This document shows positions 1-64,000 of a DNA stretch of 64,000 nt, piece after piece. The position numbers and the translations under genes are program-made. Under the pieces are notes generated by a model, which did no database searches, had not been told where the DNA came from, and saw only the letters and a program-made list of their open reading frames with translations. Numbering within the stretch: the first letter of the stretch is position 1; every line of letters begins with the position of its first letter. Source of the DNA: Chitinophaga sp. LS1 (GTDB lineage: Bacteria; Bacteroidota; Bacteroidia; Chitinophagales; Chitinophagaceae); contig NZ_CP128362.1 of assembly GCF_034274695.1 (NCBI RefSeq), forward strand, positions 3,350,501 through 3,414,500, read 5' to 3'.

Positions 1-228
1 ATAGCCGGCGATGAGGCTATCCATTTGTGCCTTATTGGTTGGGTGGATGATGTCCAGCGGGAGTTTTGATTCCTTTTTCAGTACATTTTCCAGATCGTCG
101 GCAAAGATCCGGCAGCTGACCTGGACCTCGTTTTTAGTCTTTACATGCTCGATCTCAGTGACACTCACATAGAATGGGTGAAATGCGAAAAAAGACCCCA
201 ATAACCATTTATATAATATTAAACCCAC
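1..228 (-). CDS. DUF6702 family protein, 3' end cut by window edge
   Basis: The reverse strand reads 76 codons without a stop and runs off the window. The protein begins VGLILYKWLLGSFFAFHPFY, then SVTEIEHVKTKNEVQVSCRI and FADDLENVLKKESK. An HPFYVSVTEI start and an FADDLE segment are typical of the small DUF6702 proteins of Bacteroidota, whose function is unknown. The only in-frame start is GTG at 228-226, with a poor ribosome-binding site (AGG three bases upstream). An ATG nearby at about 206 is out of frame. The short hydrophobic N-terminus suggests a signal peptide. It diverges from the HupE/UreJ-like gene. Family assignment is from remembered family sequence. Confidence 0.75.
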   Translation of the reverse strand, partial: MGLILYKWLLGSFFAFHPFYVSVTEIEHVKTKNEVQVSCRIFADDLENVLKKESKLPLDIIHPTNKAQMDSLIAGY

Positions 229-288
229 TTGCCTAAAAAATTTTAAATATTAGCAGTATCCTTGTATAATTACCAAAAATAGGAAATT

Positions 289-882
289 GTGAGCACCGAA
301 TTCGGGATGTATTTTCAAATGGGGTGGCAGCATATCATTGCCTGGGATGGCTACGATCACATCCTGTTTATCATGGCGTTGTCCGCTATTTATATGCTGC
401 AGGACTGGAGAAAAGTGCTTGTTCTTGTCACAGCTTTTACAATTGGTCACGCCATCACACTGGCTTTAAGTGTCGCAAACGTCGTATATATCCAAAGCAG
501 TCTGATAGAACTGCTCATACCAATCACTATCTGGATTACCGCTCTTTTCAATATGTTTAAAAAAGAGCTGTCGCCACAAAGAGTCCAACTGAACTATCTG
601 TTCGCATTGTTTTTCGGCCTTGTTCATGGTATGGCCTTCTCTGCCTACCTGAAGAGTCTGATCGGCACACAGGAAAACATCCTTACACCCTTGCTGGCTT
701 TCAATCTGGGGCTGGAAGTAGGGCAGATGATGGTCGTAGCAGGCGTATTATTACTGGCCGGTATTATTGTAAATGTTACAGGGGTAAAACGCAGGGACTG
801 GAATATTTACCTCTCTGCTGCCATCTTTGGCGTAGCCGTTCTGATAACCATTGAAAGATGTAAAGAATTTATAACAAAATAG
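289..882 (+). CDS. HupE/UreJ-like membrane protein
   Basis: The 197-residue protein is almost entirely hydrophobic, with about six predicted membrane segments. The conserved polar spots are GYDHILFI near residues 21-28, GHAIT near 53-57 and GLVHGMAFS near 109-117. This is the pattern of the HupE/UreJ_2 family, whose relatives are linked to nickel or cobalt uptake; the Bacteroidota members are not characterised. The start is GTG at 289, with AGGA six bases upstream; ATG at 307 is an alternative. It sits 32 bases before the M1 peptidase on the same strand and diverges from DUF6702. I recall these three families as frequent neighbours, but a shared process is inference. Confidence 0.8.
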   Translation: MSTEFGMYFQMGWQHIIAWDGYDHILFIMALSAIYMLQDWRKVLVLVTAFTIGHAITLALSVANVVYIQSSLIELLIPITIWITALFNMFKKELSPQRVQLNYLFALFFGLVHGMAFSAYLKSLIGTQENILTPLLAFNLGLEVGQMMVVAGVLLLAGIIVNVTGVKRRDWNIYLSAAIFGVAVLITIERCKEFITK

Positions 883-914
883 ACAGGGACAACCAACTGT
901 CACCAGGTTTTTTT

Positions 915-3245
915 ATGAGAAAAAAAGCAATCAAATTGGCTCTGGCGGCCTGTTGTATCACTGCCGGCGCCAGCGCACAATCCTTACCACTTACCGGCTC
1001 TAACCATGGTAATAAGTTTGAGCAATTAGGAACCATTCTCCAGACGCCTAACGAATACCGTTCTGCATCCGGTGCCCCAGGTCCTAAGTATTGGCAACAA
1101 AGAGCCGATTACGACATCTCCGCTACCCTGGACGATGACAAGCAAAAGCTGACAGGGAAGGAGACCGTAACTTATTACAACAACTCTCCCGATCCGCTGA
1201 CGTACATCTGGTTGCAACTGGATGAAAATGAGCACAATCCGAAAAGCGATAACAATAGCTTTGACGGTAGCGCCATTAAGAGCAGAATGACGATGAGGGA
1301 TGTAAACCAGATCCTTGGCCCACGCCCTGGTTTCGGTACCAACATCGTAAAGATCACCGACGAAAGCGGGAAAGAGATTCCGTATACCATTAACCAGACC
1401 ATGCTGCGTATGGACCTGCCACAAACCCTGCAACCCGGCCAGAAGTTCCGGTTCAAGGTGGAATGGTGGTACAACATCTCTGATCGTATGATCGAAGGTG
1501 GTCGTGGTGGGTACGAGTACTTCCCTGAAGATAAAAACTACCTCTACACGATCACGCAATGGTATCCCCGCCTGGCTGTATATTCTGACTTCCAGGGTTG
1601 GCAGAACCATCAGTTCACCGGTCGGGGTGAGTTCGCACTTACTTTTGGCAATTTCCATGTAAGCATGAATGTACCTGCTGACCACATCGTAGGTGCTACC
1701 GGCGAATGTCAGAACTACAAAGAAGTGCTGACAGGTGCACAGTACCAGCGCTGGCAACAGGCACAGAGTGCAAAAGAACCGCTGGAAATCGTGACGCCTG
1801 ATGAAATGAAGAGTAACATGGGCAGCCATGCCACCGCCCGTAAAACATGGGTGTATAACGCAGAAAATGTGCGTGACTTTGCACTGGTATCTTCCCGCCG
1901 CCTGGTATGGGATGCCATGGCGACAAATGTAGAAGGCAAGAAAGTAATGGCCATGTCTTACTATGGTCCTGAAGCTTACCCGCTGTGGAAACGCTATTCA
2001 ACGAAGGTAGTGGCAAATACCCTGAGAGTATATTCTAAACATACGATTCCATACCCTTACCCAGTAGCGATTTCAGTAGAAGCTGCCAATGGTATGGAAT
2101 ACCCAATGATCTGCTTTAACTATGGCCGTACTGAAAAAGACGGTACCTATTCAGAAGCAGTGAAGAATGGTATGATCGGTGTGATCACCCACGAAGTAGG
2201 CCACAACTTCTTCCCTATGATCATAAACTCTGACGAAAGACAATGGACATGGATGGATGAAGGTCTAAATACTTTCTGCCAGTTCCTGGCAGAGCAGGAG
2301 TGGGATAACAACTTCCCTTCCAACCGTGGACCTGCCTACAAGATTGCAGATTATATGCGCATGCCGAAGGATCAGCTGGAACCGATTATGACCAACTCTG
2401 AAAACATTGAGCAGTTTGGTCCGAACGCCTATGCTAAACCAAGTACAGCACTGAACATACTGCGTGAAACCGTGATGGGGCGTGAACTGTTTGACTTTGC
2501 TTTCCGTGAATATGCACGTCGCTGGGCATTCAGGCATCCTACACCTGCCGACTTTTTCCGTACGATGGAAGATGCATCTGCAGTAGACCTGGATTGGTTC
2601 TGGAGAGGATGGTTCTATGGTATTGATCCGGTGGATATCTCTATCGATAGTGTGAAGATGTTCCGTTTGGATACGAAAGAACCACAGGTAGCAAAAGCAG
2701 AAGCGAAAGCAAAATATGATCGCAATGCAGACCATATTTCCCGCGCACGCAACAAAGCAGAGGGCATGAAATTCGTAGCAGAACAGGATACTGCATTACA
2801 GGATTTCTATTATAAATGGAATCGTTTTGATGTAAGTGAAGAAGATAAAAAGACATATGGTAATTACTATGCAGGCCTCAGCCCTGAAGAAAAGAGATTG
2901 TATGACAGCAAAAAGAACTTCTACCAGGTATCATTCACGAATGTAGGTGGGCTGGTAATGCCACTAATTATAGAGTGGACATATGTAGATGGTACGAAGG
3001 AAACAGAGCGTATTTCAGCTTACATCTGGCGTCATGATGAAAACCATGTGACCAAGGTATTTGCAAAAGATAAGGAAGTCGTATCAATTAAACTGGATCC
3101 ACAAAGAGAGACAGGTGATATAGACGAAGCCAATAACAGCTGGCCAAGGGCACTGACACCAACCAGGTTTGAGTTGTTCCGCAGTGAACAGGCGGTAAGA
3201 GGCACCTCCACAGGTGGTAACCCAATGCAACAGGCTCGTAAATAG
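915..3245 (+). CDS. M1 family metallopeptidase, secreted
   Basis: This 776-residue protein has a signal peptide (residues 1-21, ending ASAQ). The zinc site is complete: HEVGH at 426-430 and the third ligand Glu449 in WMDE, which gives the HExxH-x18-E spacing of gluzincin M1 peptidases. The NGMEYP segment about 40 residues earlier replaces the GAMEN exopeptidase motif of classical aminopeptidases. The N-terminal half is the beta-sandwich region that precedes the catalytic domain in M1 enzymes. The expected role is periplasmic or surface cleavage of peptides; the substrate is unknown. The ATG is certain: it follows AGG and a T-run and the signal peptide starts there. A strong terminator follows 18 bases after the stop. 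Confidence 0.9.
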   Translation: MRKKAIKLALAACCITAGASAQSLPLTGSNHGNKFEQLGTILQTPNEYRSASGAPGPKYWQQRADYDISATLDDDKQKLTGKETVTYYNNSPDPLTYIWLQLDENEHNPKSDNNSFDGSAIKSRMTMRDVNQILGPRPGFGTNIVKITDESGKEIPYTINQTMLRMDLPQTLQPGQKFRFKVEWWYNISDRMIEGGRGGYEYFPEDKNYLYTITQWYPRLAVYSDFQGWQNHQFTGRGEFALTFGNFHVSMNVPADHIVGATGECQNYKEVLTGAQYQRWQQAQSAKEPLEIVTPDEMKSNMGSHATARKTWVYNAENVRDFALVSSRRLVWDAMATNVEGKKVMAMSYYGPEAYPLWKRYSTKVVANTLRVYSKHTIPYPYPVAISVEAANGMEYPMICFNYGRTEKDGTYSEAVKNGMIGVITHEVGHNFFPMIINSDERQWTWMDEGLNTFCQFLAEQEWDNNFPSNRGPAYKIADYMRMPKDQLEPIMTNSENIEQFGPNAYAKPSTALNILRETVMGRELFDFAFREYARRWAFRHPTPADFFRTMEDASAVDLDWFWRGWFYGIDPVDISIDSVKMFRLDTKEPQVAKAEAKAKYDRNADHISRARNKAEGMKFVAEQDTALQDFYYKWNRFDVSEEDKKTYGNYYAGLSPEEKRLYDSKKNFYQVSFTNVGGLVMPLIIEWTYVDGTKETERISAYIWRHDENHVTKVFAKDKEVVSIKLDPQRETGDIDEANNSWPRALTPTRFELFRSEQAVRGTSTGGNPMQQARK

Positions 3246-3262
3246 TAGTTGTAACGTATAAT

Positions 3263-3300
3263 AAAAAAGCGCTTTTGCCACCGGCAAAAGCGCTTTTTTT
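3263..3300 (+). terminator. Intrinsic terminator of the M1 peptidase unit
   Basis: A perfect hairpin has arms AAAAAAGCGCTTTTGCC and GGCAAAAGCGCTTTTTT, with loop ACC and a T-run on the plus strand. It is one of five hairpins in the window that share a CGCTT(T/C)TG core. Confidence 0.92.
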
Positions 3301-3322
3301 GTTTATCCCTATTTATAAATAC

Positions 3323-3359
3323 TTAACAATTAGTTAAGGTATACTAAACAAATTGTTAA
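3323..3359. repeat. Perfect inverted repeat upstream of the first susC
   Basis: TTAACAATT at 3323-3331 and AATTGTTAA at 3351-3359 are perfect inverted copies with 19 bases between them, about 115 bases before the susC start. The spacing suits a regulator site or a promoter-overlapping operator. The strand is AT-rich, so chance is possible. The rest of the 3301-3474 gap shows no clear TAnnTTTG element; the closest is GATCTTTG at about 3374. Confidence 0.4.
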
Positions 3360-3474
3360 AACTCCTTTTAGATCTTTGTACCCATCATCACAGGGATTGG
3401 AGTAGATAGTTATCAAAAAGAGTCTAAATCAATTAAATCGCTTTATAGTAATTCACATCAACTAAAAAACAGTT

Positions 3475-6400
3475 ATGCCAAAAAGATGTAATGCATTCGC
3501 ATGGATGTTAATGGTAATGCTATTGTTACCTTTTTCCTCCCTTGCGCAAAAACTAATAAACGGCCATGTACTGGCTAAATCAGACCAGACGCCCATCCCT
3601 AGTGCGACGGTCATTGTAAAAGGCACAAAAAATGGAACAGTAACCAATGTAGATGGCAGTTTTGCGATCAGGGCTCAAAAAGGAGATATCTTAGCTATCT
3701 CTGGTCTCGGTATCACACCATCTGAATTTACTATAAATGGTGAGGACATCACGATCACGGTTGATGCCAGTACCAAAGACCTCAATGAAGTAGTGGTAAC
3801 TGCTACCGGGGTAAAGAAAGAGGTAAAACGCCTTGGATACGCTATCCAGGATGTAAAAGCCAATGATCTGACACAGGCACGCGAACCCAGTGTACTCAAT
3901 TCACTGAAAGGAAATGTGGCGGGTCTCTCTATCAATATCACACCTGAAATTGGTCACTCACCCGGCGTAATTATGCGTGGCGATGGTAGCCCAATGTATG
4001 TGGTAGATGGGGTACCATTAAGCTCTGATACTTACAACATTAACCCGGATGATATCGAAAGTTTCACTGTGCTGAAAGGCCCTAGTGCTGCGGCATTATA
4101 CGGCTTCAGAGGTAAGAATGGTGTGATCATAATCAACACTAAAAAAGGTACTAAAAATAAACGTGGCTATACCATTGATGTAAACAACAGTACACAGTGG
4201 AATGGTGGTTTCATTGCGCTCCCTAAATACCAGGATGAATATGGTGCAGGTGAATATGGTAAATATGCATTTGGCGATGGCCAGGGTGGGGGTGTAAACG
4301 ACTATGACTACGACATATGGGGCCCTAAGCTGGATGGCCGTATGCTGCCACAGTATGATGGTGAATATGATGCAAACACTACTTATACTACCAACTTCGA
4401 AGATGGTACATCTTTTCAGGGTCATATCAAACCAACTGCCTGGACGGCGCGTGGTAAGGATAACCTGAAACGCTTTTTGCAAACTGGTATCCTGAACAGC
4501 ACCAGCGTGGCACTCAGCTCTTCTACCGACAAAGCTGACCTGCGTTTCTCTATGGGTAACAGTTACCAGAAAGGCATCGTACCCAATACACAACTGAACA
4601 ACTTCAATGCTTCTGCCAGCATTGGGTATAAATTTACAAAGCGTTTCTCCATCCAGACTTATATCAACTACAGCCGCCAGTCTACGCCGAACATTCCGGA
4701 TGTAAACTATGGTCCTAACAGTATCATCTACAATATGATCCTGTGGGGTGGTGCGGATTGGAGCGTAGACGATATGCGTGATTACTGGCAGCCAGGTAAA
4801 GTAGGTGTACAGCAGAAATACGCTGAATACTATCGTTATAATAACCCATGGTTCATGAGTTACGAGTGGCTGAGAGGTCACTACGTAAATAACGTAAATG
4901 GTTATGCAGCGTTGAACTATAATGTTAATAACAACATTGATCTGACTTTACGTCCTAGCATAACTACTTACAACTTTACCAATACAGAGAAACTGCCTTA
5001 TTCTGCTACAGTATACGACAGACCTGAGCATAAAGGTGACTACCGTGTGGATAACCGTTCTCTTTTCGAATCGAACGTAGAGTTTCAGGCTAAGTACCAT
5101 AGAAACGCTATCCTTGGTTTCCTCGATGTACAGGGCATGTTTGGTGGTAATGCCAGAACTTTCCGTTTCAATTCAGAGTATACTACTACCAACTATCTGA
5201 ATGTACCTGGTGTATATTCATTTTCTAACTCACTTAACTCTGTACAGGCAGCTTCTTATAATGCTGAAATGTTGGTGCTGAGTGGTTATTATTCACTGGA
5301 TCTGGGTTACAAATCTTATGTGACTGCCAACATTACCGGCCGTTTCGATAAGTCTTCCACACTACCGGCTGAAAACAATACTTATTTCTATCCTTCGTTC
5401 AACCTGGCTACTGTGATCTCTGATTATGTGAAGTTACCAAAAGGTATTTCTTTCCTGAAAGTACGTGGTTCATTTGCCAGCAGTAAGTCGGGTGGTACTG
5501 ATACCTATTTTGCGCCAAATGTATCTAACCTGGCAGGTGGTGGTTATGGATATACTTACTATTCTCCATACGATGGTCCGGGATACGATTTCTCACAGAC
5601 TTACACCCTGCAGCCTTACTATAGCAATCAAAACAGCGCTTCCTATACCAATACACTGGTGGGTAACAATATCAGAACTGCTGAAAGAAAAGCTTACGAA
5701 GCAGGTCTGGATGTACGTTTCCTCGAAAACAGGCTGAGCCTGGATGTAACCCGTTACCGTTACAGAGACGACCTGATTTATACAGCGGATGTTTCTGAAT
5801 CAACAGGTTATTCACAGTTAATCAAGAACCAGGGTAAGACACAGAATGACGGTTGGGAAGTAACATTGGGTGGTTCTCCTATCCGCAACAAGACTGGTCT
5901 GAACTGGGATGTGAATGTAAACTGGTTCAAATTCGTACGCAAATGGATTGATAACCCAAGTGGTGACAACTGGGTACATAGCGGTACCCGTACTGACCTG
6001 GTGTATGACAATGCATTCGTTCGAACTTCTGGTGGCCAGTTAGTCATCGACCAGTCATCTGGTTTGCTGCTGCGTTATACTGACCTGGGTGTAAACGCCA
6101 AGAAAGTGTTTGGTCACTCAGATCCTGACTGGCAGTGGGGTATTACCAATACTTTCAGCTACAAGAACTTCTCTTTCCGTTTCAGATTCGATGGTATGGT
6201 AGGTGGTGTGGTACACGACTATGTACGTCAAAAATCCCTGCAAGGTGGCCGTCATATCGAAAGTACACAGGGTAAATTTGGTGAAGCACGCCCTGACGAC
6301 GCACTTGGGTCTACTGGTTTCTCTTATGTGGGTGAAGGTGTAAACCTGACGGGTGGAACCATTTCGTTGGATCCGATCACAGGTAAGATCACTAATGAAG

Positions 6401-6729
6401 ATGAATTGACTGTATCTAAAAATGCGACAAAGACATCTGTACAGCAGTATGTAACCAGGATGGCTTCTATTCATGACCTGAACAATATCAAGAAGACCTA
6501 TGCCAAGCTGAGAGAAGTAACGCTTACTTACCGCCTGCCTGCCGACCTTTTTGGTAAGCGGACTGTGTTCCAGAATGCATCCGTGTCTTTGGTAGGTCGT
6601 AACCTGTTGTACTTCTTCCCGAGTCGTTACAAGGATATGGACGTTGACCAGTACACACAGGATAGTGGTTCCGGTCTGCAGACGCCTACGACTCGCAGTT
6701 ATGGTGTGAACCTGAATATTACCTTTTAA
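3475..6729 (+). CDS. SusC/RagA family TonB-dependent outer-membrane transporter
   Basis: This 1084-residue protein has a signal peptide (residues 1-24, SSLAQ) and a carboxypeptidase-D regulatory-like domain at about 26-105. It then has the NEVVVTATG segment typical of SusC and a plug with YVVDGVPL and DIESFTVLKGPSAAALYG. The 22-strand barrel ends in NLNITF, with the terminal phenylalanine needed for outer-membrane assembly. It has no STN domain, so it is not expected to signal to a FecR protein. It imports a ligand captured by the SusD lipoprotein 12 bases downstream. No glycosidase accompanies the pair, so the substrate cannot be named; the nearest enzyme is the M1 peptidase upstream. Confidence 0.95.
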   Translation: MPKRCNAFAWMLMVMLLLPFSSLAQKLINGHVLAKSDQTPIPSATVIVKGTKNGTVTNVDGSFAIRAQKGDILAISGLGITPSEFTINGEDITITVDASTKDLNEVVVTATGVKKEVKRLGYAIQDVKANDLTQAREPSVLNSLKGNVAGLSINITPEIGHSPGVIMRGDGSPMYVVDGVPLSSDTYNINPDDIESFTVLKGPSAAALYGFRGKNGVIIINTKKGTKNKRGYTIDVNNSTQWNGGFIALPKYQDEYGAGEYGKYAFGDGQGGGVNDYDYDIWGPKLDGRMLPQYDGEYDANTTYTTNFEDGTSFQGHIKPTAWTARGKDNLKRFLQTGILNSTSVALSSSTDKADLRFSMGNSYQKGIVPNTQLNNFNASASIGYKFTKRFSIQTYINYSRQSTPNIPDVNYGPNSIIYNMILWGGADWSVDDMRDYWQPGKVGVQQKYAEYYRYNNPWFMSYEWLRGHYVNNVNGYAALNYNVNNNIDLTLRPSITTYNFTNTEKLPYSATVYDRPEHKGDYRVDNRSLFESNVEFQAKYHRNAILGFLDVQGMFGGNARTFRFNSEYTTTNYLNVPGVYSFSNSLNSVQAASYNAEMLVLSGYYSLDLGYKSYVTANITGRFDKSSTLPAENNTYFYPSFNLATVISDYVKLPKGISFLKVRGSFASSKSGGTDTYFAPNVSNLAGGGYGYTYYSPYDGPGYDFSQTYTLQPYYSNQNSASYTNTLVGNNIRTAERKAYEAGLDVRFLENRLSLDVTRYRYRDDLIYTADVSESTGYSQLIKNQGKTQNDGWEVTLGGSPIRNKTGLNWDVNVNWFKFVRKWIDNPSGDNWVHSGTRTDLVYDNAFVRTSGGQLVIDQSSGLLLRYTDLGVNAKKVFGHSDPDWQWGITNTFSYKNFSFRFRFDGMVGGVVHDYVRQKSLQGGRHIESTQGKFGEARPDDALGSTGFSYVGEGVNLTGGTISLDPITGKITNEDELTVSKNATKTSVQQYVTRMASIHDLNNIKKTYAKLREVTLTYRLPADLFGKRTVFQNASVSLVGRNLLYFFPSRYKDMDVDQYTQDSGSGLQTPTTRSYGVNLNITF

Positions 6730-6741
6730 TACCCAAACACA

Positions 6742-8349
6742 ATGAGAAGATATCAATATATATTAATCATCGCATTGAGTTGTCTGATGATGGCAGCTTG
6801 TAATAAAAAGATTGAAGAACTACAGGCCAATCCGAACGAGCCGGGTAGTGTGACGGCAGAGTTACTGCTGGGCGCTGTATTGACTGATATGTCGGGTACG
6901 CAGGATGATGGTGCACTGGAAGACTATGGATCATGGGGCGCCGTACATCGCTGGAACCAGTACTATTGCCGTAACTATGAATATTATGGTGATAACCAGT
7001 ATGGCTGGTCAAGTGGTAGCTTTGACAGCTACATCGTATTGAAAAACGTAGTACAGATGGAGAAAGAAGCTGCTACCCGTGGTGCAGATTCAATCAATCC
7101 TTATGAGTCGATTGGTAAATTTGTACGTGCATACTACTATTACAATATGACCTCCATGATGGGTGATATTCCTTTGGATGGTGCAGTGCAGGGTACGGAT
7201 AATCTTACCCCGGCTTATGCTTCACAGAAAGATGTATTTACCTTTGTGCTGAATACATTGGATACTGTAAATAACCACCTGACTACACTGATTAATGCTG
7301 GTGATAATACTATCGACGGTTCTACACAGGATATCTATTATGCAGGTGATCTGACCAAATGGCGCAAGCTGGCAAATACCTTCAAGCTCCGTGTGCTGAT
7401 CAGTCTGAGTAATAAGACGTCTGACGATGAACTGAATGTGATATCTCAGTTTGCCACTATTATCAATAATCCTTCAACTTATCCGATCTTCACCAGTGTA
7501 GATGATGATTTCAAATTCACTTATGTAGAAACCTATAATGTTTATCCACAGAGTCCAAACAACTTTGGATCTGATGCACAGCGTTACAACATGGCGAATA
7601 CATATGTGCATAACCTCACTGATCTGAACGATGCACGTGTGTTCATCACCTGTGAGCCGGCATGGAATATCATTGCTACAAAAGGTTACAGCGCAGTAGA
7701 CTATCGTTCATTTGTAGGTGCGAGCACAGGTGAATCCATTGCGAACATGTATTCTGATGCCATCGCTGGTAACCTTTCCCTGATCAATCGTAAGCATTAT
7801 TATGATACTTACACTGGTGAGCCGGATGTATTGGTAGGTTACAAAGAAATGTGTTTCAACATCGCAGAGGCGATCAACAGAGGCTGGATCAGTGGTGATG
7901 CGGAGACCTGGTATAATACAGGTATTACAGAGTCTATGAAGTTCTATGGTATTACCGCTTCACAGACCAGCTATACAGCTTATTTCCTGAAGTTTGGTAG
8001 TTCACTGGGTGATTATACCTCTTATGCTTTTACCTTCGATTTAAGCACTTATTTAGCTCAGTCTTCCGTGAAGTATGCAGGTGCTGATGCAGGGTTGGAA
8101 CAAATCCTGACACAGAAGTACATTGCCATGTTCCAGAATTCCGGCTGGGAGGCTTATTTTAACTATCGCAGAACAGGAGTACCTGTTTTTGATGAGGGAA
8201 CCGGTATCGGGAATAATGGGGTGATTCCAAAGAGATGGGGGTATCCAAGTTCGGAACAGAACCTGAATGCAGCGAACTGGAAAGCAGCGTTGAGCAATCA
8301 GGGATTTAGCAGTGATGATATCAATGGATCAATGTGGTTACTCAAGTAA
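6742..8349 (+). CDS. SusD/RagB family nutrient-binding lipoprotein (SusD-like_2)
   Basis: The 535-residue protein carries a lipoprotein signal with the lipobox cysteine at residue 20 (LMMAAC). TPR-like helices follow, with the family segments YESIGKFVRAYYYYNMTSMM, GDIPLDGA, KWRKLANTFKLRVLISLSNK and, near the end, EQILTQKYIAMFQNSGWEAY. It is the surface ligand-binding lid for the SusC immediately upstream, with a 12-base gap and clearly the same operon. The start ATG is fixed by the signal peptide. The unit ends at the hairpin just after the stop. Confidence 0.94.
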   Translation: MRRYQYILIIALSCLMMAACNKKIEELQANPNEPGSVTAELLLGAVLTDMSGTQDDGALEDYGSWGAVHRWNQYYCRNYEYYGDNQYGWSSGSFDSYIVLKNVVQMEKEAATRGADSINPYESIGKFVRAYYYYNMTSMMGDIPLDGAVQGTDNLTPAYASQKDVFTFVLNTLDTVNNHLTTLINAGDNTIDGSTQDIYYAGDLTKWRKLANTFKLRVLISLSNKTSDDELNVISQFATIINNPSTYPIFTSVDDDFKFTYVETYNVYPQSPNNFGSDAQRYNMANTYVHNLTDLNDARVFITCEPAWNIIATKGYSAVDYRSFVGASTGESIANMYSDAIAGNLSLINRKHYYDTYTGEPDVLVGYKEMCFNIAEAINRGWISGDAETWYNTGITESMKFYGITASQTSYTAYFLKFGSSLGDYTSYAFTFDLSTYLAQSSVKYAGADAGLEQILTQKYIAMFQNSGWEAYFNYRRTGVPVFDEGTGIGNNGVIPKRWGYPSSEQNLNAANWKAALSNQGFSSDDINGSMWLLK

Positions 8350-8357
8350 ATAAACAA

Positions 8358-8390
8358 AAGCCGGACCTGAACAGGTCCGGCTTGTTATTG
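8358..8390. terminator. Bidirectional terminator between convergent susD genes
   Basis: Arms AAGCCGGACCTG and CAGGTCCGGCTT fold with a two-base AA loop. TTGTTATT follows on the plus strand and TTTGTTTATTT on the minus strand, so the hairpin can serve both the susD ending at 8349 and the one ending at 8435. Confidence 0.88.
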
Positions 8391-8434
8391 CTGCTTTTTA
8401 TAGCGGTATAGATGGCTATACATAAGTTAGTTCA

Positions 8435-10018
8435 TCACTTATCCCACCACACTTTCGTCATCAACGAATTACTACCCTGCCTTGCAATCGCCTCCTGGTA
8501 ATTCGTTGCATTGCTCGCCGCCTCTGATGCAGGATACAACATCCTCCTTGGAATCTGTCCACCAGTTGCATTCCCTACATAATTCACCGGCGTTAATTCC
8601 GGATATCCACTCCTCCTCCAGTTAGCCCACACTTCATACCAATCCAGCATACTTGCGGCCCAATACTGCGTATTAATTTGGTTGTAACCATCAGCATCAT
8701 TATAAGGATGTGCTGTCAGGTAAGTTTTAATAGTCGTACTGTTGATGGCCGCTGACGCATCGTACTGCGCCAGCTGACCCATTGCAGCGCTCACCCCATT
8801 GGCATAATGTGTCGCGGCATTTGCTCCCACATTCCAGCCTCTTTTAGCAGCTTCTGCCAACAGCAGTTCTACCTGTGCATAAGTAATTAAAAAAGTAGGT
8901 CCATCCAGTTTCAGAAATACGTTCTTATTCAGTACTGAATACTTTTTCAGATCACCGGGATAATTCGGCGCTTTCGTAATATCTGTAGCACTTGATGCTC
9001 CGTTTGTATCAAACCCATTCGGCATACCCAGCTGATCTGCCGCTGCCGTACTACCTGTAGCAGGCACTGTACCGATGTATGCAAGACGTGGATCATTGTT
9101 ATTGCGTAGAAAATCAATGAAAGTTGTGCCTAAACTTGCTTCACCTGCATTGCCGATTGCATTCCACTCACCAGAGAGGATGTTACTGTTTCTGTTCACA
9201 GTGGTTCTGCCACCTGCTGCATCGTGCAGGATATAGGCATTCTCGCTATTGTCAGCAATCACACCACCGGCATAAGCTTTCTCTACTACCTGTTGTGCAG
9301 TGGCTACATCTGCCTTTGTAAGGCGCATCCCTATTCTCAGCATGAGTGAATAAGCCAGTTTTTGCCAGTTCTTTACCACTACTGTTGCAGTGGAACTACC
9401 TCCTTTATTGTAAATGAGGTCGCCCTGTCCAGGTATGGCTTTCGTGGCATCCAAGGCTTTGGCCGCTTCGTCCAGTTCTGTCACCATATTCGTATAGATG
9501 TCCTGCTGCGCATCGTACTTAGGTGCATAGTTCTGGTCACTATAACCTTCACCTGCTTCAGAATAAGGAATATCTCCATACACATCTGTCAGGCGCTGGA
9601 AGATCATTACCCTGGCAATACGCGCCATGTTATACTGGTTGCTATAGTATGTATCATCCTTCGTGAGGCGTATTACATCCGTGATGTATTTCACCTGGTC
9701 GGTGTATGCCTTATCAAACAAGGCATTGGACCATGCATCATTCTGCATATACTTATCACCTGCATACCAGGATACGTTTGACAACTGTTGCATCATCATC
9801 GCACAATAGATGATGTTCACACGCCAGGTATCATAACTGTAATCACTGTTACCAGTATATTCCAGCAGTGCACGGGTAAAGTTGTACTCAGGTACACCGG
9901 TGTTCTCACTGGATTTATTCTTATCTGTATTAATGCTTTCAAAGTTCTTGGTACAAGCTGGCAACAGCATGATAGCAGAAAAAGAAAAAGCAATTATCTT
10001 TTTATATAGAGCGTTCAT
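8435..10018 (-). CDS. SusD/RagB family lipoprotein (SusD-like_2), second pair
   Basis: This 527-residue protein has a lipoprotein signal ending LLPAC (Cys22), then NFESINTDKN, the conserved N-terminal start of this SusD subgroup. Internal family segments are RIARVMIFQRLTDVYGDIPY, NWQKLAYSLMLRIGMRL and the C-terminal DWYEVWANWRRSGYPEL. It binds the ligand for the SusC encoded just upstream on the minus strand (11-base gap, same operon). No enzyme or regulator is fused or adjacent on its far side. The ATG at 10018 is set by the signal peptide. Confidence 0.94.
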   Translation of the reverse strand: MNALYKKIIAFSFSAIMLLPACTKNFESINTDKNKSSENTGVPEYNFTRALLEYTGNSDYSYDTWRVNIIYCAMMMQQLSNVSWYAGDKYMQNDAWSNALFDKAYTDQVKYITDVIRLTKDDTYYSNQYNMARIARVMIFQRLTDVYGDIPYSEAGEGYSDQNYAPKYDAQQDIYTNMVTELDEAAKALDATKAIPGQGDLIYNKGGSSTATVVVKNWQKLAYSLMLRIGMRLTKADVATAQQVVEKAYAGGVIADNSENAYILHDAAGGRTTVNRNSNILSGEWNAIGNAGEASLGTTFIDFLRNNNDPRLAYIGTVPATGSTAAADQLGMPNGFDTNGASSATDITKAPNYPGDLKKYSVLNKNVFLKLDGPTFLITYAQVELLLAEAAKRGWNVGANAATHYANGVSAAMGQLAQYDASAAINSTTIKTYLTAHPYNDADGYNQINTQYWAASMLDWYEVWANWRRSGYPELTPVNYVGNATGGQIPRRMLYPASEAASNATNYQEAIARQGSNSLMTKVWWDK

Positions 10019-10029
10019 TGCAGCTGGTT

Positions 10030-13000
10030 TTAGAATTTAACATTCAGGTTAACGCCAAAGGATTTGCTAGTAGGCAGACCGGCATATTCAAGACCCTGCG
10101 CATTACTATTGCTATAGTTGGATTCAGGGTCAATATTAGGTGTAGACTTCTTGAAGTAGAACAGGTTGCGTCCTACCAGCGATACACTCACACCATGCAG
10201 TTTGTTGTGCATGGCGCTGGTGCTGAAGTCGTATGTAAGGCTTACAGAACGGAACTTGATGAAGTCTGTCTTATATACATGCAGGGCTGAGATCGTTGCC
10301 AGCTGGCTATAATAAGTCTGTGCACTGATGTTGGTGGTTACCGGTGCACCGGAATCATCTACACCTGTTACAGTAACTCCCGTCTCACGACCTGGCAATG
10401 TTTCTTTCTGCAGCCCATATCCGTAAGCGTTCGCATTTGTACCTGAGTAAATATGACCACCTGATTTGAAGTCGATGAGGAAGGAGAGATGGAATTGCTT
10501 ATAAGCCAGATCATTGCTCCATCCACCGCTGAAAGGCGCTACACCTGTACCTGCACTCACCAGTGCATCTGTTCGTTGTGGCAGACCTGAAGCATTCACC
10601 ACCAGGTTGCCTTTCGCATCTTTCTTATAATCGTACACCATGATCTGCGCATATGGTTTACCTACCACATGTTCTATGAAGGCAGCTTCTGTGCGGGATT
10701 CCCCGTTTTCTACCACCATTTCATTCTGACCGGGTGCCAGCTGAATCACCTTGTTTTGGTTATGGGCAAAGTTGAATGTTGTGGTCCATGTCAATGCACC
10801 GGATTTTATTGGCGTACCACCAATCATTAACTCAATACCCTGGTTCTGCAGTTCACCCACATTCACGAGTGCGCTGGAATACCCAGACCCTAATGATACG
10901 GTCGCAGTCACGATATCGTTCGTTGCTTTCTTGTTATAATAACTGAAGTCACCAAACACACGGTTGTTGAACAACTTGAATTCAGCACCCACTTCCAGTT
11001 CTTTTACTTTCAGTGGTTTCAGCGCCTTGTTAGGAATTTTGTTGTCAATGTCACCGATCGGAGCGCCGTTGATGGTGCTACCCAGCGTGCTGTAGTACAA
11101 TGCCGTTTTATATTCATCCGCATCACCACCTACCTGTGCAAAACCTGCGCGGAGTTTACCGAAGTTGAGCCAGCTTGCTTTTACATTTTCAGAGAAAACA
11201 TAAGAGATAGTAGCAGATGGATAATTGTAGGAGTTGTTTGCCGCTGGCAGGGTACTGCTCCAGTCATTACGATCTGTCAGGTTCAGGTAGAGGAAATTGC
11301 TGTAAGCCAATTCCAGCGCACCATACACAGAGTGTACTTCTTTTTTGTATTCAACGATAGTGCTGTTCTTCGTACCTGCTGTAGATGGATTGTACACGAA
11401 TGGGAAAGCGAAGTTAGACGCTGTCACATCGTTGACCTTATCATTTTTTTGCAGGAGGTTTGCACCGGCATTCAGGTTCATGCTCAGGTTGCGGGTGATA
11501 TTTTTATTCACCCCAATCAGCACGTCTGCATTCATTTCGTTGAACTGTCTGTTACGCTCCAGGTCTAAGCTACCCTTAGGGCGGTAAGCGGTACCAGTCG
11601 GCGTAATAGAGGTGGCATTGAAACTGAAGAAGTCATTTGCCACACGACCCTGTATGTACAACCAGGAAGTAGGCGCATAGCGTAAACTGGTCATACCAAT
11701 CACGCGGTCCTTCTTCGTATTGTTAATAAAGCGGTAGGCGGCAAAGTAAGGATTGGTGCTGAACAGGTCACTGCTAAACACGGTTTCGTTGCCCTGTGCA
11801 TCATAGCCTGGTGCCAGATAAGACGCTTTCACATTCGCTGGCAGGAAGGCGATGGCATAGTTACCATTGCCAGGTGCATCACTCAGGTTAGAACGATTGT
11901 TGGTCAATTCTTTGGCGTATGTGATGTTGGTTTGTCCGCTCCATTTGTCAGACATTTTGTAATTGAGGTCCAGGTTCACGTTGTCGCGGATGTACTGTGT
12001 ATTCGGATAGATACCGTTGCTACGCAGGTCTCCGAGAGCTACGCGATAGGTGGTTTTATCATTACCACCAGCTACAGAAATGGTGTTGCTGAGCGTATTC
12101 CCTGTTTTATAGAAATCTTTTAAGTGGTTACCTTGTTTGGAGTAAGGGTGTGTCTGTCCATCGAAGAGAGTCACTGCAGAGCCATCCAGTTTGGTACCCC
12201 AACTGGAAAGACCACTGTTCAGGGCAGACTGTTTATCAGTAGGATGTGCCCCCTGAATACCCTGTCCGTATACATCCTGAAAGTCGAGGAAGTCGTTCAC
12301 TTTATCCACCGTGATATTGCTGTTCAGTTCTACTGCCAGCTGACCGGCTTTACCTGATTTGGTAGTGATGAGGATCACACCGTTTACACCACGCTGGCCA
12401 TAGAGGGCAGAGGCAGCAGCGCCTTTCAGGATGGTCATATCTTCGATGTCATCAGGGTTGATGCTGGATATACCATCGCCAAGGTCAGCGCCACCCCACA
12501 TGGTAGCAGAACCGAGGTTCGCATTGTTCATGGGGATACCATCTATTACATAGAGCGGCTGGTTGTTGCCACTCAAAGAGGAGTTACCTCTGATGGTCAC
12601 GCGTGATGAGCCACCTGGACCTGTGGAAGGAGGGGTGCTGTTCACACCGGCTACGCGTCCTTCCAGTGCATTGGCCACGCTGATTTCGCGGGCTTTGGTC
12701 ATATCTGCACCTTGTACTTTGGATACGGCATAACCCTGACTACGGGCTTCTCTTCGTATACCAAGTGCAGTTACTACCAGTTCATTAAGACCTTTTACAG
12801 TTTCTTCCAGAACAATGCTGACGGTAGTTTCAGCACCTACAGTGATTTCCTTAGAGGTAAAGCCAACGTAAGAAAATACCAGTACATCGCCTGTCCCTGC
12901 GGCAATGCGGTAAGTGCCGCTGACATCTGTTTTAGTACCCCTGTTACTATTTTTGAGCGTTACGGTCACACCAGGCAAAGGGTTGCCCTGAACGTCACGC

Positions 13001-13149
13001 ACAATACCCGTAATGTCTCTTTGTTGCCTTGCAGCATAAGTTGAAAGAGAAGGAGCTGCAACGGCGGTCTGTATGCCGGTTGCGAGCATGAGGCCCAGCA
13101 CAATGCCTGTGGCACTGCATGCTTTTGTCAAGCGTAGTGTACGTTTCAT
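10030..13149 (-). CDS. SusC/RagA family TonB-dependent transporter, second pair
   Basis: The protein has a signal peptide, a carboxypeptidase-like regulatory domain (ITGIVRDVQGNPLPGVTVTL), the LNELVVTALG segment, a plug with YVIDGIPM and DIEDMTILKGAAASALYG, and a barrel ending NLNVKF. The open frame extends to a TTG at 13233. I use ATG at 13149 (1039 residues), because it starts MKRTLRLTK before a clean signal peptide and has AAAGG eight bases upstream. No STN domain is present. It pairs with the susD at 8435-10018. A 451-base gap separates it from the third pair, so it probably has its own promoter, although the ECF/FecR block lies upstream on the same strand. Confidence 0.93.
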   Translation of the reverse strand: MKRTLRLTKACSATGIVLGLMLATGIQTAVAAPSLSTYAARQQRDITGIVRDVQGNPLPGVTVTLKNSNRGTKTDVSGTYRIAAGTGDVLVFSYVGFTSKEITVGAETTVSIVLEETVKGLNELVVTALGIRREARSQGYAVSKVQGADMTKAREISVANALEGRVAGVNSTPPSTGPGGSSRVTIRGNSSLSGNNQPLYVIDGIPMNNANLGSATMWGGADLGDGISSINPDDIEDMTILKGAAASALYGQRGVNGVILITTKSGKAGQLAVELNSNITVDKVNDFLDFQDVYGQGIQGAHPTDKQSALNSGLSSWGTKLDGSAVTLFDGQTHPYSKQGNHLKDFYKTGNTLSNTISVAGGNDKTTYRVALGDLRSNGIYPNTQYIRDNVNLDLNYKMSDKWSGQTNITYAKELTNNRSNLSDAPGNGNYAIAFLPANVKASYLAPGYDAQGNETVFSSDLFSTNPYFAAYRFINNTKKDRVIGMTSLRYAPTSWLYIQGRVANDFFSFNATSITPTGTAYRPKGSLDLERNRQFNEMNADVLIGVNKNITRNLSMNLNAGANLLQKNDKVNDVTASNFAFPFVYNPSTAGTKNSTIVEYKKEVHSVYGALELAYSNFLYLNLTDRNDWSSTLPAANNSYNYPSATISYVFSENVKASWLNFGKLRAGFAQVGGDADEYKTALYYSTLGSTINGAPIGDIDNKIPNKALKPLKVKELEVGAEFKLFNNRVFGDFSYYNKKATNDIVTATVSLGSGYSSALVNVGELQNQGIELMIGGTPIKSGALTWTTTFNFAHNQNKVIQLAPGQNEMVVENGESRTEAAFIEHVVGKPYAQIMVYDYKKDAKGNLVVNASGLPQRTDALVSAGTGVAPFSGGWSNDLAYKQFHLSFLIDFKSGGHIYSGTNANAYGYGLQKETLPGRETGVTVTGVDDSGAPVTTNISAQTYYSQLATISALHVYKTDFIKFRSVSLTYDFSTSAMHNKLHGVSVSLVGRNLFYFKKSTPNIDPESNYSNSNAQGLEYAGLPTSKSFGVNLNVKF

Positions 13150-13600
13150 AGATACTGCCTTTAAAAATTGACCTAAATGGATGTTGTTTCCCATAGGAAT
13201 GCCAGAGGATGTAGTACATCCTGGCAATTCCAACGTAACTGTTAGTGAATTTTGATTGTCGATTTTAGATTCTGGTTGATAAGCAGTATAACATAATCTT
13301 TTCAGCTATGGGCCCGTGTAGCAGAAATAAAATAATGTGATACAATGCGCCGTTAACTGCGCATTTCACCTATACCATTGCGATGTTTTACTAACATGTT
13401 CAATACGTGCTGCCCTGATTCCCCCTTAGTGTCTACAGGAATTTTTTCAGGTGCATAATGAGGTGTCGTGTGGAAATTAAAATAGTACCATCGTGTGAGA
13501 AAAAAATATTTTGATCTGGCTGCGGCCTTTTTTTCTGAAAGTGGTTTTCATTCCCCGTTGGTGAATTCCCTCTTTCATGAAGGTTTTTATAAAAGTAAAT
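13150..13600. other. Intergenic gap between the second and third SusCD pairs
   Basis: These 451 bases lie upstream of susC2 and downstream of susD3 on the minus strand. I see no convincing gene, hairpin terminator or perfect TAnnTTTG element. The best promoter-like octamer on the minus strand is TATTTCTG, near 13330, with one mismatch. A promoter for susC2 is expected here from the layout only. Confidence 0.4.
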
Positions 13601-15160
13601 TTATGGCAGATCCCACCATAATCTTGTTCCTCCATTATCTGCTCCCTTCAATGTTGCTACCGCTCTGTTCACCCCCGCCTGATTCGTGGTATATTCAAAT
13701 TGTATAAAAGGTATCCTTCTTATAAACGTTTCCGTCGGTATCTTTCCACTACTATTATTTACCACAATGGGAAATAACTTCGGATACCCCGTACGCCGAA
13801 ACTCGGACCACGCCTCCTGTCCATCAGGAAACATGGCAATCCATTTCTGTGTAATGATCCTTTCCAGTTTACAGGACGTCGTTGCATTGGGGGCCCACTG
13901 AATAGTAATTTTACTTAAAGGGGAGTCAACATTATTCAATGCATTTTGAGGGTCAACATAAGCCTTAGGTACGTAAGTACTATTGTGGATATATTCATTA
14001 TAAGCTGCTGTAATTCCATATTGCTGGAAAGACATATACACACCCTGTTCATAATTGTCCTGTACATCGCCAGCACCTTTCCATCCATACAAGGCGGCTT
14101 CTGCTTTTAAAAAATAAGCTTCTGCTGCTGTTAATAACTGAATATGCGATGGCAGCAATGCCAGCTTTGAAAAGCCTATATACACGTCTTTACCGGGAAT
14201 AGCAATCCCATTCCTGATGCCATGATAAACAGAATCCTTTGCTTCTGTAGAATTGAAATAATATGGCAACCGGGGATCATGATACCCTGTCAATATAGAT
14301 TCCATTGGCGCACCCATCCTGATATCATTCCAGGAATTACAAATCACATTCACCGGGTGCGTAGCCGGACTGATATCAATATTGAAATTATCTGCCACTG
14401 TACTGATCAATCCATAAGGGTGAGAGAGGGCTGCTTCACCTTCTTCCTGTGCCTTGACAGGATCTACTTTGGAAATACGGATCGCCAGCCGCAAGCGCAA
14501 TGTATTTGCGAGTTTCACCCACTTCTTATAATCCCCTTTATATGACAGATCGAAGTCGGCAAACCGCCTTGTACCTGTACTATCTGCAAAATTGGAGAGC
14601 GTTGTAATGGCAGAATCCAAATCGTGAAAGAAGGCTGTATAAGCATCCTGCTGAGAATCGTAATCAATACTATGATCGTCATTGATCATAGCATAATGTG
14701 TATAGATCACAGGTCCATAGATATCACTGATGCGGTGCATGGCAATCACTTTCAATAGCTGTGCCCATGCATAAAAGTCTATATACTTCCCCCGTGCATT
14801 GTCCATCACAAATTTGCAGTTAGGCATTACGCTGCCATAAGCAGTGAGCCATGCATCGTCATTCCAGCTATCCAGCAGGTCATATGTCATATTGTTCCTG
14901 TTGTCCTGAAAGGGATTAGGTGTCATCATGTATCCTGAGAATACATCACCCATCAGGTTCTGCTGTAATTGCGCCACACTTACATCACTGCTGGATAATA
15001 TATTCAGCATGGATTGGGTAAGCGGATCGCCCAGTAGTTTAAAATCTCCTTTCAGCTCATCGTCATACAGGTCATAAGGATTCGTATTGATCTCTTCAAA
15101 ATTTCGTGTGCAGGCAGTATGCAGCAGAACCACCATACACACCAGAATCATGTTACGCAT
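13601..15160 (-). CDS. SusD/RagB family lipoprotein (SusD-like_2), third pair
   Basis: The 519-residue lipoprotein has its lipobox cysteine at residue 17 (LLHTAC), then NFEEINTNPY. Family landmarks are LLKVIAMHRISDIYGPVIYT, YKKWVKLANTLRLRLAIRIS and near the C-terminus ERIITQKWIAMFPDGQEAWS. It binds the ligand for the STN-containing SusC 9 bases upstream in the same minus-strand operon. The ECF sigma factor and FecR further upstream imply that expression is induced when that SusC is loaded. The substrate is unknown and no hydrolase is linked. Confidence 0.94.
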   Translation of the reverse strand: MRNMILVCMVVLLHTACTRNFEEINTNPYDLYDDELKGDFKLLGDPLTQSMLNILSSSDVSVAQLQQNLMGDVFSGYMMTPNPFQDNRNNMTYDLLDSWNDDAWLTAYGSVMPNCKFVMDNARGKYIDFYAWAQLLKVIAMHRISDIYGPVIYTHYAMINDDHSIDYDSQQDAYTAFFHDLDSAITTLSNFADSTGTRRFADFDLSYKGDYKKWVKLANTLRLRLAIRISKVDPVKAQEEGEAALSHPYGLISTVADNFNIDISPATHPVNVICNSWNDIRMGAPMESILTGYHDPRLPYYFNSTEAKDSVYHGIRNGIAIPGKDVYIGFSKLALLPSHIQLLTAAEAYFLKAEAALYGWKGAGDVQDNYEQGVYMSFQQYGITAAYNEYIHNSTYVPKAYVDPQNALNNVDSPLSKITIQWAPNATTSCKLERIITQKWIAMFPDGQEAWSEFRRTGYPKLFPIVVNNSSGKIPTETFIRRIPFIQFEYTTNQAGVNRAVATLKGADNGGTRLWWDLP

Positions 15161-15169
15161 AGAATCGTT

Positions 15170-18100
15170 TTAAAATGCGGCCTTCACATGTATGCCAATA
15201 CTTCTTGTAGCCGATACTCCAAATACATCTATGCCCTGCAAACCATTTCCACTGCTCATTGCCACTTCCGGATCAAAGGGGGCTTTCAGTTTAAAGAAGC
15301 ACAGGTTTTTCCCCAACAATCCTATTTGCAGGCGGTTGATGTACTTATTTTTGACAGGTACTTCATAAGTCAATGAAAGTTCTCTTAATCTTATATTGGT
15401 AGCATCATACATATACATTTCTCCGATGCCGGCTCTGCCTCCGATGGTGGAGAAGAACTTACGGGCATCGTATGGTACGGTGAGAGGCACTCCATTTTCG
15501 TACACCGCATTCAGCGCCACACCACCGTTGTCTCTGGCTTTGGCACTACGCTCACTTACTCCGTAATTGTCCAGCACAGAGCTGGTCACACTCATCACTT
15601 CGCCTCCAAAGCGGCCGTCTATGAGACAGCTGAGTGTAAAGTGTCTGTATTCGAGGGTATTGCTCCAACCGGTGATCAGGCGTGGATTGGGGTTGCCTAC
15701 TTTTTTGAATACATTTCTCGTCACGAGGTTGCCCTGATCATCTATCACATACTGACCTTTCTCGTTTTTATACAGTTCTTTGTTGGTATAAATATCACCC
15801 CAGCTGCCACCTTCTTTGATAAAGGAGCCATACATGTTGGTATTGAAGTCAGTGAGGATATAGTAGTTGTCAGGGCCAGCACCGGGAATGGTATTGCTGC
15901 TTAGCTGCTTTACCCTGTTACAGTTTACTGTACAGTTGATGGTCGTAGACCAGCGAATATTAGTATGCTGTACAGGCACGATGGTGAGCGTGGCCTCCAC
16001 ACCTTTGTTCTGGATGTTTCCAAGGTTCAGATAGTAGTAGAGATAACCGGAACCGGAAGGTGCACGCACTTCCATGTATTGTTGATAGTTATTGTTCTTA
16101 TACCAGGTAAAGTCAAGGCTGATCCTGTCTTTCAGTAATCTGATCTCCGTACCGGCTTCCAGCGAACGGTTATCTTCCGGTTTCAGGTAAATACCGGGAT
16201 AAGGTGTACGTGTATTGAAATTCACTCTTGATACACCAGCAGTGGTTTGTAAGATAAACCTTGCAGGCCGGGAGGAATAAGGAGCAATGTCATTCCCTGC
16301 CTTTGCATACGAAAGCCGTACCTTCGCGAAGCTGATGATAGCAGGTAGTTTTACCAGTTCACTGATAATGGTACTGATACCTGAGGAATAATAAAAGTAA
16401 CCTTTGTCTTTGATAGGAGTAAAAGCAAATGTGCTGCTCCAGTCATTACGCCCTGTAAGGTCTAAAAAGATGCTGTTTTTAAAGTGCACCTGTGCACTCC
16501 CAAACAGCGCCTGTAGTTGTTTTCGTTCTACACTTTGCTGTGCATCCAGTGCATTGGATGCAATGTTTTTTACAGAGAATTTATTGGCTACGATCAATCC
16601 TTCCGCCGCTGTGGCATTCGTGCTGATCAGGCTTCTGTCGTGTGCCCTGATATCGGTGATGCTGGCACCCAGCATGCCTTGTAGTTTCCAGGAAGGGGAT
16701 ACCTGTCTGGCAGCGGTCAGCATCATATCTGCATAGAACTGTTTGTTACTTTCTTTTTCAAGGGTATACCTGCCATTGGGTGGAGAGAGCACCTGTTGGG
16801 TACCTGCATAGGCTTTCATTTCGTATTGGTCATCGCTCTTATCAAAGTTAGTTCTGCCCTGTAATGAGAGCCAGTCATTGAAACGGTACCTGGCGGAGAG
16901 AGAAGCCAGTCCTCTGTGGCGGTTATCTTCCCGCTCATCTCTTTTCTGGATCCAATAGGGGTTCTGCTGATCATCCTGTCCGGTCCATCCCAGGCTGTTG
17001 TTGATATTCCACCAGTTCTGCATATACATGTTCCTGCTATTGTCAAAGTACTGGTACTCTTTGTAACTATTGAAATCCAGTCCTCGTGGAAATGTGTATA
17101 AACCAGTAAGCGGGTTAAAATATAAACCACTTGAGGGCCTGTTTACAGCGTATTGTACCAGGTAAGAGATATTTGCATCAATATGCAGTTTATTCCCGAG
17201 CAGGTCGCTGGTGACGCGCATATTGAAGTTATGTTTTTGTAGTCTGTTGATGGGCATGATGCCCCTGTTCATGGTATTAGAATACGATATATAATACTGT
17301 GTTTTTTCAATCCCGCCACTGATAGATAATCCATTCATAGAAGTCAGTCCAGTGTTGAAGAATGGTTTCACATGGTCTTTGGCATGAATAGGTGCACCCC
17401 AGCTATCGGCAGAACCGGCTTGCTTTTCATCAGTATAAGGAGGTGTAGTTTGTGCATAGCGATATTGCAGGGCGGGCAGGAGTAAAGGTATTTCGGCCGT
17501 AAGGTCAGAAGATACTTCAATATGCCCTTTGCCTGAATGCCCTTTTTTAGTCGTGATCATGATTACGCCATTCGCTGCCTGGCTACCATACAAAGCTGCT
17601 GCGGAGGCGCTTTTTAGTACACTGATGCTTTCAATATCGTCAGGGTTCAGGTTCGAGATCCCATCACCGCCGTCACGACCACCATTGCCAGTGATACCCG
17701 ATGATTCGCCCCAGATGTCAGTAGGTTGAGAAGGGGTGAAGTTGGCCATTGGTACGCCATCGATGATATACAAAGGTTGATTCTCGCGGGTAGATTTATT
17801 CCCTCTCAATACCACTCTTGCAGAGCCGCCAATGCCAGAAGCACTTCTGTTGATCATCACACCGGCTATTCTGCCTGAGAGGTTATTGATCACATTGGCA
17901 TCTTTTACGGTGGAGATATCATCGCTGTTGAGTAAGCCGGTAGAGTAGGGGAGTTCTTTATTGTTTTTAGGAATACCCAGTGCGGTCACGATGAGTTCAT
18001 TCAGACCTTTGATATTTTCAGTAAGTGTGATATCGAGTGTGGTAGTCGCTACGGGCACCATTATTTCTCTGTTGATATAACCTACAGAGCGGAAGATGAG

Positions 18101-18589
18101 CACGTCGCTCAAACCGGTATTAATTGCGTAATACCCTGCATCATCCGTCTTCACACCTCTTGTGGTGTTTTTAATTATGACGGTCACACCGGGTAGTGGT
18201 GAACCATGCAAAGACAGCACTCTGCCACTGATTTCCTTTTGCAATGCAAGGGGGTTATGCAGCTGTATATTTTCTGGTACAGCGCTTACAATCACATTCT
18301 CACCTCTGAGTGTAAATTGAAAACCAGTCAATGCAGACAGCTGGTCCAGTGCCTGTGTAAGGGTAAGATTGTTACAATTGAAAGAAACGGGTTTATCCAC
18401 ATCAACGGTGGCTTTATCATAGTGGAAACTAATGTGTTGCCTGGTGGCAATGGCATCCATAATTTCCGTGACGGGTTTGTTGTGAAGTGAAATGCTGATC
18501 TGGGCAATAGCTTTCCTGCCTGGTAATAGTGATATTAACAGGAATATTACGACAATACATACTTTCATTAAGTATGATCTTCCCTTCAT
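15170..18589 (-). CDS. SusC family transporter with N-terminal STN signalling domain
   Basis: Domain order after the signal peptide (to about residue 29): an STN domain (SISLHNKPVTEIMDAIATRQ through LTGFQFTLRGENVIVSAVP), a carboxypeptidase-like regulatory domain (EISGRVLSLHGSPLPGVTV), LNELIVTALG, a plug (YIIDGVPM, DIESISVLKSASAAALYG) and a barrel ending HVKAAF. STN domains touch the periplasmic part of FecR-type anti-sigma factors, and FecR and an ECF sigma gene lie directly upstream, so this transporter is the likely sensor. I choose ATG at 18589 (1139 residues, GGGG seven bases upstream) rather than the TTG at 18625. The susD follows after 9 bases. Confidence 0.94.
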   Translation of the reverse strand: MKGRSYLMKVCIVVIFLLISLLPGRKAIAQISISLHNKPVTEIMDAIATRQHISFHYDKATVDVDKPVSFNCNNLTLTQALDQLSALTGFQFTLRGENVIVSAVPENIQLHNPLALQKEISGRVLSLHGSPLPGVTVIIKNTTRGVKTDDAGYYAINTGLSDVLIFRSVGYINREIMVPVATTTLDITLTENIKGLNELIVTALGIPKNNKELPYSTGLLNSDDISTVKDANVINNLSGRIAGVMINRSASGIGGSARVVLRGNKSTRENQPLYIIDGVPMANFTPSQPTDIWGESSGITGNGGRDGGDGISNLNPDDIESISVLKSASAAALYGSQAANGVIMITTKKGHSGKGHIEVSSDLTAEIPLLLPALQYRYAQTTPPYTDEKQAGSADSWGAPIHAKDHVKPFFNTGLTSMNGLSISGGIEKTQYYISYSNTMNRGIMPINRLQKHNFNMRVTSDLLGNKLHIDANISYLVQYAVNRPSSGLYFNPLTGLYTFPRGLDFNSYKEYQYFDNSRNMYMQNWWNINNSLGWTGQDDQQNPYWIQKRDEREDNRHRGLASLSARYRFNDWLSLQGRTNFDKSDDQYEMKAYAGTQQVLSPPNGRYTLEKESNKQFYADMMLTAARQVSPSWKLQGMLGASITDIRAHDRSLISTNATAAEGLIVANKFSVKNIASNALDAQQSVERKQLQALFGSAQVHFKNSIFLDLTGRNDWSSTFAFTPIKDKGYFYYSSGISTIISELVKLPAIISFAKVRLSYAKAGNDIAPYSSRPARFILQTTAGVSRVNFNTRTPYPGIYLKPEDNRSLEAGTEIRLLKDRISLDFTWYKNNNYQQYMEVRAPSGSGYLYYYLNLGNIQNKGVEATLTIVPVQHTNIRWSTTINCTVNCNRVKQLSSNTIPGAGPDNYYILTDFNTNMYGSFIKEGGSWGDIYTNKELYKNEKGQYVIDDQGNLVTRNVFKKVGNPNPRLITGWSNTLEYRHFTLSCLIDGRFGGEVMSVTSSVLDNYGVSERSAKARDNGGVALNAVYENGVPLTVPYDARKFFSTIGGRAGIGEMYMYDATNIRLRELSLTYEVPVKNKYINRLQIGLLGKNLCFFKLKAPFDPEVAMSSGNGLQGIDVFGVSATRSIGIHVKAAF

Positions 18590-18812
18590 TTCAGCCCCGG
18601 TGATTTTAACATAGTAAAGCAGCAATAAACATTTATGGGGCTACCCAAATACTACATGCAGGAATGCTCTGGGGAGCGAATTATAAAATAGCTGGGGGTC
18701 CTCCGTTTTACGGGAGGAACCTTTGTGATAGTACCAAAACGTGTTAGATGTTAAAGGGCCGTTACATGTGTATACGGCCACCTGATTGTAGTGCCGGGGC
18801 TAACCCCATAAA
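18590..18812 (-). promoter_or_regulatory. fecR-susC leader with three stem-loops
   Basis: The 223 bases between fecR and the STN susC contain three candidate hairpins. One pairs TCCTCCG near 18699 with CGGGAGGA near 18711. One pairs GGCCGT near 18756 with ACGGCC near 18773. A short GGGG/CCCC stem lies near 18797. None ends in a long T-run on the minus strand. The region probably holds the susC promoter or a transcript-processing or attenuation site that lets susCD be expressed far above fecR. The role is inferred. Confidence 0.4.
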
Positions 18813-19799
18813 TTATTTCTTATTTTTTAAAATTACAGTGTCGCGCGCTATCGACCAGGACAGTGATTCAGTCAGACAGATTGTTTCCAGCACATTTTGC
18901 AGGGTTTCCTGCCGGAAGCTACCGGTATAGGTCCATGCTTTTTTGTCGCTTTGGTTGATGACGGTTACGGCAAAGGTGTTTTCAATGGCATTGCGCACTT
19001 GTTCATACGAGGCATCTTTGAAGACCAGGGTACCTTGTTGCCATCCGGTGGCTTCCGGGGTGCTAAAGGTCGTTCTGGTCACTTTCAGGCTTTGCAGGTC
19101 ATAACTCAACTGTTCACTGGATTCAAGTACTACAGGCTTAGTGCCGGTGGCGGATACCTTTACTTTGCCACTTAGCAGGGCCACGGTGATTTTCTGTTCG
19201 TTGCGGTAAGCGCGTATATTGAAAGAGGTGCCCAGCGCTGTTGTACTGAGACCTCCGCTGTGTACGGTGAAATGGTGTGCGGGGTCGGGGGCTACGTCAA
19301 AGAAGGCTTCTCCGTCTTCGAGGTAGAGGTCGCGACTTTCGCTGAAGTGTATGGGATATCTGAGGCGGCTGCCGGCATTGAGCACGACGGTGCTGCCATC
19401 TTCCAGTTTCAGGTGTTCGGTTTTACCTTTTACGGTAGTGACGATATAGCATCCGTTGATAATTTCTTTATGGTTGTCAACTTTGGCCATAGCGGCATTG
19501 TCCGCAGGTATTGCGGAGCGGGTATAGTGCTGGAAAAACCAGCTGGCGGCAGCTACCAGCATAGTGATAGCGGCTGCGGCATAATACCACGGGCGCAATG
19601 AGCGCCGGCGGGGCACGTTGATATTTTTGTGCAGTGCAGCTTGTACATCTGCGAGGTCCTGCTGGATGACAGTTTCTGGAATGTGCGAAACAGGCTGTTG
19701 TATCCCTTCAAACCACTCTTCTATCAACTGTTTTTCCCCGGCTGTGGACTGTCCTTCGTTATAACGTTCCAGTATGTGCTTTATCTGATCAAGGTTCAC
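18813..19799 (-). CDS. FecR family anti-sigma factor (DUF4974 C-terminal)
   Basis: The 328-residue protein has a short cytoplasmic part (residues 1-70, HILERYNEGQSTAGEKQLIE), one membrane helix at about 71-89 (WYYAAAAITMLVAAASWFF), a periplasmic FecR domain (GKTEHLKLEDGSTVVLNAGS, GEAFFDVAPD, TALGTSFNIRAY) and a DUF4974 tail (FKDASYEQVRNAIENTFAV). It should hold the adjacent ECF sigma factor inactive until it receives a signal through the STN domain of the susC downstream. The start is GTG at 19799; the N-terminus matches relatives that begin MN.DQIK. It lies 97 bases after the sigma gene on the same strand. Confidence 0.93.
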   Translation of the reverse strand: MNLDQIKHILERYNEGQSTAGEKQLIEEWFEGIQQPVSHIPETVIQQDLADVQAALHKNINVPRRRSLRPWYYAAAAITMLVAAASWFFQHYTRSAIPADNAAMAKVDNHKEIINGCYIVTTVKGKTEHLKLEDGSTVVLNAGSRLRYPIHFSESRDLYLEDGEAFFDVAPDPAHHFTVHSGGLSTTALGTSFNIRAYRNEQKITVALLSGKVKVSATGTKPVVLESSEQLSYDLQSLKVTRTTFSTPEATGWQQGTLVFKDASYEQVRNAIENTFAVTVINQSDKKAWTYTGSFRQETLQNVLETICLTESLSWSIARDTVILKNKK

Positions 19800-19896
19800 A
19801 GCGTTGTAATTTAAAATAATGTCCTAATGTATCAATGTTTGTCCCTAACGTTAGTGATGCTCTTAATGGTGTCGTTTCAAGTTGCAACAAGTACCA

Positions 19897-20484
19897 TCAA
19901 TTGTAAAAAAAAGCAGCGGTCAGCAGCAGCAAAACGATGTCTGTCTGGGCATGGTTGGTACGCAGGATTTTTAATGCCTTGGTAATCTGGTTTTTAACCG
20001 TTTGCTGAGACAGTCCAAGGCGTATGGCTATCTGTTCCACCGTTTGGTGTTCTACCCTGCTCAGGATGAAGATCTCCTTCATTCGTTCAGGGAGTTGGTT
20101 GATGGTTTCAAACACATCTTCTGTACGTGTTTTGCTATCCAGTAGTTCTGTGATACTACCGGGTTGCACATCAAAGTGTTCGATGAGTTGTTGCAGGTAT
20201 TTGCGGTAAGTATTGTTCTTGCGGTAAATGTCTATGATCTTATGTCGGGCCGACTGGTAGAGGTACGATTTCAACGATTCGTTGACGCTCAGCGTGTGTC
20301 TTCTTTCCCAGAGGGAGGTAAAGAGTTCCTGTAATACATCCTTGCCTGCTTCGGCAGGTTCAATCTTGCTCAGGATATAGAGGTATAAGGGCTGGCTATA
20401 ACGTGCGTAGATAGCGTTGAAGGCCATTATGTTATCTTCCTGAAGCAATGAAAGTAATTGGGTGTCTGAGTAATTACTATACAT
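19897..20484 (-). CDS. ECF sigma-70 factor (FecI-like)
   Basis: The 195-residue protein has sigma region 2 (FNAIYARYSQPLYLYILSKI, DVLQELFTSLWERR, LYQSARHKIIDIYRK) and region 4 (LPERMKEIFILSRV, then the helix-turn-helix TVEQIAIRLGLSQQTVKNQI). It ends in a short hydrophobic tail, IVLLLLTAAFFYN, which is unusual and could touch the membrane. It heads the minus-strand order sigma, fecR, susC with STN, susD, a complete cell-surface signalling cassette. The ATG at 20484 is unambiguous. Likely targets are the third SusCD pair and possibly the second. Confidence 0.94.
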   Translation of the reverse strand: MYSNYSDTQLLSLLQEDNIMAFNAIYARYSQPLYLYILSKIEPAEAGKDVLQELFTSLWERRHTLSVNESLKSYLYQSARHKIIDIYRKNNTYRKYLQQLIEHFDVQPGSITELLDSKTRTEDVFETINQLPERMKEIFILSRVEHQTVEQIAIRLGLSQQTVKNQITKALKILRTNHAQTDIVLLLLTAAFFYN

Positions 20485-20608
20485 GGATTACAGTCGTGAC
20501 ATAGATTTGGTTAAGGTTCTCAACAAGCGTATATATGAAGGGAAATTACCACATTTATTGATAATACCAAAAAGCAAAAGAAAGCATTTTCCATTCAATG
20601 TCAATTCC

Positions 20609-20653
20609 CCAAAAACAAACGCTTCTGCCATAGACAGAAGCGTTTGTTTTTGG
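20609..20653 (-). terminator. Intrinsic terminator of the AraC gene
   Basis: Arms AAAAACAAACGCTTCTG and CAGAAGCGTTTGTTTTT fold with a seven-base loop. On the minus strand the second arm runs into TTTTTGGGG, just after the AraC stop at 20702. It shares the CGCTTCTG core with other terminators in the window. Confidence 0.85.
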
Positions 20654-20701
20654 AAACGGGGCCTGTGGCAGGCTTAAATGCCTGAAGCAGTAAGCGCTTA
20701 T

Positions 20702-21577
20702 TTAAGCCTCCTTCAATCGCAATTCATTCTTATACTCTTTAGGTGTTTTACCCACTATTTCCTTAAAAAACCTGTTAAAATTCGACAAATTCTTAAAGCC
20801 ACACGAATAAGCAATCTCCGCTATTGACCAATCCTCTTCTGTCAATCTCTTACACGCATGCCCAATTCTCACCTCATTCAAAAACTGCACAAACGACTTC
20901 TTTGTTCTGTTCTTAAAGAACCGGCAAAAAGACTGCGGAGACAAATTCGTAATACTTGCCACATCCTGCAAAGAGATTTCCTTGCTGAAGTTACTCATTA
21001 CATATTTGAATACTTCATCAATTTTATGATTATCCTTCGCATTGAAAGCATGTGAATAACCTGTACTTGCCAGGTATTGTACATCCTTTGTCTCTGTCAA
21101 TACTTTCAGGATACTCAGCAATGAAATGATCCTTTCCAGTCCTTCTTTCTTTGGTAGCTGCAGGATCTGATCTTTCAGCAGATCATAGGTAGGGCCTATA
21201 ATCTTCATTCCACGTTGTGCACGATGAAATAAATCAGTCAATGCCTTTGTCTCAGGCAATCCATAGAACTTATCCCCGAAAATGTCTTTCGGAAAATAAA
21301 TTACCACAGATCTTGCTTTCAGCGCTTCGTTGTTCTTGTAGTAGCTTTCATCATTGTACCATACATGTGGAATGTGTGGTCCCAGAAACACCATATCTCC
21401 TACATCAAAACTCTCAATGCTGTCGCCTACAATTCTTTTACCGTTGCTCTCCGTAACGTATACCAGCTCACATTCCGGGTGAAAATGGAATGGAGTATTG
21501 AAATAAGGATCACTTCTCTCAATGATGGTGATCTGATTGTCGGCAAACGCCCCCACTTTAATCAGAATGGGTTTCAT
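20702..21577 (-). CDS. AraC family transcriptional regulator with cupin sensor
   Basis: In this 291-residue protein the N-terminal 110 residues form a cupin-like sensor (FHFHPECELVYVTESNGKRI, GDMVFLGPHIPHVWYN). The C-terminal 100 residues carry two helix-turn-helix units: EISLQDVASITNLSPQSFCR, and then SIAEIAYSCGFKNLSNFNRF followed by GKTPKEYK. It is expected to sense a small molecule, often a sugar, and activate transcription. It diverges from the LacI gene across a 370-base gap and may act on it, on the fourth SusCD pair or elsewhere; the sequence does not decide. The ATG at 21577 fits the family. Confidence 0.92.
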   Translation of the reverse strand: MKPILIKVGAFADNQITIIERSDPYFNTPFHFHPECELVYVTESNGKRIVGDSIESFDVGDMVFLGPHIPHVWYNDESYYKNNEALKARSVVIYFPKDIFGDKFYGLPETKALTDLFHRAQRGMKIIGPTYDLLKDQILQLPKKEGLERIISLLSILKVLTETKDVQYLASTGYSHAFNAKDNHKIDEVFKYVMSNFSKEISLQDVASITNLSPQSFCRFFKNRTKKSFVQFLNEVRIGHACKRLTEEDWSIAEIAYSCGFKNLSNFNRFFKEIVGKTPKEYKNELRLKEA

Positions 21578-21844
21578 GTAGTATAAGTTTAAGCTGTTTT
21601 TATTCTAGCTCCGTTGTGATGATGATTCGTCTTCTAGCCCCAGACGGGACATTATCTTCCCGAAACAATTAGTAATATTCCATGACTGTGTCCCAAACGG
21701 ATATGCAGTCTTTTATACATTCCCCCTGACAAAACTTTTCCTGTGAAAGTGCCAAATTATCAAATTTTGGTTAAAAAAACATCATTTTTTAGTAAATATC
21801 ATTTATTTCCTGTTGAAACGCCCATCCGGGCGGGTTAACGGGGG

Positions 21845-21858
21845 ATGATACGTATCAT
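21845..21858. promoter_or_regulatory. 14-bp perfect palindrome, candidate LacI operator
   Basis: ATGATACGTATCAT is a perfect palindrome with a central CG, the usual form of LacI-family operators. It lies in the AraC-LacI intergenic region, 90 bases before the lacI start, so self-regulation is the simplest reading. A GC-rich stem, CGCCC ATCC GGGCG, lies just upstream at about 21819. I found no second copy before the downstream susC. Confidence 0.55.
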
Positions 21859-21947
21859 TCGTTCCCGGACAGTCTCTGCTGGAATTAATTTGGTCGTTTG
21901 CTACTAAGATTATAATTTTCTAAAGAATCAAACCAAATCTGAATCAC

Positions 21948-22979
21948 GTGAAAGGAATATCGATTAAAGATATCGCCCAGCAGGCCGGCGTTTCTCCAAC
22001 CACCGTTTCTTTCGTTCTCAATGGTAAAGGAAAAGAAAAAAGAATAAGCGAACAGGTAAGCAAACGTATTTTGAAGATTGCCGGCAAGCTAAAGTATAAA
22101 CCTAACCAACTGGCACGTGGTTTACGCACTGGTAAAACCAAAACAATCGGGTTAATCGTAGAAGACATTGCCAATAATTTCTTTGCCAACGTAGCGAAAG
22201 TAGTAGAAGACGAAGCCGACAAGTACGGCTACAAAGTACTCTTCGGCAGCACCGAAGACAATGAAGAAAAGGCCCGTGGCCTGTTGGAGGTGCTCCGATA
22301 CCGCCAGGTAGACGGGTATATCATTACGCCCACCCTCAACCTGGACAAGGACATTGCCTCCCTGGCAAAGCCCGTCGTACTCATGGACCGTTATTTTCCG
22401 AACGTCAAAGACTTGTCTTATGTGGTAGTAGACAACTTCCAGGGGGCTGTCACTGCGGTCGATCATCTGGTGGCAAAGGGCTATAAGCATATTGGAATCA
22501 TTACCACTACCTCGCACCAGATACAGATGCAACAGCGTTTGGAAGGCTTTACAGCTGCCCTGAAGAAACATGGCCTGCCATCGGGTAAGAATGTGATCAA
22601 ACGGCTGCCTTTTGACCTGGATAGGCCCGGGTATACTCAGGAGATCACCAAATACCTGCAGAACAACCGGGAACTGGATGCCGTGTTCTTTGCCACCAAC
22701 TACCTCGGTATTTGTGGTATAGAAAGCATTCGCTCCCTCGGATTGCAGATAGGTAGTGAGCTGGGTATGGTGAGTTTCGATGACCACGACATATTCCGTC
22801 TGCTAAGTCCGGCAGTAACCTGCGTAGCCCAGCCGGTAGAAGAGATAGGGAGAATGCTGATCAGGATCCTGATGGCGGAACTGGATGAAACAGCAGAAGG
22901 GCCGCAACAGGTAGTACTGCCACTGGAACTGAGAGAACGTGAATCGTCCATGCCGGATAAGCAGTTAACGAAGGCATGA
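21948..22979 (+). CDS. LacI family transcriptional regulator
   Basis: The 343-residue protein has an N-terminal LacI helix-turn-helix (SIKDIAQQAGVSPTTVSFVL, residues 5-24) and the hinge KYKPNQLARGL. A periplasmic-binding-protein-like effector domain follows (KTIGLIVEDIANNFFANVAK, GYIITPT, HIGIIT, GMVSFDDHDIFRLL). The start is GTG at 21948, and the frame is fixed by the conserved KGISIKDIAQQAG. It should bind a sugar or sugar phosphate. It precedes the fourth SusCD pair, but a terminator and a 732-base gap intervene, so it is transcribed separately and may regulate that pair. Confidence 0.93.
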   Translation: MKGISIKDIAQQAGVSPTTVSFVLNGKGKEKRISEQVSKRILKIAGKLKYKPNQLARGLRTGKTKTIGLIVEDIANNFFANVAKVVEDEADKYGYKVLFGSTEDNEEKARGLLEVLRYRQVDGYIITPTLNLDKDIASLAKPVVLMDRYFPNVKDLSYVVVDNFQGAVTAVDHLVAKGYKHIGIITTTSHQIQMQQRLEGFTAALKKHGLPSGKNVIKRLPFDLDRPGYTQEITKYLQNNRELDAVFFATNYLGICGIESIRSLGLQIGSELGMVSFDDHDIFRLLSPAVTCVAQPVEEIGRMLIRILMAELDETAEGPQQVVLPLELRERESSMPDKQLTKA

Positions 22980-23012
22980 TGTAATCGTTTACCTAATTTT
23001 TTTACATTTTAT

Positions 23013-23047
23013 AATCGCTTTTGCCGCAAGCAGAAGCGATTTTTTTA
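23013..23047 (+). terminator. Intrinsic terminator after lacI
   Basis: Arms AATCGCTTTTGC and GCAGAAGCGATT, with one G-T pair and loop CGCAA, are followed by seven T. It has the same CGCTT(T/C)TG core as the hairpins at 3263, 20609, 32143 and 36687. Confidence 0.9.
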
Positions 23048-23778
23048 GCCCTAAATATTACCGCCCATACAAATATAATTTGCTCATAATGAAAACTTTC
23101 TATAAGTTGCAAAAAATGACCTATGCCGGGAAACTGTGAAAATGCCTAGAACCCATAATCTGCTTTTTTATAACAGGAAATCATTATACCATGAAAAGAG
23201 CGAAATATCTTCTATCATCGCATTACGGATAAATTTCCATTATTAAATTTTCGTAAAGTCTTGGGGCATGAATGGAATTCATATTACGATTTCTTCAATT
23301 TGAGTGTATTTCTCCGATAGTATTTTCTCGTGGAGGTGTGCTAATTTACCGAAGTTAACAGATAATGAAAGATTCGATAAAAAAATGTTAAATCTTTTTT
23401 GTTTCTAAGAATTATTTGGGTAGTTTGGCGCTGTCAAGTAAAAGAATGTAGAGAAAAACTATGGCATTTTGGAAGAGTGGCTTGTACTGAGGGACAAAGC
23501 GGTGAAAATAACACCAGTTAAAGAAGAGAGTTAAAATGTCCTATACCGACAATAAAGTTAAATAAAACGTAAACGGTGACCACCGGAGTGTACTAAAAAA
23601 CGATTACAATTCCAGGTAAAGGTACCCAAGACTAAAAGAGAAAATAACATCACATTCAGGGAACAATAGGCTTGTAAGCTTCTTAAAAAAAGGAGCCGGT
23701 CTATGCCATGCGTATCTGTATGTAATTACACTTGTGACTAAACACTTATCATACTTAAAATCTAACTAAAAGAAAGCT
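23048..23778 (+). promoter_or_regulatory. Long AT-rich leader upstream of the fourth susC
   Basis: These 731 bases hold no plausible gene (the longest ATG frames I read are 9-13 codons). TTG at 23399-23401 followed 19 bases later by TAGTTTGG resembles a Bacteroidota promoter but lacks the exact TAnnTTTG spacing. If it is used, the 5' leader would exceed 330 bases. Small inverted repeats include CGGTG AC CACCG near 23572. The size suggests complex control of a highly expressed operon. Confidence 0.4.
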
Positions 23779-26700
23779 ATGCGAAGATCTCTATTAGTAA
23801 GCACACTGCTTCTTTTGTTCTGCTGCTTTACTGCTTTGGCACAGAACAAAAAAGTCGTGTCCGGGACTGTTAAAGATGACAAAGGACAGGCTCTTCCAGG
23901 AGTTACCATCCTGGAAAAGGGCACTAAGAACGGAGCAATGACTGCTCCGGATGGTTCCTTTAAAATCTCTGTTGCTCCTGAAGGAACTCTGGTTGTTTCC
24001 TTTTTAGGTTACGCTACTCAGGAAATTCCGGTAAGTGGCCAATCGACAATTAATGTTGCCCTTGCTACTGACAACAAAAATCTGGGCGAAGTGGTGGTAA
24101 CCGCGATGGGTATTAAAAGAGAAGCCCGTTCCCTGGGTTACTCTGTAAGTACTGTAAGCGCAAAAGACATCTCTCAAACTGGTTCTCCTAGTTTCGCTTC
24201 TGCCCTGTACGGTAAAGCTGCCGGTGTAAAGGTAGTTGCTGCTCCAGGTGGTGCCAGCTCTGGTGTATCTATCCAGGTGAGAGGTATCACCTCTGTATCT
24301 GGTAACTCTCAGCCACTGTATGTTGTGGATGGTGTGCCTATCAGAAACATGGCTGATCCTACCAAATCAAGCTTCAACACTACTAACAACCGTATCGATG
24401 GTAACGGTGCACTGGATATCAACCCTGAAGATATCGAGAGCCTGACTGTACTGAAAGGTGCTTCTGCATCTGCACTGTATGGTTCTGAAGCTACCAACGG
24501 TGTAGTTGTAATCACTACCAAGAAAGGTACCAAATCAAGAGGTATAGGTGTTGATCTGAACTATATTTACACTGCTGAGATGCTGCAGAACAGCCCTGAC
24601 TATCAGAACGAATATGGTCCTGGTTATGCAGAAGCTTACAACTTATCTTCCGGTGCAAATGCTGAAGGTTGGATTACTGACACTGATGGTTCTCTTCGTC
24701 CTTTCTACAGAGCGTATGAGTCTTTCGGTCCTAAATTCGATGGCAGAAGTGTTAAATATTGGGATGGTTCTACCCGTCCATATTCAGCGAACAAGAATAA
24801 CTATAAGGATTTCTTCCAGACTGGTTACAACTCTCAGTTCAACGCTGCTGTTGCTAACGCAAACGAATTTGCTTCTTACCGTTTCTCTTATACCCGTACG
24901 GATTATAAAGCTATCACCCCAGGATCTAACCTGAACAAGAATAACTTTAACCTGAACGCTACGCTGAAACTGCACAAGAAAGTAACTTTAGACATCATTT
25001 CTACTTTCAATAACAACTACACTCATAACCGTCCTACTACGCTGAGCGATGTATTGAATTCTTACGGTGGTTTCTTCAGCCGTATGGATGATATGAATAC
25101 ATACTTCAACAAGTACCAGACTTCTCATGGTTATAAGTATGTAACCTCTACTAACTCCAGCTACGATCAGAGCGAGAAACTGCTTTATCCGATCAGAGCT
25201 ACTCAGCTGATGGACTATATGTGGACACAGCTGAAAAACGACTACGATGAAAACCAAAACCGTTTCATCAACAGCGTAACTTTAAACTATTCTATACTGG
25301 ATAATCTGAAGTTCCGTGGTCGTATTGGTAATGACTACACTGGCTGGAAAGCTGAAAATAAAGAACATAATACCCAGCCTACTTATGTAGGTACCAGTGG
25401 TAAATATGGTATCGAACAGAGAACAAACAGCCTCCTGTACGGAGATGCGTTGTTGACTTACAATTCTAAGATTGGTAAGAACTGGGATCTGGGTGTATCC
25501 GGTGGTTTCACTGCCAGAAAACAAAACTTCCAGTATCAGCAGAGCACTACCACTGTAGGTTTGGCCAGTGAAAACTGGTTCTCTCTGAACAACTCTGCAG
25601 GTACTCTGTATACAGTATCTAATCGTGGTGAGCAGATCGACGTTGCTGGTTTCGGTATCCTTAACGTAAGCTACAAAGGTTGGTTATACCTCGAAGCAAC
25701 AGGTCGTTCTGAAAGGACTTCTACCCTGGCTCCAGGCAGAAATAGCTATACTTACCCTTCTGCAAACGCAGGTTTCGTATTCTCTGATGTAATCAAATTA
25801 CCATCCTGGTGGAACTACGGTAAACTGAGAGCTTCTTACGGTTTAACCGGTAACCACCCAACCCTGTTCGTAGCACCAGTTGCTTACAGCCAGTATGGTG
25901 TTTCCCTGAATGGTCAATACCTGGTATATCAACAAGCTCAGGGTAGCAGCTTCGGTAACGATAAGCTGGAATCTGAGCAGAAGAGAGAGTTTGAATTTGG
26001 TCTGGAAACAAGAATCATTGGCGGTAAAGTTGGTGTAGATCTGACTTACTACAATAACAAAGTAAAGCAACAGATCCTTGAGATCACTACTCCTCAGACA
26101 GCAGGTGCTACTTCCCAGTACATCAACGCTGGTGACCTGGCAAACTTCGGTTTTGAAGGTGCAATCAACGCCACTCCGGTTCAAACTAAAGACTTCCGTT
26201 GGGATACCCGTCTGAACGTTGCAGTGAACCGTAACAAACTGGTTAGCCTGCCTTCTACATTACCTAACATCACTAACGATCTGGAAAGTGGTTATGTAAT
26301 CGCAAGATCAGAAGTAGGTGATCCCCTGGGTAACATCTACGTTCACCCACACAACATGGATGCAAACGGTAACTACAAAGTAGACGGTAACGGTCTGTAT
26401 ACTTACAATACCGATGCTTACATCAAGGTTGGTAACATGATGCCTAAGGTTGTAGGAGGTTTCTCAAACACTTTCTCTTACAAAGCATTCTCACTGGATG
26501 TGACCCTGGATTACCGTTTAGGTGGTAAACTGGTATCCATTCCTTCTTACTATGCAGTTGGTGCTGGTATGTACAAGAGCACTCTCAAATATAGAGATGC
26601 AGCTCATGGCGGTATTGGTTATAATGTGGTTGGTGATGAAAGCAGCTTTCCTCCTAATTATGTGGCAACTGCCGTTGGTGAAACCGCAACCCGTTACAAT

Positions 26701-27075
26701 GGTCTGATCCTGGATGGTGTCACTGATGATAACGGTACTAAAAATACAAAAGTAACTTCCGCTGGTATCTATTATGATGCACAGTACGGATGGCATTCTG
26801 GTGACTACTCTCAGGCAGTATTCAACAACAGCTATATCAAAGTGCGTGAAGTTGCACTGACTTACAACATGCCTAAGAGCATCATTAACAAATTACATTT
26901 CCAGGGTCTGCAGGTAGCACTGATCGGCCGTAACCTGTTCTACGTTTACAAATCCCTGCCTTATGGCCTGGATCCGGAAGTTGCAACTGGCTCACGCTGG
27001 ATTGATCAGGGTATGAACAGTGGTGGTATGGCTCCTACAAGAAGCCTTGGTGCTAGCGTTCGTGCTCGCTTCTAA
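23779..27075 (+). CDS. SusC/RagA family TonB-dependent transporter, fourth pair
   Basis: The 1098-residue protein has a signal peptide (to about residue 21, TALAQ) and a carboxypeptidase-like regulatory domain (VVSGTVKDDKGQALPGVTIL). GEVVVTAMGIKREARSLGYS and a plug with YVVDGVPI and DIESLTVLKGASASALYG follow, and the barrel ends SVRARF. It has no STN domain. The codon choice is very even (GGT, CTG, AAC, TAC, CGT), stronger than in the other SusC genes here, which suggests a very abundant outer-membrane protein. The susD follows after 37 bases. LacI and AraC genes upstream are candidate regulators. The substrate is unknown. Confidence 0.95.
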   Translation: MRRSLLVSTLLLLFCCFTALAQNKKVVSGTVKDDKGQALPGVTILEKGTKNGAMTAPDGSFKISVAPEGTLVVSFLGYATQEIPVSGQSTINVALATDNKNLGEVVVTAMGIKREARSLGYSVSTVSAKDISQTGSPSFASALYGKAAGVKVVAAPGGASSGVSIQVRGITSVSGNSQPLYVVDGVPIRNMADPTKSSFNTTNNRIDGNGALDINPEDIESLTVLKGASASALYGSEATNGVVVITTKKGTKSRGIGVDLNYIYTAEMLQNSPDYQNEYGPGYAEAYNLSSGANAEGWITDTDGSLRPFYRAYESFGPKFDGRSVKYWDGSTRPYSANKNNYKDFFQTGYNSQFNAAVANANEFASYRFSYTRTDYKAITPGSNLNKNNFNLNATLKLHKKVTLDIISTFNNNYTHNRPTTLSDVLNSYGGFFSRMDDMNTYFNKYQTSHGYKYVTSTNSSYDQSEKLLYPIRATQLMDYMWTQLKNDYDENQNRFINSVTLNYSILDNLKFRGRIGNDYTGWKAENKEHNTQPTYVGTSGKYGIEQRTNSLLYGDALLTYNSKIGKNWDLGVSGGFTARKQNFQYQQSTTTVGLASENWFSLNNSAGTLYTVSNRGEQIDVAGFGILNVSYKGWLYLEATGRSERTSTLAPGRNSYTYPSANAGFVFSDVIKLPSWWNYGKLRASYGLTGNHPTLFVAPVAYSQYGVSLNGQYLVYQQAQGSSFGNDKLESEQKREFEFGLETRIIGGKVGVDLTYYNNKVKQQILEITTPQTAGATSQYINAGDLANFGFEGAINATPVQTKDFRWDTRLNVAVNRNKLVSLPSTLPNITNDLESGYVIARSEVGDPLGNIYVHPHNMDANGNYKVDGNGLYTYNTDAYIKVGNMMPKVVGGFSNTFSYKAFSLDVTLDYRLGGKLVSIPSYYAVGAGMYKSTLKYRDAAHGGIGYNVVGDESSFPPNYVATAVGETATRYNGLILDGVTDDNGTKNTKVTSAGIYYDAQYGWHSGDYSQAVFNNSYIKVREVALTYNMPKSIINKLHFQGLQVALIGRNLFYVYKSLPYGLDPEVATGSRWIDQGMNSGGMAPTRSLGASVRARF

Positions 27076-27112
27076 TGTATTTATTTGCTCAATGACGAAA
27101 CAAAGAAAACTA

Positions 27113-28687
27113 ATGAAAAAACTTCTTATAAACGCAGCTCTTCTGGTCTTACTGGCAGGTTCTTTTAGCTCCTGTAAGAAAAAGATCGATGAAGACTACC
27201 AAAACCCGGAACTGACTACCTCAGGTAACATAGGTAAGCTGTTTGCCGGTATGTTCTTCAACAAAAGAATTCACCCTTCATACTGGGATTATTATACTAT
27301 TCTTCAGTCTTATAGCGGTGCTTTCTCTGGTATCGTTCCTGCTGTACAAAGCAGTACCATGTATGTAACTACCTCCAGCTATACTGATGGTAAATGGACT
27401 GACTTCTATAACGGTTCTACCGGTACTGACTATAACTATAATGGTCCTGGTATCCTTAACAACTATCGTGAGATGCAGTCTACTTACAATGCACTGTCTG
27501 CAACTGACCAGGCAGCACAGGATATTTACATGAACCTGGCTAAGGTAATTGTAGCAGATCAGGCAGCTCAGATGGTTGACATGTGGGGCGATATTCCTTT
27601 TTCAAAGGCAAACTCCCTGAACACTTCTACCCGTGCTATCGAGTATGCTGCATATGACGATGCTGCTGCACTTTACGATACACTGATCAATAACCTGGAT
27701 CAGGTGAATACCTTCCTGACTACTGCATCTGTAGTAGCTACAGAAAGCGGTAACCTGAAACTGTATGACAGAATTTACAGCGGTGACCTCACCCTGTGGC
27801 GTCGTTATGCAAACTCTCTGCGTCTGCGTCTTCTGATGCGTATTTCTAATGTAAGCGAAGCTAAAGCACAGGCAGCAGTTACTACTATGCTGAACAATCC
27901 CAGCACTTATCCGCTGATCACAACAAACGATCAGGATGCATTATTGTGGGAAAGCCCAACCAACCTGGTTAGTGACCTGTTGAGTGCATTCTCCAGCTTC
28001 CCTTACGCTCCTCAGTATCTGCTGGAAGATGTATTGGTTGCTAACAATGACCCTCGTACCAAAGTAATGTTCGATCCGGATTCTACTAATGGTTACAAAG
28101 GTTTCCCTTACAATGGAACTTCTAACGATTTTTCCAATGGTGGGTATGCATCTTACGATTCTGCTACCTTCTTCTATAACTACAACCTGCCAGGTGTACT
28201 GTTCACAGCTGCTGAAGCTAGCTTCCTGCAAGCTGAAGCTTACGAAAGATGGGGCCTGGGTACTGCAGCTACTGCATACACAGAAGGTCTCGATCTGTCT
28301 GTTGAATACTTCTACATGCTGAACAAAAAAGTTAGCGACCGTTCTACCCAGTACAAATGGGCTATACAGGTTGTAAATACTGATACTGTAGCACTGTGGA
28401 AAGCAGCTAGCGCTGTTGCTTACAGTGGTACTACTACTGAAAAACTGGAGAAAATCTATACTCAGAAATGGGTGAACTTCTTCATCATGCAGGCAAACCA
28501 GGCATGGGCTGAATACAGAAGAACAGGTTATCCTGCTATTCAACTGCCAGTTTCAAACGGTATTCAGGCTAATCCTCCTGTACGTTTCCTGTATCCTTCA
28601 AACGAGTCACTGTATAACACTGCTAACTACAGCGCTGTACAGTCTAAGGATACCCGCAACACTAAAATCTTCTGGGACGTTAACTAA
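27113..28687 (+). CDS. SusD/RagB family lipoprotein (SusD-like_2), fourth pair
   Basis: The 524-residue lipoprotein has its lipobox cysteine at residue 21 (AGSFSSC) followed by KKKIDEDYQNPE. Family landmarks are AQMVDMWGDIPFSKANSLNT, LWRRYANSLRLRLLMRISNV and EKIYTQKWVNFFIMQANQAW. The open frame reaches back into susC. I place the start at ATG 27113, directly before the signal peptide; ATG 27092 would add MTKQRKL and cannot be excluded. It shares the strong codon bias of its susC partner and is closed by a strong terminator. Confidence 0.93.
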   Translation: MKKLLINAALLVLLAGSFSSCKKKIDEDYQNPELTTSGNIGKLFAGMFFNKRIHPSYWDYYTILQSYSGAFSGIVPAVQSSTMYVTTSSYTDGKWTDFYNGSTGTDYNYNGPGILNNYREMQSTYNALSATDQAAQDIYMNLAKVIVADQAAQMVDMWGDIPFSKANSLNTSTRAIEYAAYDDAAALYDTLINNLDQVNTFLTTASVVATESGNLKLYDRIYSGDLTLWRRYANSLRLRLLMRISNVSEAKAQAAVTTMLNNPSTYPLITTNDQDALLWESPTNLVSDLLSAFSSFPYAPQYLLEDVLVANNDPRTKVMFDPDSTNGYKGFPYNGTSNDFSNGGYASYDSATFFYNYNLPGVLFTAAEASFLQAEAYERWGLGTAATAYTEGLDLSVEYFYMLNKKVSDRSTQYKWAIQVVNTDTVALWKAASAVAYSGTTTEKLEKIYTQKWVNFFIMQANQAWAEYRRTGYPAIQLPVSNGIQANPPVRFLYPSNESLYNTANYSAVQSKDTRNTKIFWDVN

Positions 28688-28708
28688 TAACGTTTAGATA
28701 ATTTATAG

Positions 28709-28746
28709 AAAAGGCCCCGGCATAAATGCCGGGGCCTTTTGTTTTT
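28709..28746 (+). terminator. Intrinsic terminator of the fourth susCD operon
   Basis: Arms AAAAGGCCCCGGCA and TGCCGGGGCCTTTT enclose a TAAA loop and are followed by GTTTTT. The stem is very stable, as expected after a heavily transcribed operon. Confidence 0.93.
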
Positions 28747-28767
28747 AACTAAAAAGTCAAAATATTA

Positions 28768-28775
28768 TACATTTG
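28768..28775 (+). promoter_or_regulatory. -7 element (TACATTTG) of the cytochrome-monooxygenase cluster
   Basis: TACATTTG matches the Bacteroidota -7 consensus TAnnTTTG exactly. It lies 31 bases before the ATG at 28807, which implies a short leader. No TTG sits at the expected -33 distance, so support is partial. Confidence 0.45.
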
Positions 28776-28806
28776 AGAAAAAATTATCTATTTTAGGTAA
28801 TTAAGT

Positions 28807-30102
28807 ATGAAACGCCTATTCCTATTCCTTTTGATTGTACTGTCATTTGCTGCCAGCGCGCAGCGCATTACCTGGTACCAGCATATCGCACCCATTGTTC
28901 ATACTAACTGCACACCCTGTCATCGCCCGGAAGAAGCCGGCCCTTTTTCTCTTATCTCTTACGAAGATGTAGCCAAGCGCGCCGCGATGGTGAAGAAAGT
29001 AACACAAAGCAGGTACATGCCACCCTGGAAAGCAGATCCACATTATGTAAGCTATGCCAATGAACGCCGCCTCACCGACGAAGAAATTGCCATGATCGCT
29101 GACTGGGCAGATCACCAGATGCCAATAGGGAAAAATGATAATCGCAAACCAGACACTATTACTTTTTCCAAAGTCTCGCGCCTGCCAGATCTTGAGCTTA
29201 CCATGAAACAAGCCTTCGTAGTCAAAGGAGATAATGTGGAACGTTTCATTGTTTATAAGATCCCATTTGAACTACCTGACTCTATGAATGTGGAAGCCAT
29301 CCGCTTCATCACAAACAACCGCAAACTGATCCACCACGCGAATTATGAAATTGATGATGTGCCCGAGCTGGATCTATACAACACTGTTGATTACATCAAC
29401 CTCACGGAAGATGATCGTAATAAATATACACAGTACGTACCCTACCGCAAGCGCATGATCTATTACGGAGGCTGGATTCCAGGCGCCTTGTATGAATCGT
29501 ATCCTTCCGGTATCGGCTGGCGGATGCCCAGGAGAGGAGTGATCCTGCTCACCCTGCACTTTGCCCCTGTAGGTAAGGAAGAGAAAAGCATCAGCGGGGT
29601 ACAGTTATACTTCACAAAGAATGAAGTAAAGAGAGACATTCGTGCTGTGAGCATCGGCTCCGGTGGTGTAGGAGAGAAGGATATTGATCCGTTCTTTTAT
29701 ATCCCTGCCAATGCAGTGAAGACATTCAAGGTGAAAGTAAAAGTGCCCGAAGATCAGTCATTGCTATACGTTTGGCCACATATGCACTACCTGGGAAAGA
29801 TCTTCAGGGCATATAGTGTAACGCCTGCAAATGATACGATACGCTTAGTGTCTATTCCTGACTGGAATGTAGCATGGCAGGAAATGTACTGGTTCCCTAC
29901 ATTGAAGAAACTACCGAAAGGATCTACTATTTATGTAGAAGGGACGTATGATAACACTGCTGAAAACCCCGCTAATCCGAATAATCCTCCTCAACTCATT
30001 TATAGTAGTGGCGATATGAAATCGACTGATGAGATGATGACGCTGGTGATGATTTATTTGCCTTATGAAAAGGGGGATGAGAAGATGGAAATTAAGCGAT
30101 AG
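28807..30102 (+). CDS. Cytochrome c-fused, PHM-like copper monooxygenase (first copy)
   Basis: This 431-residue exported protein has a signal peptide to about residue 18 (AASAQ). A mono-haem cytochrome c domain follows, with CTPCH at 35-39 and a probable distal ligand Met71 in RYMPPW. The rest resembles copper type II ascorbate-dependent monooxygenases (peptidylglycine hydroxylating and dopamine beta-monooxygenases). All six copper ligands have candidates: His176-His177 and His251 for the first copper, His325 and His327 (WPHMH) and Met410 (TDEMMTL) for the second. The haem domain could replace ascorbate as electron source; that is inference. The substrate is unknown. A second copy and a thioredoxin-like gene follow. 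The family link is from motif reading. Confidence 0.75.
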   Translation: MKRLFLFLLIVLSFAASAQRITWYQHIAPIVHTNCTPCHRPEEAGPFSLISYEDVAKRAAMVKKVTQSRYMPPWKADPHYVSYANERRLTDEEIAMIADWADHQMPIGKNDNRKPDTITFSKVSRLPDLELTMKQAFVVKGDNVERFIVYKIPFELPDSMNVEAIRFITNNRKLIHHANYEIDDVPELDLYNTVDYINLTEDDRNKYTQYVPYRKRMIYYGGWIPGALYESYPSGIGWRMPRRGVILLTLHFAPVGKEEKSISGVQLYFTKNEVKRDIRAVSIGSGGVGEKDIDPFFYIPANAVKTFKVKVKVPEDQSLLYVWPHMHYLGKIFRAYSVTPANDTIRLVSIPDWNVAWQEMYWFPTLKKLPKGSTIYVEGTYDNTAENPANPNNPPQLIYSSGDMKSTDEMMTLVMIYLPYEKGDEKMEIKR

Positions 30103-30128
30103 TCCTGCGGGTTTTTCGCAAGCCCGCT

Positions 30129-30144
30129 GCAGGTGAAAACCTGC
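30129..30144 (+). other. Perfect small hairpin with GAAA loop
   Basis: GCAGGT GAAA ACCTGC lies 27 bases after the first monooxygenase stop. A GNRA tetraloop on a six-pair stem is stable, but no T-run follows, so it is more likely an mRNA stability or processing element than a terminator. Confidence 0.35.
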
Positions 30145-30234
30145 CGTTAGGCATATTTAAAACCGCAATGACATATATCACTGAAATAAATAATAGATAT
30201 AATGTAATTTACCACTGTCAACCAACGAGTCGTT

Positions 30235-30789
30235 ATGTCAAGACTACTACTCCTGTCATTGCTAATAACTATGCAGTCGATAGGGCATCCACATGGTACT
30301 TCCTTTACTGAGCGATTAAAGGATTATACAGGCAAAGCTTATGACATCAGGCCACAGGGAAAGATTGTTGTGTATCTGTTTCTCTCACCTGAATGTCCAT
30401 TGTGCAGAAACTATGCACCTATCGTACAACAGCTGTCAGAAAAATACAAAGGCGTACAATTCTACGGCATCATCAGTGGCCGCACCTTTACCAAAGGGCA
30501 GATCGGCGCTTATGTAAAAGATTTCAATCTCACCTTCCCCGTCCTCATAGATACGGATAAGGAAGTTGCCAATTCACTGAAAGCAACTGTCACGCCCGAA
30601 GCGCTGCTGGTAGGAAGTGATGGCAAAGAATATTATCGTGGTTTGATAGATGACTGGATCACAGGTCTTGGTACCAAGCGTGCAAAAACTACGCAGCTAT
30701 ACCTGGATCAGTCTATCCAGAATCTGGTGGCAGGTGTGCCCACTGTTACAAAGACCACACCGATAGGTTGTCTGATCAGTAATTATTAA
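30235..30789 (+). CDS. Thioredoxin-fold (TlpA/redoxin-like) exported protein
   Basis: The 184-residue protein has an N-terminal hydrophobic signal, then a redoxin domain (KIVVYLFLSPECPLCRNYAP, FPVLIDTDKEVANSL, VTPEALLVGSDGKEYYRGLI). The active pair is Cys54-Pro-Leu-Cys57, and the cis-proline is in VTPEA. A further cysteine lies near the C-terminus in TPIGCLISNY. It lies between two cytochrome c-copper monooxygenase genes and ends only 3 bases before the second. Likely roles are cysteine reduction for haem attachment, copper delivery or supply of electrons. From memory, Acidobacteria and Planctomycetes have proteins with a similar redoxin fused ahead of a cytochrome c-monooxygenase, which supports a joint function. 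Confidence 0.8.
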   Translation: MSRLLLLSLLITMQSIGHPHGTSFTERLKDYTGKAYDIRPQGKIVVYLFLSPECPLCRNYAPIVQQLSEKYKGVQFYGIISGRTFTKGQIGAYVKDFNLTFPVLIDTDKEVANSLKATVTPEALLVGSDGKEYYRGLIDDWITGLGTKRAKTTQLYLDQSIQNLVAGVPTVTKTTPIGCLISNY

Positions 30790-30792
30790 AGT

Positions 30793-32094
30793 ATGCGTGT
30801 TGTCGTTGCGATAACCCTGATGTTATCGTTATTTATTTGCGGAAAGGGGAGGGCACAGGATATCACCTGGTATAAACACATTGCGCCCATCATTCACAAC
30901 AATTGTACACCTTGTCACAGAACAGGCGAGGCAGCGCCTTTTCCCCTTGTTACATATGAGGATGTAGCAAAACGTGCTTCCATGATTCAACGGGTTACGG
31001 AAGCGAGGTATATGCCACCCTGGAAACCAGATTCGCACTATGTACAATATGCGAATGAAAGACGATTGTCTGATGAAGAGATTTCCATGATCGCCAACTG
31101 GGCTACTCATGATATGCCTAAAGGCAATGCGGGGGATGCAAAAGACAAACAGAACTTTGTGCCCGGTACCGTATACAATCGTCCACCTGATCTGGTGTTG
31201 AAGATGAAGGAGAGTTATCGCCTGGAAGGGGATAACCAAGACCATTACATCGTATACAAAATACCTTTTGAGCTGGCAGATTCTATGAATGTGGAAGGAG
31301 TAGAATTCATCACCAATAACCGTAAGGTGATCCATCATGCAAACTATGAGATAGATGATGTACCAGGCATGGATATATATAATACAGCGGACTTTGTGGA
31401 TTATACCAATGAAAAGGTAAAGTACTTCGAAAACTATGTATCCTATCGTAAGCGGATCATGTACTTTGGTGGCTGGATACCGGGTGCTTCTATGGAGTCT
31501 TATCCGGAACATATTGGTTGGGTAATGCCAAAGAGAGGGGTGATATTACTGACAGTGCATTATGCACCGTTAGGCAAAGCAGAAGATGTGCTTAGTGGTA
31601 TACAGATCTGGACGACAAAATCAAATATTACCAGGCGGATCAAAAACGAGAGCCTGGGATCTGGTAGTGAGTCGCAAAAACAGATACAGCCTTTCTTTTA
31701 TCTGCCTCCTGATGTAGTGCGTACTTTTTCGTTGGATGTAAAGATAGAGGAGGATAGGTCATTGCTGTATGTATGGCCGCATATGCATTTGCTTGGGCAG
31801 GTGTTTAAAGCCTATGCCATCAAGCCAGACAAAGACACGATCCCGTTAGTATATATACCTGTGTGGGATTTTAACTGGCAGGAGATCTATTGGTTTCCAA
31901 AGATGGTGAAGATTCCGAAAGGATCGACTATTCACATAGAAGCCACTTATGATAACACGATCAATAATCCTTACAATCCAAACTTGCCACCAGCATTGGT
32001 CATGGAAAATATGAACACAAAGGATGAGATGATGACATTGGTAATAGTAACGCTTCCTTATAAAGACGGCGACGAAAATATCTCTTTGAAATAA
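30793..32094 (+). CDS. Cytochrome c-fused, PHM-like copper monooxygenase (second copy)
   Basis: This 433-residue paralogue of the gene at 28807 has the same layout: signal peptide, haem site CTPCH at 38-42, distal RYMPPW, then the copper domain. Candidate copper ligands are His181-His182, His256, His330 and His332 (WPHMH) and Met413 (KDEMMTL). Keeping every ligand in both copies argues that both are active. The loops between ligands differ, which suggests different substrates or a hetero-oligomer. The start ATG lies 3 bases after the thioredoxin-like stop, so they are one operon. A bidirectional terminator separates it from mutS. Confidence 0.75.
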   Translation: MRVVVAITLMLSLFICGKGRAQDITWYKHIAPIIHNNCTPCHRTGEAAPFPLVTYEDVAKRASMIQRVTEARYMPPWKPDSHYVQYANERRLSDEEISMIANWATHDMPKGNAGDAKDKQNFVPGTVYNRPPDLVLKMKESYRLEGDNQDHYIVYKIPFELADSMNVEGVEFITNNRKVIHHANYEIDDVPGMDIYNTADFVDYTNEKVKYFENYVSYRKRIMYFGGWIPGASMESYPEHIGWVMPKRGVILLTVHYAPLGKAEDVLSGIQIWTTKSNITRRIKNESLGSGSESQKQIQPFFYLPPDVVRTFSLDVKIEEDRSLLYVWPHMHLLGQVFKAYAIKPDKDTIPLVYIPVWDFNWQEIYWFPKMVKIPKGSTIHIEATYDNTINNPYNPNLPPALVMENMNTKDEMMTLVIVTLPYKDGDENISLK

Positions 32095-32142
32095 AGCCGA
32101 AAACAACTCTTTAATAATAAAGCCGGCCGCAGGCCAAGACCT

Positions 32143-32180
32143 AAAAAAAACGCTTTTACCGAAGGTAAAAGCGTTTTTTT
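32143..32180. terminator. Bidirectional terminator between monooxygenase cluster and mutS
   Basis: Arms AAAAAAACGCTTTTACC and GGTAAAAGCGTTTTTTT, with loop GAA, give T-runs on both strands and lie between convergent genes. It belongs to the CGCTTTT-core hairpin set. Confidence 0.93.
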
Positions 32181-32184
32181 GCGC

Positions 32185-34791
32185 CTACAGCAAATGTTTT
32201 ATCTCGCTTAACTTCAGCAACGCCTCCACCGGCGTCAGCCTGTTAATATCCACATTCTCCAACATATCTCTTATCGTCTTGAACGTATCACTATGCGTAT
32301 CAAAAATACTCAATTGCACCTTCTGTGCAGGTCCGCCCAAACTCTTCACCTGCTCCTGCACTGGCCCATCAATCTGCTTCTCCTCCAAATGCGCTAATAC
32401 CTCATTCGCTCTTTCAATCAACTTAGGCGGCATTCCCGCCATTCTTGCCACATGAATACCAAAGCTATGTCTGCTACCCCCCGGCGCCAGCTTCCTCAAA
32501 AATATCACCTTATTCCCCGATTCCTTATTCGTAATGTGAAAATTCTTGATGCGCGCATGCTTATTCTCCAACTCATTCAGCTCGTGATAGTGTGTGGCAA
32601 ACAACGTCTTTGGTTTAGCCGATGTCATATCATGCAGATACTCCACAATACTCCATGCAATTGAAATACCATCATACGTACTGGTACCACGCCCGATCTC
32701 ATCCAGTATCACCAGACTACGCGGTGTAATATTGTTAATAATACTCGCCGTTTCATTCATCTCTACCATGAAAGTAGACTCACCACCACTCAGGTTATCC
32801 GAAGCGCCCACACGTGTAAAGATCTTATCTGTCAATCCGATCTCCGCCGCTGCTGCAGGTACAAAACTACCCATATGCGCCATCAGCGTAATCAATGCCG
32901 TCTGCCGTAACAATGCAGACTTACCACTCATGTTCGGACCCGTCAGAATAATAATCTGCTGGGTCTCTTTATCCAGCGTGATATCATTCGCTACATAACT
33001 CTCACCCGGTGGCAATCCTCTTTCAATCACAGGATGTCGTCCTTCACGAATATCAAGATTGTAACCATCCGTAATACCCGGACGACGATATTTAAACTGT
33101 ACCGCATTGTTCGCAAAACTCAGCAGACAATCCAGCTTCGCTATCACCTGTGCATTCTGTTGTATCGGCCGGATATAAGGTTGCAATGCAGACAATAGTT
33201 CTTCGAACAACTCTGCTTCCAGTGCGAGGATCTTTTCTTCCGCCCCCGTAATCTTCTCTTCGTATTCCTTCAGCTCAGGTGTAATATATCGTTCTGCATT
33301 CGCCAGCGTTTGCTTACGGATCCAGGTTTCAGGTACTTTATTCTTATGTGCATTCGTCACTTCCAGGTAGTAGCCGAATACGTTGTTGAATGCAATCTTC
33401 AGACTAGGGATGCCCGTGATTTCAGATTCCTTCTGTTGGATCTGTAACAGGTAATCTTTTCCGGAGCGTGCAATCTTACGCAGGTTATCCAGTTCGGTAT
33501 GAATACCCATCTGTATCACTTCGCCTTTGCTCACGAGGATCGGTGGTGTCTCCGTTACTTCGCGCAGAATTCTGTCCAGGATTTCGTTACATCCATCCAT
33601 GGTCATGGCCAGTTTTGCCAGGTATGGATGTGGTACTTTTTCCAGCAGGGTCTTCACGGCACATACCTGTTGCAGTGCTTTGGCGAGGGACATCACCTCT
33701 CTTGGGTTGATCTTCTTCAAAGGGATCTTGGACACCAGTCTTTCCAGGTCACCGGTTTGTTTCAGGTGGTGGACCAGGTTTTTTGCAAGATCTGTTTCTT
33801 TGATAAAGTACTCTACCACATCCAGTCTTTCATTGATCTGGTTAATATCGCGGAGGGGGAATATGAGCCAGCGTTTCAGCAGGCGGGCGCCCATTGGGCT
33901 TACAGTAGTATCAATGGTGGTGAGCAGGGTATTCCCGTTTTCCACACTGCTACCTAACAATTCCAGGTTACGGATCGTAAACCTGTCCATCCAGAGGAAG
34001 TCATCCTGTTCGATGCGCTGAATGTTAGTAATGTGTTGCAGGTGAGGATGTTCGGTATCCCGCAGGTAATGCAGGGCAGCGCCTGCGGCAATGATGGCAT
34101 CATTGAGACCATCTACTCCAAAGCCTTTCAGACTATGTGTCTCAAACTGCCTGAGGAGTATTTCATGTGCATAAGTGGCAGTAAAGATCCACTCATCCAT
34201 GGTGTATGTGTAAAACTTAGTGCCAAAGTGCTGGCGGAAATTCTTTTGTTGTTGCTTGGCGTAGAGTACTTCAGCAGGTTTAAAGCTTTGCAGCAGTTTA
34301 TCGGCATACTCGATGGTGCCCTGTGCAACAAAGAATTCCCCTGTGGAGATATCCAGAAACGCAACGCCGGCATGATCATCCTGGAGGTGTACAGCTGCCA
34401 GAAAGTTGTTGTTGGCATTTTCGAGGATCTTGTCATTCACAGCAACTCCGGGCGTCACCATTTCGGTTACGCCGCGTTTTACAATACCTTTTACAGTTTT
34501 GGGATCTTCCAGCTGATCGCATACGGCCACGCGGTAGCCTGCTTTGACCAGTTTGTGGAGGTAGGTGTCCAGAGAGTGGTGTGGAAAACCAGCTAAGTCT
34601 ACATAAGAGGCAGAGCCGTTAGCTCTTTTGGTCAGAACAATCCCCAATACTTTGGAGGCAATGACTGCGTCTTCATTAAAAGTTTCATAAAAATCGCCCA
34701 CGCGGAACAAAAGCACGGCATCCGGGTAACGGGTCTTAATTGCCTTGTGCTGTTGCATTAGTGGGGTTTCTTCCGATTTGCTTTTCGCCAT
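32185..34791 (-). CDS. mutS: DNA mismatch repair protein MutS
   Basis: The 868-residue ATPase recognises mispaired bases and small loops and recruits MutL. The N-terminal mismatch-reading motif is Phe34-Tyr-Glu36 in GDFYETF. Connector, lever and clamp regions follow, then the ATPase with Walker A GPNMSGKS at 618-625, the STFMVEM signature, Walker B VILDEIGRGTST and the ATHYHEL switch. The C-terminal helix-hairpin region ends in LLKLSEIKHLL. The open frame extends to TTG 34827; I use ATG 34791 (MAKSKSEETPLMQQ), which fits the family. It diverges from the TrmH-type gene across 54 bases. Full length, no sign of damage. Confidence 0.97.
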   Translation of the reverse strand: MAKSKSEETPLMQQHKAIKTRYPDAVLLFRVGDFYETFNEDAVIASKVLGIVLTKRANGSASYVDLAGFPHHSLDTYLHKLVKAGYRVAVCDQLEDPKTVKGIVKRGVTEMVTPGVAVNDKILENANNNFLAAVHLQDDHAGVAFLDISTGEFFVAQGTIEYADKLLQSFKPAEVLYAKQQQKNFRQHFGTKFYTYTMDEWIFTATYAHEILLRQFETHSLKGFGVDGLNDAIIAAGAALHYLRDTEHPHLQHITNIQRIEQDDFLWMDRFTIRNLELLGSSVENGNTLLTTIDTTVSPMGARLLKRWLIFPLRDINQINERLDVVEYFIKETDLAKNLVHHLKQTGDLERLVSKIPLKKINPREVMSLAKALQQVCAVKTLLEKVPHPYLAKLAMTMDGCNEILDRILREVTETPPILVSKGEVIQMGIHTELDNLRKIARSGKDYLLQIQQKESEITGIPSLKIAFNNVFGYYLEVTNAHKNKVPETWIRKQTLANAERYITPELKEYEEKITGAEEKILALEAELFEELLSALQPYIRPIQQNAQVIAKLDCLLSFANNAVQFKYRRPGITDGYNLDIREGRHPVIERGLPPGESYVANDITLDKETQQIIILTGPNMSGKSALLRQTALITLMAHMGSFVPAAAAEIGLTDKIFTRVGASDNLSGGESTFMVEMNETASIINNITPRSLVILDEIGRGTSTYDGISIAWSIVEYLHDMTSAKPKTLFATHYHELNELENKHARIKNFHITNKESGNKVIFLRKLAPGGSRHSFGIHVARMAGMPPKLIERANEVLAHLEEKQIDGPVQEQVKSLGGPAQKVQLSIFDTHSDTFKTIRDMLENVDINRLTPVEALLKLSEIKHLL

Positions 34792-34833
34792 TCGGCAAAA
34801 ATATAGAAAATGTGGTTTATTTAGCAATTGCTA

Positions 34834-34841
34834 TAACTTTG
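34834..34841 (+). promoter_or_regulatory. -7 element TAACTTTG four bases before the trmH-like start
   Basis: TAACTTTG matches TAnnTTTG exactly and ends four bases before ATG 34846, so transcription would begin at or next to the start codon. A matching -33 TTG is not evident. Confidence 0.45.
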
Positions 34842-34845
34842 CGCT

Positions 34846-35376
34846 ATGCGAAAACTGAGCATGGACGAACTAGGCCGCAAAACGATCGAAGAATTCAAGG
34901 CCGCCGAAAAAACACCACTGGTATTAGTCATGGACAATATCCGGAGCATGCACAATGTAGGCTCCGTATTCAGAACGGCCGATGCCTTTCTGATTCAAGG
35001 CATTATACTCTGTGGGTATACGCCTGTTCCCCCTCACCGCGATATTCAGAAAACCGCCCTGGGTGCTACCGAAACGGTGCACTGGCAATATTATGCCACC
35101 ACTACCGAAGCTGTAGCTGCTTTAAAAGAAGGGGGATACCGCGTACTGGCCATTGAGCAGGCGGAAAGCAGTGTGATGCTGGACCAGTTCCAGCCTGGTG
35201 GCGATCAGCCCCTGGCACTGGTATTTGGCAATGAAGTGTCTGGTGTGGATGGAGAAGTGATGAAGCAGGTGGACGGATGTATTGAAATTCCGCAGCTTGG
35301 GATGAAACACTCATTGAATATATCTGTTAGCACAGGTATCGTAGTTTGGGATATCTTTGTAAAGTTAAAAAAGTAA
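34846..35376 (+). CDS. TrmH/SpoU family RNA 2'-O-methyltransferase
   Basis: The 176-residue protein is a single SPOUT methyltransferase domain. Conserved parts are LVMDNIRSMHNVGSVFRTAD (motif 1, RNA-binding Asn and Arg), ALVFGNEVSGV (motif 2) and IEIPQLGMKHSLNISVSTGI (motif 3, the knot that binds S-adenosylmethionine). It lacks the extra N-terminal RNA-binding domain of RlmB, as in TrmH/TrmL-like proteins; whether tRNA or rRNA is modified cannot be told. The start MRKLSMDEL is conserved in Bacteroidota relatives as I recall them. The prenyltransferase gene follows 6 bases downstream, then ruvX, forming one operon. Confidence 0.92.
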   Translation: MRKLSMDELGRKTIEEFKAAEKTPLVLVMDNIRSMHNVGSVFRTADAFLIQGIILCGYTPVPPHRDIQKTALGATETVHWQYYATTTEAVAALKEGGYRVLAIEQAESSVMLDQFQPGGDQPLALVFGNEVSGVDGEVMKQVDGCIEIPQLGMKHSLNISVSTGIVVWDIFVKLKK

Positions 35377-35382
35377 CAGGAG

Positions 35383-36249
35383 ATGATTACGACTGTAAAT
35401 AAATACCTCTCGCTTGTAAAATTCAGCCACACCATATTCGCCATGCCGTTTGCGCTGACGGGCTTCTTTATCGCCACTGCCAGGGCAGGGTACTCTTTCA
35501 GCTGGCAGCTGTTCGTATTGGTGGTATTATGTATGGTCTTTGCCAGAAGTGCGGCCATGGCCTTTAACCGCTGGCTGGATGTGGATATCGATAAGATCAA
35601 CCCACGTACTGCTAAACGCGAGATTCCTGCTGGTGTGATTACGAAGAACAACGCCCTGTTGTTCATCATTTTGAACTGTGGCGCATTTATCCTCACTACT
35701 TACTTTATTAATATGATCTGCTTTATCCTGTCACCGGTCGCACTGATCGTAGTGTTGGGATATAGTTATACCAAGCGCTTTACGGCGCTGTGCCATTTGG
35801 TACTGGGCTTAGGATTGTCACTGGCGCCAATAGGAGCGTACCTGTCTGTAACAGGGCAGTTTGCGGCATTGCCGGTATTGCTGTCCTGCCTGGTGCTGTG
35901 CTGGGTATCTGGTTTTGACATCATTTATTCCCTGCAGGATGAAGATTTTGACCGTTCTCAGGCCCTGAATTCTGTGCCTACCTGGTTAGGAAAGGCAGGC
36001 GCCCTGCATTTCTCTGAAGGATTGCATGTAGTAGCGGGTGCACTGGCTATTACGATTGGGTTAATGGGGCAGTTCCATTGGTTATATGCCATTGGAGCGG
36101 CAGTATTCATCATCATGCTGATCTCTCAGCACCTGCTGGTAAAACCCAATGACCTGAGTAAGGTGAATATCGCTTTCATGACCACAAATGGTATTGCAAG
36201 TGTAGTATTCGCAATATTTGCAATTGCTGACATGTTATTTTTAGCATAA
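35383..36249 (+). CDS. UbiA-family prenyltransferase (probably menaquinone pathway)
   Basis: The 288-residue integral membrane protein has about eight helices. The first aspartate-rich motif is Asn62-x3-Asp66-x3-Asp70 (NRWLDVDID), followed by PRTAKREIPAG. The second is in IYSLQDEDFDR. This is the 4-hydroxybenzoate polyprenyltransferase group; organisms of this phylum use menaquinone, so a role attaching the prenyl tail in the futalosine (MqnP-type) route is the likeliest reading, by inference. AGGAG directly abuts the ATG. Its stop overlaps the ruvX start in TAATG, so the two are translationally coupled. Confidence 0.88.
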   Translation: MITTVNKYLSLVKFSHTIFAMPFALTGFFIATARAGYSFSWQLFVLVVLCMVFARSAAMAFNRWLDVDIDKINPRTAKREIPAGVITKNNALLFIILNCGAFILTTYFINMICFILSPVALIVVLGYSYTKRFTALCHLVLGLGLSLAPIGAYLSVTGQFAALPVLLSCLVLCWVSGFDIIYSLQDEDFDRSQALNSVPTWLGKAGALHFSEGLHVVAGALAITIGLMGQFHWLYAIGAAVFIIMLISQHLLVKPNDLSKVNIAFMTTNGIASVVFAIFAIADMLFLA

Positions 36250-36659
36250 TGGGGAGAATACTGGCAATAGATTATGGAAAAAAGCGGACCGGACTGGCAG
36301 TGACAGATCCCCTGCAGATAATAGCAACGGGTCTTACTACAGTACCGTCTCAAACGCTGATCCCTTACCTGAAAAAATACTTCGAAGCCGAACAGGTAGA
36401 ACTTATTCTGATAGGTGAACCAAAGAACCTGGATGGAAGCGAAACAGATGCGACGGCTTTAGCAGCAGAATGTGTACGTATTTTGAAAAAGAACTTCCCG
36501 AATATGCCGCTAAAGCAGATAGATGAGCGGTTTACTTCTAAAATGGCCTTTCAGACCATGATAGATAGTGGGTTGAAGAAAAAAGACAGACAGAACAAGG
36601 GATTGGTCGATGAGATCAGTGCCACCATTATATTACAGGAATACCTGCGTTCAAAATAA
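36249..36659 (+). CDS. ruvX: Putative pre-16S rRNA nuclease / Holliday junction resolvase-like YqgF
   Basis: The 136-residue protein is a single RNase H-fold domain. It has RILAIDYGKKRTGLAVTD at the start (catalytic Asp7), LILIGEPKNLDG with a central acidic site, DERFTSKMA, and the final acidic motif LVDEISATIILQEYL. The family processes the 5' end of 16S rRNA and was earlier called a Holliday junction resolvase. The usual length is 130-140 residues. It is coupled to the prenyltransferase by a TAATG overlap and followed by a strong terminator. Confidence 0.94.
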   Translation: MGRILAIDYGKKRTGLAVTDPLQIIATGLTTVPSQTLIPYLKKYFEAEQVELILIGEPKNLDGSETDATALAAECVRILKKNFPNMPLKQIDERFTSKMAFQTMIDSGLKKKDRQNKGLVDEISATIILQEYLRSK

Positions 36660-36686
36660 ACATTCCATTTGGGCATTTGCCTGAAC

Positions 36687-36724
36687 AAAAAATCGCTTTT
36701 GCCTATGGCCAAAGCGATTTTTTT
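36687..36724 (+). terminator. Intrinsic terminator after ruvX
   Basis: Arms AAAAAATCGCTTTTGCC and GGCCAAAGCGATTTTTT with a TAT loop and one mismatch are followed by more T. It is a member of the CGCTTTTG-core hairpin set. Confidence 0.92.
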
Positions 36725-36765
36725 GTCATTTTCGTAACTTCGCATTTTTAAAACAATACCATAGA

Positions 36766-37344
36766 ATGATTTTACCAATCGTTGCCTACGGCCATCCGGT
36801 CCTCCGTAAAATGTGTGAAGATATCACACCAGATTACCCAGAATTAGACAAGCTGATCGCTAATATGTGGGAAACCATGTACGCGTCCAGTGGTGTAGGC
36901 CTCGCAGCACCTCAGATTAACAGGCCCATCCGCCTTTTCGTAATAGATAGCGAACAAATTATCAATAACCTGGAAGAAGATGAAAAAGACGAATACCCTG
37001 GCGATGCCGGTGTAAAACGCGTTTTCATCAATGCGCATATCGTAGCTACCGATGGTGAAGAATGGCCTTACAACGAAGGTTGCCTCAGCATCCCTAAAGT
37101 AAGAGAAGACGTTTACCGTCCTGAAACTGTGACCATCCGCTATGTGGACGAACACTTCCAGCCTCACGAAGATACCTTTACCGGCGTCACAGCCCGCGTT
37201 ATATTCCATGAGTACGACCATATCGATGGTAAGTTATTCATCGATCATCTCAAGCCACTTAAGCGTAGAATGATTAAAAGCAAGCTGGACGATATCTCCA
37301 AAGGAAAAATCAAGGTTGATTACAAGATGATATTTCACAAATAA
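36766..37344 (+). CDS. def: Peptide deformylase
   Basis: The 192-residue enzyme removes the formyl group from new proteins. The three family motifs are present: GVGLAAPQ at 43-50, EGCLSIP with metal ligand Cys106, and HEYDH at 148-152 with the catalytic Glu149 and metal-binding His148 and His152. A Bacteroidota-type insertion rich in acidic residues (NLEEDEKDEYPGDAG) lies between the first two motifs. It has its own upstream terminator boundary and a weak -7-like TAACTTCG near 36735. Full length. Confidence 0.97.
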   Translation: MILPIVAYGHPVLRKMCEDITPDYPELDKLIANMWETMYASSGVGLAAPQINRPIRLFVIDSEQIINNLEEDEKDEYPGDAGVKRVFINAHIVATDGEEWPYNEGCLSIPKVREDVYRPETVTIRYVDEHFQPHEDTFTGVTARVIFHEYDHIDGKLFIDHLKPLKRRMIKSKLDDISKGKIKVDYKMIFHK

Positions 37345-37358
37345 AACGTGTGAAAATT

Positions 37359-37388
37359 TTGTAATGTTAAAAATCCCTATTATTTTAG
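37359..37388 (+). promoter_or_regulatory. Candidate promoter of the first ECF sigma/anti-sigma pair
   Basis: TTG at 37359-37361 is followed after 19 bases by TATTTTAG at 37381-37388, which has one mismatch from TAnnTTTG. The spacing fits the -33/-7 arrangement of this phylum. The leader to the TTG start codon would be about 20 bases. Confidence 0.45.
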
Positions 37389-37412
37389 TGCCTGCAAACT
37401 AATCAACTATAT

Positions 37413-37961
37413 TTGGGAGCAGCACTTACATATACTGAAGCCGAACTGGTAACTGGATTAAAAGCCAGAAACGAAAAGTTTTTCGGTTACTTATATGATC
37501 ATTATTCACCGGCATTATATGGTATCGCCCTCAAAGTAGTGGTTGATGAAACGCTTGCCGGCGATGTGTTGCAGGAAATCTTTCTCAAGATCTGGAGAGG
37601 TATAGACCGTTACGATACAGAAAAAGGTCGTCTGTTCACCTGGATGGTGAACATAGCCCGCAATACAGCTATCGATACCCTCCGCTCCAAAGGCCACAAG
37701 CTGGGCCAGAAAGTTCAGGAAATAGGAAACAATTCCCACATAGTCGATCAACTGGCGGTACACCCGTCTGTTGATCATTTGGGATTGGCTAAAGTGGTGG
37801 AACAGTTGAACAAGGAACAGCGTGTTATCATTGATCTGGCTTATTATAAAGGTTGTACCCAGGATGAGATCTCCAAAATACTGGATATCCCACTTGGTAC
37901 AGTCAAAACCAGAATGCGAAATGCGATCATACAATTGCGGAATATACTAAAACAGATGTAA
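37413..37961 (+). CDS. ECF sigma factor (RskA-partnered), first copy
   Basis: The 182-residue protein has region 2 (KFFGYLYDHYSPALYGIALK, DVLQEIFLKIWRGIDRYD, FTWMVNIARNTAIDTLRSKG) and region 4 (LNKEQRVIIDLAYYKGCTQD, ISKILDIPLGTVKTRMRNAI). No ATG or GTG exists upstream in frame. The start is TTG at 37413, and the next residues, GAALTYTEAEL, align with ESAFTYTESEL of the second copy, which also starts with TTG. The anti-sigma gene follows after 4 bases. The whole pair is duplicated directly downstream. The activating signal is unknown. Confidence 0.92.
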   Translation: MGAALTYTEAELVTGLKARNEKFFGYLYDHYSPALYGIALKVVVDETLAGDVLQEIFLKIWRGIDRYDTEKGRLFTWMVNIARNTAIDTLRSKGHKLGQKVQEIGNNSHIVDQLAVHPSVDHLGLAKVVEQLNKEQRVIIDLAYYKGCTQDEISKILDIPLGTVKTRMRNAIIQLRNILKQM

Positions 37962-37965
37962 GCAA

Positions 37966-38826
37966 GTGGATGTTCAACGTTACATATCATCCGGAATTAT
38001 TGAAAACCATGTGATCGGTTTAGTCTCCGAAGCGGAAAACCGCGAAATGGAGGCCGCGATCCAACAGCATCCTGAAGTAAAGGCTGCTGTAGATGCTGTG
38101 CAGCTGGATATGGAGAAGTACGTGATGATGTATGCGAAAAGGCCACCTGTTGATCTGAAAAAGCAAATCTTCAATAAATTAAAACAGGATACCGTTGCCA
38201 ATGAGCCGGATATTCCCGTAGCCCAACCCGTTGCAGACGAAGAGGAAATTCCTGTAATCGACTACGCCCCTAAAAAAACAGTTTCTCCTTTAAGAATATG
38301 GCAATATGGTGCCGCTGCCGCATTTACCCTGCTTGTAGCCAGTGCTGTCATGAACATTGCTTATTATACCAAATACAACGATTCCCGGAATCAGTACGCC
38401 AGCCTTCAAAGTAGTCAGTCCGCTTTTACTGTCGAAAAGGACTCCCTGACGGCACAATTGCACCATGCCCAGGAAGAACTGACGATGATGAAAGATCCTG
38501 CATTTAAATGGATTAAAATGTTGGGAACACCCAGGCATACCGGAAATGTAGCCACTATTTGCTGGGATCCCGAATCAAAAGCAACTTTTATTCTCGCACA
38601 AAAACTGCCAGAACCTCCGCCTGACATGCAATATCAGCTATGGGCCATTGTAAATGGTAAATGTATAGACGCTGGTGTGTTCGCTACCGGCGATCTGTCA
38701 GCCTCCATGCAAAAGGTAAAAGACGTTGTCAATGCCCAGGCATTTGCCGTAACCCTCGAAAAGAAAGGTGGTAGCCCAACTCCTACACTAGACCAGATGT
38801 TTGTAGCTGGCAAGGTAGCTGGATGA
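37966..38826 (+). CDS. RskA-type transmembrane anti-sigma factor, first copy
   Basis: The 286-residue protein has a cytoplasmic sigma-binding part (YISSGIIENHVIGLVSEAEN), one membrane helix at about 112-134, a heptad-like stretch (SLTAQLHHAQEELTMMKD) and a C-terminal RskA domain (LPEPPPDMQYQLWAIVNGKC, FAVTLEKKGGSPTPTLDQM). Such proteins hold an ECF sigma factor and release it after proteolysis. The start is GTG at 37966, 4 bases after the sigma stop. No zinc-binding HxxxCxxC motif is present, so it is not a ZAS-type anti-sigma factor. It pairs with the sigma gene immediately upstream. Confidence 0.9.
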   Translation: MDVQRYISSGIIENHVIGLVSEAENREMEAAIQQHPEVKAAVDAVQLDMEKYVMMYAKRPPVDLKKQIFNKLKQDTVANEPDIPVAQPVADEEEIPVIDYAPKKTVSPLRIWQYGAAAAFTLLVASAVMNIAYYTKYNDSRNQYASLQSSQSAFTVEKDSLTAQLHHAQEELTMMKDPAFKWIKMLGTPRHTGNVATICWDPESKATFILAQKLPEPPPDMQYQLWAIVNGKCIDAGVFATGDLSASMQKVKDVVNAQAFAVTLEKKGGSPTPTLDQMFVAGKVAG

Positions 38827-39042
38827 TATGAAAAAGTATCTTACTCTCTCATTTTCAATTATTCCGTAATAATTGCTATATTTCCTTTATTATTGCATTC
38901 CTTTTAACCATTAATTATTATTTGTATTTATTGTAATCACACGCAGCTGTACCGGATCACGGGTACTTTTTTCTGTAGCGTTTACGGCTATGATGTGGGA
39001 GCACACGTGAAAAGTAATTTTTAACATAATTCTTTAATTGTT

Positions 39043-39594
39043 TTGGAATCCGCGTTCACATATACGGAATCTGAGCTGATTCAGGGCTTAAAGGCTAAAG
39101 ACCAAAAGGTATTTAGCTACCTGTATGACCGTTACTCACCGGCCTTATACGGCGTGGCGCTGAAAGTGCTCAACGACGAAAGCAATGCGAGTGATTGTTT
39201 GCAGGAAGTGTTTTTGAAAATCTGGCGAAACATTGATCGTTACGACGAAGGTAAAGGTCGTTTGTTTACCTGGATGCTCAATATTACACGTAATACAGCC
39301 ATTGACACGCTTCGTTCTAAGGCACATAAAATGGATCAGAAAATCCAGGACATCGGAGACGACGTACATCTATATACTGGCAACTTAGCCGTACACCCTT
39401 CCGTTGACCATCTCGGACTCTCTAAGGTTCTGGAAAAACTGACAAAAGAGCAACGTATCATCATTGATTTGGCATACTACAAAGGATGCACACAGGAAGA
39501 AATTTCCAGGGTGCTGGAGATCCCTTTGGGTACGGTGAAAACAAGGATGCGGAATGCGATCATTCAATTAAGAAACCTGTTAAAATTAGTTTAA
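39043..39594 (+). CDS. ECF sigma factor (RskA-partnered), second copy
   Basis: This 183-residue close paralogue of the sigma factor at 37413 shares SPALYG, LQEVFLKIWRNIDRYDEGKG, FTWMLNITRNTAIDTLRSKA, a PSVDHLGLSKVLE linker and a nearly identical region 4 (EEISRVLEIPLGTVKTRMRN). It starts with TTG at 39043; no ATG or GTG is available in frame before it. The 216-base gap before it probably has its own promoter, although I see no exact TAnnTTTG. The anti-sigma gene follows after 3 bases. Confidence 0.92.
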   Translation: MESAFTYTESELIQGLKAKDQKVFSYLYDRYSPALYGVALKVLNDESNASDCLQEVFLKIWRNIDRYDEGKGRLFTWMLNITRNTAIDTLRSKAHKMDQKIQDIGDDVHLYTGNLAVHPSVDHLGLSKVLEKLTKEQRIIIDLAYYKGCTQEEISRVLEIPLGTVKTRMRNAIIQLRNLLKLV

Positions 39595-39597
39595 GAA

Positions 39598-40428
39598 GTG
39601 GGTTCAAAAAGTTACATATCTTCTGGGATTATTGAAGCTTATGTCAGCGGACTGGCTTCCTCCAGTGAAAGGGAGGAACTGGAACTTGCAATAGCACAAT
39701 ACCCCGAGGTTGCGGCAGAGTACCAAAGCTGCCAGCAGGATATGGAGCAATATATAATCTATCAATCAGTCACGCCACCTGCCAATTTAAAAGAGAGATT
39801 ATTTACACAGCTCGATACCGAAGAAACTGCACGTGCAAACGGTACTTACGTCGATGAAGACAATATATCGGAAACACCCGTACGCAGAATACTCGTAAGC
39901 AGCACATGGCGTTGGGTAGCTGCTGCTTCAATCCTTTTACTCATAGGTAGTGCATTTTTAAATTATAACCAGTATACACAGTACAATGGTTTACAACAGC
40001 GATACGAAGCAATGGCTGCGGCTAATACTTCTGTAGCTGCCGAAACCAATGTATACCGTACCCGACTGGAACAGGCAGAACAAGATCTGCACATTGTACA
40101 GGATCCTTCCATGAAAACAGTGAAGATGCCGGGTACCAAATCGTTCCCGACAGCACTCGCTACCATATACTGGAACCAGGCTTCTAAAGAAGTCTTCGTA
40201 ATGGTAAACAACCTTCCACAACCTTCTTCTGAAAAGCAATACCAGCTATGGGCCATTGTAGACGGTAAACCCGTAGACATGGGCGTGTTTGAAACCGGTA
40301 CCGAAGCCAAAATTATCCAAAAAATGAAATCTATTGGCAATGCAGAGATGTTTGCCGTAACCTTGGAGAAAAAAGGTGGTAGTCCGGAACCAACTTTAGA
40401 TCAGATGTACGTAGCCGGTAAGATATAA
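39598..40428 (+). CDS. RskA-type transmembrane anti-sigma factor, second copy
   Basis: This 276-residue paralogue of the protein at 37966 has the same YISSGIIE start, one membrane helix at about 104-122, a coiled region and an RskA domain (LPQPSSEKQYQLWAIVDGKP, FAVTLEKKGGSPEPTLDQM). The start is GTG at 39598. The sigma-facing N-terminus is conserved while the linker has diverged (acidic, 75-95), so the two anti-sigma proteins may bind either sigma factor but answer different signals. That is inference. Confidence 0.9.
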   Translation: MGSKSYISSGIIEAYVSGLASSSEREELELAIAQYPEVAAEYQSCQQDMEQYIIYQSVTPPANLKERLFTQLDTEETARANGTYVDEDNISETPVRRILVSSTWRWVAAASILLLIGSAFLNYNQYTQYNGLQQRYEAMAAANTSVAAETNVYRTRLEQAEQDLHIVQDPSMKTVKMPGTKSFPTALATIYWNQASKEVFVMVNNLPQPSSEKQYQLWAIVDGKPVDMGVFETGTEAKIIQKMKSIGNAEMFAVTLEKKGGSPEPTLDQMYVAGKI

Positions 40429-40443
40429 TCCCACGGTATTTCG

Positions 40444-40451
40444 TAATTTTG
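40444..40451 (+). promoter_or_regulatory. -7 element TAATTTTG four bases before the downstream start
   Basis: TAATTTTG matches TAnnTTTG exactly and ends four bases before ATG 40456. As with 34834, a transcript from it would be leaderless or nearly so. No clear -33 TTG is seen. Confidence 0.4.
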
Positions 40452-40455
40452 CAGC

Positions 40456-41382
40456 ATGCGATCATTGTTGTTATTCATTGTTGCTTTTTTTATCAGTAAC
40501 ATTTCAATTGCCCAGGATACGGCCAACTATAGGGGGATGACCGTCAATCTTGACGAAGTAGTGGTTCAGGCCAAACGGGTGGGCTTTGATGTTAATAGCT
40601 TCATCAGGCGGGTAGAGACAGATACTACCTTCTACAGAGCATTTCGGAACCTTCATTTATTGGGCTATTCGGCCGACAATGATATTCGCATATATGGGAA
40701 GAAAGGAAAGGTAGATGCTTTCCTGAAAAGTCAGACCGTGCAAACCATGCAGGGAACCTGCCGTACTATGAAAGTACTCCACGAAGAGACGGGTGGCGAT
40801 TTTTATACCTCCAAAGGCGATTATAAGTACTATACTGCTGAACTGTATGCAAACTTCTTCTTTACCAAAGGTACCGTGTGTGCCAAAGCCAACGGGGAAT
40901 CGATAGAATCCTCCAAAGGGAACCTCGCCAAACACAAAGCCCAGCTCAAACAATTGATTTTCAATCCTGGTCAGCCTATCAAGGGCGTACCTATCGTAGG
41001 CGGTAAGGTCGCCATATTTGATCCGGAAGTGATGCGGTTGTACGATTTCTCTATTACCTCAGAGGAATTCAATGGAGTACCCTGCTGGGTGTTTTCTGCG
41101 ACAGCGAAAAAGAACCTGGGGTATTTTGATAAGAATGATATCGTGATCAATGAGCTGATCACTTACTTCTCCAAAGAAAGCTTTGACATTGTCAACAGGA
41201 AATATTCACTTTCTTATAAAACGCTGGTATTTGATTTCAATGTGAAGATGAATGTGCAGCTGGTGAAGAGAGAAAATCTGTTGACGCCGATTTTAGTGAC
41301 CTACGAAGGTACATGGGATGTGCCTTTCAGAAAGAGAGAGACGGCGATATTTATAGCGAAGTTTCACGAGTTTACCAGATAA
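40456..41382 (+). CDS. Exported protein of unknown function
   Basis: I do not recognise this 308-residue protein. It has a signal peptide (residues 1-20, NISIAQ), then NLDEVVVQAKRVGFDVNSFI, which resembles the start of carboxypeptidase-like or TonB-linked domains, and a mostly beta-rich remainder with no known catalytic motif. Two cysteines (in GTCRTM and TVCAKAN) could form a disulfide. It follows the second anti-sigma gene by 27 bases and may belong to the sigma regulon, but a -7 element just before its start suggests its own promoter. A bidirectional terminator closes the unit. Confidence 0.7.
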   Translation: MRSLLLFIVAFFISNISIAQDTANYRGMTVNLDEVVVQAKRVGFDVNSFIRRVETDTTFYRAFRNLHLLGYSADNDIRIYGKKGKVDAFLKSQTVQTMQGTCRTMKVLHEETGGDFYTSKGDYKYYTAELYANFFFTKGTVCAKANGESIESSKGNLAKHKAQLKQLIFNPGQPIKGVPIVGGKVAIFDPEVMRLYDFSITSEEFNGVPCWVFSATAKKNLGYFDKNDIVINELITYFSKESFDIVNRKYSLSYKTLVFDFNVKMNVQLVKRENLLTPILVTYEGTWDVPFRKRETAIFIAKFHEFTR

Positions 41383-41398
41383 AATAAATAAAGACATT

Positions 41399-41436
41399 AT
41401 AAATAAAGCCCCGTTCCGAGGAACGGGGCTTTATTT
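41399..41436. terminator. Bidirectional terminator between convergent genes
   Basis: Arms AAATAAAGCCCCGTTCC and GGAACGGGGCTTTATTT give A/T tails on both strands, between the unknown exported gene (plus) and the type IX-secreted protein gene (minus). Confidence 0.88.
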
Positions 41437-41439
41437 ATT

Positions 41440-43101
41440 TTAATGTATGACTGTGATAGCGCCTGTTTTTCTAATGTGTTCTCCTGTTTTCTGCACCGTA
41501 TACTCCATCACCCACACATATGTTCCGACTGGTACCCTTGTTCCGTTCCTGGTACCTGTCCAGCCAATATCCGGATCTGTGGTATAGTAGATCTGCGCAC
41601 CCCATCTATCATATACACTAATCGAAAACGACTGCAGGGGGCACCTGTATTTCGGTCGGAATAGATCATTGTTCCCATCTCCATTCGGACTAAAACCACT
41701 TGGTAGCCATACCTGACATTCACAATCCTTAAACCCTACTTCCACAGAATCGATCGCTGTACCACAGGTATTTTGCGCCACGACGGCATAGATGCCGGCG
41801 GTATTTACTTTGTAGAGCGCTACCGTACTACTGTCCTGCCACTTATAGTTATTGCCCGCACCTTTTGGATACAGGGTATAAATCTCTCCGTTGCATAGCA
41901 CCGTGTCTCTACCCAGGCTTACGCGCAGGGTATCTTCGATCTGTACATGAATCGTATCGCTGGATACACATCTGCCTATCTGTGCACGCACATAATAGTA
42001 ACCGGTTTTGGTTACATAATAGGTGGCCTGCTTACTGGTATCCTGCCAGCGGTAGGTACCGGTGCCGAAATCGGCAGTCAATACAAGCTTTTCACCCTTA
42101 CAGATAATGGTATCATTACCGAGGTTTACATTGCGCAGGGCATTGTAACGTACCCGGATGGTATCGATCACATTACAGGTGTTATTAATTGTAGCATAGC
42201 ACCACAAATCTATCGGGCGGCTGGCAGACACAGTGGGGGTGGTAGCACCAGTGCTCCACAGGTAAGCTGTTGCCCCGGAAGTACTGCCATTGATAATCAC
42301 TGTTTCGTCAGGGCATAATAAAGTATCCGGACCCAGTGAGTATGGATGCTCAGTGCCAGCAAATGAGATAGTGATACTGTCGCTAAAAATACCGCAACCT
42401 TTGGCGTTGGCATTCACGACATACATGAATGGCGCACGGGCGGTGTCGCTATGAACAACGATATCCGGTGTGGTTTCTCCCGTATTCCAGGAGAAAGTAC
42501 AGTTCTGGGCGGTGGCATCCAGTTGCAGGTATTCGTTGAGGCAAAGCACCACGTCGTTCCCGAGTTCTATTTCCGGTTCAGGGGTATAGAATACGTTCAT
42601 GGAATCAGGTACCAGGCAACCATTGATCTTTACCTTGTACGTCTGCATGGTATCTACCACTATGCTCTGACCGGTGGAGCTGTCCTGCCACAGGTAGGAG
42701 GCGCCGGCTACATAAGGAGCGGTCAGGGTAATGGTAGTGCCTTCGCAAAGGGTAGAGTCGGTAGGACCAAAGTCGTAAGGTACGGGTGCCACGATGGTGA
42801 CCGTATTGGTAGAAATGTCTTCCACACCACTCCGGTAAGCCACCAGGGTGATGGTATAGTCGCCAAGGGTGCTGTAAAGGTGAACACCGTTGATAGCTTT
42901 GGAAGAATCGTACTTGCCGGATGCCGGATCGCCATAATACCATTTGACGGAGTCGATGCCGTCACGGTCTGCGGTAGCAATGATAAAACGAATACTATCG
43001 TTTTGGCAGGTTGAGTTGAAGGTAAAAGGCGTAGACGCCTGCGCGGTGGTTGAACCGAGTAAAACGAGTAAAACCACGATAATTAGATATAGGTTTCTCA
43101 T
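41440..43101 (-). CDS. Type IX-secreted surface protein with PKD-like and CHU_C domains
   Basis: The 553-residue protein has a signal peptide (to about 22, TAQAS) and a PKD-like domain (GIDSVKWYYGDPASGKYDSS, YSTLGDYTITLVAY). Four or five Ig-like modules follow, each opening with LG.D..LC.(G/N)E, as in LGNDTIICKGEKLVLTADFG and LGRDTVLCNGEIYTLYPKG. At about 462-553 is a gliding-motility-associated C-terminal domain (VWLPSGFSPNGDGNNDLFRP, VYDRWGAQIYY, GTYVWVMEY), which is a type B type IX secretion signal. It is probably an adhesin-like surface protein. No PorP/SprF-type partner gene is adjacent. ATG at 43101 is clear. Confidence 0.88.
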   Translation of the reverse strand: MRNLYLIIVVLLVLLGSTTAQASTPFTFNSTCQNDSIRFIIATADRDGIDSVKWYYGDPASGKYDSSKAINGVHLYSTLGDYTITLVAYRSGVEDISTNTVTIVAPVPYDFGPTDSTLCEGTTITLTAPYVAGASYLWQDSSTGQSIVVDTMQTYKVKINGCLVPDSMNVFYTPEPEIELGNDVVLCLNEYLQLDATAQNCTFSWNTGETTPDIVVHSDTARAPFMYVVNANAKGCGIFSDSITISFAGTEHPYSLGPDTLLCPDETVIINGSTSGATAYLWSTGATTPTVSASRPIDLWCYATINNTCNVIDTIRVRYNALRNVNLGNDTIICKGEKLVLTADFGTGTYRWQDTSKQATYYVTKTGYYYVRAQIGRCVSSDTIHVQIEDTLRVSLGRDTVLCNGEIYTLYPKGAGNNYKWQDSSTVALYKVNTAGIYAVVAQNTCGTAIDSVEVGFKDCECQVWLPSGFSPNGDGNNDLFRPKYRCPLQSFSISVYDRWGAQIYYTTDPDIGWTGTRNGTRVPVGTYVWVMEYTVQKTGEHIRKTGAITVIH

Positions 43102-43187
43102 GCTTGGGACATGGGTAAGGCATAAAATTAACAGAAATTCATGATATATGGTATTTTTTTAATGGAAACGTAAACTTCATTCCATAT

Positions 43188-43223
43188 TAATCAGGCATCC
43201 CGCCTGGCGGGATGCCTGATTAA
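43188..43223 (-). terminator. Long GC-rich hairpin after rluD
   Basis: TTAATCAGGCATCCCGCC and its exact complement are separated by one base, giving an 18-base inverted repeat just past the rluD stop. No T-run follows on the minus strand, so it may end transcription weakly or protect the mRNA end. Confidence 0.6.
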
Positions 43224-43226
43224 CAA

Positions 43227-44294
43227 CTAATCTTCCAGCGGTCTTGCAGAGATATATCTTCTCCATTTTTCTAACACCGCCTTAAAATCTTCCGGCATTG
43301 GACTTTCAAAATGGACAGGCTTGCGGGTACGTGGGTGTATAAAGCCTAAAGTCTGGGCATGCAGGGCATGTCTTGGCATTAGCTCAAAGCAGTTCTCCAC
43401 AAATTGCTTGTATTTATTGAAAACGGTGCCTTTCAGAATACGGTTACCGCCATAAGTATCGTCGTTGAACAGGGAATGCCCGATATGCTGCATGTGCACC
43501 CTGATCTGGTGGGTACGACCCGTTTCCAGCCGGCATTCAATGAGTGTGACATAATTAAAGCGCTCCAGCACCTTGTAGTGGGTGATGGCGTCTTTGCCAT
43601 ATTCTCCTTCAGGATATGCATCCATGATCTTTCTAAAACGTTGGTGGCGACCTACGTGTGCTTCAACCGTTCCTTCATCTTCTTCAAAATCTCCCCATAC
43701 GAGGGCAATGTACCGGCGCTGTACTGTGTGGTCAAAGAATTGCTTGGCCAGGTCGTTCATCGCCTTTTCTGATTTGGCAATCACGAGCAGACCGCTGGTA
43801 TTCTTATCAATACGGTGTACGAGGCCAAAACGGGGAATTTCAGGCTCCGTGACCTCAGTGTTCTGGCCACCCAGGTACCAGGCCAGACCGTTTACCAGGG
43901 TACCGGTATAGTTACCACAACCCGGATGTACCACCATCCCTGGCTGCTTGTTGACGATCATAATGTCTTCATCCTCAAATACGATGTTCAGGTCCAGCTG
44001 TTCTGGTATTACATCTGTATTCTCAGGATTCTTGCTCGTCATTACCACGATCTTGTCGAAGGCTTTGACTTTATAGTTGGACTTGACGGGTTTATCATTG
44101 ACAATGACCCAACCTGATTCGCAGGCCTGCTGAATTTTGTTGCGGGTAGCACCTTCTACCCGGTTCATCAGGAATTTATCGATACGAAGAGGCTCTTGTC
44201 CCTTGTCGGCAACAATATTGACACGCTCATACAGCTCTTCACTGCCTTCGCCGCTTTCCAGCTCATCATCCAGTTCAATCAGATCTTCGGTCAT
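43227..44294 (-). CDS. rluD: 23S rRNA pseudouridine synthase RluD family
   Basis: This 355-residue enzyme converts uridines to pseudouridine in 23S rRNA. After an acidic N-terminal extension comes an S4 RNA-binding domain (LRIDKFLMNRVEGATRNKIQ, GWVIVNDKPVKSNYKVKAFD). The catalytic domain has nucleophile Asp163 in HRIDKNTSGLL, RRYIALVWG, and LETGRTHQIRVHMQHIGHS. The open frame reaches TTG 44315; I take ATG 44294 (MTEDLIELDDE). The 306-base gap upstream holds repeats and the lipB promoter. Whether it is RluD rather than a sister enzyme is judged from length and motif only. Confidence 0.92.
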   Translation of the reverse strand: MTEDLIELDDELESGEGSEELYERVNIVADKGQEPLRIDKFLMNRVEGATRNKIQQACESGWVIVNDKPVKSNYKVKAFDKIVVMTSKNPENTDVIPEQLDLNIVFEDEDIMIVNKQPGMVVHPGCGNYTGTLVNGLAWYLGGQNTEVTEPEIPRFGLVHRIDKNTSGLLVIAKSEKAMNDLAKQFFDHTVQRRYIALVWGDFEEDEGTVEAHVGRHQRFRKIMDAYPEGEYGKDAITHYKVLERFNYVTLIECRLETGRTHQIRVHMQHIGHSLFNDDTYGGNRILKGTVFNKYKQFVENCFELMPRHALHAQTLGFIHPRTRKPVHFESPMPEDFKAVLEKWRRYISARPLED

Positions 44295-44377
44295 GTAGTT
44301 CAAAAATTTCTGCAAAGGTATGTCATTTTGACCTTTTCATTAGTATGACCATAGGGCCATCTTATACCTGACCTGTT

Positions 44378-44475
44378 AATAACCCGTAGATATCCCGTAC
44401 ATATCCCGCCTCTTTATAGATGCGGGTTATTGGCGGCTTACAGGCGGGTTATATACGGCTTATAGGCGGGATATC
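44378..44475. repeat. Cluster of degenerate 11-14 bp repeats in both orientations
   Basis: Copies of ATATCCCG(T/C) occur at about 44390 and 44401. Copies of GGCGGGTTAT-like units occur at about 44422, 44432, 44443 and 44466 (GGCGGGATATC). The left group is the inverse of the right, so GATATCCCGTACATATCCCG can pair imperfectly with GGCGGGTTATATACGG. The spacer lies between rluD and lipB, which point away from each other. No gene is present. Confidence 0.6.
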
Positions 44476-44484
44476 TCCCTGAGA

Positions 44485-44507
44485 GCGCTATAGTAGTGCT
44501 ATAGCGC
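44485..44507. repeat. Perfect inverted repeat upstream of lipB
   Basis: GCGCTATAG and CTATAGCGC are perfect inverted copies with a five-base spacer (TAGTG), 94 bases before the lipB ATG. No T-run follows. A regulator site or an end of the neighbouring repeat cluster are both possible. Confidence 0.5.
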
Positions 44508-44585
44508 GGATGGCGCTTCGGAATGGCCGTGGGTAGTGAGTTGTAGCCAGGGCCTGATTTCATTTCCGGAAGGCAACATTTTCAG

Positions 44586-44593
44586 TAACTTTG
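44586..44593 (+). promoter_or_regulatory. -7 element TAACTTTG before lipB
   Basis: TAACTTTG matches TAnnTTTG exactly and ends seven bases before ATG 44601, so the lipB transcript would have almost no leader. No TTG at the -33 position. Confidence 0.45.
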
Positions 44594-44600
44594 CCCGGTT

Positions 44601-45314
44601 ATGACCAACAGAACCATTCATATCCAGGACCTGGGCGTAATTGAGTATCAACCAGCCTGGGATTTCCAGGAGCAGTTGCTACAGGAGAACGTAAGAATCA
44701 AACAGGCAAGAGGCAGGGGAGAGCTCCCCGCCGATGGCGTAGTAGAAACAACGAATCACTTCCTCTTTTGTGAACATCCCCCTGTATACACTCTCGGCAA
44801 GAGCGGGCATATGGAAAACCTGCTGCTCAATGAAGAACAGCTGGCGGACAAGGGGATTACTTTTGTACCCACCAACAGGGGAGGGGATATCACCTACCAT
44901 GGCCCCGGGCAGGTAGTAGGGTATCCGATCCTGGACCTCGAACACTTTTTCACCGATATAGGCAAATACCTTCGTTTACTGGAAGAAGTTGTGATCCGTA
45001 CCCTGGCGGACTATGGCATCAAAGGAGACCGTTCTCCGGGAGAGACGGGTGTATGGTTGGATCCTGAAGATCCTAAAAAAGCCCGCAAGATCTGTGCGAT
45101 GGGAGTGCGTTGCAGCCGCTGGGTGACCATGCATGGTTTTGCACTGAATGTGAATACAGACCTGAATTACTTCAGCAATATTATTCCCTGCGGAATTGTG
45201 GATAAGAAAGTAGCTGCCATGCAGGAAGAGCTGGGCAGGGAAATTCCCCTGGCAGAGGTGAAGGAGAAATTATTAAAACATTTTGCCGAAGTCTTTGACG
45301 CGGTGATCGCATAA
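44601..45314 (+). CDS. lipB: Lipoyl(octanoyl) transferase LipB
   Basis: The 237-residue enzyme moves octanoyl groups from acyl carrier protein to lipoyl domains. Motifs: FCEHPPVYTLGKSG, the family signature RGGDITYHGPGQVVGYPILD, then KICAMG with catalytic Lys163 and IIPCGI with catalytic Cys197, and HGFALNVNTDL. The N-terminal 40 residues carry an insertion (QLLQENVRIKQARGRGELP) also seen in Bacteroidota relatives as I remember them. It forms a single-gene unit closed by a strong terminator. Confidence 0.96.
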   Translation: MTNRTIHIQDLGVIEYQPAWDFQEQLLQENVRIKQARGRGELPADGVVETTNHFLFCEHPPVYTLGKSGHMENLLLNEEQLADKGITFVPTNRGGDITYHGPGQVVGYPILDLEHFFTDIGKYLRLLEEVVIRTLADYGIKGDRSPGETGVWLDPEDPKKARKICAMGVRCSRWVTMHGFALNVNTDLNYFSNIIPCGIVDKKVAAMQEELGREIPLAEVKEKLLKHFAEVFDAVIA

Positions 45315-45353
45315 AAAGGAGGCCATATCTTAAGTAAGATACGGCCTCCTTTT
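45314..45353 (+). terminator. Intrinsic terminator of lipB
   Basis: Arms AAAAGGAGGCC and GGCCTCCTTTT enclose a second small palindrome (TATCTTAAGTAAGATA). It begins at the lipB stop codon. Confidence 0.9.
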
Positions 45354-45455
45354 ATTCGGGTACCTAATGGAGATAGGTAGTCCTTTAAACACTTCAGAGG
45401 AGGTTTATTTATTTATTTATTTTGATACACGCTCTTTAAATTTGGATAACCTCTT

Positions 45456-46256
45456 TTAGTTTCTATAGCTGAGTGGGATGAACACATTCCACTTTTCCAG
45501 CACTTTTCCGTCTTCTACAATTTCAAAATTGAACCAACCGGCATGGAGGAAGATGGCTTTTTCCAGGATGAGGAAAGGCTCTTTTACCTCCTTGATGTCG
45601 AACAGGAAGCTTCCATCCGGTTCAAAAAACTTGATTACATATCTTTTATTGGGTGCTTCAGGCAGTTTGATATTCACATTGCCATCAGCAGTAGTATAAA
45701 TGTAATTGGAAGGATGCCATACGATCTTCTCTTCTTTTGGCGCTTCTTTTTCCTTTACCGGGGCAGCTCCTTTGTCGGTCACTACGGGTGGCGGTGCGGC
45801 GGAGGTCGCTACACCTGCAGCTTTGGCTGCGGCAATAGCGGCTTTTACATCGGCGGCGGTCAGTTTTTCCCTGTCATCGATGGTGGAGTCCGGTACAGCC
45901 AGGACTACCTTGGTAAAGAAGTAACGGCCGTTGTTGAAGATGATCAACATACGGTAATAGTTGGAGCCTGGTAACGGTTTTCCATCGTCGTATGCACACC
46001 GGATATCGCCGGGATTGGCGATATAACCAATGGTATTAAAGTTCAGGACGCTGTCCAGCGAACGCTGAACGCCGATCGACTTCACGTCTCTGAAACCCGA
46101 TATAAATTCAAGACGGTTCTTCCCTGTTTGAATCAGGGCCGAAAATTCCGGAAATACCGGGAGTGGTTTTTGTTGAACCTGTTGAGCCTGTACTGAAAAT
46201 ACTAATGCTGATAGTGCTAATACTGTGACAATAAAAATTCGCGACAACTGCTTCAT
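45456..46256 (-). CDS. Exported protein of unknown function with type IX-like beta domains
   Basis: The 266-residue protein has a signal peptide (to about 24, SVQAQ). A first beta domain contains NYYRMLIIFNNGRYFFTKVV, like the fibronectin-type modules that precede type IX sorting domains. A low-complexity linker rich in Ala, Pro, Lys and Glu spans about 135-180. A second beta domain (YVIKFFEPDGSFLFDIKEVK, LHAGWFNFEIVEDGKVLEKW) is shaped like a type A sorting domain but lacks its usual end. I cannot name a function. It is downstream of the desulfhydrase gene on the same strand with a 106-base gap. Confidence 0.65.
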   Translation of the reverse strand: MKQLSRIFIVTVLALSALVFSVQAQQVQQKPLPVFPEFSALIQTGKNRLEFISGFRDVKSIGVQRSLDSVLNFNTIGYIANPGDIRCAYDDGKPLPGSNYYRMLIIFNNGRYFFTKVVLAVPDSTIDDREKLTAADVKAAIAAAKAAGVATSAAPPPVVTDKGAAPVKEKEAPKEEKIVWHPSNYIYTTADGNVNIKLPEAPNKRYVIKFFEPDGSFLFDIKEVKEPFLILEKAIFLHAGWFNFEIVEDGKVLEKWNVFIPLSYRN

Positions 46257-46362
46257 AAATTCCTGATTCCTATAACTACAATTAGCTTCAAATATAGTAA
46301 ACGCCTTTTTAAATATTCGTTAATATAGTAATATACTGGGCAGAAGGAGAAAGATATTTTTT

Positions 46363-47250
46363 TTAGTAGTGTAATACCCCTGGTTTGAGTGAAAGGTTGC
46401 CCTGTAATCCGCCTGAATGGATCAATAAAACCCTGCTTCCCGGGGGATATATACCACTTTCTATCTCTTTTTTAAATCCCTGTACCAATTTGCCTGTATA
46501 CACTACATCCAATGGTATTTTAGTTTCATTATAAAAATGATTCATGCATTCTATCAGTGCCGGTGTGACCTTTGCATACCCGCCACCATGGTGTTCATGA
46601 ACCAATTCCCAATGGGGTGCACTGCGATATTTCAGCAATGCTTTTACCTCTTCTGAAAGATAGTGCGCCCCTTTTAAAACCACATACCCTTTTAGTTGCT
46701 GGGGTGGTTCCGCACTATTAATCAACCCTGCCAGCGTAGTACCAGTCCCTACAGCACAAATAATGTGGGTAAAGCCGGAAACATCGTGCATGGATAAGAT
46801 CTCTTCACACCCTTCCGCCCCTGCCGCATTATGTCCTCCTTCAGGTACAAAATAAGCATCCTGAAAGACCTCTTTCCAATCAATTGAATCTTTCTGTTTA
46901 TACACTTCTCTTGTCACAAAATGCAACTGCATACCCTGTTGCTTTGCCAGTGCTAAAGTATGACTTAACATGGGCGCCGCTTCTCCCCGCACTACTGCCG
47001 TACACCGCATACCCAACAATCTGCATGCTGCCGCTGTGGCCGCCAGATGATTGGAGTATGCACCTCCAAAAGTTACAATATGATCCTTTCCATCCGCCTT
47101 AGCAGCCGCAATATTACATTGCAGCTTGAACCATTTATTACCTGATACTTCACTGTGTAATAGGTCTAAACGCAACATGGCTGCCTGTATTGTACCGGGC
47201 AGCCATGTTGGTGTGATATTTTGTAACTGAATATTACGATAGTCAAACAT
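46363..47250 (-). CDS. PLP-dependent D-cysteine desulfhydrase / ACC deaminase-like enzyme
   Basis: The 295-residue fold-type II PLP enzyme has Lys39 in SGNKWFKLQ as the Schiff-base lysine and IVTFGGAYSNHLAATAAACR for phosphate and carboxylate binding. AVGTGTTLAGL is the PLP phosphate loop, and HSGGLQGN lies near the C-terminus. The family includes D-cysteine desulfhydrase and 1-aminocyclopropane-1-carboxylate deaminase; the sequence alone does not decide. Its ATG overlaps the hexosaminidase stop (TAATG on the minus strand), so it is translationally coupled to that gene, an unexpected partner. Confidence 0.85.
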   Translation of the reverse strand: MFDYRNIQLQNITPTWLPGTIQAAMLRLDLLHSEVSGNKWFKLQCNIAAAKADGKDHIVTFGGAYSNHLAATAAACRLLGMRCTAVVRGEAAPMLSHTLALAKQQGMQLHFVTREVYKQKDSIDWKEVFQDAYFVPEGGHNAAGAEGCEEILSMHDVSGFTHIICAVGTGTTLAGLINSAEPPQQLKGYVVLKGAHYLSEEVKALLKYRSAPHWELVHEHHGGGYAKVTPALIECMNHFYNETKIPLDVVYTGKLVQGFKKEIESGIYPPGSRVLLIHSGGLQGNLSLKPGVLHY

Positions 47251-49526
47251 TAATAAAACAGGCTATTGCGCAAATTTAATGCTTGTGCGCCTTTTGACAG
47301 CAATACATTTATCCAGCCAATTTCACCAGTATTAAAATATTGTATCCTGATTTTATGATATCCCTTCTTTAATCCGATCACGCCTACTTTTTCTGTCGTA
47401 CCATGTATACCATCATTATCTGCTACTACTTCATCATCGATGTATAAAACCGATCCGTCGTCAGAGAGCAGGTTGAATGTATACATTGCATCCGCATCTA
47501 CTTTTACATAACCTGTGTAAGTGATTCCGAAATCTTTCTTTGTGGTAAGGAAAGGGCGTAAATCCAGACCAGCAATCGTACCTGCACTATCACCTTTTTC
47601 AGGTAGCTCTTTTGCAGTTTTGGGTACATTCTTATACACTGCTGAGAAACGTAATCCGTTATTTGCAGGTTTTACATTCGCAGCTTCTCTGTAAGGCTTA
47701 CGTGTATAAGTCGTGCTATATACATTGCTCTTACGACCACCAGGTGTTACTTCTATATACTTCAATACAACCGTTCCATTCTCAGGTACACTGATGGTGA
47801 ATGGTTGTGCATAGCGTTTGCTGTTAATAGCTGGTCCACTACCATCGATGGTGTAAAATATGGCGGCGCCTTTCACGCCGGGAGTAAGTGTCACCGTCGT
47901 AGTTGGTACCGCAATTAACGTATCTTTCAGCTGTGCCGGTTCAGGTATTCTGAAGTTTACACCCTGCTTGTCAATAGCTGCCAGTACGGTTGGTGCTTTC
48001 TTCTGAAAGCGTTTCCAGTCACGCTTAGCAGCAGGAGACCAGGCTACTTCAGACAATGCTAATGCCCTGGGCCAGGCCATGTAATCTACATAAGTCTGAT
48101 CAGGCATATATTCTGTCCATATATTTGCCTGCACACCTTTGATATATTTCTGCTCTTCTGCATTCAAAGAAGGTGGCAATGGCTCGTAGTTATACACTGT
48201 GTTTAGTGAAAGATAATTACCAATTCTGCCTGGCTCTGTCGCCTCAGGGCTTTGGTAGTAATCGAGGTATAGGTAAGTATTAGGAGACATGATCACATCA
48301 TGTTTTTCCTTTGCGGCTGCAATACCACCCGCTTCGCCACGCCAGCTCATAACAGTTGCATTTGGTGCTAAGCCACCTTCCAGGATTTCATCCCAGCCAA
48401 TGATGTTGCGACCTTTGCTATTTACAAACTTTTCCATTCGTTGTATGAAATAACTCTGCAAAGCATGTTCATCTTTCAATCCCAGTTTCTGCATGAGTGC
48501 CTGTACCTGTGGCGATTCTTTCCAGCGATCTTTCGGACATTCGTCACCGCCTATATGAATATACTTACCTGGGAAGAGGTCCATTACTTCTGTAAGTACA
48601 TCCTGCAGGAAAGTGAATACAGAATCATTTGCAGGATTCAGTACTTCTTTCGAAATACCAAAGGTGGTCATGGTCTCATATTGCTTGCCATAACCAAAGC
48701 TGGGAAACGCTGCCAGTACTGCCTGTGAGTGGCCTGGCATTTCTATTTCAGGAATGATGGTGATATGTCTGTCTGCAGCATACTTTACGATATCCCTGAT
48801 TTCATTCTGTGTATAAAATCCACCGTATGGTTTACCATCATAAGTATTGCTGCGTGCAGCATGACCTACTACGGTTTCTTTTCTTTGAGAAGCGATCTTA
48901 GTCAGCTGTGGATATTTTTTGATTTCAATACGCCATCCCTGATCTTCTGTGAGGTGCCAGTGGAAGCGGTTGAACTTATACTGTGCCATCACATCGATGA
49001 ACTTTTTTACATAATCAGGTGGGAAGAAATGACGCCCTACATCCAGCATCAGACCACGATAGGCGAAGCGGGGCGCATCGGAAATTTCCACACCAGGTAT
49101 ATGGATCGCTGCGTTTTTTTCAGCAGGTAATAACTGTTGTAAAGTTTGCAGGCCATAGAACAAACCTGCCGCATCACCTTTCAGTGCAATGGTACCATTG
49201 TTTACAAAGAGAGTATAGGCCTCTGGTGCACCGGTTGTTTCTTTGATGTCGATAACGGCGGTGGACTTTACTTTCGGCACTGGTTTATCAGTCACTTCTA
49301 CTTTAAACCCATAAGCACTTTGCAAAAAAGCGTTGAGCAAACCGGCGGTGGTTTTGGCGGCAGTACCTTCATAATGGATCAGTGCATTTTCATTCAACAC
49401 AAAACTACCCGGTACACTTTGCAGTGACTTCGGCTCCGGGATGATCATGATGTCAGCTGTTTTCTTTTGAGCAGTACCATAAAGGCACAGCAGCGCTGAT
49501 AGAGTTGACAGGATTAGTTTTTTCAT
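47250..49526 (-). CDS. Beta-N-acetylhexosaminidase, GH20 with PA14 domain
   Basis: The 758-residue secreted enzyme releases terminal N-acetylglucosamine or N-acetylgalactosamine. Order: signal peptide (to about 19), a GH20b domain, the GH20 barrel (FAYRGLMLDVGRHFFPPDYV, RFHWHLTEDQGWRIEIKKYP) with the catalytic Asp328-Glu329 pair in HIGGDECPKDRW, a chitobiase-type beta domain (AAIFYTIDGSGPAINSKRYA) and a C-terminal PA14 domain (YTGYVKVDADAMYTFNLLSD, DGSVLYIDDEVV) that may bind sugar. It follows the GH29 gene by 83 bases. Likely substrates are chitooligosaccharides or fucosylated glycans. Confidence 0.94.
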   Translation of the reverse strand: MKKLILSTLSALLCLYGTAQKKTADIMIIPEPKSLQSVPGSFVLNENALIHYEGTAAKTTAGLLNAFLQSAYGFKVEVTDKPVPKVKSTAVIDIKETTGAPEAYTLFVNNGTIALKGDAAGLFYGLQTLQQLLPAEKNAAIHIPGVEISDAPRFAYRGLMLDVGRHFFPPDYVKKFIDVMAQYKFNRFHWHLTEDQGWRIEIKKYPQLTKIASQRKETVVGHAARSNTYDGKPYGGFYTQNEIRDIVKYAADRHITIIPEIEMPGHSQAVLAAFPSFGYGKQYETMTTFGISKEVLNPANDSVFTFLQDVLTEVMDLFPGKYIHIGGDECPKDRWKESPQVQALMQKLGLKDEHALQSYFIQRMEKFVNSKGRNIIGWDEILEGGLAPNATVMSWRGEAGGIAAAKEKHDVIMSPNTYLYLDYYQSPEATEPGRIGNYLSLNTVYNYEPLPPSLNAEEQKYIKGVQANIWTEYMPDQTYVDYMAWPRALALSEVAWSPAAKRDWKRFQKKAPTVLAAIDKQGVNFRIPEPAQLKDTLIAVPTTTVTLTPGVKGAAIFYTIDGSGPAINSKRYAQPFTISVPENGTVVLKYIEVTPGGRKSNVYSTTYTRKPYREAANVKPANNGLRFSAVYKNVPKTAKELPEKGDSAGTIAGLDLRPFLTTKKDFGITYTGYVKVDADAMYTFNLLSDDGSVLYIDDEVVADNDGIHGTTEKVGVIGLKKGYHKIRIQYFNTGEIGWINVLLSKGAQALNLRNSLFY

Positions 49527-49609
49527 ATGCTAAGCTGTTTTTGCTTTTACGACTTTGGCCTCGGGCAAAAGATATAGAAGCTGTGATGGCCTGCGGCCGG
49601 CATTAAAAA

Positions 49610-50953
49610 TTAATCGTTATTCGTCAGGAAACCTCCTTTACCCCTGTACAGCTTTACAGGCTTGTCCAATTGCAGGGCTAATACAGTCATGTATTTATCC
49701 TGAACATTTTCAGGTACGTCAATATACACAAGACCGGGCACACTGCTCCATGAAATTTTACCAACGATTTTATGAGATAGTTGAACGTCTGTTCCTACCA
49801 CCTGAATATTCCTGATATTGTTCATAAGGCCTTTTACCATTACAGATCCGCTCATCCTGCCCGGGAGGAAGAGGTAGAGGGTTGTAGAATCTTTAGAGAG
49901 GGTAGTAGGACCATAGAAGTGACCTTGTGGTATACCACCGACGGTATTGAAGATAGCTGGTGCGTGTTTTTTGTTCCATGCACCCAGTTCTTTCAGTACG
50001 TTTACTTCTTCAGGAGGAATGTGACCAGCGGCATCAGGGCCGATATCCAGCAGAAGGTTACCACCATTACTGATTGCATCTGCAAAGATGGTGATGATTT
50101 CATAAGGTGTTTTCCAGCTGGTATCGTCAGGGTGATAGCCCCAGTTGCTATTGATAGTCATACAGAGTTCCCACCAGTTGTAGTGAGGGCGGGTGACCGG
50201 GAAGTTTTGTTCCGGTGTTTCGTAATCACCATATCCCTGCAGGCGGCCATTGATAATCGTGTTAGGATTATGGGTGGTGAGCATGGTCCGCATTTTGGGT
50301 GCTTCCCATTCAGCAGCGCTGTGTTCCCAGTCGCCATCGAACCACCAGAGGTCAGGGTTGAACTGGGTCATTACTTCTTTAAGTTGTCCTTCGTAGAAGT
50401 TGCGGAAGCGTTGCCAGCGCACAGTATCTTTAGCGGCATTATAGCGGGAACTGTCTTTCAAAAAGCCGGGATAGTCGGGATAACTCCAGTCGATCAACGA
50501 AAAGTAAGCACCGCATTTAATGCCTTCTTTACGCAGGGCGGCATAGAAGGGGGTGAGTACATCTCTTTTGGCGGGTGTACTGTTCACCGCATCCAGCTTA
50601 CTTAATTTGCTGTCCCACAGTGCTACCCCATCATGGTGCTTGGTGGTGATCACCGCATAGCGGGCGCCGGACTCTTTGATGAGCGATGCCCATGCAACAG
50701 GGTCATAACTTGAAGCAGTAAAGCCTTTTAGTTGTGACATATAGTCCTGATATGATATTTTTTTATTGTGGAATGACCAGGATTCGTCTACCCCATTTAC
50801 GGAATATATACCCCAGTGAATAAAGATTCCGAGCTTCGCATCGGAGAACCATTGCATCTTTTGAGCGATTTCCGAAGGAGGAACATGTTGTTGGGCAAAG
50901 GCGTTGGCACATGACGCAAAGGCAATAGCAGCCTGCAAAAAGATTCTTTTCAT
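49610..50953 (-). CDS. Alpha-L-fucosidase, GH29
   Basis: The 447-residue secreted enzyme has a signal peptide to about residue 20 (NAFAQ). GH29 features are MQWFSDAKLGIFIHWGIYSV, YAVITTKHHDGVALWDS and the nucleophile Asp206 in PDLWWFDGDWEH. GGNLLLDIGPDAAGHIPPEE follows, and a C-terminal beta domain. The acid/base residue is not conserved in position in this family and I do not assign it. It heads a minus-strand cluster with the GH20 hexosaminidase, which suggests removal of fucose before release of the N-acetyl sugar. Confidence 0.93.
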   Translation of the reverse strand: MKRIFLQAAIAFASCANAFAQQHVPPSEIAQKMQWFSDAKLGIFIHWGIYSVNGVDESWSFHNKKISYQDYMSQLKGFTASSYDPVAWASLIKESGARYAVITTKHHDGVALWDSKLSKLDAVNSTPAKRDVLTPFYAALRKEGIKCGAYFSLIDWSYPDYPGFLKDSSRYNAAKDTVRWQRFRNFYEGQLKEVMTQFNPDLWWFDGDWEHSAAEWEAPKMRTMLTTHNPNTIINGRLQGYGDYETPEQNFPVTRPHYNWWELCMTINSNWGYHPDDTSWKTPYEIITIFADAISNGGNLLLDIGPDAAGHIPPEEVNVLKELGAWNKKHAPAIFNTVGGIPQGHFYGPTTLSKDSTTLYLFLPGRMSGSVMVKGLMNNIRNIQVVGTDVQLSHKIVGKISWSSVPGLVYIDVPENVQDKYMTVLALQLDKPVKLYRGKGGFLTNND

Positions 50954-51185
50954 TGGCAGATAAAAATTGATAATAATAATGTAACAGTCCGGGTTGGTAT
51001 AGTGTTTGCTGGTTTGATACCACCTACCGGACTAATATTACAGGTAACTCTAATGGCTAGAGCTACGAAAGTAGAAACACCTATGTTATTGAAAAAGAAA
51101 GCGTGAAAATAGTTTTAATCAGTAAATTTAGTCCCTGGATTTTCGCCAATTACAATAAAAAATTAATTAAAACAATCTAGTAAAG

Positions 51186-52088
51186 ATGCAACCCACTTTA
51201 TTGATTCTGGCAGCCGGTATGGCGAGCCGTTATGGTAGTTTGAAACAAATACAGCAGTTTGGCCCTAGCGGTGAGACTATTATCGACTACTCAATCTATG
51301 ACGCGATCAGAGCAGGTTTTGGTAAGATTGTGTTTATTATCAGGAAGGATTTTGAAGCGGAATTCAGAGAGATTTTTGAACCTAAACTGAAGGGTCGCGT
51401 ACAGACTGATTACGTATATCAGGAGATGGATGCTTTCCTGGATGGATATCCGGTACCAGCGGATCGTACTAAGCCGTGGGGTACTGCGCATGCTGTATTG
51501 TGTGCTAAAAACGCGATCAACGAACCATTTGCAGTGATCAACGCAGATGACTTTTATGGTCGTGATTCGTTTGAGAAAATGGCGAAATTTCTCGAAAACT
51601 CCTGCAAACCTGATGTATATAGCGTAGTGGGTTACCAGCTGAACAAGACCATTTCTGAGCATGGTTCCGTATCCCGTGGGGTATGTGCCGCTGATAGCAA
51701 TGGCAACCTGGCTGAGATCAACGAGCGTACCAAGGTATATAAGGATGGCGATAAGATCGTATACGAAAATGCTGATGGCAGCAAGCACGAACTGGCACCT
51801 GAAACACCGGTATCCATGAATTTCTGGGGTTTCCACCAGAATGTATTTGAGAATAGCCAGAAGCTGTTCAAGGAATTCCTGGAGAAAGATGGTGATAAGC
51901 CGAAGTCTGAATTCTTTATTCCGATTGTAGTGGACAACTTCATTCAGAACAAACTGGGTGTGGTTAATGTATTACCTACAGGTGCACAGTGGTTCGGTGT
52001 TACATACAAGGAAGATGCACCAGGCGTACAGGCTAGTTTGTCAGCACTGGTTGAGTCAGGAGAATATCCAACTAACCTGTGGAAATAA
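51186..52088 (+). CDS. Sugar-phosphate nucleotidyltransferase
   Basis: The 300-residue protein of the NTP_transferase family opens with the nucleotide-binding signature LILAAGMASRYGSLKQIQQF. It has WGTAHAVLCAKNAI and AVINADDFYG, whose Asp pair binds the metal, and VSMNFWGFHQNVF. It joins a sugar phosphate to a nucleotide; the exact sugar is not readable. In Bacteroidota this type is often next to a hexosamine or choline-type kinase, but none lies here. It diverges from the fucosidase, which may connect it to use of the released sugars (inference). ATG 51186 is clear. Confidence 0.88.
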   Translation: MQPTLLILAAGMASRYGSLKQIQQFGPSGETIIDYSIYDAIRAGFGKIVFIIRKDFEAEFREIFEPKLKGRVQTDYVYQEMDAFLDGYPVPADRTKPWGTAHAVLCAKNAINEPFAVINADDFYGRDSFEKMAKFLENSCKPDVYSVVGYQLNKTISEHGSVSRGVCAADSNGNLAEINERTKVYKDGDKIVYENADGSKHELAPETPVSMNFWGFHQNVFENSQKLFKEFLEKDGDKPKSEFFIPIVVDNFIQNKLGVVNVLPTGAQWFGVTYKEDAPGVQASLSALVESGEYPTNLWK

Positions 52089-52233
52089 AACTACCATCTG
52101 GTGTTAATTGATGTCAGTCGTTATACAATAATTCTACTGATTCTATTAAAAACGTACAAAGAAAAGGGGTTAAATTTCAATATTTTCAAAAAGGGAAGAT
52201 TTGTTTGCGAAATCACTAAATTTTTTGATTGTA

Positions 52234-52264
52234 TTGTTTTTTACTTCAATCACCAATACTTTTG
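52234..52264 (+). promoter_or_regulatory. Promoter (TTG-N20-TACTTTTG) of a small transcription unit
   Basis: TTG at 52234-52236 and the exact -7 match TACTTTTG at 52257-52264 are separated by 20 bases, the spacing usual for this phylum. Transcription would start near 52271. This is the best-formed promoter in the window. Confidence 0.7.
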
Positions 52265-52292
52265 TACAGTTAAACATCAAAGCATTCCTCCC

Positions 52293-52406
52293 ATGTGGGT
52301 AAATAAAGACAATAACAAGATTAATCACATCGTAGCTCAGCTCAACTGGGCTATTACGCTCGTTGTGATCGTCGTTGTCATTATTAGCCACCAGTATGGA
52401 GGATAG
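52293..52406 (+). CDS. Possible 37-residue single-span membrane peptide
   Basis: ATG 52293 opens MWVNKDNNKINHIVAQLNWA, then ITLVVIVVVIISHQYGG and a stop. It has one hydrophobic segment of about 13-15 residues. CCTCCC, the reverse of a ribosome-binding site, precedes the ATG, so initiation would be poor. The frame lies wholly inside the rod-like RNA, and its valine-isoleucine run may simply reflect the U-rich 3' side of the stem. Either a small protein or a by-product of a structured RNA. Confidence 0.3.
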   Translation: MWVNKDNNKINHIVAQLNWAITLVVIVVVIISHQYGG

Positions 52407-52434
52407 GTAACTGTGTACAACCAAATCAATATAC

Positions 52435-52466
52435 AGCCTTCCTCCACCAGAGGGAGGCTTTTTTTA
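52435..52466 (+). terminator. Intrinsic terminator of the small transcription unit
   Basis: AGCCTTCCTC and GAGGGAGGCT pair (one G-T) around CACCA, followed by six T. It closes the unit before ilvE. Confidence 0.88.
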
Positions 52467-52504
52467 TGCCTGTTATTTCACTAGATTTCTAATATCTGAA
52501 TTAT

Positions 52505-53410
52505 ATGTATAGCTATTACAACGAGAACACCATCATTTACGTGGACGGGGAGTATAAGAAAGCCACCGAAGCCAAAATCGACCTGTTTGGTCAGTCATTA
52601 CATTATGGATACGCCGTATTCGAAGGTATCAGAGCTTATAAGACTGCTAGTGGAGAAGTGAAGATCTTCAAGGCAGAAGAGCACTTCGATCGTTTCCGTC
52701 GCAGCTGTGAGTTAATTCATATGCCTTACAACTACACCAACGAAGAGTTAATCACCGCTTGTTACAAGGTGCTGGAACTGAACAATATGCAGGAAGCATA
52801 CATTCGTCCGCTGGCTTATTGCCCACCAAACATGACCCTGAAAGCTGCATCAGAAATGAACGTGATGATCTGTGCATGGGAATGGGGTGCTTACCTGGGT
52901 GAAAAGCTGCTGAAAGTAATGACATCTTCATATCAGCGTCCAAATCCAAAGGCATTCAAGATTGAATCCAAATCGGCAGGTTTGTACATCAACTCGATCC
53001 TGGCTTCTCAGGAAGCTAAGTCAAAAGGCTTTGACGAGGCACTGTTGCTGGATCTGGAAGGCTATGTAGCTGAAGGCCCTGGTGCTAATATCTTCTTCGA
53101 AAAAGATGGTAAGCTCGTAACCCCACCTCCAGGTGCTATTCTACCTGGTATCACCCGTGCTACAGTGATTGAACTGTGTCAGGAGCTGAACATTCCGTTA
53201 GAACAAAGACTGTTCACTACCGACGAACTGAAGCAGGCTGACGCTGCATTCTTCTGTGGTACTGCTGCTGAACTAATCGGCATCGAATCACTGGATGGTC
53301 AGAGTTTTGGTAAGCCATGGGCTTCATCTCTGGGTAAGCTGCTGCAGCAGGCTTATAAAGCTAAGGTGCTGGAGAAGGAATTTGATCGTTCTTCAGTGAA
53401 AGTGGCGTAA
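52505..53410 (+). CDS. ilvE: Branched-chain amino-acid aminotransferase
   Basis: The 301-residue fold-type IV PLP enzyme catalyses the last step of valine, leucine and isoleucine synthesis. Visible motifs are IYVDGEYKKATEAKIDLFGQ, SLHYGYAVFEGIRAY, ESKSAGLYINSILASQEAKS containing the PLP lysine region, GFDEALLLDLEGYVAEGPGA and the PLP-phosphate loop LPGITRATV. It precedes ilvDBNA on the same strand with a 448-base gap containing a strong hairpin, so it is probably a separate unit. The ATG at 52505 fits the family N-terminus. Confidence 0.95.
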   Translation: MYSYYNENTIIYVDGEYKKATEAKIDLFGQSLHYGYAVFEGIRAYKTASGEVKIFKAEEHFDRFRRSCELIHMPYNYTNEELITACYKVLELNNMQEAYIRPLAYCPPNMTLKAASEMNVMICAWEWGAYLGEKLLKVMTSSYQRPNPKAFKIESKSAGLYINSILASQEAKSKGFDEALLLDLEGYVAEGPGANIFFEKDGKLVTPPPGAILPGITRATVIELCQELNIPLEQRLFTTDELKQADAAFFCGTAAELIGIESLDGQSFGKPWASSLGKLLQQAYKAKVLEKEFDRSSVKVA

Positions 53411-53567
53411 GGGATTAAGGTGTTCAGAATATATAACTGAATCATTTTCAGGATCTTTTCTGGAATAGAGGTTGTATTTTGTATATAATTTAGAAATAAG
53501 AACATACCGGGTGCATTATTGCCTGGTATACCCAATGAACACTGCTTCGCTTTGATATTCAATAGGT

Positions 53568-53602
53568 GAGTGGTCCGATGGCGGACAGCCGTCAGACCAC
53601 TC
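53568..53602 (+). terminator. Strong hairpin between ilvE and ilvD
   Basis: GAGTGGTC-C-GATGGC pairs with GCCGTC-A-GACCACTC around GGACA: 14 pairs with one mismatch. It is followed by CCCATTTT, a weak T-tract. It may terminate ilvE or act as an attenuator for the ilvD operon. It lies 157 bases after ilvE. Confidence 0.55.
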
Positions 53603-53858
53603 CCATTTTAAAGGATCAGCGTACGTATTAGAAGATTTTTTTAATAGTTGGATTTTGGATTTTTGAGTCCAATTTATTCAATACCATAGCGGGTTTGAGA
53701 CGAAAATGGACACGCTTGAAATCCGGTTGGACCCCTAAATGTCGGTTTGGAACTTGGCGCATATAGCCGCTTCTTTGTATCCTGCTTAACATGATATTCA
53801 ACATTTGGGAACCGGCTGAATGAACAACACCGGAACCCAGACAAACATTTACTGAAAG
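53603..53858 (+). other. ilvD upstream region
   Basis: These 256 bases precede ilvD. I see TTGGA...TCCAA (about 53651-53672) as a small inverted repeat and no exact TAnnTTTG. Short frames such as ATG at 53737 (16 codons) are not rich in Ile, Val or Leu codons, so a classical leader-peptide attenuator is not supported. Confidence 0.4.
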
Positions 53859-55538
53859 ATGGAATTGAACAAGTACAGCAAAACGCTCACTCAGGACCCT
53901 ACACAGCCTGCGACCCAGGCACAGTTGTATGGTATAGGTTTAACAGATGAGGACCTGAAGAAAGCACAGGTGGGCATTGCCAGCATGGGATATGATGGCA
54001 ACACCTGTAATATGCACCTGAATGAACTGGCACAGGAGGTCAAAAAAGGGGTCTGGGCTAATGATTTGGTCGGCCTTACCTTTCATACCATAGGCGTCAG
54101 CGATGGTATGACCAATGGTACACCAGGTATGCGTTACTCGCTGGTCAGCCGTGATCTGATTGCTGATTCCATCGAAACTGTAGTAGGTGGCCAATATTAT
54201 GATGGCCTCATCACTGTTCCTGGTTGTGACAAAAACATGCCAGGCTCCCTGATAGCAATGGGTCGTTTAAACCGTCCTGCTATCATGGTATATGGTGGTT
54301 CTACCTCTCCTGGTCATTATAAAGGACAGGATTTGAACATCATTTCCGCTTTTGAAGCACTTGGCCAGAAAATGGCGGGTAATATGAACGACGAGGATTA
54401 TAAAGGTATCATCATGAACTCCTGCCCTGGTGCCGGTGCGTGTGGTGGTATGTATACAGCTAATACTATGAGCTCCGCTATCGAAGCAATGGGTATGAGC
54501 CTTCCTTACAGTTCTTCTACTCCTGCTCAGAGCGAAGCAAAACGCGAAGAATGTAGAGTAGCAGGCCAGTATATTCGTCTGCTGCTCGAAAGAGATATCA
54601 AGCCAAAGGACATTATGACCTTCAAGGCTTTTGAAAACGCTGCTGTAGTGATTATGGCCATGGGTGGTAGTACCAATGCCGTGCTGCATATGATCGCTAT
54701 TGCAAAAGCAGTTGGTGTGAAGTTTAACATCAACGACTTCCAGCGTATCAGCGACAGCACTCCACTGATCGCCGATCTGAAACCAAGCGGTAAATACCTG
54801 ATGGAAGACCTGCACAAAATTGGCGGCGTTCCATTGGTAATGAAATACCTGCTGAAAGCTGGTCTGCTCAATGGCGATTGTCTGACTGTAACTGGCAAGA
54901 CCATTGCTGAAAACCTGGAAAGCGTACCAGACCTGGATTTCGAAAGCCAGAGCATCATCGTTCCGGTAGAAAAACCACTGAAAGAATCCGGTCACATCCA
55001 GATCCTGTATGGTAACCTGGCAGAACTGGGTTCCGTAGCTAAGATTACTGGTAAAGAAGGTGAGTTCTTCCGTGGTACCGCAAGGGTATTCGATGGTGAA
55101 TATGAACTGATAGCAGGTATCACCAGTGGCCGTGTAAAGAGCGGCGACGTAGTGGTGATCCGCAACGTAGGTCCGAAAGGAGCACCAGGTATGCCTGAAA
55201 TGCTGAAACCTACCTCCGCCATTATGGGTGTAGGTCTTGGTAAGAGCGTAGCACTGATCACCGATGGCCGTTTTTCCGGCGGTACCCACGGTTTCGTGGT
55301 AGGTCATATTACCCCTGAAGCGGTAGAAGGTGGCCTGATCGGATTGGTTGAGGACAACGATATGATCGAAATTGACGCAAAACACAACACCATTAAGCTG
55401 GAAGTAAGCGATGAAGAAATCGCTGCACGCCGCGCCAAATGGGTAAAACCTGCCCTGAAGGTAACTAGTGGGGTATTATATAAATACGCAAAACTTGTTT
55501 CAAATGCAACAGAAGGATGTGTTACCGATGAAGCCTGA
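53859..55538 (+). CDS. ilvD: Dihydroxy-acid dehydratase
   Basis: The 559-residue iron-sulfur enzyme forms 2-keto acids in valine and isoleucine synthesis. Cluster ligands appear in [12 protein letters not shown] and [17 protein letters not shown]. Other landmarks are [17 protein letters not shown] near the start, [12 protein letters not shown], and [20 protein letters not shown] near the end. The length is typical. The start ATG at 53859 gives the normal N-terminus. Its 3' end overlaps the start of ilvB, so the two are coupled. Confidence 0.97.
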
Positions 55539-57261
55539 GCCGGCTAATCAGCCAGCAGCGGCTACTGAGGAAAAACTACATATTACCGGTTCCGAAGCCG
55601 TAATCCGCTCGCTGATTGCAGAAGATGTGAAAACCATTTTCGGCTATCCAGGTGGGGCCATTATGCCCATTTATGATGCCCTATACGATTTTCAGGATGA
55701 GGTCCATCATATATTAGTACGCCACGAACAGGGTGCTACCCATGCTGCGCAGGGGTATGCCCGTACCTCTGGTAAGGTGGGTGTGGTATTTGCTACTTCC
55801 GGCCCCGGTGCTACCAACCTGGTAACTGGTCTGGCAGATGCTTATATGGATTCTACTCCAATGGTATGTATCACAGGTCAGGTGGCTGCTCACCTGCTGG
55901 GTACCGATGCCTTCCAGGAAACTGATGTGATCGGGATTACCATTCCTATTACTAAATGGAATATCCAGGTAACCCGTGCTGAAGATATCCCGGGAGCTAT
56001 CGCCAAAGCATTTTACATTGCTGCCAGTGGTCGTCCGGGTCCTGTACTGGTAGATATTACCAAGAATGCACAGGTTGCCAAGTTCGATTTTGAATATAGC
56101 AAGTGTGAATATATCCGTAGTTATCACCCTGTTCCAAAGCTGAACATCGAAGCGGTGAAATCTGCTGCTGCCCTGATAAACGAAGCTGAGCGACCTTACA
56201 TCCTGTGTGGACATGGGGTACTGCTCGCTGGCGCTGAAAAGGAACTGATCGCCCTGTCTGAAAAAGCAGGTATTCCGATCGCTTCCACCTTGTTAGGTCT
56301 CTCTGCCGTTCCGGTAGATCATCCTAACTATGTGGGTTTCCTGGGTATGCATGGTAACTATGCACCGAACATCAAAACCGACGAGTGTGATGTAGTCATT
56401 GCTGTAGGTATGCGCTTTGATGACCGCGTAACAGGGGATGTTACCAGATATGTAAAACAGGCAAAGGTTATCCACATCGAAATTGATGCTGCTGAGATCA
56501 ACAAGATCATCACTGCAACAGTAGGTGTACATGCCGATGCTAAAACTGCGCTGAAAGCCTTGTTGCCATTGGTGAAAGAAGCAAAACACGATGAGTGGAT
56601 TGCTGGCTTCAAAGAGGCAGACAAGCAGGAACAGGAGAAGGTAAACCGTGGTGAACTGTACCCTACAGAAGGTGCCCTGAAAATGGCGGAAGTAGTACGT
56701 ATCATCTCTGAACGTACAGGAGGTAAAGCAGTACTGGTTACAGACGTAGGTCAGCACCAGATGATTGCCAGCCGTTACTACCGCTTCAAGGATCCAAATA
56801 CCAATATCACCAGTGGCGGTATGGGTACCATGGGTTTCTCACTGCCAGCTGCTATGGGTGCTAAGATGGGTGCTCAGGAAAAAGAAGTAGTAGCTGTGAT
56901 TGGGGATGGTTGTTTCCAGATGACCTTACAGGAGTTAGGCACGATTTACCAGTCACAGATTGGTGTGAAGATCGTGATCCTGAACAACAACTTCCTGGGT
57001 ATGGTGCGTCAGTGGCAGCAGCTGTTCCATGACAAGCGTTATTCTTCCACCGAAATGACTAACCCTGACTTCGTACAGATTGCGAAAGGGTTTTACATTC
57101 CGGGCAAGAAGGTAACTGACCGTGCTGATATTGTGGCGGCCGTTGATGAAATGATCTCCCACGATGGTGCTTACCTGCTGGAGGTAGTCGTAGAGAAGGA
57201 AGACAACGTATTCCCGATGGTACCAGCTGGTGCTCCAATTGCTCATATCAGGCTCGAGTAG
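55504..57261 (+). CDS. ilvB: Acetolactate synthase, large catalytic subunit
   Basis: The thiamine-diphosphate enzyme makes acetolactate and acetohydroxybutyrate. Landmarks are [34 protein letters not shown], the catalytic Glu in [35 protein letters not shown] and the cofactor motif [17 protein letters not shown] through VILNNN. Two ATGs lie inside the end of ilvD: 55504 (585 residues, overlap 35 bases) and 55528, which has GAAGGA about ten bases upstream. I list 55504, but 55528 is equally possible. The small subunit gene follows after 28 bases. Confidence 0.95.
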
Positions 57262-57289
57262 TAAACCTTTTTAACAACGAAGAATTTTT

Positions 57290-57880
57290 ATGCAAAAAGA
57301 ATATACAATCACGGTATATACAGAAGACAGGATCGGTATCACGAACCGTATCACTGTTATCTTTACGCGCCGTCGAATCAATATCACCAGCCTCACAACC
57401 GCACCAACGGAGATTGAGGGTGTTTACAAGTTCATCATCACTGTACTGTCAGAAAGATCGCTACTGGATAAAGTAGTTGGTCAGATCGAGCGACTGGTGG
57501 AAATTCACCGTGCATTTGTACATGAAGAGGATGAAGTGGTATACCAGGAGCTGGCACTGTATAAGATCTCAACCAAAGCATTGAAGAATGGCAGCATCGA
57601 AAAGCTGATCCGTGAAAATGCGGCAAGGATACTGACCATTACAGACGAATACTTTGTATTGGAGAAGACCGGTCACCAGGAGGAGCTGGTAGCGCTACAG
57701 GCGAAACTGGCACCTTATGGACTGATAGAGTATTCCAAGAGCGGTCGCGTGGCGATCGTGAAATGGAGTCGTCGTTTCCATGATCATTTGAAAAATCTGT
57801 CCGAACTAGAGACAGATGATCTGGCCGAAGTGGATTATACACACGGACAGCCAGGTTCACATCAGGCAGAGAGTATCTAA
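57290..57880 (+). CDS. ilvN: Acetolactate synthase, small regulatory subunit
   Basis: The 196-residue protein has an N-terminal ACT domain (YTITVYTEDRIGITNRITVI, FTRRRINITSLTTAPTEIEG) that binds valine for feedback control, and a C-terminal ALS_ss domain (ARILTITDEYFVLEKTGHQE, LIEYSKSGRVAIVKW). The length is slightly above the usual 160-170, with a longer C-terminal tail. It directly follows its catalytic partner. A perfect hairpin follows its stop, before ilvA. Confidence 0.94.
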   Translation: MQKEYTITVYTEDRIGITNRITVIFTRRRINITSLTTAPTEIEGVYKFIITVLSERSLLDKVVGQIERLVEIHRAFVHEEDEVVYQELALYKISTKALKNGSIEKLIRENAARILTITDEYFVLEKTGHQEELVALQAKLAPYGLIEYSKSGRVAIVKWSRRFHDHLKNLSELETDDLAEVDYTHGQPGSHQAESI

Positions 57881-57900
57881 TAACTATAATAAAATTCATT

Positions 57901-57924
57901 AGGGCTGACCGTATGGTCAGCCCT
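57901..57924 (+). terminator. Perfect hairpin between ilvN and ilvA
   Basis: AGGGCTGACC and GGTCAGCCCT pair perfectly around GTAT. The tail AGTTCTTATCTC is only weakly T-rich, so termination would be partial. The ATG at 57913 of the longer ilvA frame sits in this loop, which argues that it is not the real start. Confidence 0.6.
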
Positions 57925-57942
57925 AGTTCTTATCTCAATCAC

Positions 57943-59199
57943 ATGTCCCAGGTATTAACAAGTGTTAATCCGCTCAATATTCTCGATGCAGCGGTGAAGT
58001 TGAAACCAGTGGTGAACAGAACACCGCTGACCTATAGTCCAACATTGTCACGCAGGTACAATGCCGATATTTATCTGAAAAGAGAAGACATGCAGATTGT
58101 ACGCTCGTATAAGCTGCGTGGTGCATACAACAAGATCAGTAGTCTGGACAAAGATCAGCTGTCCAAAGGTGTAACATGTGCCAGCGCGGGTAACCATGCG
58201 CAGGGTGTTGCATATGCCTGTCGTCAGCTGGATATTAAAGGCGTCATCTTCATGCCGATCATTACCCCGAAGCAGAAGGTGAACCAGGTAAACATGTTTG
58301 GCGGAGATAATATTGAGATCAGACTGGTGGGAGATACATTTGATGATTGTTCTGTCGAAGCGCAGGCGTACACAAAAGCGCACGGTATGACATTCGTTGC
58401 TCCTTTTGACGACCCCAAGATCATAGAAGGACAAGGTACAGTAGCTGTAGAGGTACTGGAAGACCAGTCTCATATTGATTATATCTTTGTGCCTATCGGT
58501 GGTGGCGGACTCGCTGCCGGTACCGGTACTTATTTTAAAACATACAGTCCGCATACCAAAGTGATCGGGGTAGAACCAAAAGGTGCTGCGTCTATGACTG
58601 CTGCACTGGAAAAAGGGGAACCTGTAACGCTGGGCGAAATTGAGCGCTTTGTAGACGGTGCTGCCGTGAAGAGAGTAGGTACGCTGAATTTCGAAATCTG
58701 TAAAGATGTGCTGGATAAAATGCACACCGTAGCAGAAGGTAAGGTTTGTACTACCATCCTGAAATTGTACAATGAAGATGCGATCGTAGTGGAGCCGGCT
58801 GGCGCCCTGTCTATCGCCGCACTGGACGATTTTGCCAAAGAGATCGAAGGCAAGAAAGTAGTATGTATAGTAAGTGGTGGTAACAATGACATCGATCGCA
58901 TGCAGGAGATCAAAGAGAGGTCTTTACTGTATGAAGGGCTGAAACATTACTTTATCATCCGCTTTATACAGCGCCCGGGAGCCCTGAAAGAGTTTGTGAA
59001 CCATGTGCTGGGACCTGATGATGATATCACAAGATTTGAATTTATCCAAAAGCATAATAAAGAAATGGGTCCTGCACTGATAGGTGTGGAACTAAAAAAG
59101 AAAGAGGATTATGATATCCTGGTGGCCAATTTTTCGAAGTACGGTATTCATTATACTGCACTGAATGAAGATGATGACTTATTTGGTTACTTAGTGTAA
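57943..59199 (+). CDS. ilvA: Threonine dehydratase (threonine ammonia-lyase)
   Basis: The 418-residue PLP enzyme opens isoleucine synthesis by converting threonine to 2-oxobutanoate. The PLP lysine is Lys57 in RSYKLRGAYN. The serine-rich loop is TCASAGNHAQGVAYACRQL, the phosphate loop is PIGGGGLAAG, and SGGNND lies near the end of the catalytic domain. One ACT-like regulatory domain follows (YFIIRFIQRPGALKEFVNHV), as in the shorter, single-ACT form. I start at ATG 57943 (MSQVLTSVNPL), because the upstream ATG 57913 is inside a hairpin loop. Confidence 0.95.
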   Translation: MSQVLTSVNPLNILDAAVKLKPVVNRTPLTYSPTLSRRYNADIYLKREDMQIVRSYKLRGAYNKISSLDKDQLSKGVTCASAGNHAQGVAYACRQLDIKGVIFMPIITPKQKVNQVNMFGGDNIEIRLVGDTFDDCSVEAQAYTKAHGMTFVAPFDDPKIIEGQGTVAVEVLEDQSHIDYIFVPIGGGGLAAGTGTYFKTYSPHTKVIGVEPKGAASMTAALEKGEPVTLGEIERFVDGAAVKRVGTLNFEICKDVLDKMHTVAEGKVCTTILKLYNEDAIVVEPAGALSIAALDDFAKEIEGKKVVCIVSGGNNDIDRMQEIKERSLLYEGLKHYFIIRFIQRPGALKEFVNHVLGPDDDITRFEFIQKHNKEMGPALIGVELKKKEDYDILVANFSKYGIHYTALNEDDDLFGYLV

Positions 59200-59228
59200 G
59201 GTGTTGCAATATATCTGGTAACAAGAAA

Positions 59229-59263
59229 TTAACCTCCTGTATTACGCAGGAGGTTTTATTTTG
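59229..59263 (+). terminator. Intrinsic terminator of the ilv operon
   Basis: AACCTCCTG and CAGGAGGTT pair around a seven-base loop (TATTACG), followed by TTATTTT, 30 bases after the ilvA stop. Confidence 0.9.
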
Positions 59264-59300
59264 CCCCTTTTAATTACATTTAGATAAATAATTCCGGAAG

Positions 59301-60257
59301 ATGAGCAATCTCATGCGCGCAGCCCTGCTGCGGGAATTTGGCCCTGCCAGTAACCTGACTATCGAAAGAATACCCGTACCCCTGCCAGCGGCAGGTCAGT
59401 TACTTATAAAAGTACGCGCCGCAGGTATTAATCCTGTTGATTATAAAACCCGTAATGGGAAAGGCATAGCTGCCAAAGAACTGGTACTCCCTGCTGTACT
59501 TGGCTGGGATATAGCCGGTGAGGTGGTGAGCCTGGGTGATGGTGTAAGCCGTTTTGACAGAAATGAACGTGTGTTTGGAATGAGCAATTTTCCACATGCG
59601 GGGAATGCGTATGCAGAATACGCGATTGTGCAGGAAGATGAATTTGCCCTGATACCCGCTTCGGTGAGTAATGAGGTAGCAGCAGCTACCCCGTTGGCGG
59701 CACTCACAGCCTGGGAGGCATTGTTTGACCATGGCCAGCTGGCCGGGGGGCAAAAAGTATTGATCCATGCAGCAGCGGGTGGCGTTGGCCATATTGCAGT
59801 ACAACTGGCTAAATGGAAAGGTGCTTATGTAGTAGGTACAGCTTCGCAGCAGAATCATGGTCTGCTGAATGAACTGGGAGTGGATCTGCCGCTGGATTAT
59901 AACACACAGGATTTTACTGTTATAGCAAAGGATATGGATGTGGTGCTGGATGGTATAGGTGGTGAAAACTCACTTCGTTCTATAGATGTATTGAACCCCG
60001 GGGGCGTATTGGTATGCCTGCCTTCGATGTATAAAGATGATCCGGTGATCCTGGAGAAAGCTGCTTCCAAAGGAGTGATGGTGAAATGGATGATGGTAAC
60101 CCCATCTGGTGAAAGAATGGAGCAACTGGCCGATCTGCTGGCTGTGGGTGATCTGAAAGTAAAAGTTGATCAGACTTTTCCACTGGAAGATGTGGGGAAA
60201 GCACATGAAGCTGTGGAAACGGGTCATGTAACCGGCAAAGTCGTGCTGGTGATCTAA
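59301..60257 (+). CDS. NADPH:quinone reductase-type medium-chain oxidoreductase
   Basis: The 318-residue protein of the zinc-free MDR superfamily has an N-terminal GroES-like domain (GQLLIKVRAAGINPVDYKTR, LGWDIAGEVVSLGDGVSRF) and a Rossmann domain with AAAGGVGHIAVQLAKWKGAY for NADPH. It lacks the cysteine and histidine ligands of zinc alcohol dehydrogenases. It is expected to reduce quinones or enones; the substrate is not predictable. It sits after the ilv terminator and 10 bases before the FAD oxidoreductase, so those two form a small operon. Confidence 0.88.
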   Translation: MSNLMRAALLREFGPASNLTIERIPVPLPAAGQLLIKVRAAGINPVDYKTRNGKGIAAKELVLPAVLGWDIAGEVVSLGDGVSRFDRNERVFGMSNFPHAGNAYAEYAIVQEDEFALIPASVSNEVAAATPLAALTAWEALFDHGQLAGGQKVLIHAAAGGVGHIAVQLAKWKGAYVVGTASQQNHGLLNELGVDLPLDYNTQDFTVIAKDMDVVLDGIGGENSLRSIDVLNPGGVLVCLPSMYKDDPVILEKAASKGVMVKWMMVTPSGERMEQLADLLAVGDLKVKVDQTFPLEDVGKAHEAVETGHVTGKVVLVI

Positions 60258-60267
60258 AAGATATATT

Positions 60268-61377
60268 ATGCTCAGCTACTGGGAAAAACAATCCCTTCTT
60301 CAATACGATTACATTATTGCCGGCAGTGGTATCGTGGGTTTGTCCACGGCTATCAGTCTGCGCGAAGCGCAGCCGCAGGCTCGTGTGCTTGTATTGGAAA
60401 AGGGAGTGTTGCCTACAGGGGCGAGTACAAAGAATGCGGGGTTTGCCTGTATAGGGAGTTTGACAGAGTTGCTGGCAGATTTGCGACAATTGCCTGCTGC
60501 TGAAGTATTGGCATTGTTGGAGTTGCGTTGGCAGGGGTTGCATGCCTTGCGGCATCGTGTGGGTGATCAGCATATGGATTACAGGGAGAATGGGAGTTAT
60601 GAGCTGATAGGAGAGAAGGAGTTACCTGCACTGTCGGAAATTGATGGCATGAATGACTTGTTGCGGCCTTTGTTGGGGGGAGATGCGTTTACGTTGGTTT
60701 CCAGTGATTTCGGATTTAATAAGTCGTATGTAAAGGCTTTGATCAGGAATAATTTTGAGGGGGAGTTACATACGGGGAAGATGATGCGCCGGTTGATAGA
60801 CCTGGCGCTTTTTTATGGGGTAGAGATTAAGACGGGGTGCACGATTTCAGGTATTTCGGAGTCTGATGGTGGTGTATATGTGTCAGTGGGTGAGTATTCC
60901 TTTATGGCGGGTCGGGTAGGAATCTGTACAAATGCATTTACCCGTGAGCTGATCCCTGACCTGGATGTAGTGCCCGGCAGGGGGCAGGTATTAATAACCG
61001 ATCCTATACCAGGATTACCTTTTAAAGGTATCTACCATATGGACGAGGGGTATTATTACTTCAGGGAGCTGGAAGGCCGTGTACTATTCGGGGGAGGTCG
61101 TAATATGGACTTTGCCGGGGAGGCTACCACTGTTTTTGAATTGAATACCCAAATTCACACAGAACTGGAAAACCGTTTACGCTATATTATTTTGCCGGGT
61201 TTTTCGTTTAATATTGCTGACCGTTGGGCTGGCATCATGGCTTTTGGCCAGAACCGGCAGCCGGTTATCCGCCGTCATTCACCCCGAATCGCGCTGGGCG
61301 TAAGAATGGGCGGCATGGGCGTTGCAATTGGAACCGCTATCGGGGCACAATTAGCCGATATCCTTATAAAAGAATGA
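60268..61377 (+). CDS. FAD-dependent oxidoreductase (D-amino-acid oxidase family)
   Basis: In this 369-residue protein the dinucleotide motif IIAGSGIVGLSTAISL (Gly19, Gly21, Gly24) binds FAD. GASTKNAGFACIG, RVGICTNAFTRELIPDLDVV, PGRGQVLITDP and the final GVRMGGMGVAIGTAIGAQLA fit the DAO fold (glycine oxidase-like). The substrate is probably a secondary or D-amino acid, unproven. Codons in about 60400-60900 favour TTG and GGG, unlike the CTG/GGT habit of neighbours. It ends before the pentose operon control region. Confidence 0.85.
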   Translation: MLSYWEKQSLLQYDYIIAGSGIVGLSTAISLREAQPQARVLVLEKGVLPTGASTKNAGFACIGSLTELLADLRQLPAAEVLALLELRWQGLHALRHRVGDQHMDYRENGSYELIGEKELPALSEIDGMNDLLRPLLGGDAFTLVSSDFGFNKSYVKALIRNNFEGELHTGKMMRRLIDLALFYGVEIKTGCTISGISESDGGVYVSVGEYSFMAGRVGICTNAFTRELIPDLDVVPGRGQVLITDPIPGLPFKGIYHMDEGYYYFRELEGRVLFGGGRNMDFAGEATTVFELNTQIHTELENRLRYIILPGFSFNIADRWAGIMAFGQNRQPVIRRHSPRIALGVRMGGMGVAIGTAIGAQLADILIKE

Positions 61378-61407
61378 TCACGATCAAGTCCGCCACTGAA
61401 ATAATTT

Positions 61408-61430
61408 TTAAATGTAAATTTTACGTTTAA
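61408..61430. promoter_or_regulatory. 23-bp near-palindrome, candidate operator of the pentose operon
   Basis: TTAAATGTAAA, one T, then TTTACGTTTAA: 10 of 11 positions are symmetric. It lies 51 bases before the sodium/sugar symporter start and is the only strong symmetric site in the 103-base gap. A GntR- or LacI-type repressor site is plausible. No regulator gene is adjacent. Confidence 0.5.
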
Positions 61431-61480
61431 TAAAAATGTTACTATATTGACCAACAATTATTTTATACCACGTTGATTTT

Positions 61481-63178
61481 ATGCAAAAGAGTTTACAATT
61501 CCTCGATTATGTTGTCTTTTTGGTGTATTTCGCGATAGTTGCCGGTTACGGTATATATATCTACCAGAAAAAGAAACGAAAAACTACTGACTCCAAAGAC
61601 TTTTTCCTGGCAGAAGGATCCCTTACATGGTGGGCCATTGGTGCTTCCCTGATCGCTTCCAACATCTCTGCGGAGCAGTTTATTGGTATGGCCGGTTCCG
61701 GTTTTAATATAGGTCTGGCGATTTCCACTTACGAATGGATGGCTGCTGCTACCCTGATTATCGTAGCGGTATTTTTCCTCCCTATTTACCTGAAAAACAA
61801 GATTTATACCATGCCGCAGTTCCTGCTGCGCAGGTATAACCAGACAGTGAGTACCATTATGGCGGTATTCTGGTTGCTACTGTATGTAGTGGTGAACCTG
61901 ACCTCCATCCTGTACCTGGGAGCACTGGCAATCAATACTATTTCAGGGATTGACTTTAATGTTTGTATGATATTGCTGGCCGTCTTTGCCGTGTTTATCA
62001 CGCTGGGTGGTATGAAAGTAATTGGTTATACAGACGTGATCCAGGTATTCTTCCTGATCCTGGGTGGTCTGGCTACAACTTACCTGGCCCTGAACCTGGT
62101 ATCTGAGCATTTCGGCACAACTGGTGTGCTCAAAGGTTTCCACCTGATGACAGAACATGCTGGTGATCACTTCCATATGATCCTGGACAAAAAAGATCCT
62201 CACTACCTGGATCTGCCTGGATTATCTATCCTGGTAGGTGGTATGTGGATTGTAAACTTAAACTATTGGGGTTGTAACCAATATATTACACAGCGTGCAT
62301 TGGGTGCTGATCTGAAAACAGCGCGTTCTGGTCTGCTCTTCGCAGGTTTCCTGAAACTCCTGATGCCACTGATCGTGGTAATTCCTGGTATCGCTGCTTA
62401 TGTATTGCATAGCCGCGGTCTATTCCAGGCAGAAATGGTGAAGGGTGGTGAACTCAATCCTGACAATGCTTATCCGGTGTTAATGAACCTGTTGCCAATT
62501 GGTATGAAGGGACTGGCTTTTGCTGCGCTGACAGCTGCGGTAGTTGCTTCCCTGGCTGGTAAAGCAAACAGTATTTCTACCATCTTCACACTGGATATCT
62601 ATAAAGAACACTTTGCGAAAAATGCGGATGAAAAGCATGTGGTACGAACAGGTAAAATCGTGGTAGTTGTTGCGATGATCCTGGCGATTATCATTTCTCC
62701 ATTCCTGGGTATTGATAAGAAAGGTGGTTTCCAGTTTATACAGGAATACACTGGTTTCGTATCACCGGGTATCTTTGCGATGTTCCTGCTGGGATTCTTC
62801 TGGAAACGTACGACTTCAGGTGCAGCGCTGTTTGCAATGATCGGTGGTTTTACACTGTCTATCATCCTGAAGTTCCTGCCAGGTTGGGCGGATCTTTCTG
62901 CTTTGAATAGCATCGGTTTCTCCGTACCGGCAGCAAACGGTATCTATGAAATTCCGTTCCTGGATCGTATGGGTATTGTATTCGTGGTGTGTGTGATTGG
63001 TATGATCCTGATTTCACTGGTAGCTCCTGCTAAGGTGAAAGTGGCGGGTGCAGAAATGGTAGATGAGTCTAAAGGTCTGGAAGTGGATGCTTCTATGTTC
63101 AGGACTTCTATGCCATTTGCCATCACAGCGATTTTGATCTGTGGTATCCTGGTAGCATTATATACCATTTTCTGGTAA
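61481..63178 (+). CDS. Sodium/sugar symporter (SGLT-type, SSS family)
   Basis: The 565-residue membrane protein has about 14 helices. Family motifs are DFFLAEGSLTWWAIGASLIA followed by SNISAEQFIGMAGSGF (first inverted repeat), YTMPQFLLRRYN, NYWGCNQYITQRALGA (sugar-site region, like the NQ.. segment of vSGLT) and GLAFAALTAAVVASLAGKAN with the second sodium-site serine. It should import a hexose or pentose with sodium. The gene downstream is a xylulokinase-type kinase, so xylose is the best guess. A hairpin terminator lies between them. Confidence 0.9.
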   Translation: MQKSLQFLDYVVFLVYFAIVAGYGIYIYQKKKRKTTDSKDFFLAEGSLTWWAIGASLIASNISAEQFIGMAGSGFNIGLAISTYEWMAAATLIIVAVFFLPIYLKNKIYTMPQFLLRRYNQTVSTIMAVFWLLLYVVVNLTSILYLGALAINTISGIDFNVCMILLAVFAVFITLGGMKVIGYTDVIQVFFLILGGLATTYLALNLVSEHFGTTGVLKGFHLMTEHAGDHFHMILDKKDPHYLDLPGLSILVGGMWIVNLNYWGCNQYITQRALGADLKTARSGLLFAGFLKLLMPLIVVIPGIAAYVLHSRGLFQAEMVKGGELNPDNAYPVLMNLLPIGMKGLAFAALTAAVVASLAGKANSISTIFTLDIYKEHFAKNADEKHVVRTGKIVVVVAMILAIIISPFLGIDKKGGFQFIQEYTGFVSPGIFAMFLLGFFWKRTTSGAALFAMIGGFTLSIILKFLPGWADLSALNSIGFSVPAANGIYEIPFLDRMGIVFVVCVIGMILISLVAPAKVKVAGAEMVDESKGLEVDASMFRTSMPFAITAILICGILVALYTIFW

Positions 63179-63188
63179 GAGATATTTG

Positions 63189-63234
63189 ACAAAGCTGGCT
63201 AACAACATCCTGTTTAGCCAGCTTTCTTTTTTTA
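63189..63234 (+). terminator. Hairpin terminator between symporter and kinase
   Basis: AAAGCTGGCTAA and TTAGCCAGCTTT pair around a ten-base loop, followed by CTTTTTTT. It ends 16 bases before the kinase ATG, so the kinase is reached by read-through or by a promoter within or overlapping this hairpin. Confidence 0.85.
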
Positions 63235-63250
63235 TAAACCTGCAAGCGTT

Positions 63251-64000
63251 ATGAGGTATACGATTGGTTATGATATAGGATCGTCTTCAGTAAAGGCGGC
63301 CCTGCTGGATACTGATACAGGAAAATGTGTGGCTACGGCTATCAGCCCTGCCCAGGAAATGCCCATGCATGCGCCGGTGGCGGGATGGGCAGAACAGGAT
63401 CCTGAGATGTGGTGGCAGGAAGTTCAAAATGCAACGAAAAAGTTACAACAAATTCACCCTTTTGATGGATCGGCAGTAGCTGGTATAGGCATTGCCTATC
63501 AGATGCATGGGCTGGTATGTGTGGATAAGGATCAGCAGGTTTTGCGTCCTGCAATAATCTGGTGCGACAGCAGGGCAGTTGAAATAGGGAATACAGCTTT
63601 TGAAAAACTGGGCCCTAACTGGTGTCTGCAATATCTCTTAAACTCTCCCGGAAATTTTACAGCTTCTAAATTACGTTGGGTACAGGAGTATGAACCTGCC
63701 ATTTATGAGCGCATTGACAAAGTGATGCTCCCTGGCGATTTCATTGCTATGCGCCTCACGGGTGATGCAGCTACGACTATTTCTGGTTTGTCTGAAGGGA
63801 TCTTCTGGGATTTTAGCCAGCACCAGGTATCGCCGGTGTTGCTGAAACATTATGGTATCAGTGAGAAGCTGTTGTCAGATGTGGTTCCTACTTTTGGATT
63901 ACAAGGCAAGGTGACTGCGCAGGCAGCATCGTTGCTGGGATTGGCGCCAGGTACACCGGTCACTTACCGTGCGGGTGACCAACCGAATAATGCTTTTTCC
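63251..64000 (+). CDS. xylB: Xylulokinase-type FGGY carbohydrate kinase, 3' end cut by window
   Basis: The first 250 codons are open to the window end. The start MRYTIGYDIGSSSVKAALLD is the FGGY ATP-binding signature. GWAEQDPEMWWQEV, GIGIAYQMHGLVCVDKDQQV, IIWCDSRA and KVMLPGDFIAMRLTGD with TTISGLSEGIFWDF follow the D-xylulokinase pattern. It phosphorylates D-xylulose in xylose use; another ketose cannot be excluded. It follows the sodium/sugar symporter. A xylose isomerase gene would be expected just beyond the window. Confidence 0.85.
   Translation, partial: MRYTIGYDIGSSSVKAALLDTDTGKCVATAISPAQEMPMHAPVAGWAEQDPEMWWQEVQNATKKLQQIHPFDGSAVAGIGIAYQMHGLVCVDKDQQVLRPAIIWCDSRAVEIGNTAFEKLGPNWCLQYLLNSPGNFTASKLRWVQEYEPAIYERIDKVMLPGDFIAMRLTGDAATTISGLSEGIFWDFSQHQVSPVLLKHYGISEKLLSDVVPTFGLQGKVTAQAASLLGLAPGTPVTYRAGDQPNNAFS

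Follow-up and report, generated by a model that had tools for sequence, protein, structure and literature searches.

What is a PHM/DBM-like copper core doing behind a cytochrome c motif, in a bacterial locus that opens with outer-membrane uptake genes, and from where would its coppers draw electrons? The PHM/DBM family is known mainly from animals, whose enzymes make peptide hormones and noradrenaline, and the electron route to its two distant coppers, possibly with a closing-up of the protein, has long been argued over. In Chitinophaga sp. LS1, two paralogous genes flanking a redoxin (RDX) bear on both questions, and each twin is probably an exported, haem-tethered type II dicopper monooxygenase of the PHM/DBM kind, with the haem feeding the coppers and RDX serving the enzyme. 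Such enzymes would carry the family into bacteria, where it would be widespread and have a partner and a genomic setting that are both undescribed, the setting being a route to the substrate; and with a coloured covalent haem beside a PHM-type copper pair, the individual electron steps could be followed by absorbance. No description of a cytochrome c-PHM fusion was found in the open-licence literature searched, which is weak evidence of absence; a passage of PMC8812541 describes PHM as widespread in eukaryotes.

Layout of the locus

The window is the whole 64,000-nucleotide stretch analysed (NZ_CP128362.1, positions 3,350,501 to 3,414,500). A sequence-only reading had proposed twin cytochrome c-copper monooxygenase genes around a redoxin; all three open reading frames lie exactly where it placed them, on the plus strand, and its ligand residue numbers, which are those given below, are all correct.

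21948-22979, plus strand: LacI-family regulator (Pfam LacI and Peripla_BP_3), upstream of the locus
23779-27075, plus strand: SusC/RagA-type TonB-linked outer membrane protein (TIGR04056, E 1.2e-175)
27110-28687, plus strand: SusD-like lipoprotein (Pfam SusD-like_2, E 9.3e-62; start re-chosen, 27020 in the ORF list)
28709-28740, plus strand: hairpin of the terminator type, after SusD and ahead of twin 1 (14 base pairs, of which 9 are G-C, with a T-rich tail)
28807-30102, plus strand: twin 1, ORF of 431 aa with a signal-peptide-like start (read from the N-terminus), mono-haem motif region and PHM/DBM-like core
28909-28923, plus strand: twin 1 haem motif CTPCH (residues 35-39), with proposed axial Met71 at 29017-29019
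29332-29337, 29557-29559, 29779-29787 and 30034-30036, plus strand: twin 1 putative copper ligands H176/H177, H251, H325/H327 and M410
30235-30789, plus strand: RDX (redoxin), ORF of 184 aa, thioredoxin-fold partner, TTHA0593-like, with a signal-peptide-like start (read from the N-terminus)
30394-30396 and 30769-30771, plus strand: RDX cysteines C54 and C179
30793-32094, plus strand: twin 2, ORF of 433 aa with a signal-peptide-like start (read from the N-terminus), mono-haem motif region and PHM/DBM-like core
30904-30918, plus strand: twin 2 haem motif CTPCH (residues 38-42), with proposed axial Met74 at 31012-31014
31333-31338, 31558-31560, 31780-31788 and 32029-32031, plus strand: twin 2 putative copper ligands H181/H182, H256, H330/H332 and M413

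The twins and RDX are part of a larger unit that opens with SusC/SusD at 23779-28687. Only 3 bases separate the RDX stop codon from the twin 2 start, and mutS lies downstream on the other strand. The hairpin at 28709-28740 is the first listed of 12 terminator-like hairpins found by a consensus scan, with 6.7 expected in shuffles. A sigma-70 scan returned 19 promoters against a shuffle mean of 20.7, which is no excess; promoters in Bacteroidota differ in type. Between 22900 and 32400, no Rfam family reached its gathering score. A type IX sorting tail was found in neither twin; five of the 14 relatives in alignment A1 carry one, so these at least probably act at the cell surface or outside the cell. 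At 15170-20484, a further TonB receptor locus lies on the opposite strand and includes genes that, from their sequences, resemble those for FecR and ECF sigma factors.

Copper core, haem motif and electron flow

The structure model of twin 2 (pLDDT 81.7, pTM 0.76) matches the double jelly-roll of the PHM core in both Foldseek and VIA-align, with Z of 16-23 for PHM/DBH and ~8 for PNGase F, so that, as far as the fold goes, the comparison with PHM by structure prediction that the sequence-only reading suggested came out in its favour. The aligned ends in VIA-align are residues 36-424 of the model and 48-498 of DBH, and the cytochrome region is hardly covered by the fold matches. PDB searches with single twin sequences found nothing meaningful. 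In a sequence match to human DBH, the HH, VHY and HxH motifs are aligned, and the CuM Met falls outside the alignment. The expected Cu2_monooxygen domains were recovered in relatives (Cu2_monoox_C in 12 and Cu2_monooxygen in 6 of 14 A1 members at E <=0.01) and only marginally in the twins: against the Pfam Cu2 model, twin 2 scored 22.9 bits as a protein (cut-off 23) and 24.7 in the genome search, and twin 1 scored 13.1 bits in the genome search and gave no match up to E 1 as a protein. Both twins also match cytochrome models in Pfam, with scores that fall short of the cut-off.

Conservation was assessed in alignment A2, which comprises 84 proteins: both twins, the third copy in this genome, and 81 proteins from 75 of 79 named loci, themselves drawn by a genome scan from the best 80 of 574 confirmed stretches (592 candidates). 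This source set was ranked by whole-protein similarity and so favours haem-bearing relatives; pairwise identity in A2 has a median of 41% and a minimum of 28%. Four loci (L067, L089, L105 and L111) dropped out at a filter on gene calls or length, and all four have the six-ligand signature, three with CxxCH and one (L089) cut at a contig end. Among the A2 proteins from the best 80 of 574 stretches, the putative CuH ligands H181, H182 and H256 and the putative CuM ligands H330, H332 and M413 (twin 2 numbering) are kept in 84/84, as is Met74, a candidate axial haem ligand. The haem motif (C38, C41 and H42) is kept in 83/84, the exception (L109) being a gene call that starts past the motif. Only six of the 13 His residues of twin 2 (H42, 181, 182, 256, 330 and 332) are kept in 83-84 of the 84 rows, with the other seven in at most 41; of its 18 Met residues, only M74 and M413 are kept in 84/84, followed by M331 (75/84). 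As judged from these aligned sequences, the pattern is far beyond chance for the six proposed ligands, and together with the twin 2 fold match and the conserved haem motif it supports the original reading of a secreted haem c and PHM/DBM-like fusion.

A fairer test used Pfam Cu2_monoox_C, a model blind to haem, across 395 Bacteroidota genomes. It matched in 35, above cut-off in 32, and loci were made and inspected for 30. The six-ligand signature is present in 30/30, and CxxCH or CX4CH lies upstream in the same frame in 28/30, the other two being L152, at a contig end, and haem-less L144. Many of these loci hold the same genes as the twin 2 search, making the method independent but not all of the proteins. 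By these motif counts, the PHM domain usually occurs as a haem fusion within the 30-locus Bacteroidota sample. The exception, L144:886-1809, encodes a PHM-domain protein of 307 aa that keeps all six ligands and starts like a lipoprotein, and its existence means that haem is not obligatory for the fold. We note a second Bacteroidota cytochrome-PHM group, in which the haem motif is CX4CH (CATSGCH and variants; L125, L130, L131, L136, L137, L143, L145 and L148) or CANCH (L139, L140 and L149) and SHxH replaces PHMH at CuM.

In the proposed mechanism, a cytochrome c domain with covalent haem would be fused ahead of the copper core, in which CuH would be bound by HH plus H and CuM by HxH plus Met within the double jelly-roll. 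The haem would accept single electrons from a periplasmic or surface donor and hand them to the copper pair, replacing free ascorbate, and O2 would then be used to hydroxylate a C-H bond in whatever substrate the neighbouring SusC/SusD uptake pair handles. Rat PHM (1sdw, 6ala) lacks the N-terminal haem c region of the twins, and human DBH (4zel) has an N-terminal DOMON domain where the twins have this region. The arrangement resembles cytochrome-assisted LPMO systems of polysaccharide degraders (Cbp2D/Cbp2E, cellobiose dehydrogenase), in which redox proteins are thought to supply a copper monooxygenase; in those systems, however, a separate protein acts as donor to a mononuclear copper enzyme.

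Three other readings of the fusion were weighed. The haem might be a redox sensor, docking module or store beside a PHM-type core whose copper is reduced by a small reductant, as the haem-less L144 and the N-terminal domain that also precedes the core of DBH would allow; this is improbable given retention of the haem motif in 83/84 A2 proteins (from the best 80 of 574 stretches) and 28/30 Pfam loci, including the CX4CH subfamily. Electrons could also run in reverse, with a substrate oxidized at the copper core and the haem as their exit towards the respiratory chain, which is the arrangement of cytochrome-linked dehydrogenases. Cytochrome c domains are often electron exits, and weak profile matches to hydrazine synthase alpha (E 0.073) and a one-haem cytochrome c (E 0.62) lean the same way, but none of the six PHM ligands varies, not even the CuM Met, which belongs to O2 chemistry in PHM, and we regard reverse flow as very unlikely. 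Finally, the core could be a PNGase F-like double jelly-roll that processes glycans, its His/Met pattern being incidental. The twins do share the overall double jelly-roll with PNGase F (1pnf), and some relatives have genes for fucosidase, GH35, GH125, GH18 or GH3 enzymes nearby; PHM and PNGase F are placed in one double jelly-roll group and one Pfam clan in the relevant passage of PMC8812541. This reading is barely credible beside the Z values above and the invariant ligands, on which PNGase F membership was put aside, and beside the Pfam and DBH sequence matches.

The redoxin partner

RDX is linked to the copper enzyme across genomes. With at most 42 candidates scored per genome, RDX was found in 37 of 38 genomes with the copper enzyme versus 0 of 41 without it, and strong RDX matches adjoin a copper-enzyme gene in 44/44 cases, on the same strand in 42. 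Among the 79 loci from the best 80 of 574 stretches, the RDX cluster is present in 59 and absent within 1.5 kb in 17, four of which are cut by a contig end; RDX is thus not strictly required. The CPLC motif pointed out by the sequence-only reading is present in the RDX of the window, but a CxxC of the ResA/CcmG type is not a conserved trait of the family, as the second Cys is missing in 19 of the 59 proteins (140-260 aa) compared. RDX instead matches the TTHA0593-like type in its whole-length fold, N-terminal Cys and C-terminal GC-x-I. Relative to these thioredoxin-like proteins (2cvb, 2ywo, 2ywi and 3u5r, which we take to be of the TTHA0593 type), RDX adds a signal-peptide-like start and the tie to the copper enzyme.

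RDX would serve the copper enzyme specifically, via its C54/C179 pair, as a reductant for haem attachment, in copper delivery or in peroxide removal. A role as disulphide isomerase of the copper core was rejected because both twins lack Cys outside the haem motif: this motif holds the only Cys residues after the signal-peptide-like start in either twin, whereas the PHM core has disulphides. No Cys occurs beyond residue 120 in 50 of the 84 A2 members. There is about an even chance that RDX scavenges peroxide or acts as a copper chaperone and is not a haem maturation factor, a role that would be compatible with a haem-fed monooxygenase. Two points weigh against it: the next-best fold matches are to secreted DsbF- and ResA-type thiol oxidoreductases, and the mature twins retain no Cys pair other than that of the haem CxxCH.

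Neighbourhoods, candidate substrates and distribution

A common gene order among relatives is regulator, SusC, SusD, redoxin, copper enzyme, FG-GAP/ASPIC protein (~1,120 aa), PAP2-fold protein and fucosidase. Among the 79 loci from the best 80 of 574 stretches, the clusters detected, each anywhere in the fetched stretch, were SusC (56), SusD (54), FG-GAP/ASPIC (25), ROK regulator (24), PAP2 (21, all also holding FG-GAP/ASPIC), GH29 fucosidase (18) and LacI regulator (8). The domain names of neighbour clusters rest on one example per cluster; for GH29, 5/5 members checked were matched by Pfam. Single GH35, GH125 and GH18 genes occur near some relatives, and a GH3 cluster (one member checked) occurs in 5 loci, together a hint of glycoprotein glycans. 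Other neighbours tested are housekeeping genes (RNA polymerase beta, RsmF). The fucosidase background was 107 matches in ~76 Mb from 13 hand-picked genomes with the copper enzyme (7 of the 32 from the Bacteroidota search with twin 2 and 6 of the 38 from the genus search), or 0.03 per 21-kb stretch; the 18 of 79 loci from the best 80 of 574 are ~7 times expectation, a figure whose evidential weight is overstated by kinship among loci. No glycosidase was found beside the locus of the window itself. An alpha-L-fucosidase (GH29), one of 11 in the genome, is encoded at 49610-50953 on the minus strand, ~18 kb from the twins.

A vanadium-haloperoxidase-like PAP2 protein is encoded near the copper enzyme at L044:14728-16038 and in 20 other loci. 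The pattern K-x6-RP, xSGH and SRxxxxxH, presumably the vanadate site of haloperoxidases, is present in all of the 20 copies that are intact and also in the 3' part of a split copy. Judging by these motifs, loci with PAP2 and FG-GAP/ASPIC proteins are possibly copper, haem and vanadium oxidation clusters. The genome with the twins also has an ASPIC match, at G000:C1:8511600-8511800; the frame there spans 1,118 aa, like the operon protein, and lies a long way from each of the three copper-enzyme copies.

Peptidylglycine is an unlikely substrate because the residues that bind the peptide C-terminus in PHM, which we take to be R240, N316 and Y318, are replaced in most or all rows: at the motif-aligned positions of A2, R is found in 0/84, N in 6/84 and Y in 5/84, and the twins have W, T, V and like residues. 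A rather doubtful proposal is that the self-contained haem-dicopper monooxygenase supplies the oxidative step in outer-membrane loci for the uptake of glycans or glycoconjugates, and in its boldest form releases N-linked glycan oxidatively. PHM chemistry would then hydroxylate the anomeric carbon beside the amide nitrogen of the glycan, and the resulting carbinolamide would break up, releasing the sugar. The fucosidase-cluster loci, the GH35, GH125 and GH18 genes and the PNGase F-like fold point there and prove nothing; if true, this would be another oxidative chemistry alongside LPMOs and P450 demethylases.

The copper enzyme is present in 38 of 79 genomes of the host genus, Chitinophaga, and twin 2 matched at E 0.001 in 32 of 395 Bacteroidota genomes, in 5 of them over the cytochrome part only. 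No relatives were found on plasmid records (tblastn with twin 2) or viral contigs at the limits used. This genome has three copies, the third of which (L003) is preceded by a CPLC redoxin and by ORFs that, from size and position, are candidate SusC and SusD genes. In a tree, the twins share a 13-row clade (support 100/100), within which twin 2 falls in a 6-row set (100/99) with distal copies of other Chitinophaga-type genomes, and twin 1 groups, less firmly, with redoxin-linked copies (92/90); this placement points to an old duplication retained in several species. Copies in MAGs labelled Chitinophaga pinensis (L091 and L092) branch far from those of an isolate labelled C. pinensis (L041), and the MAG labels may be unreliable or their copies may be other paralogues.
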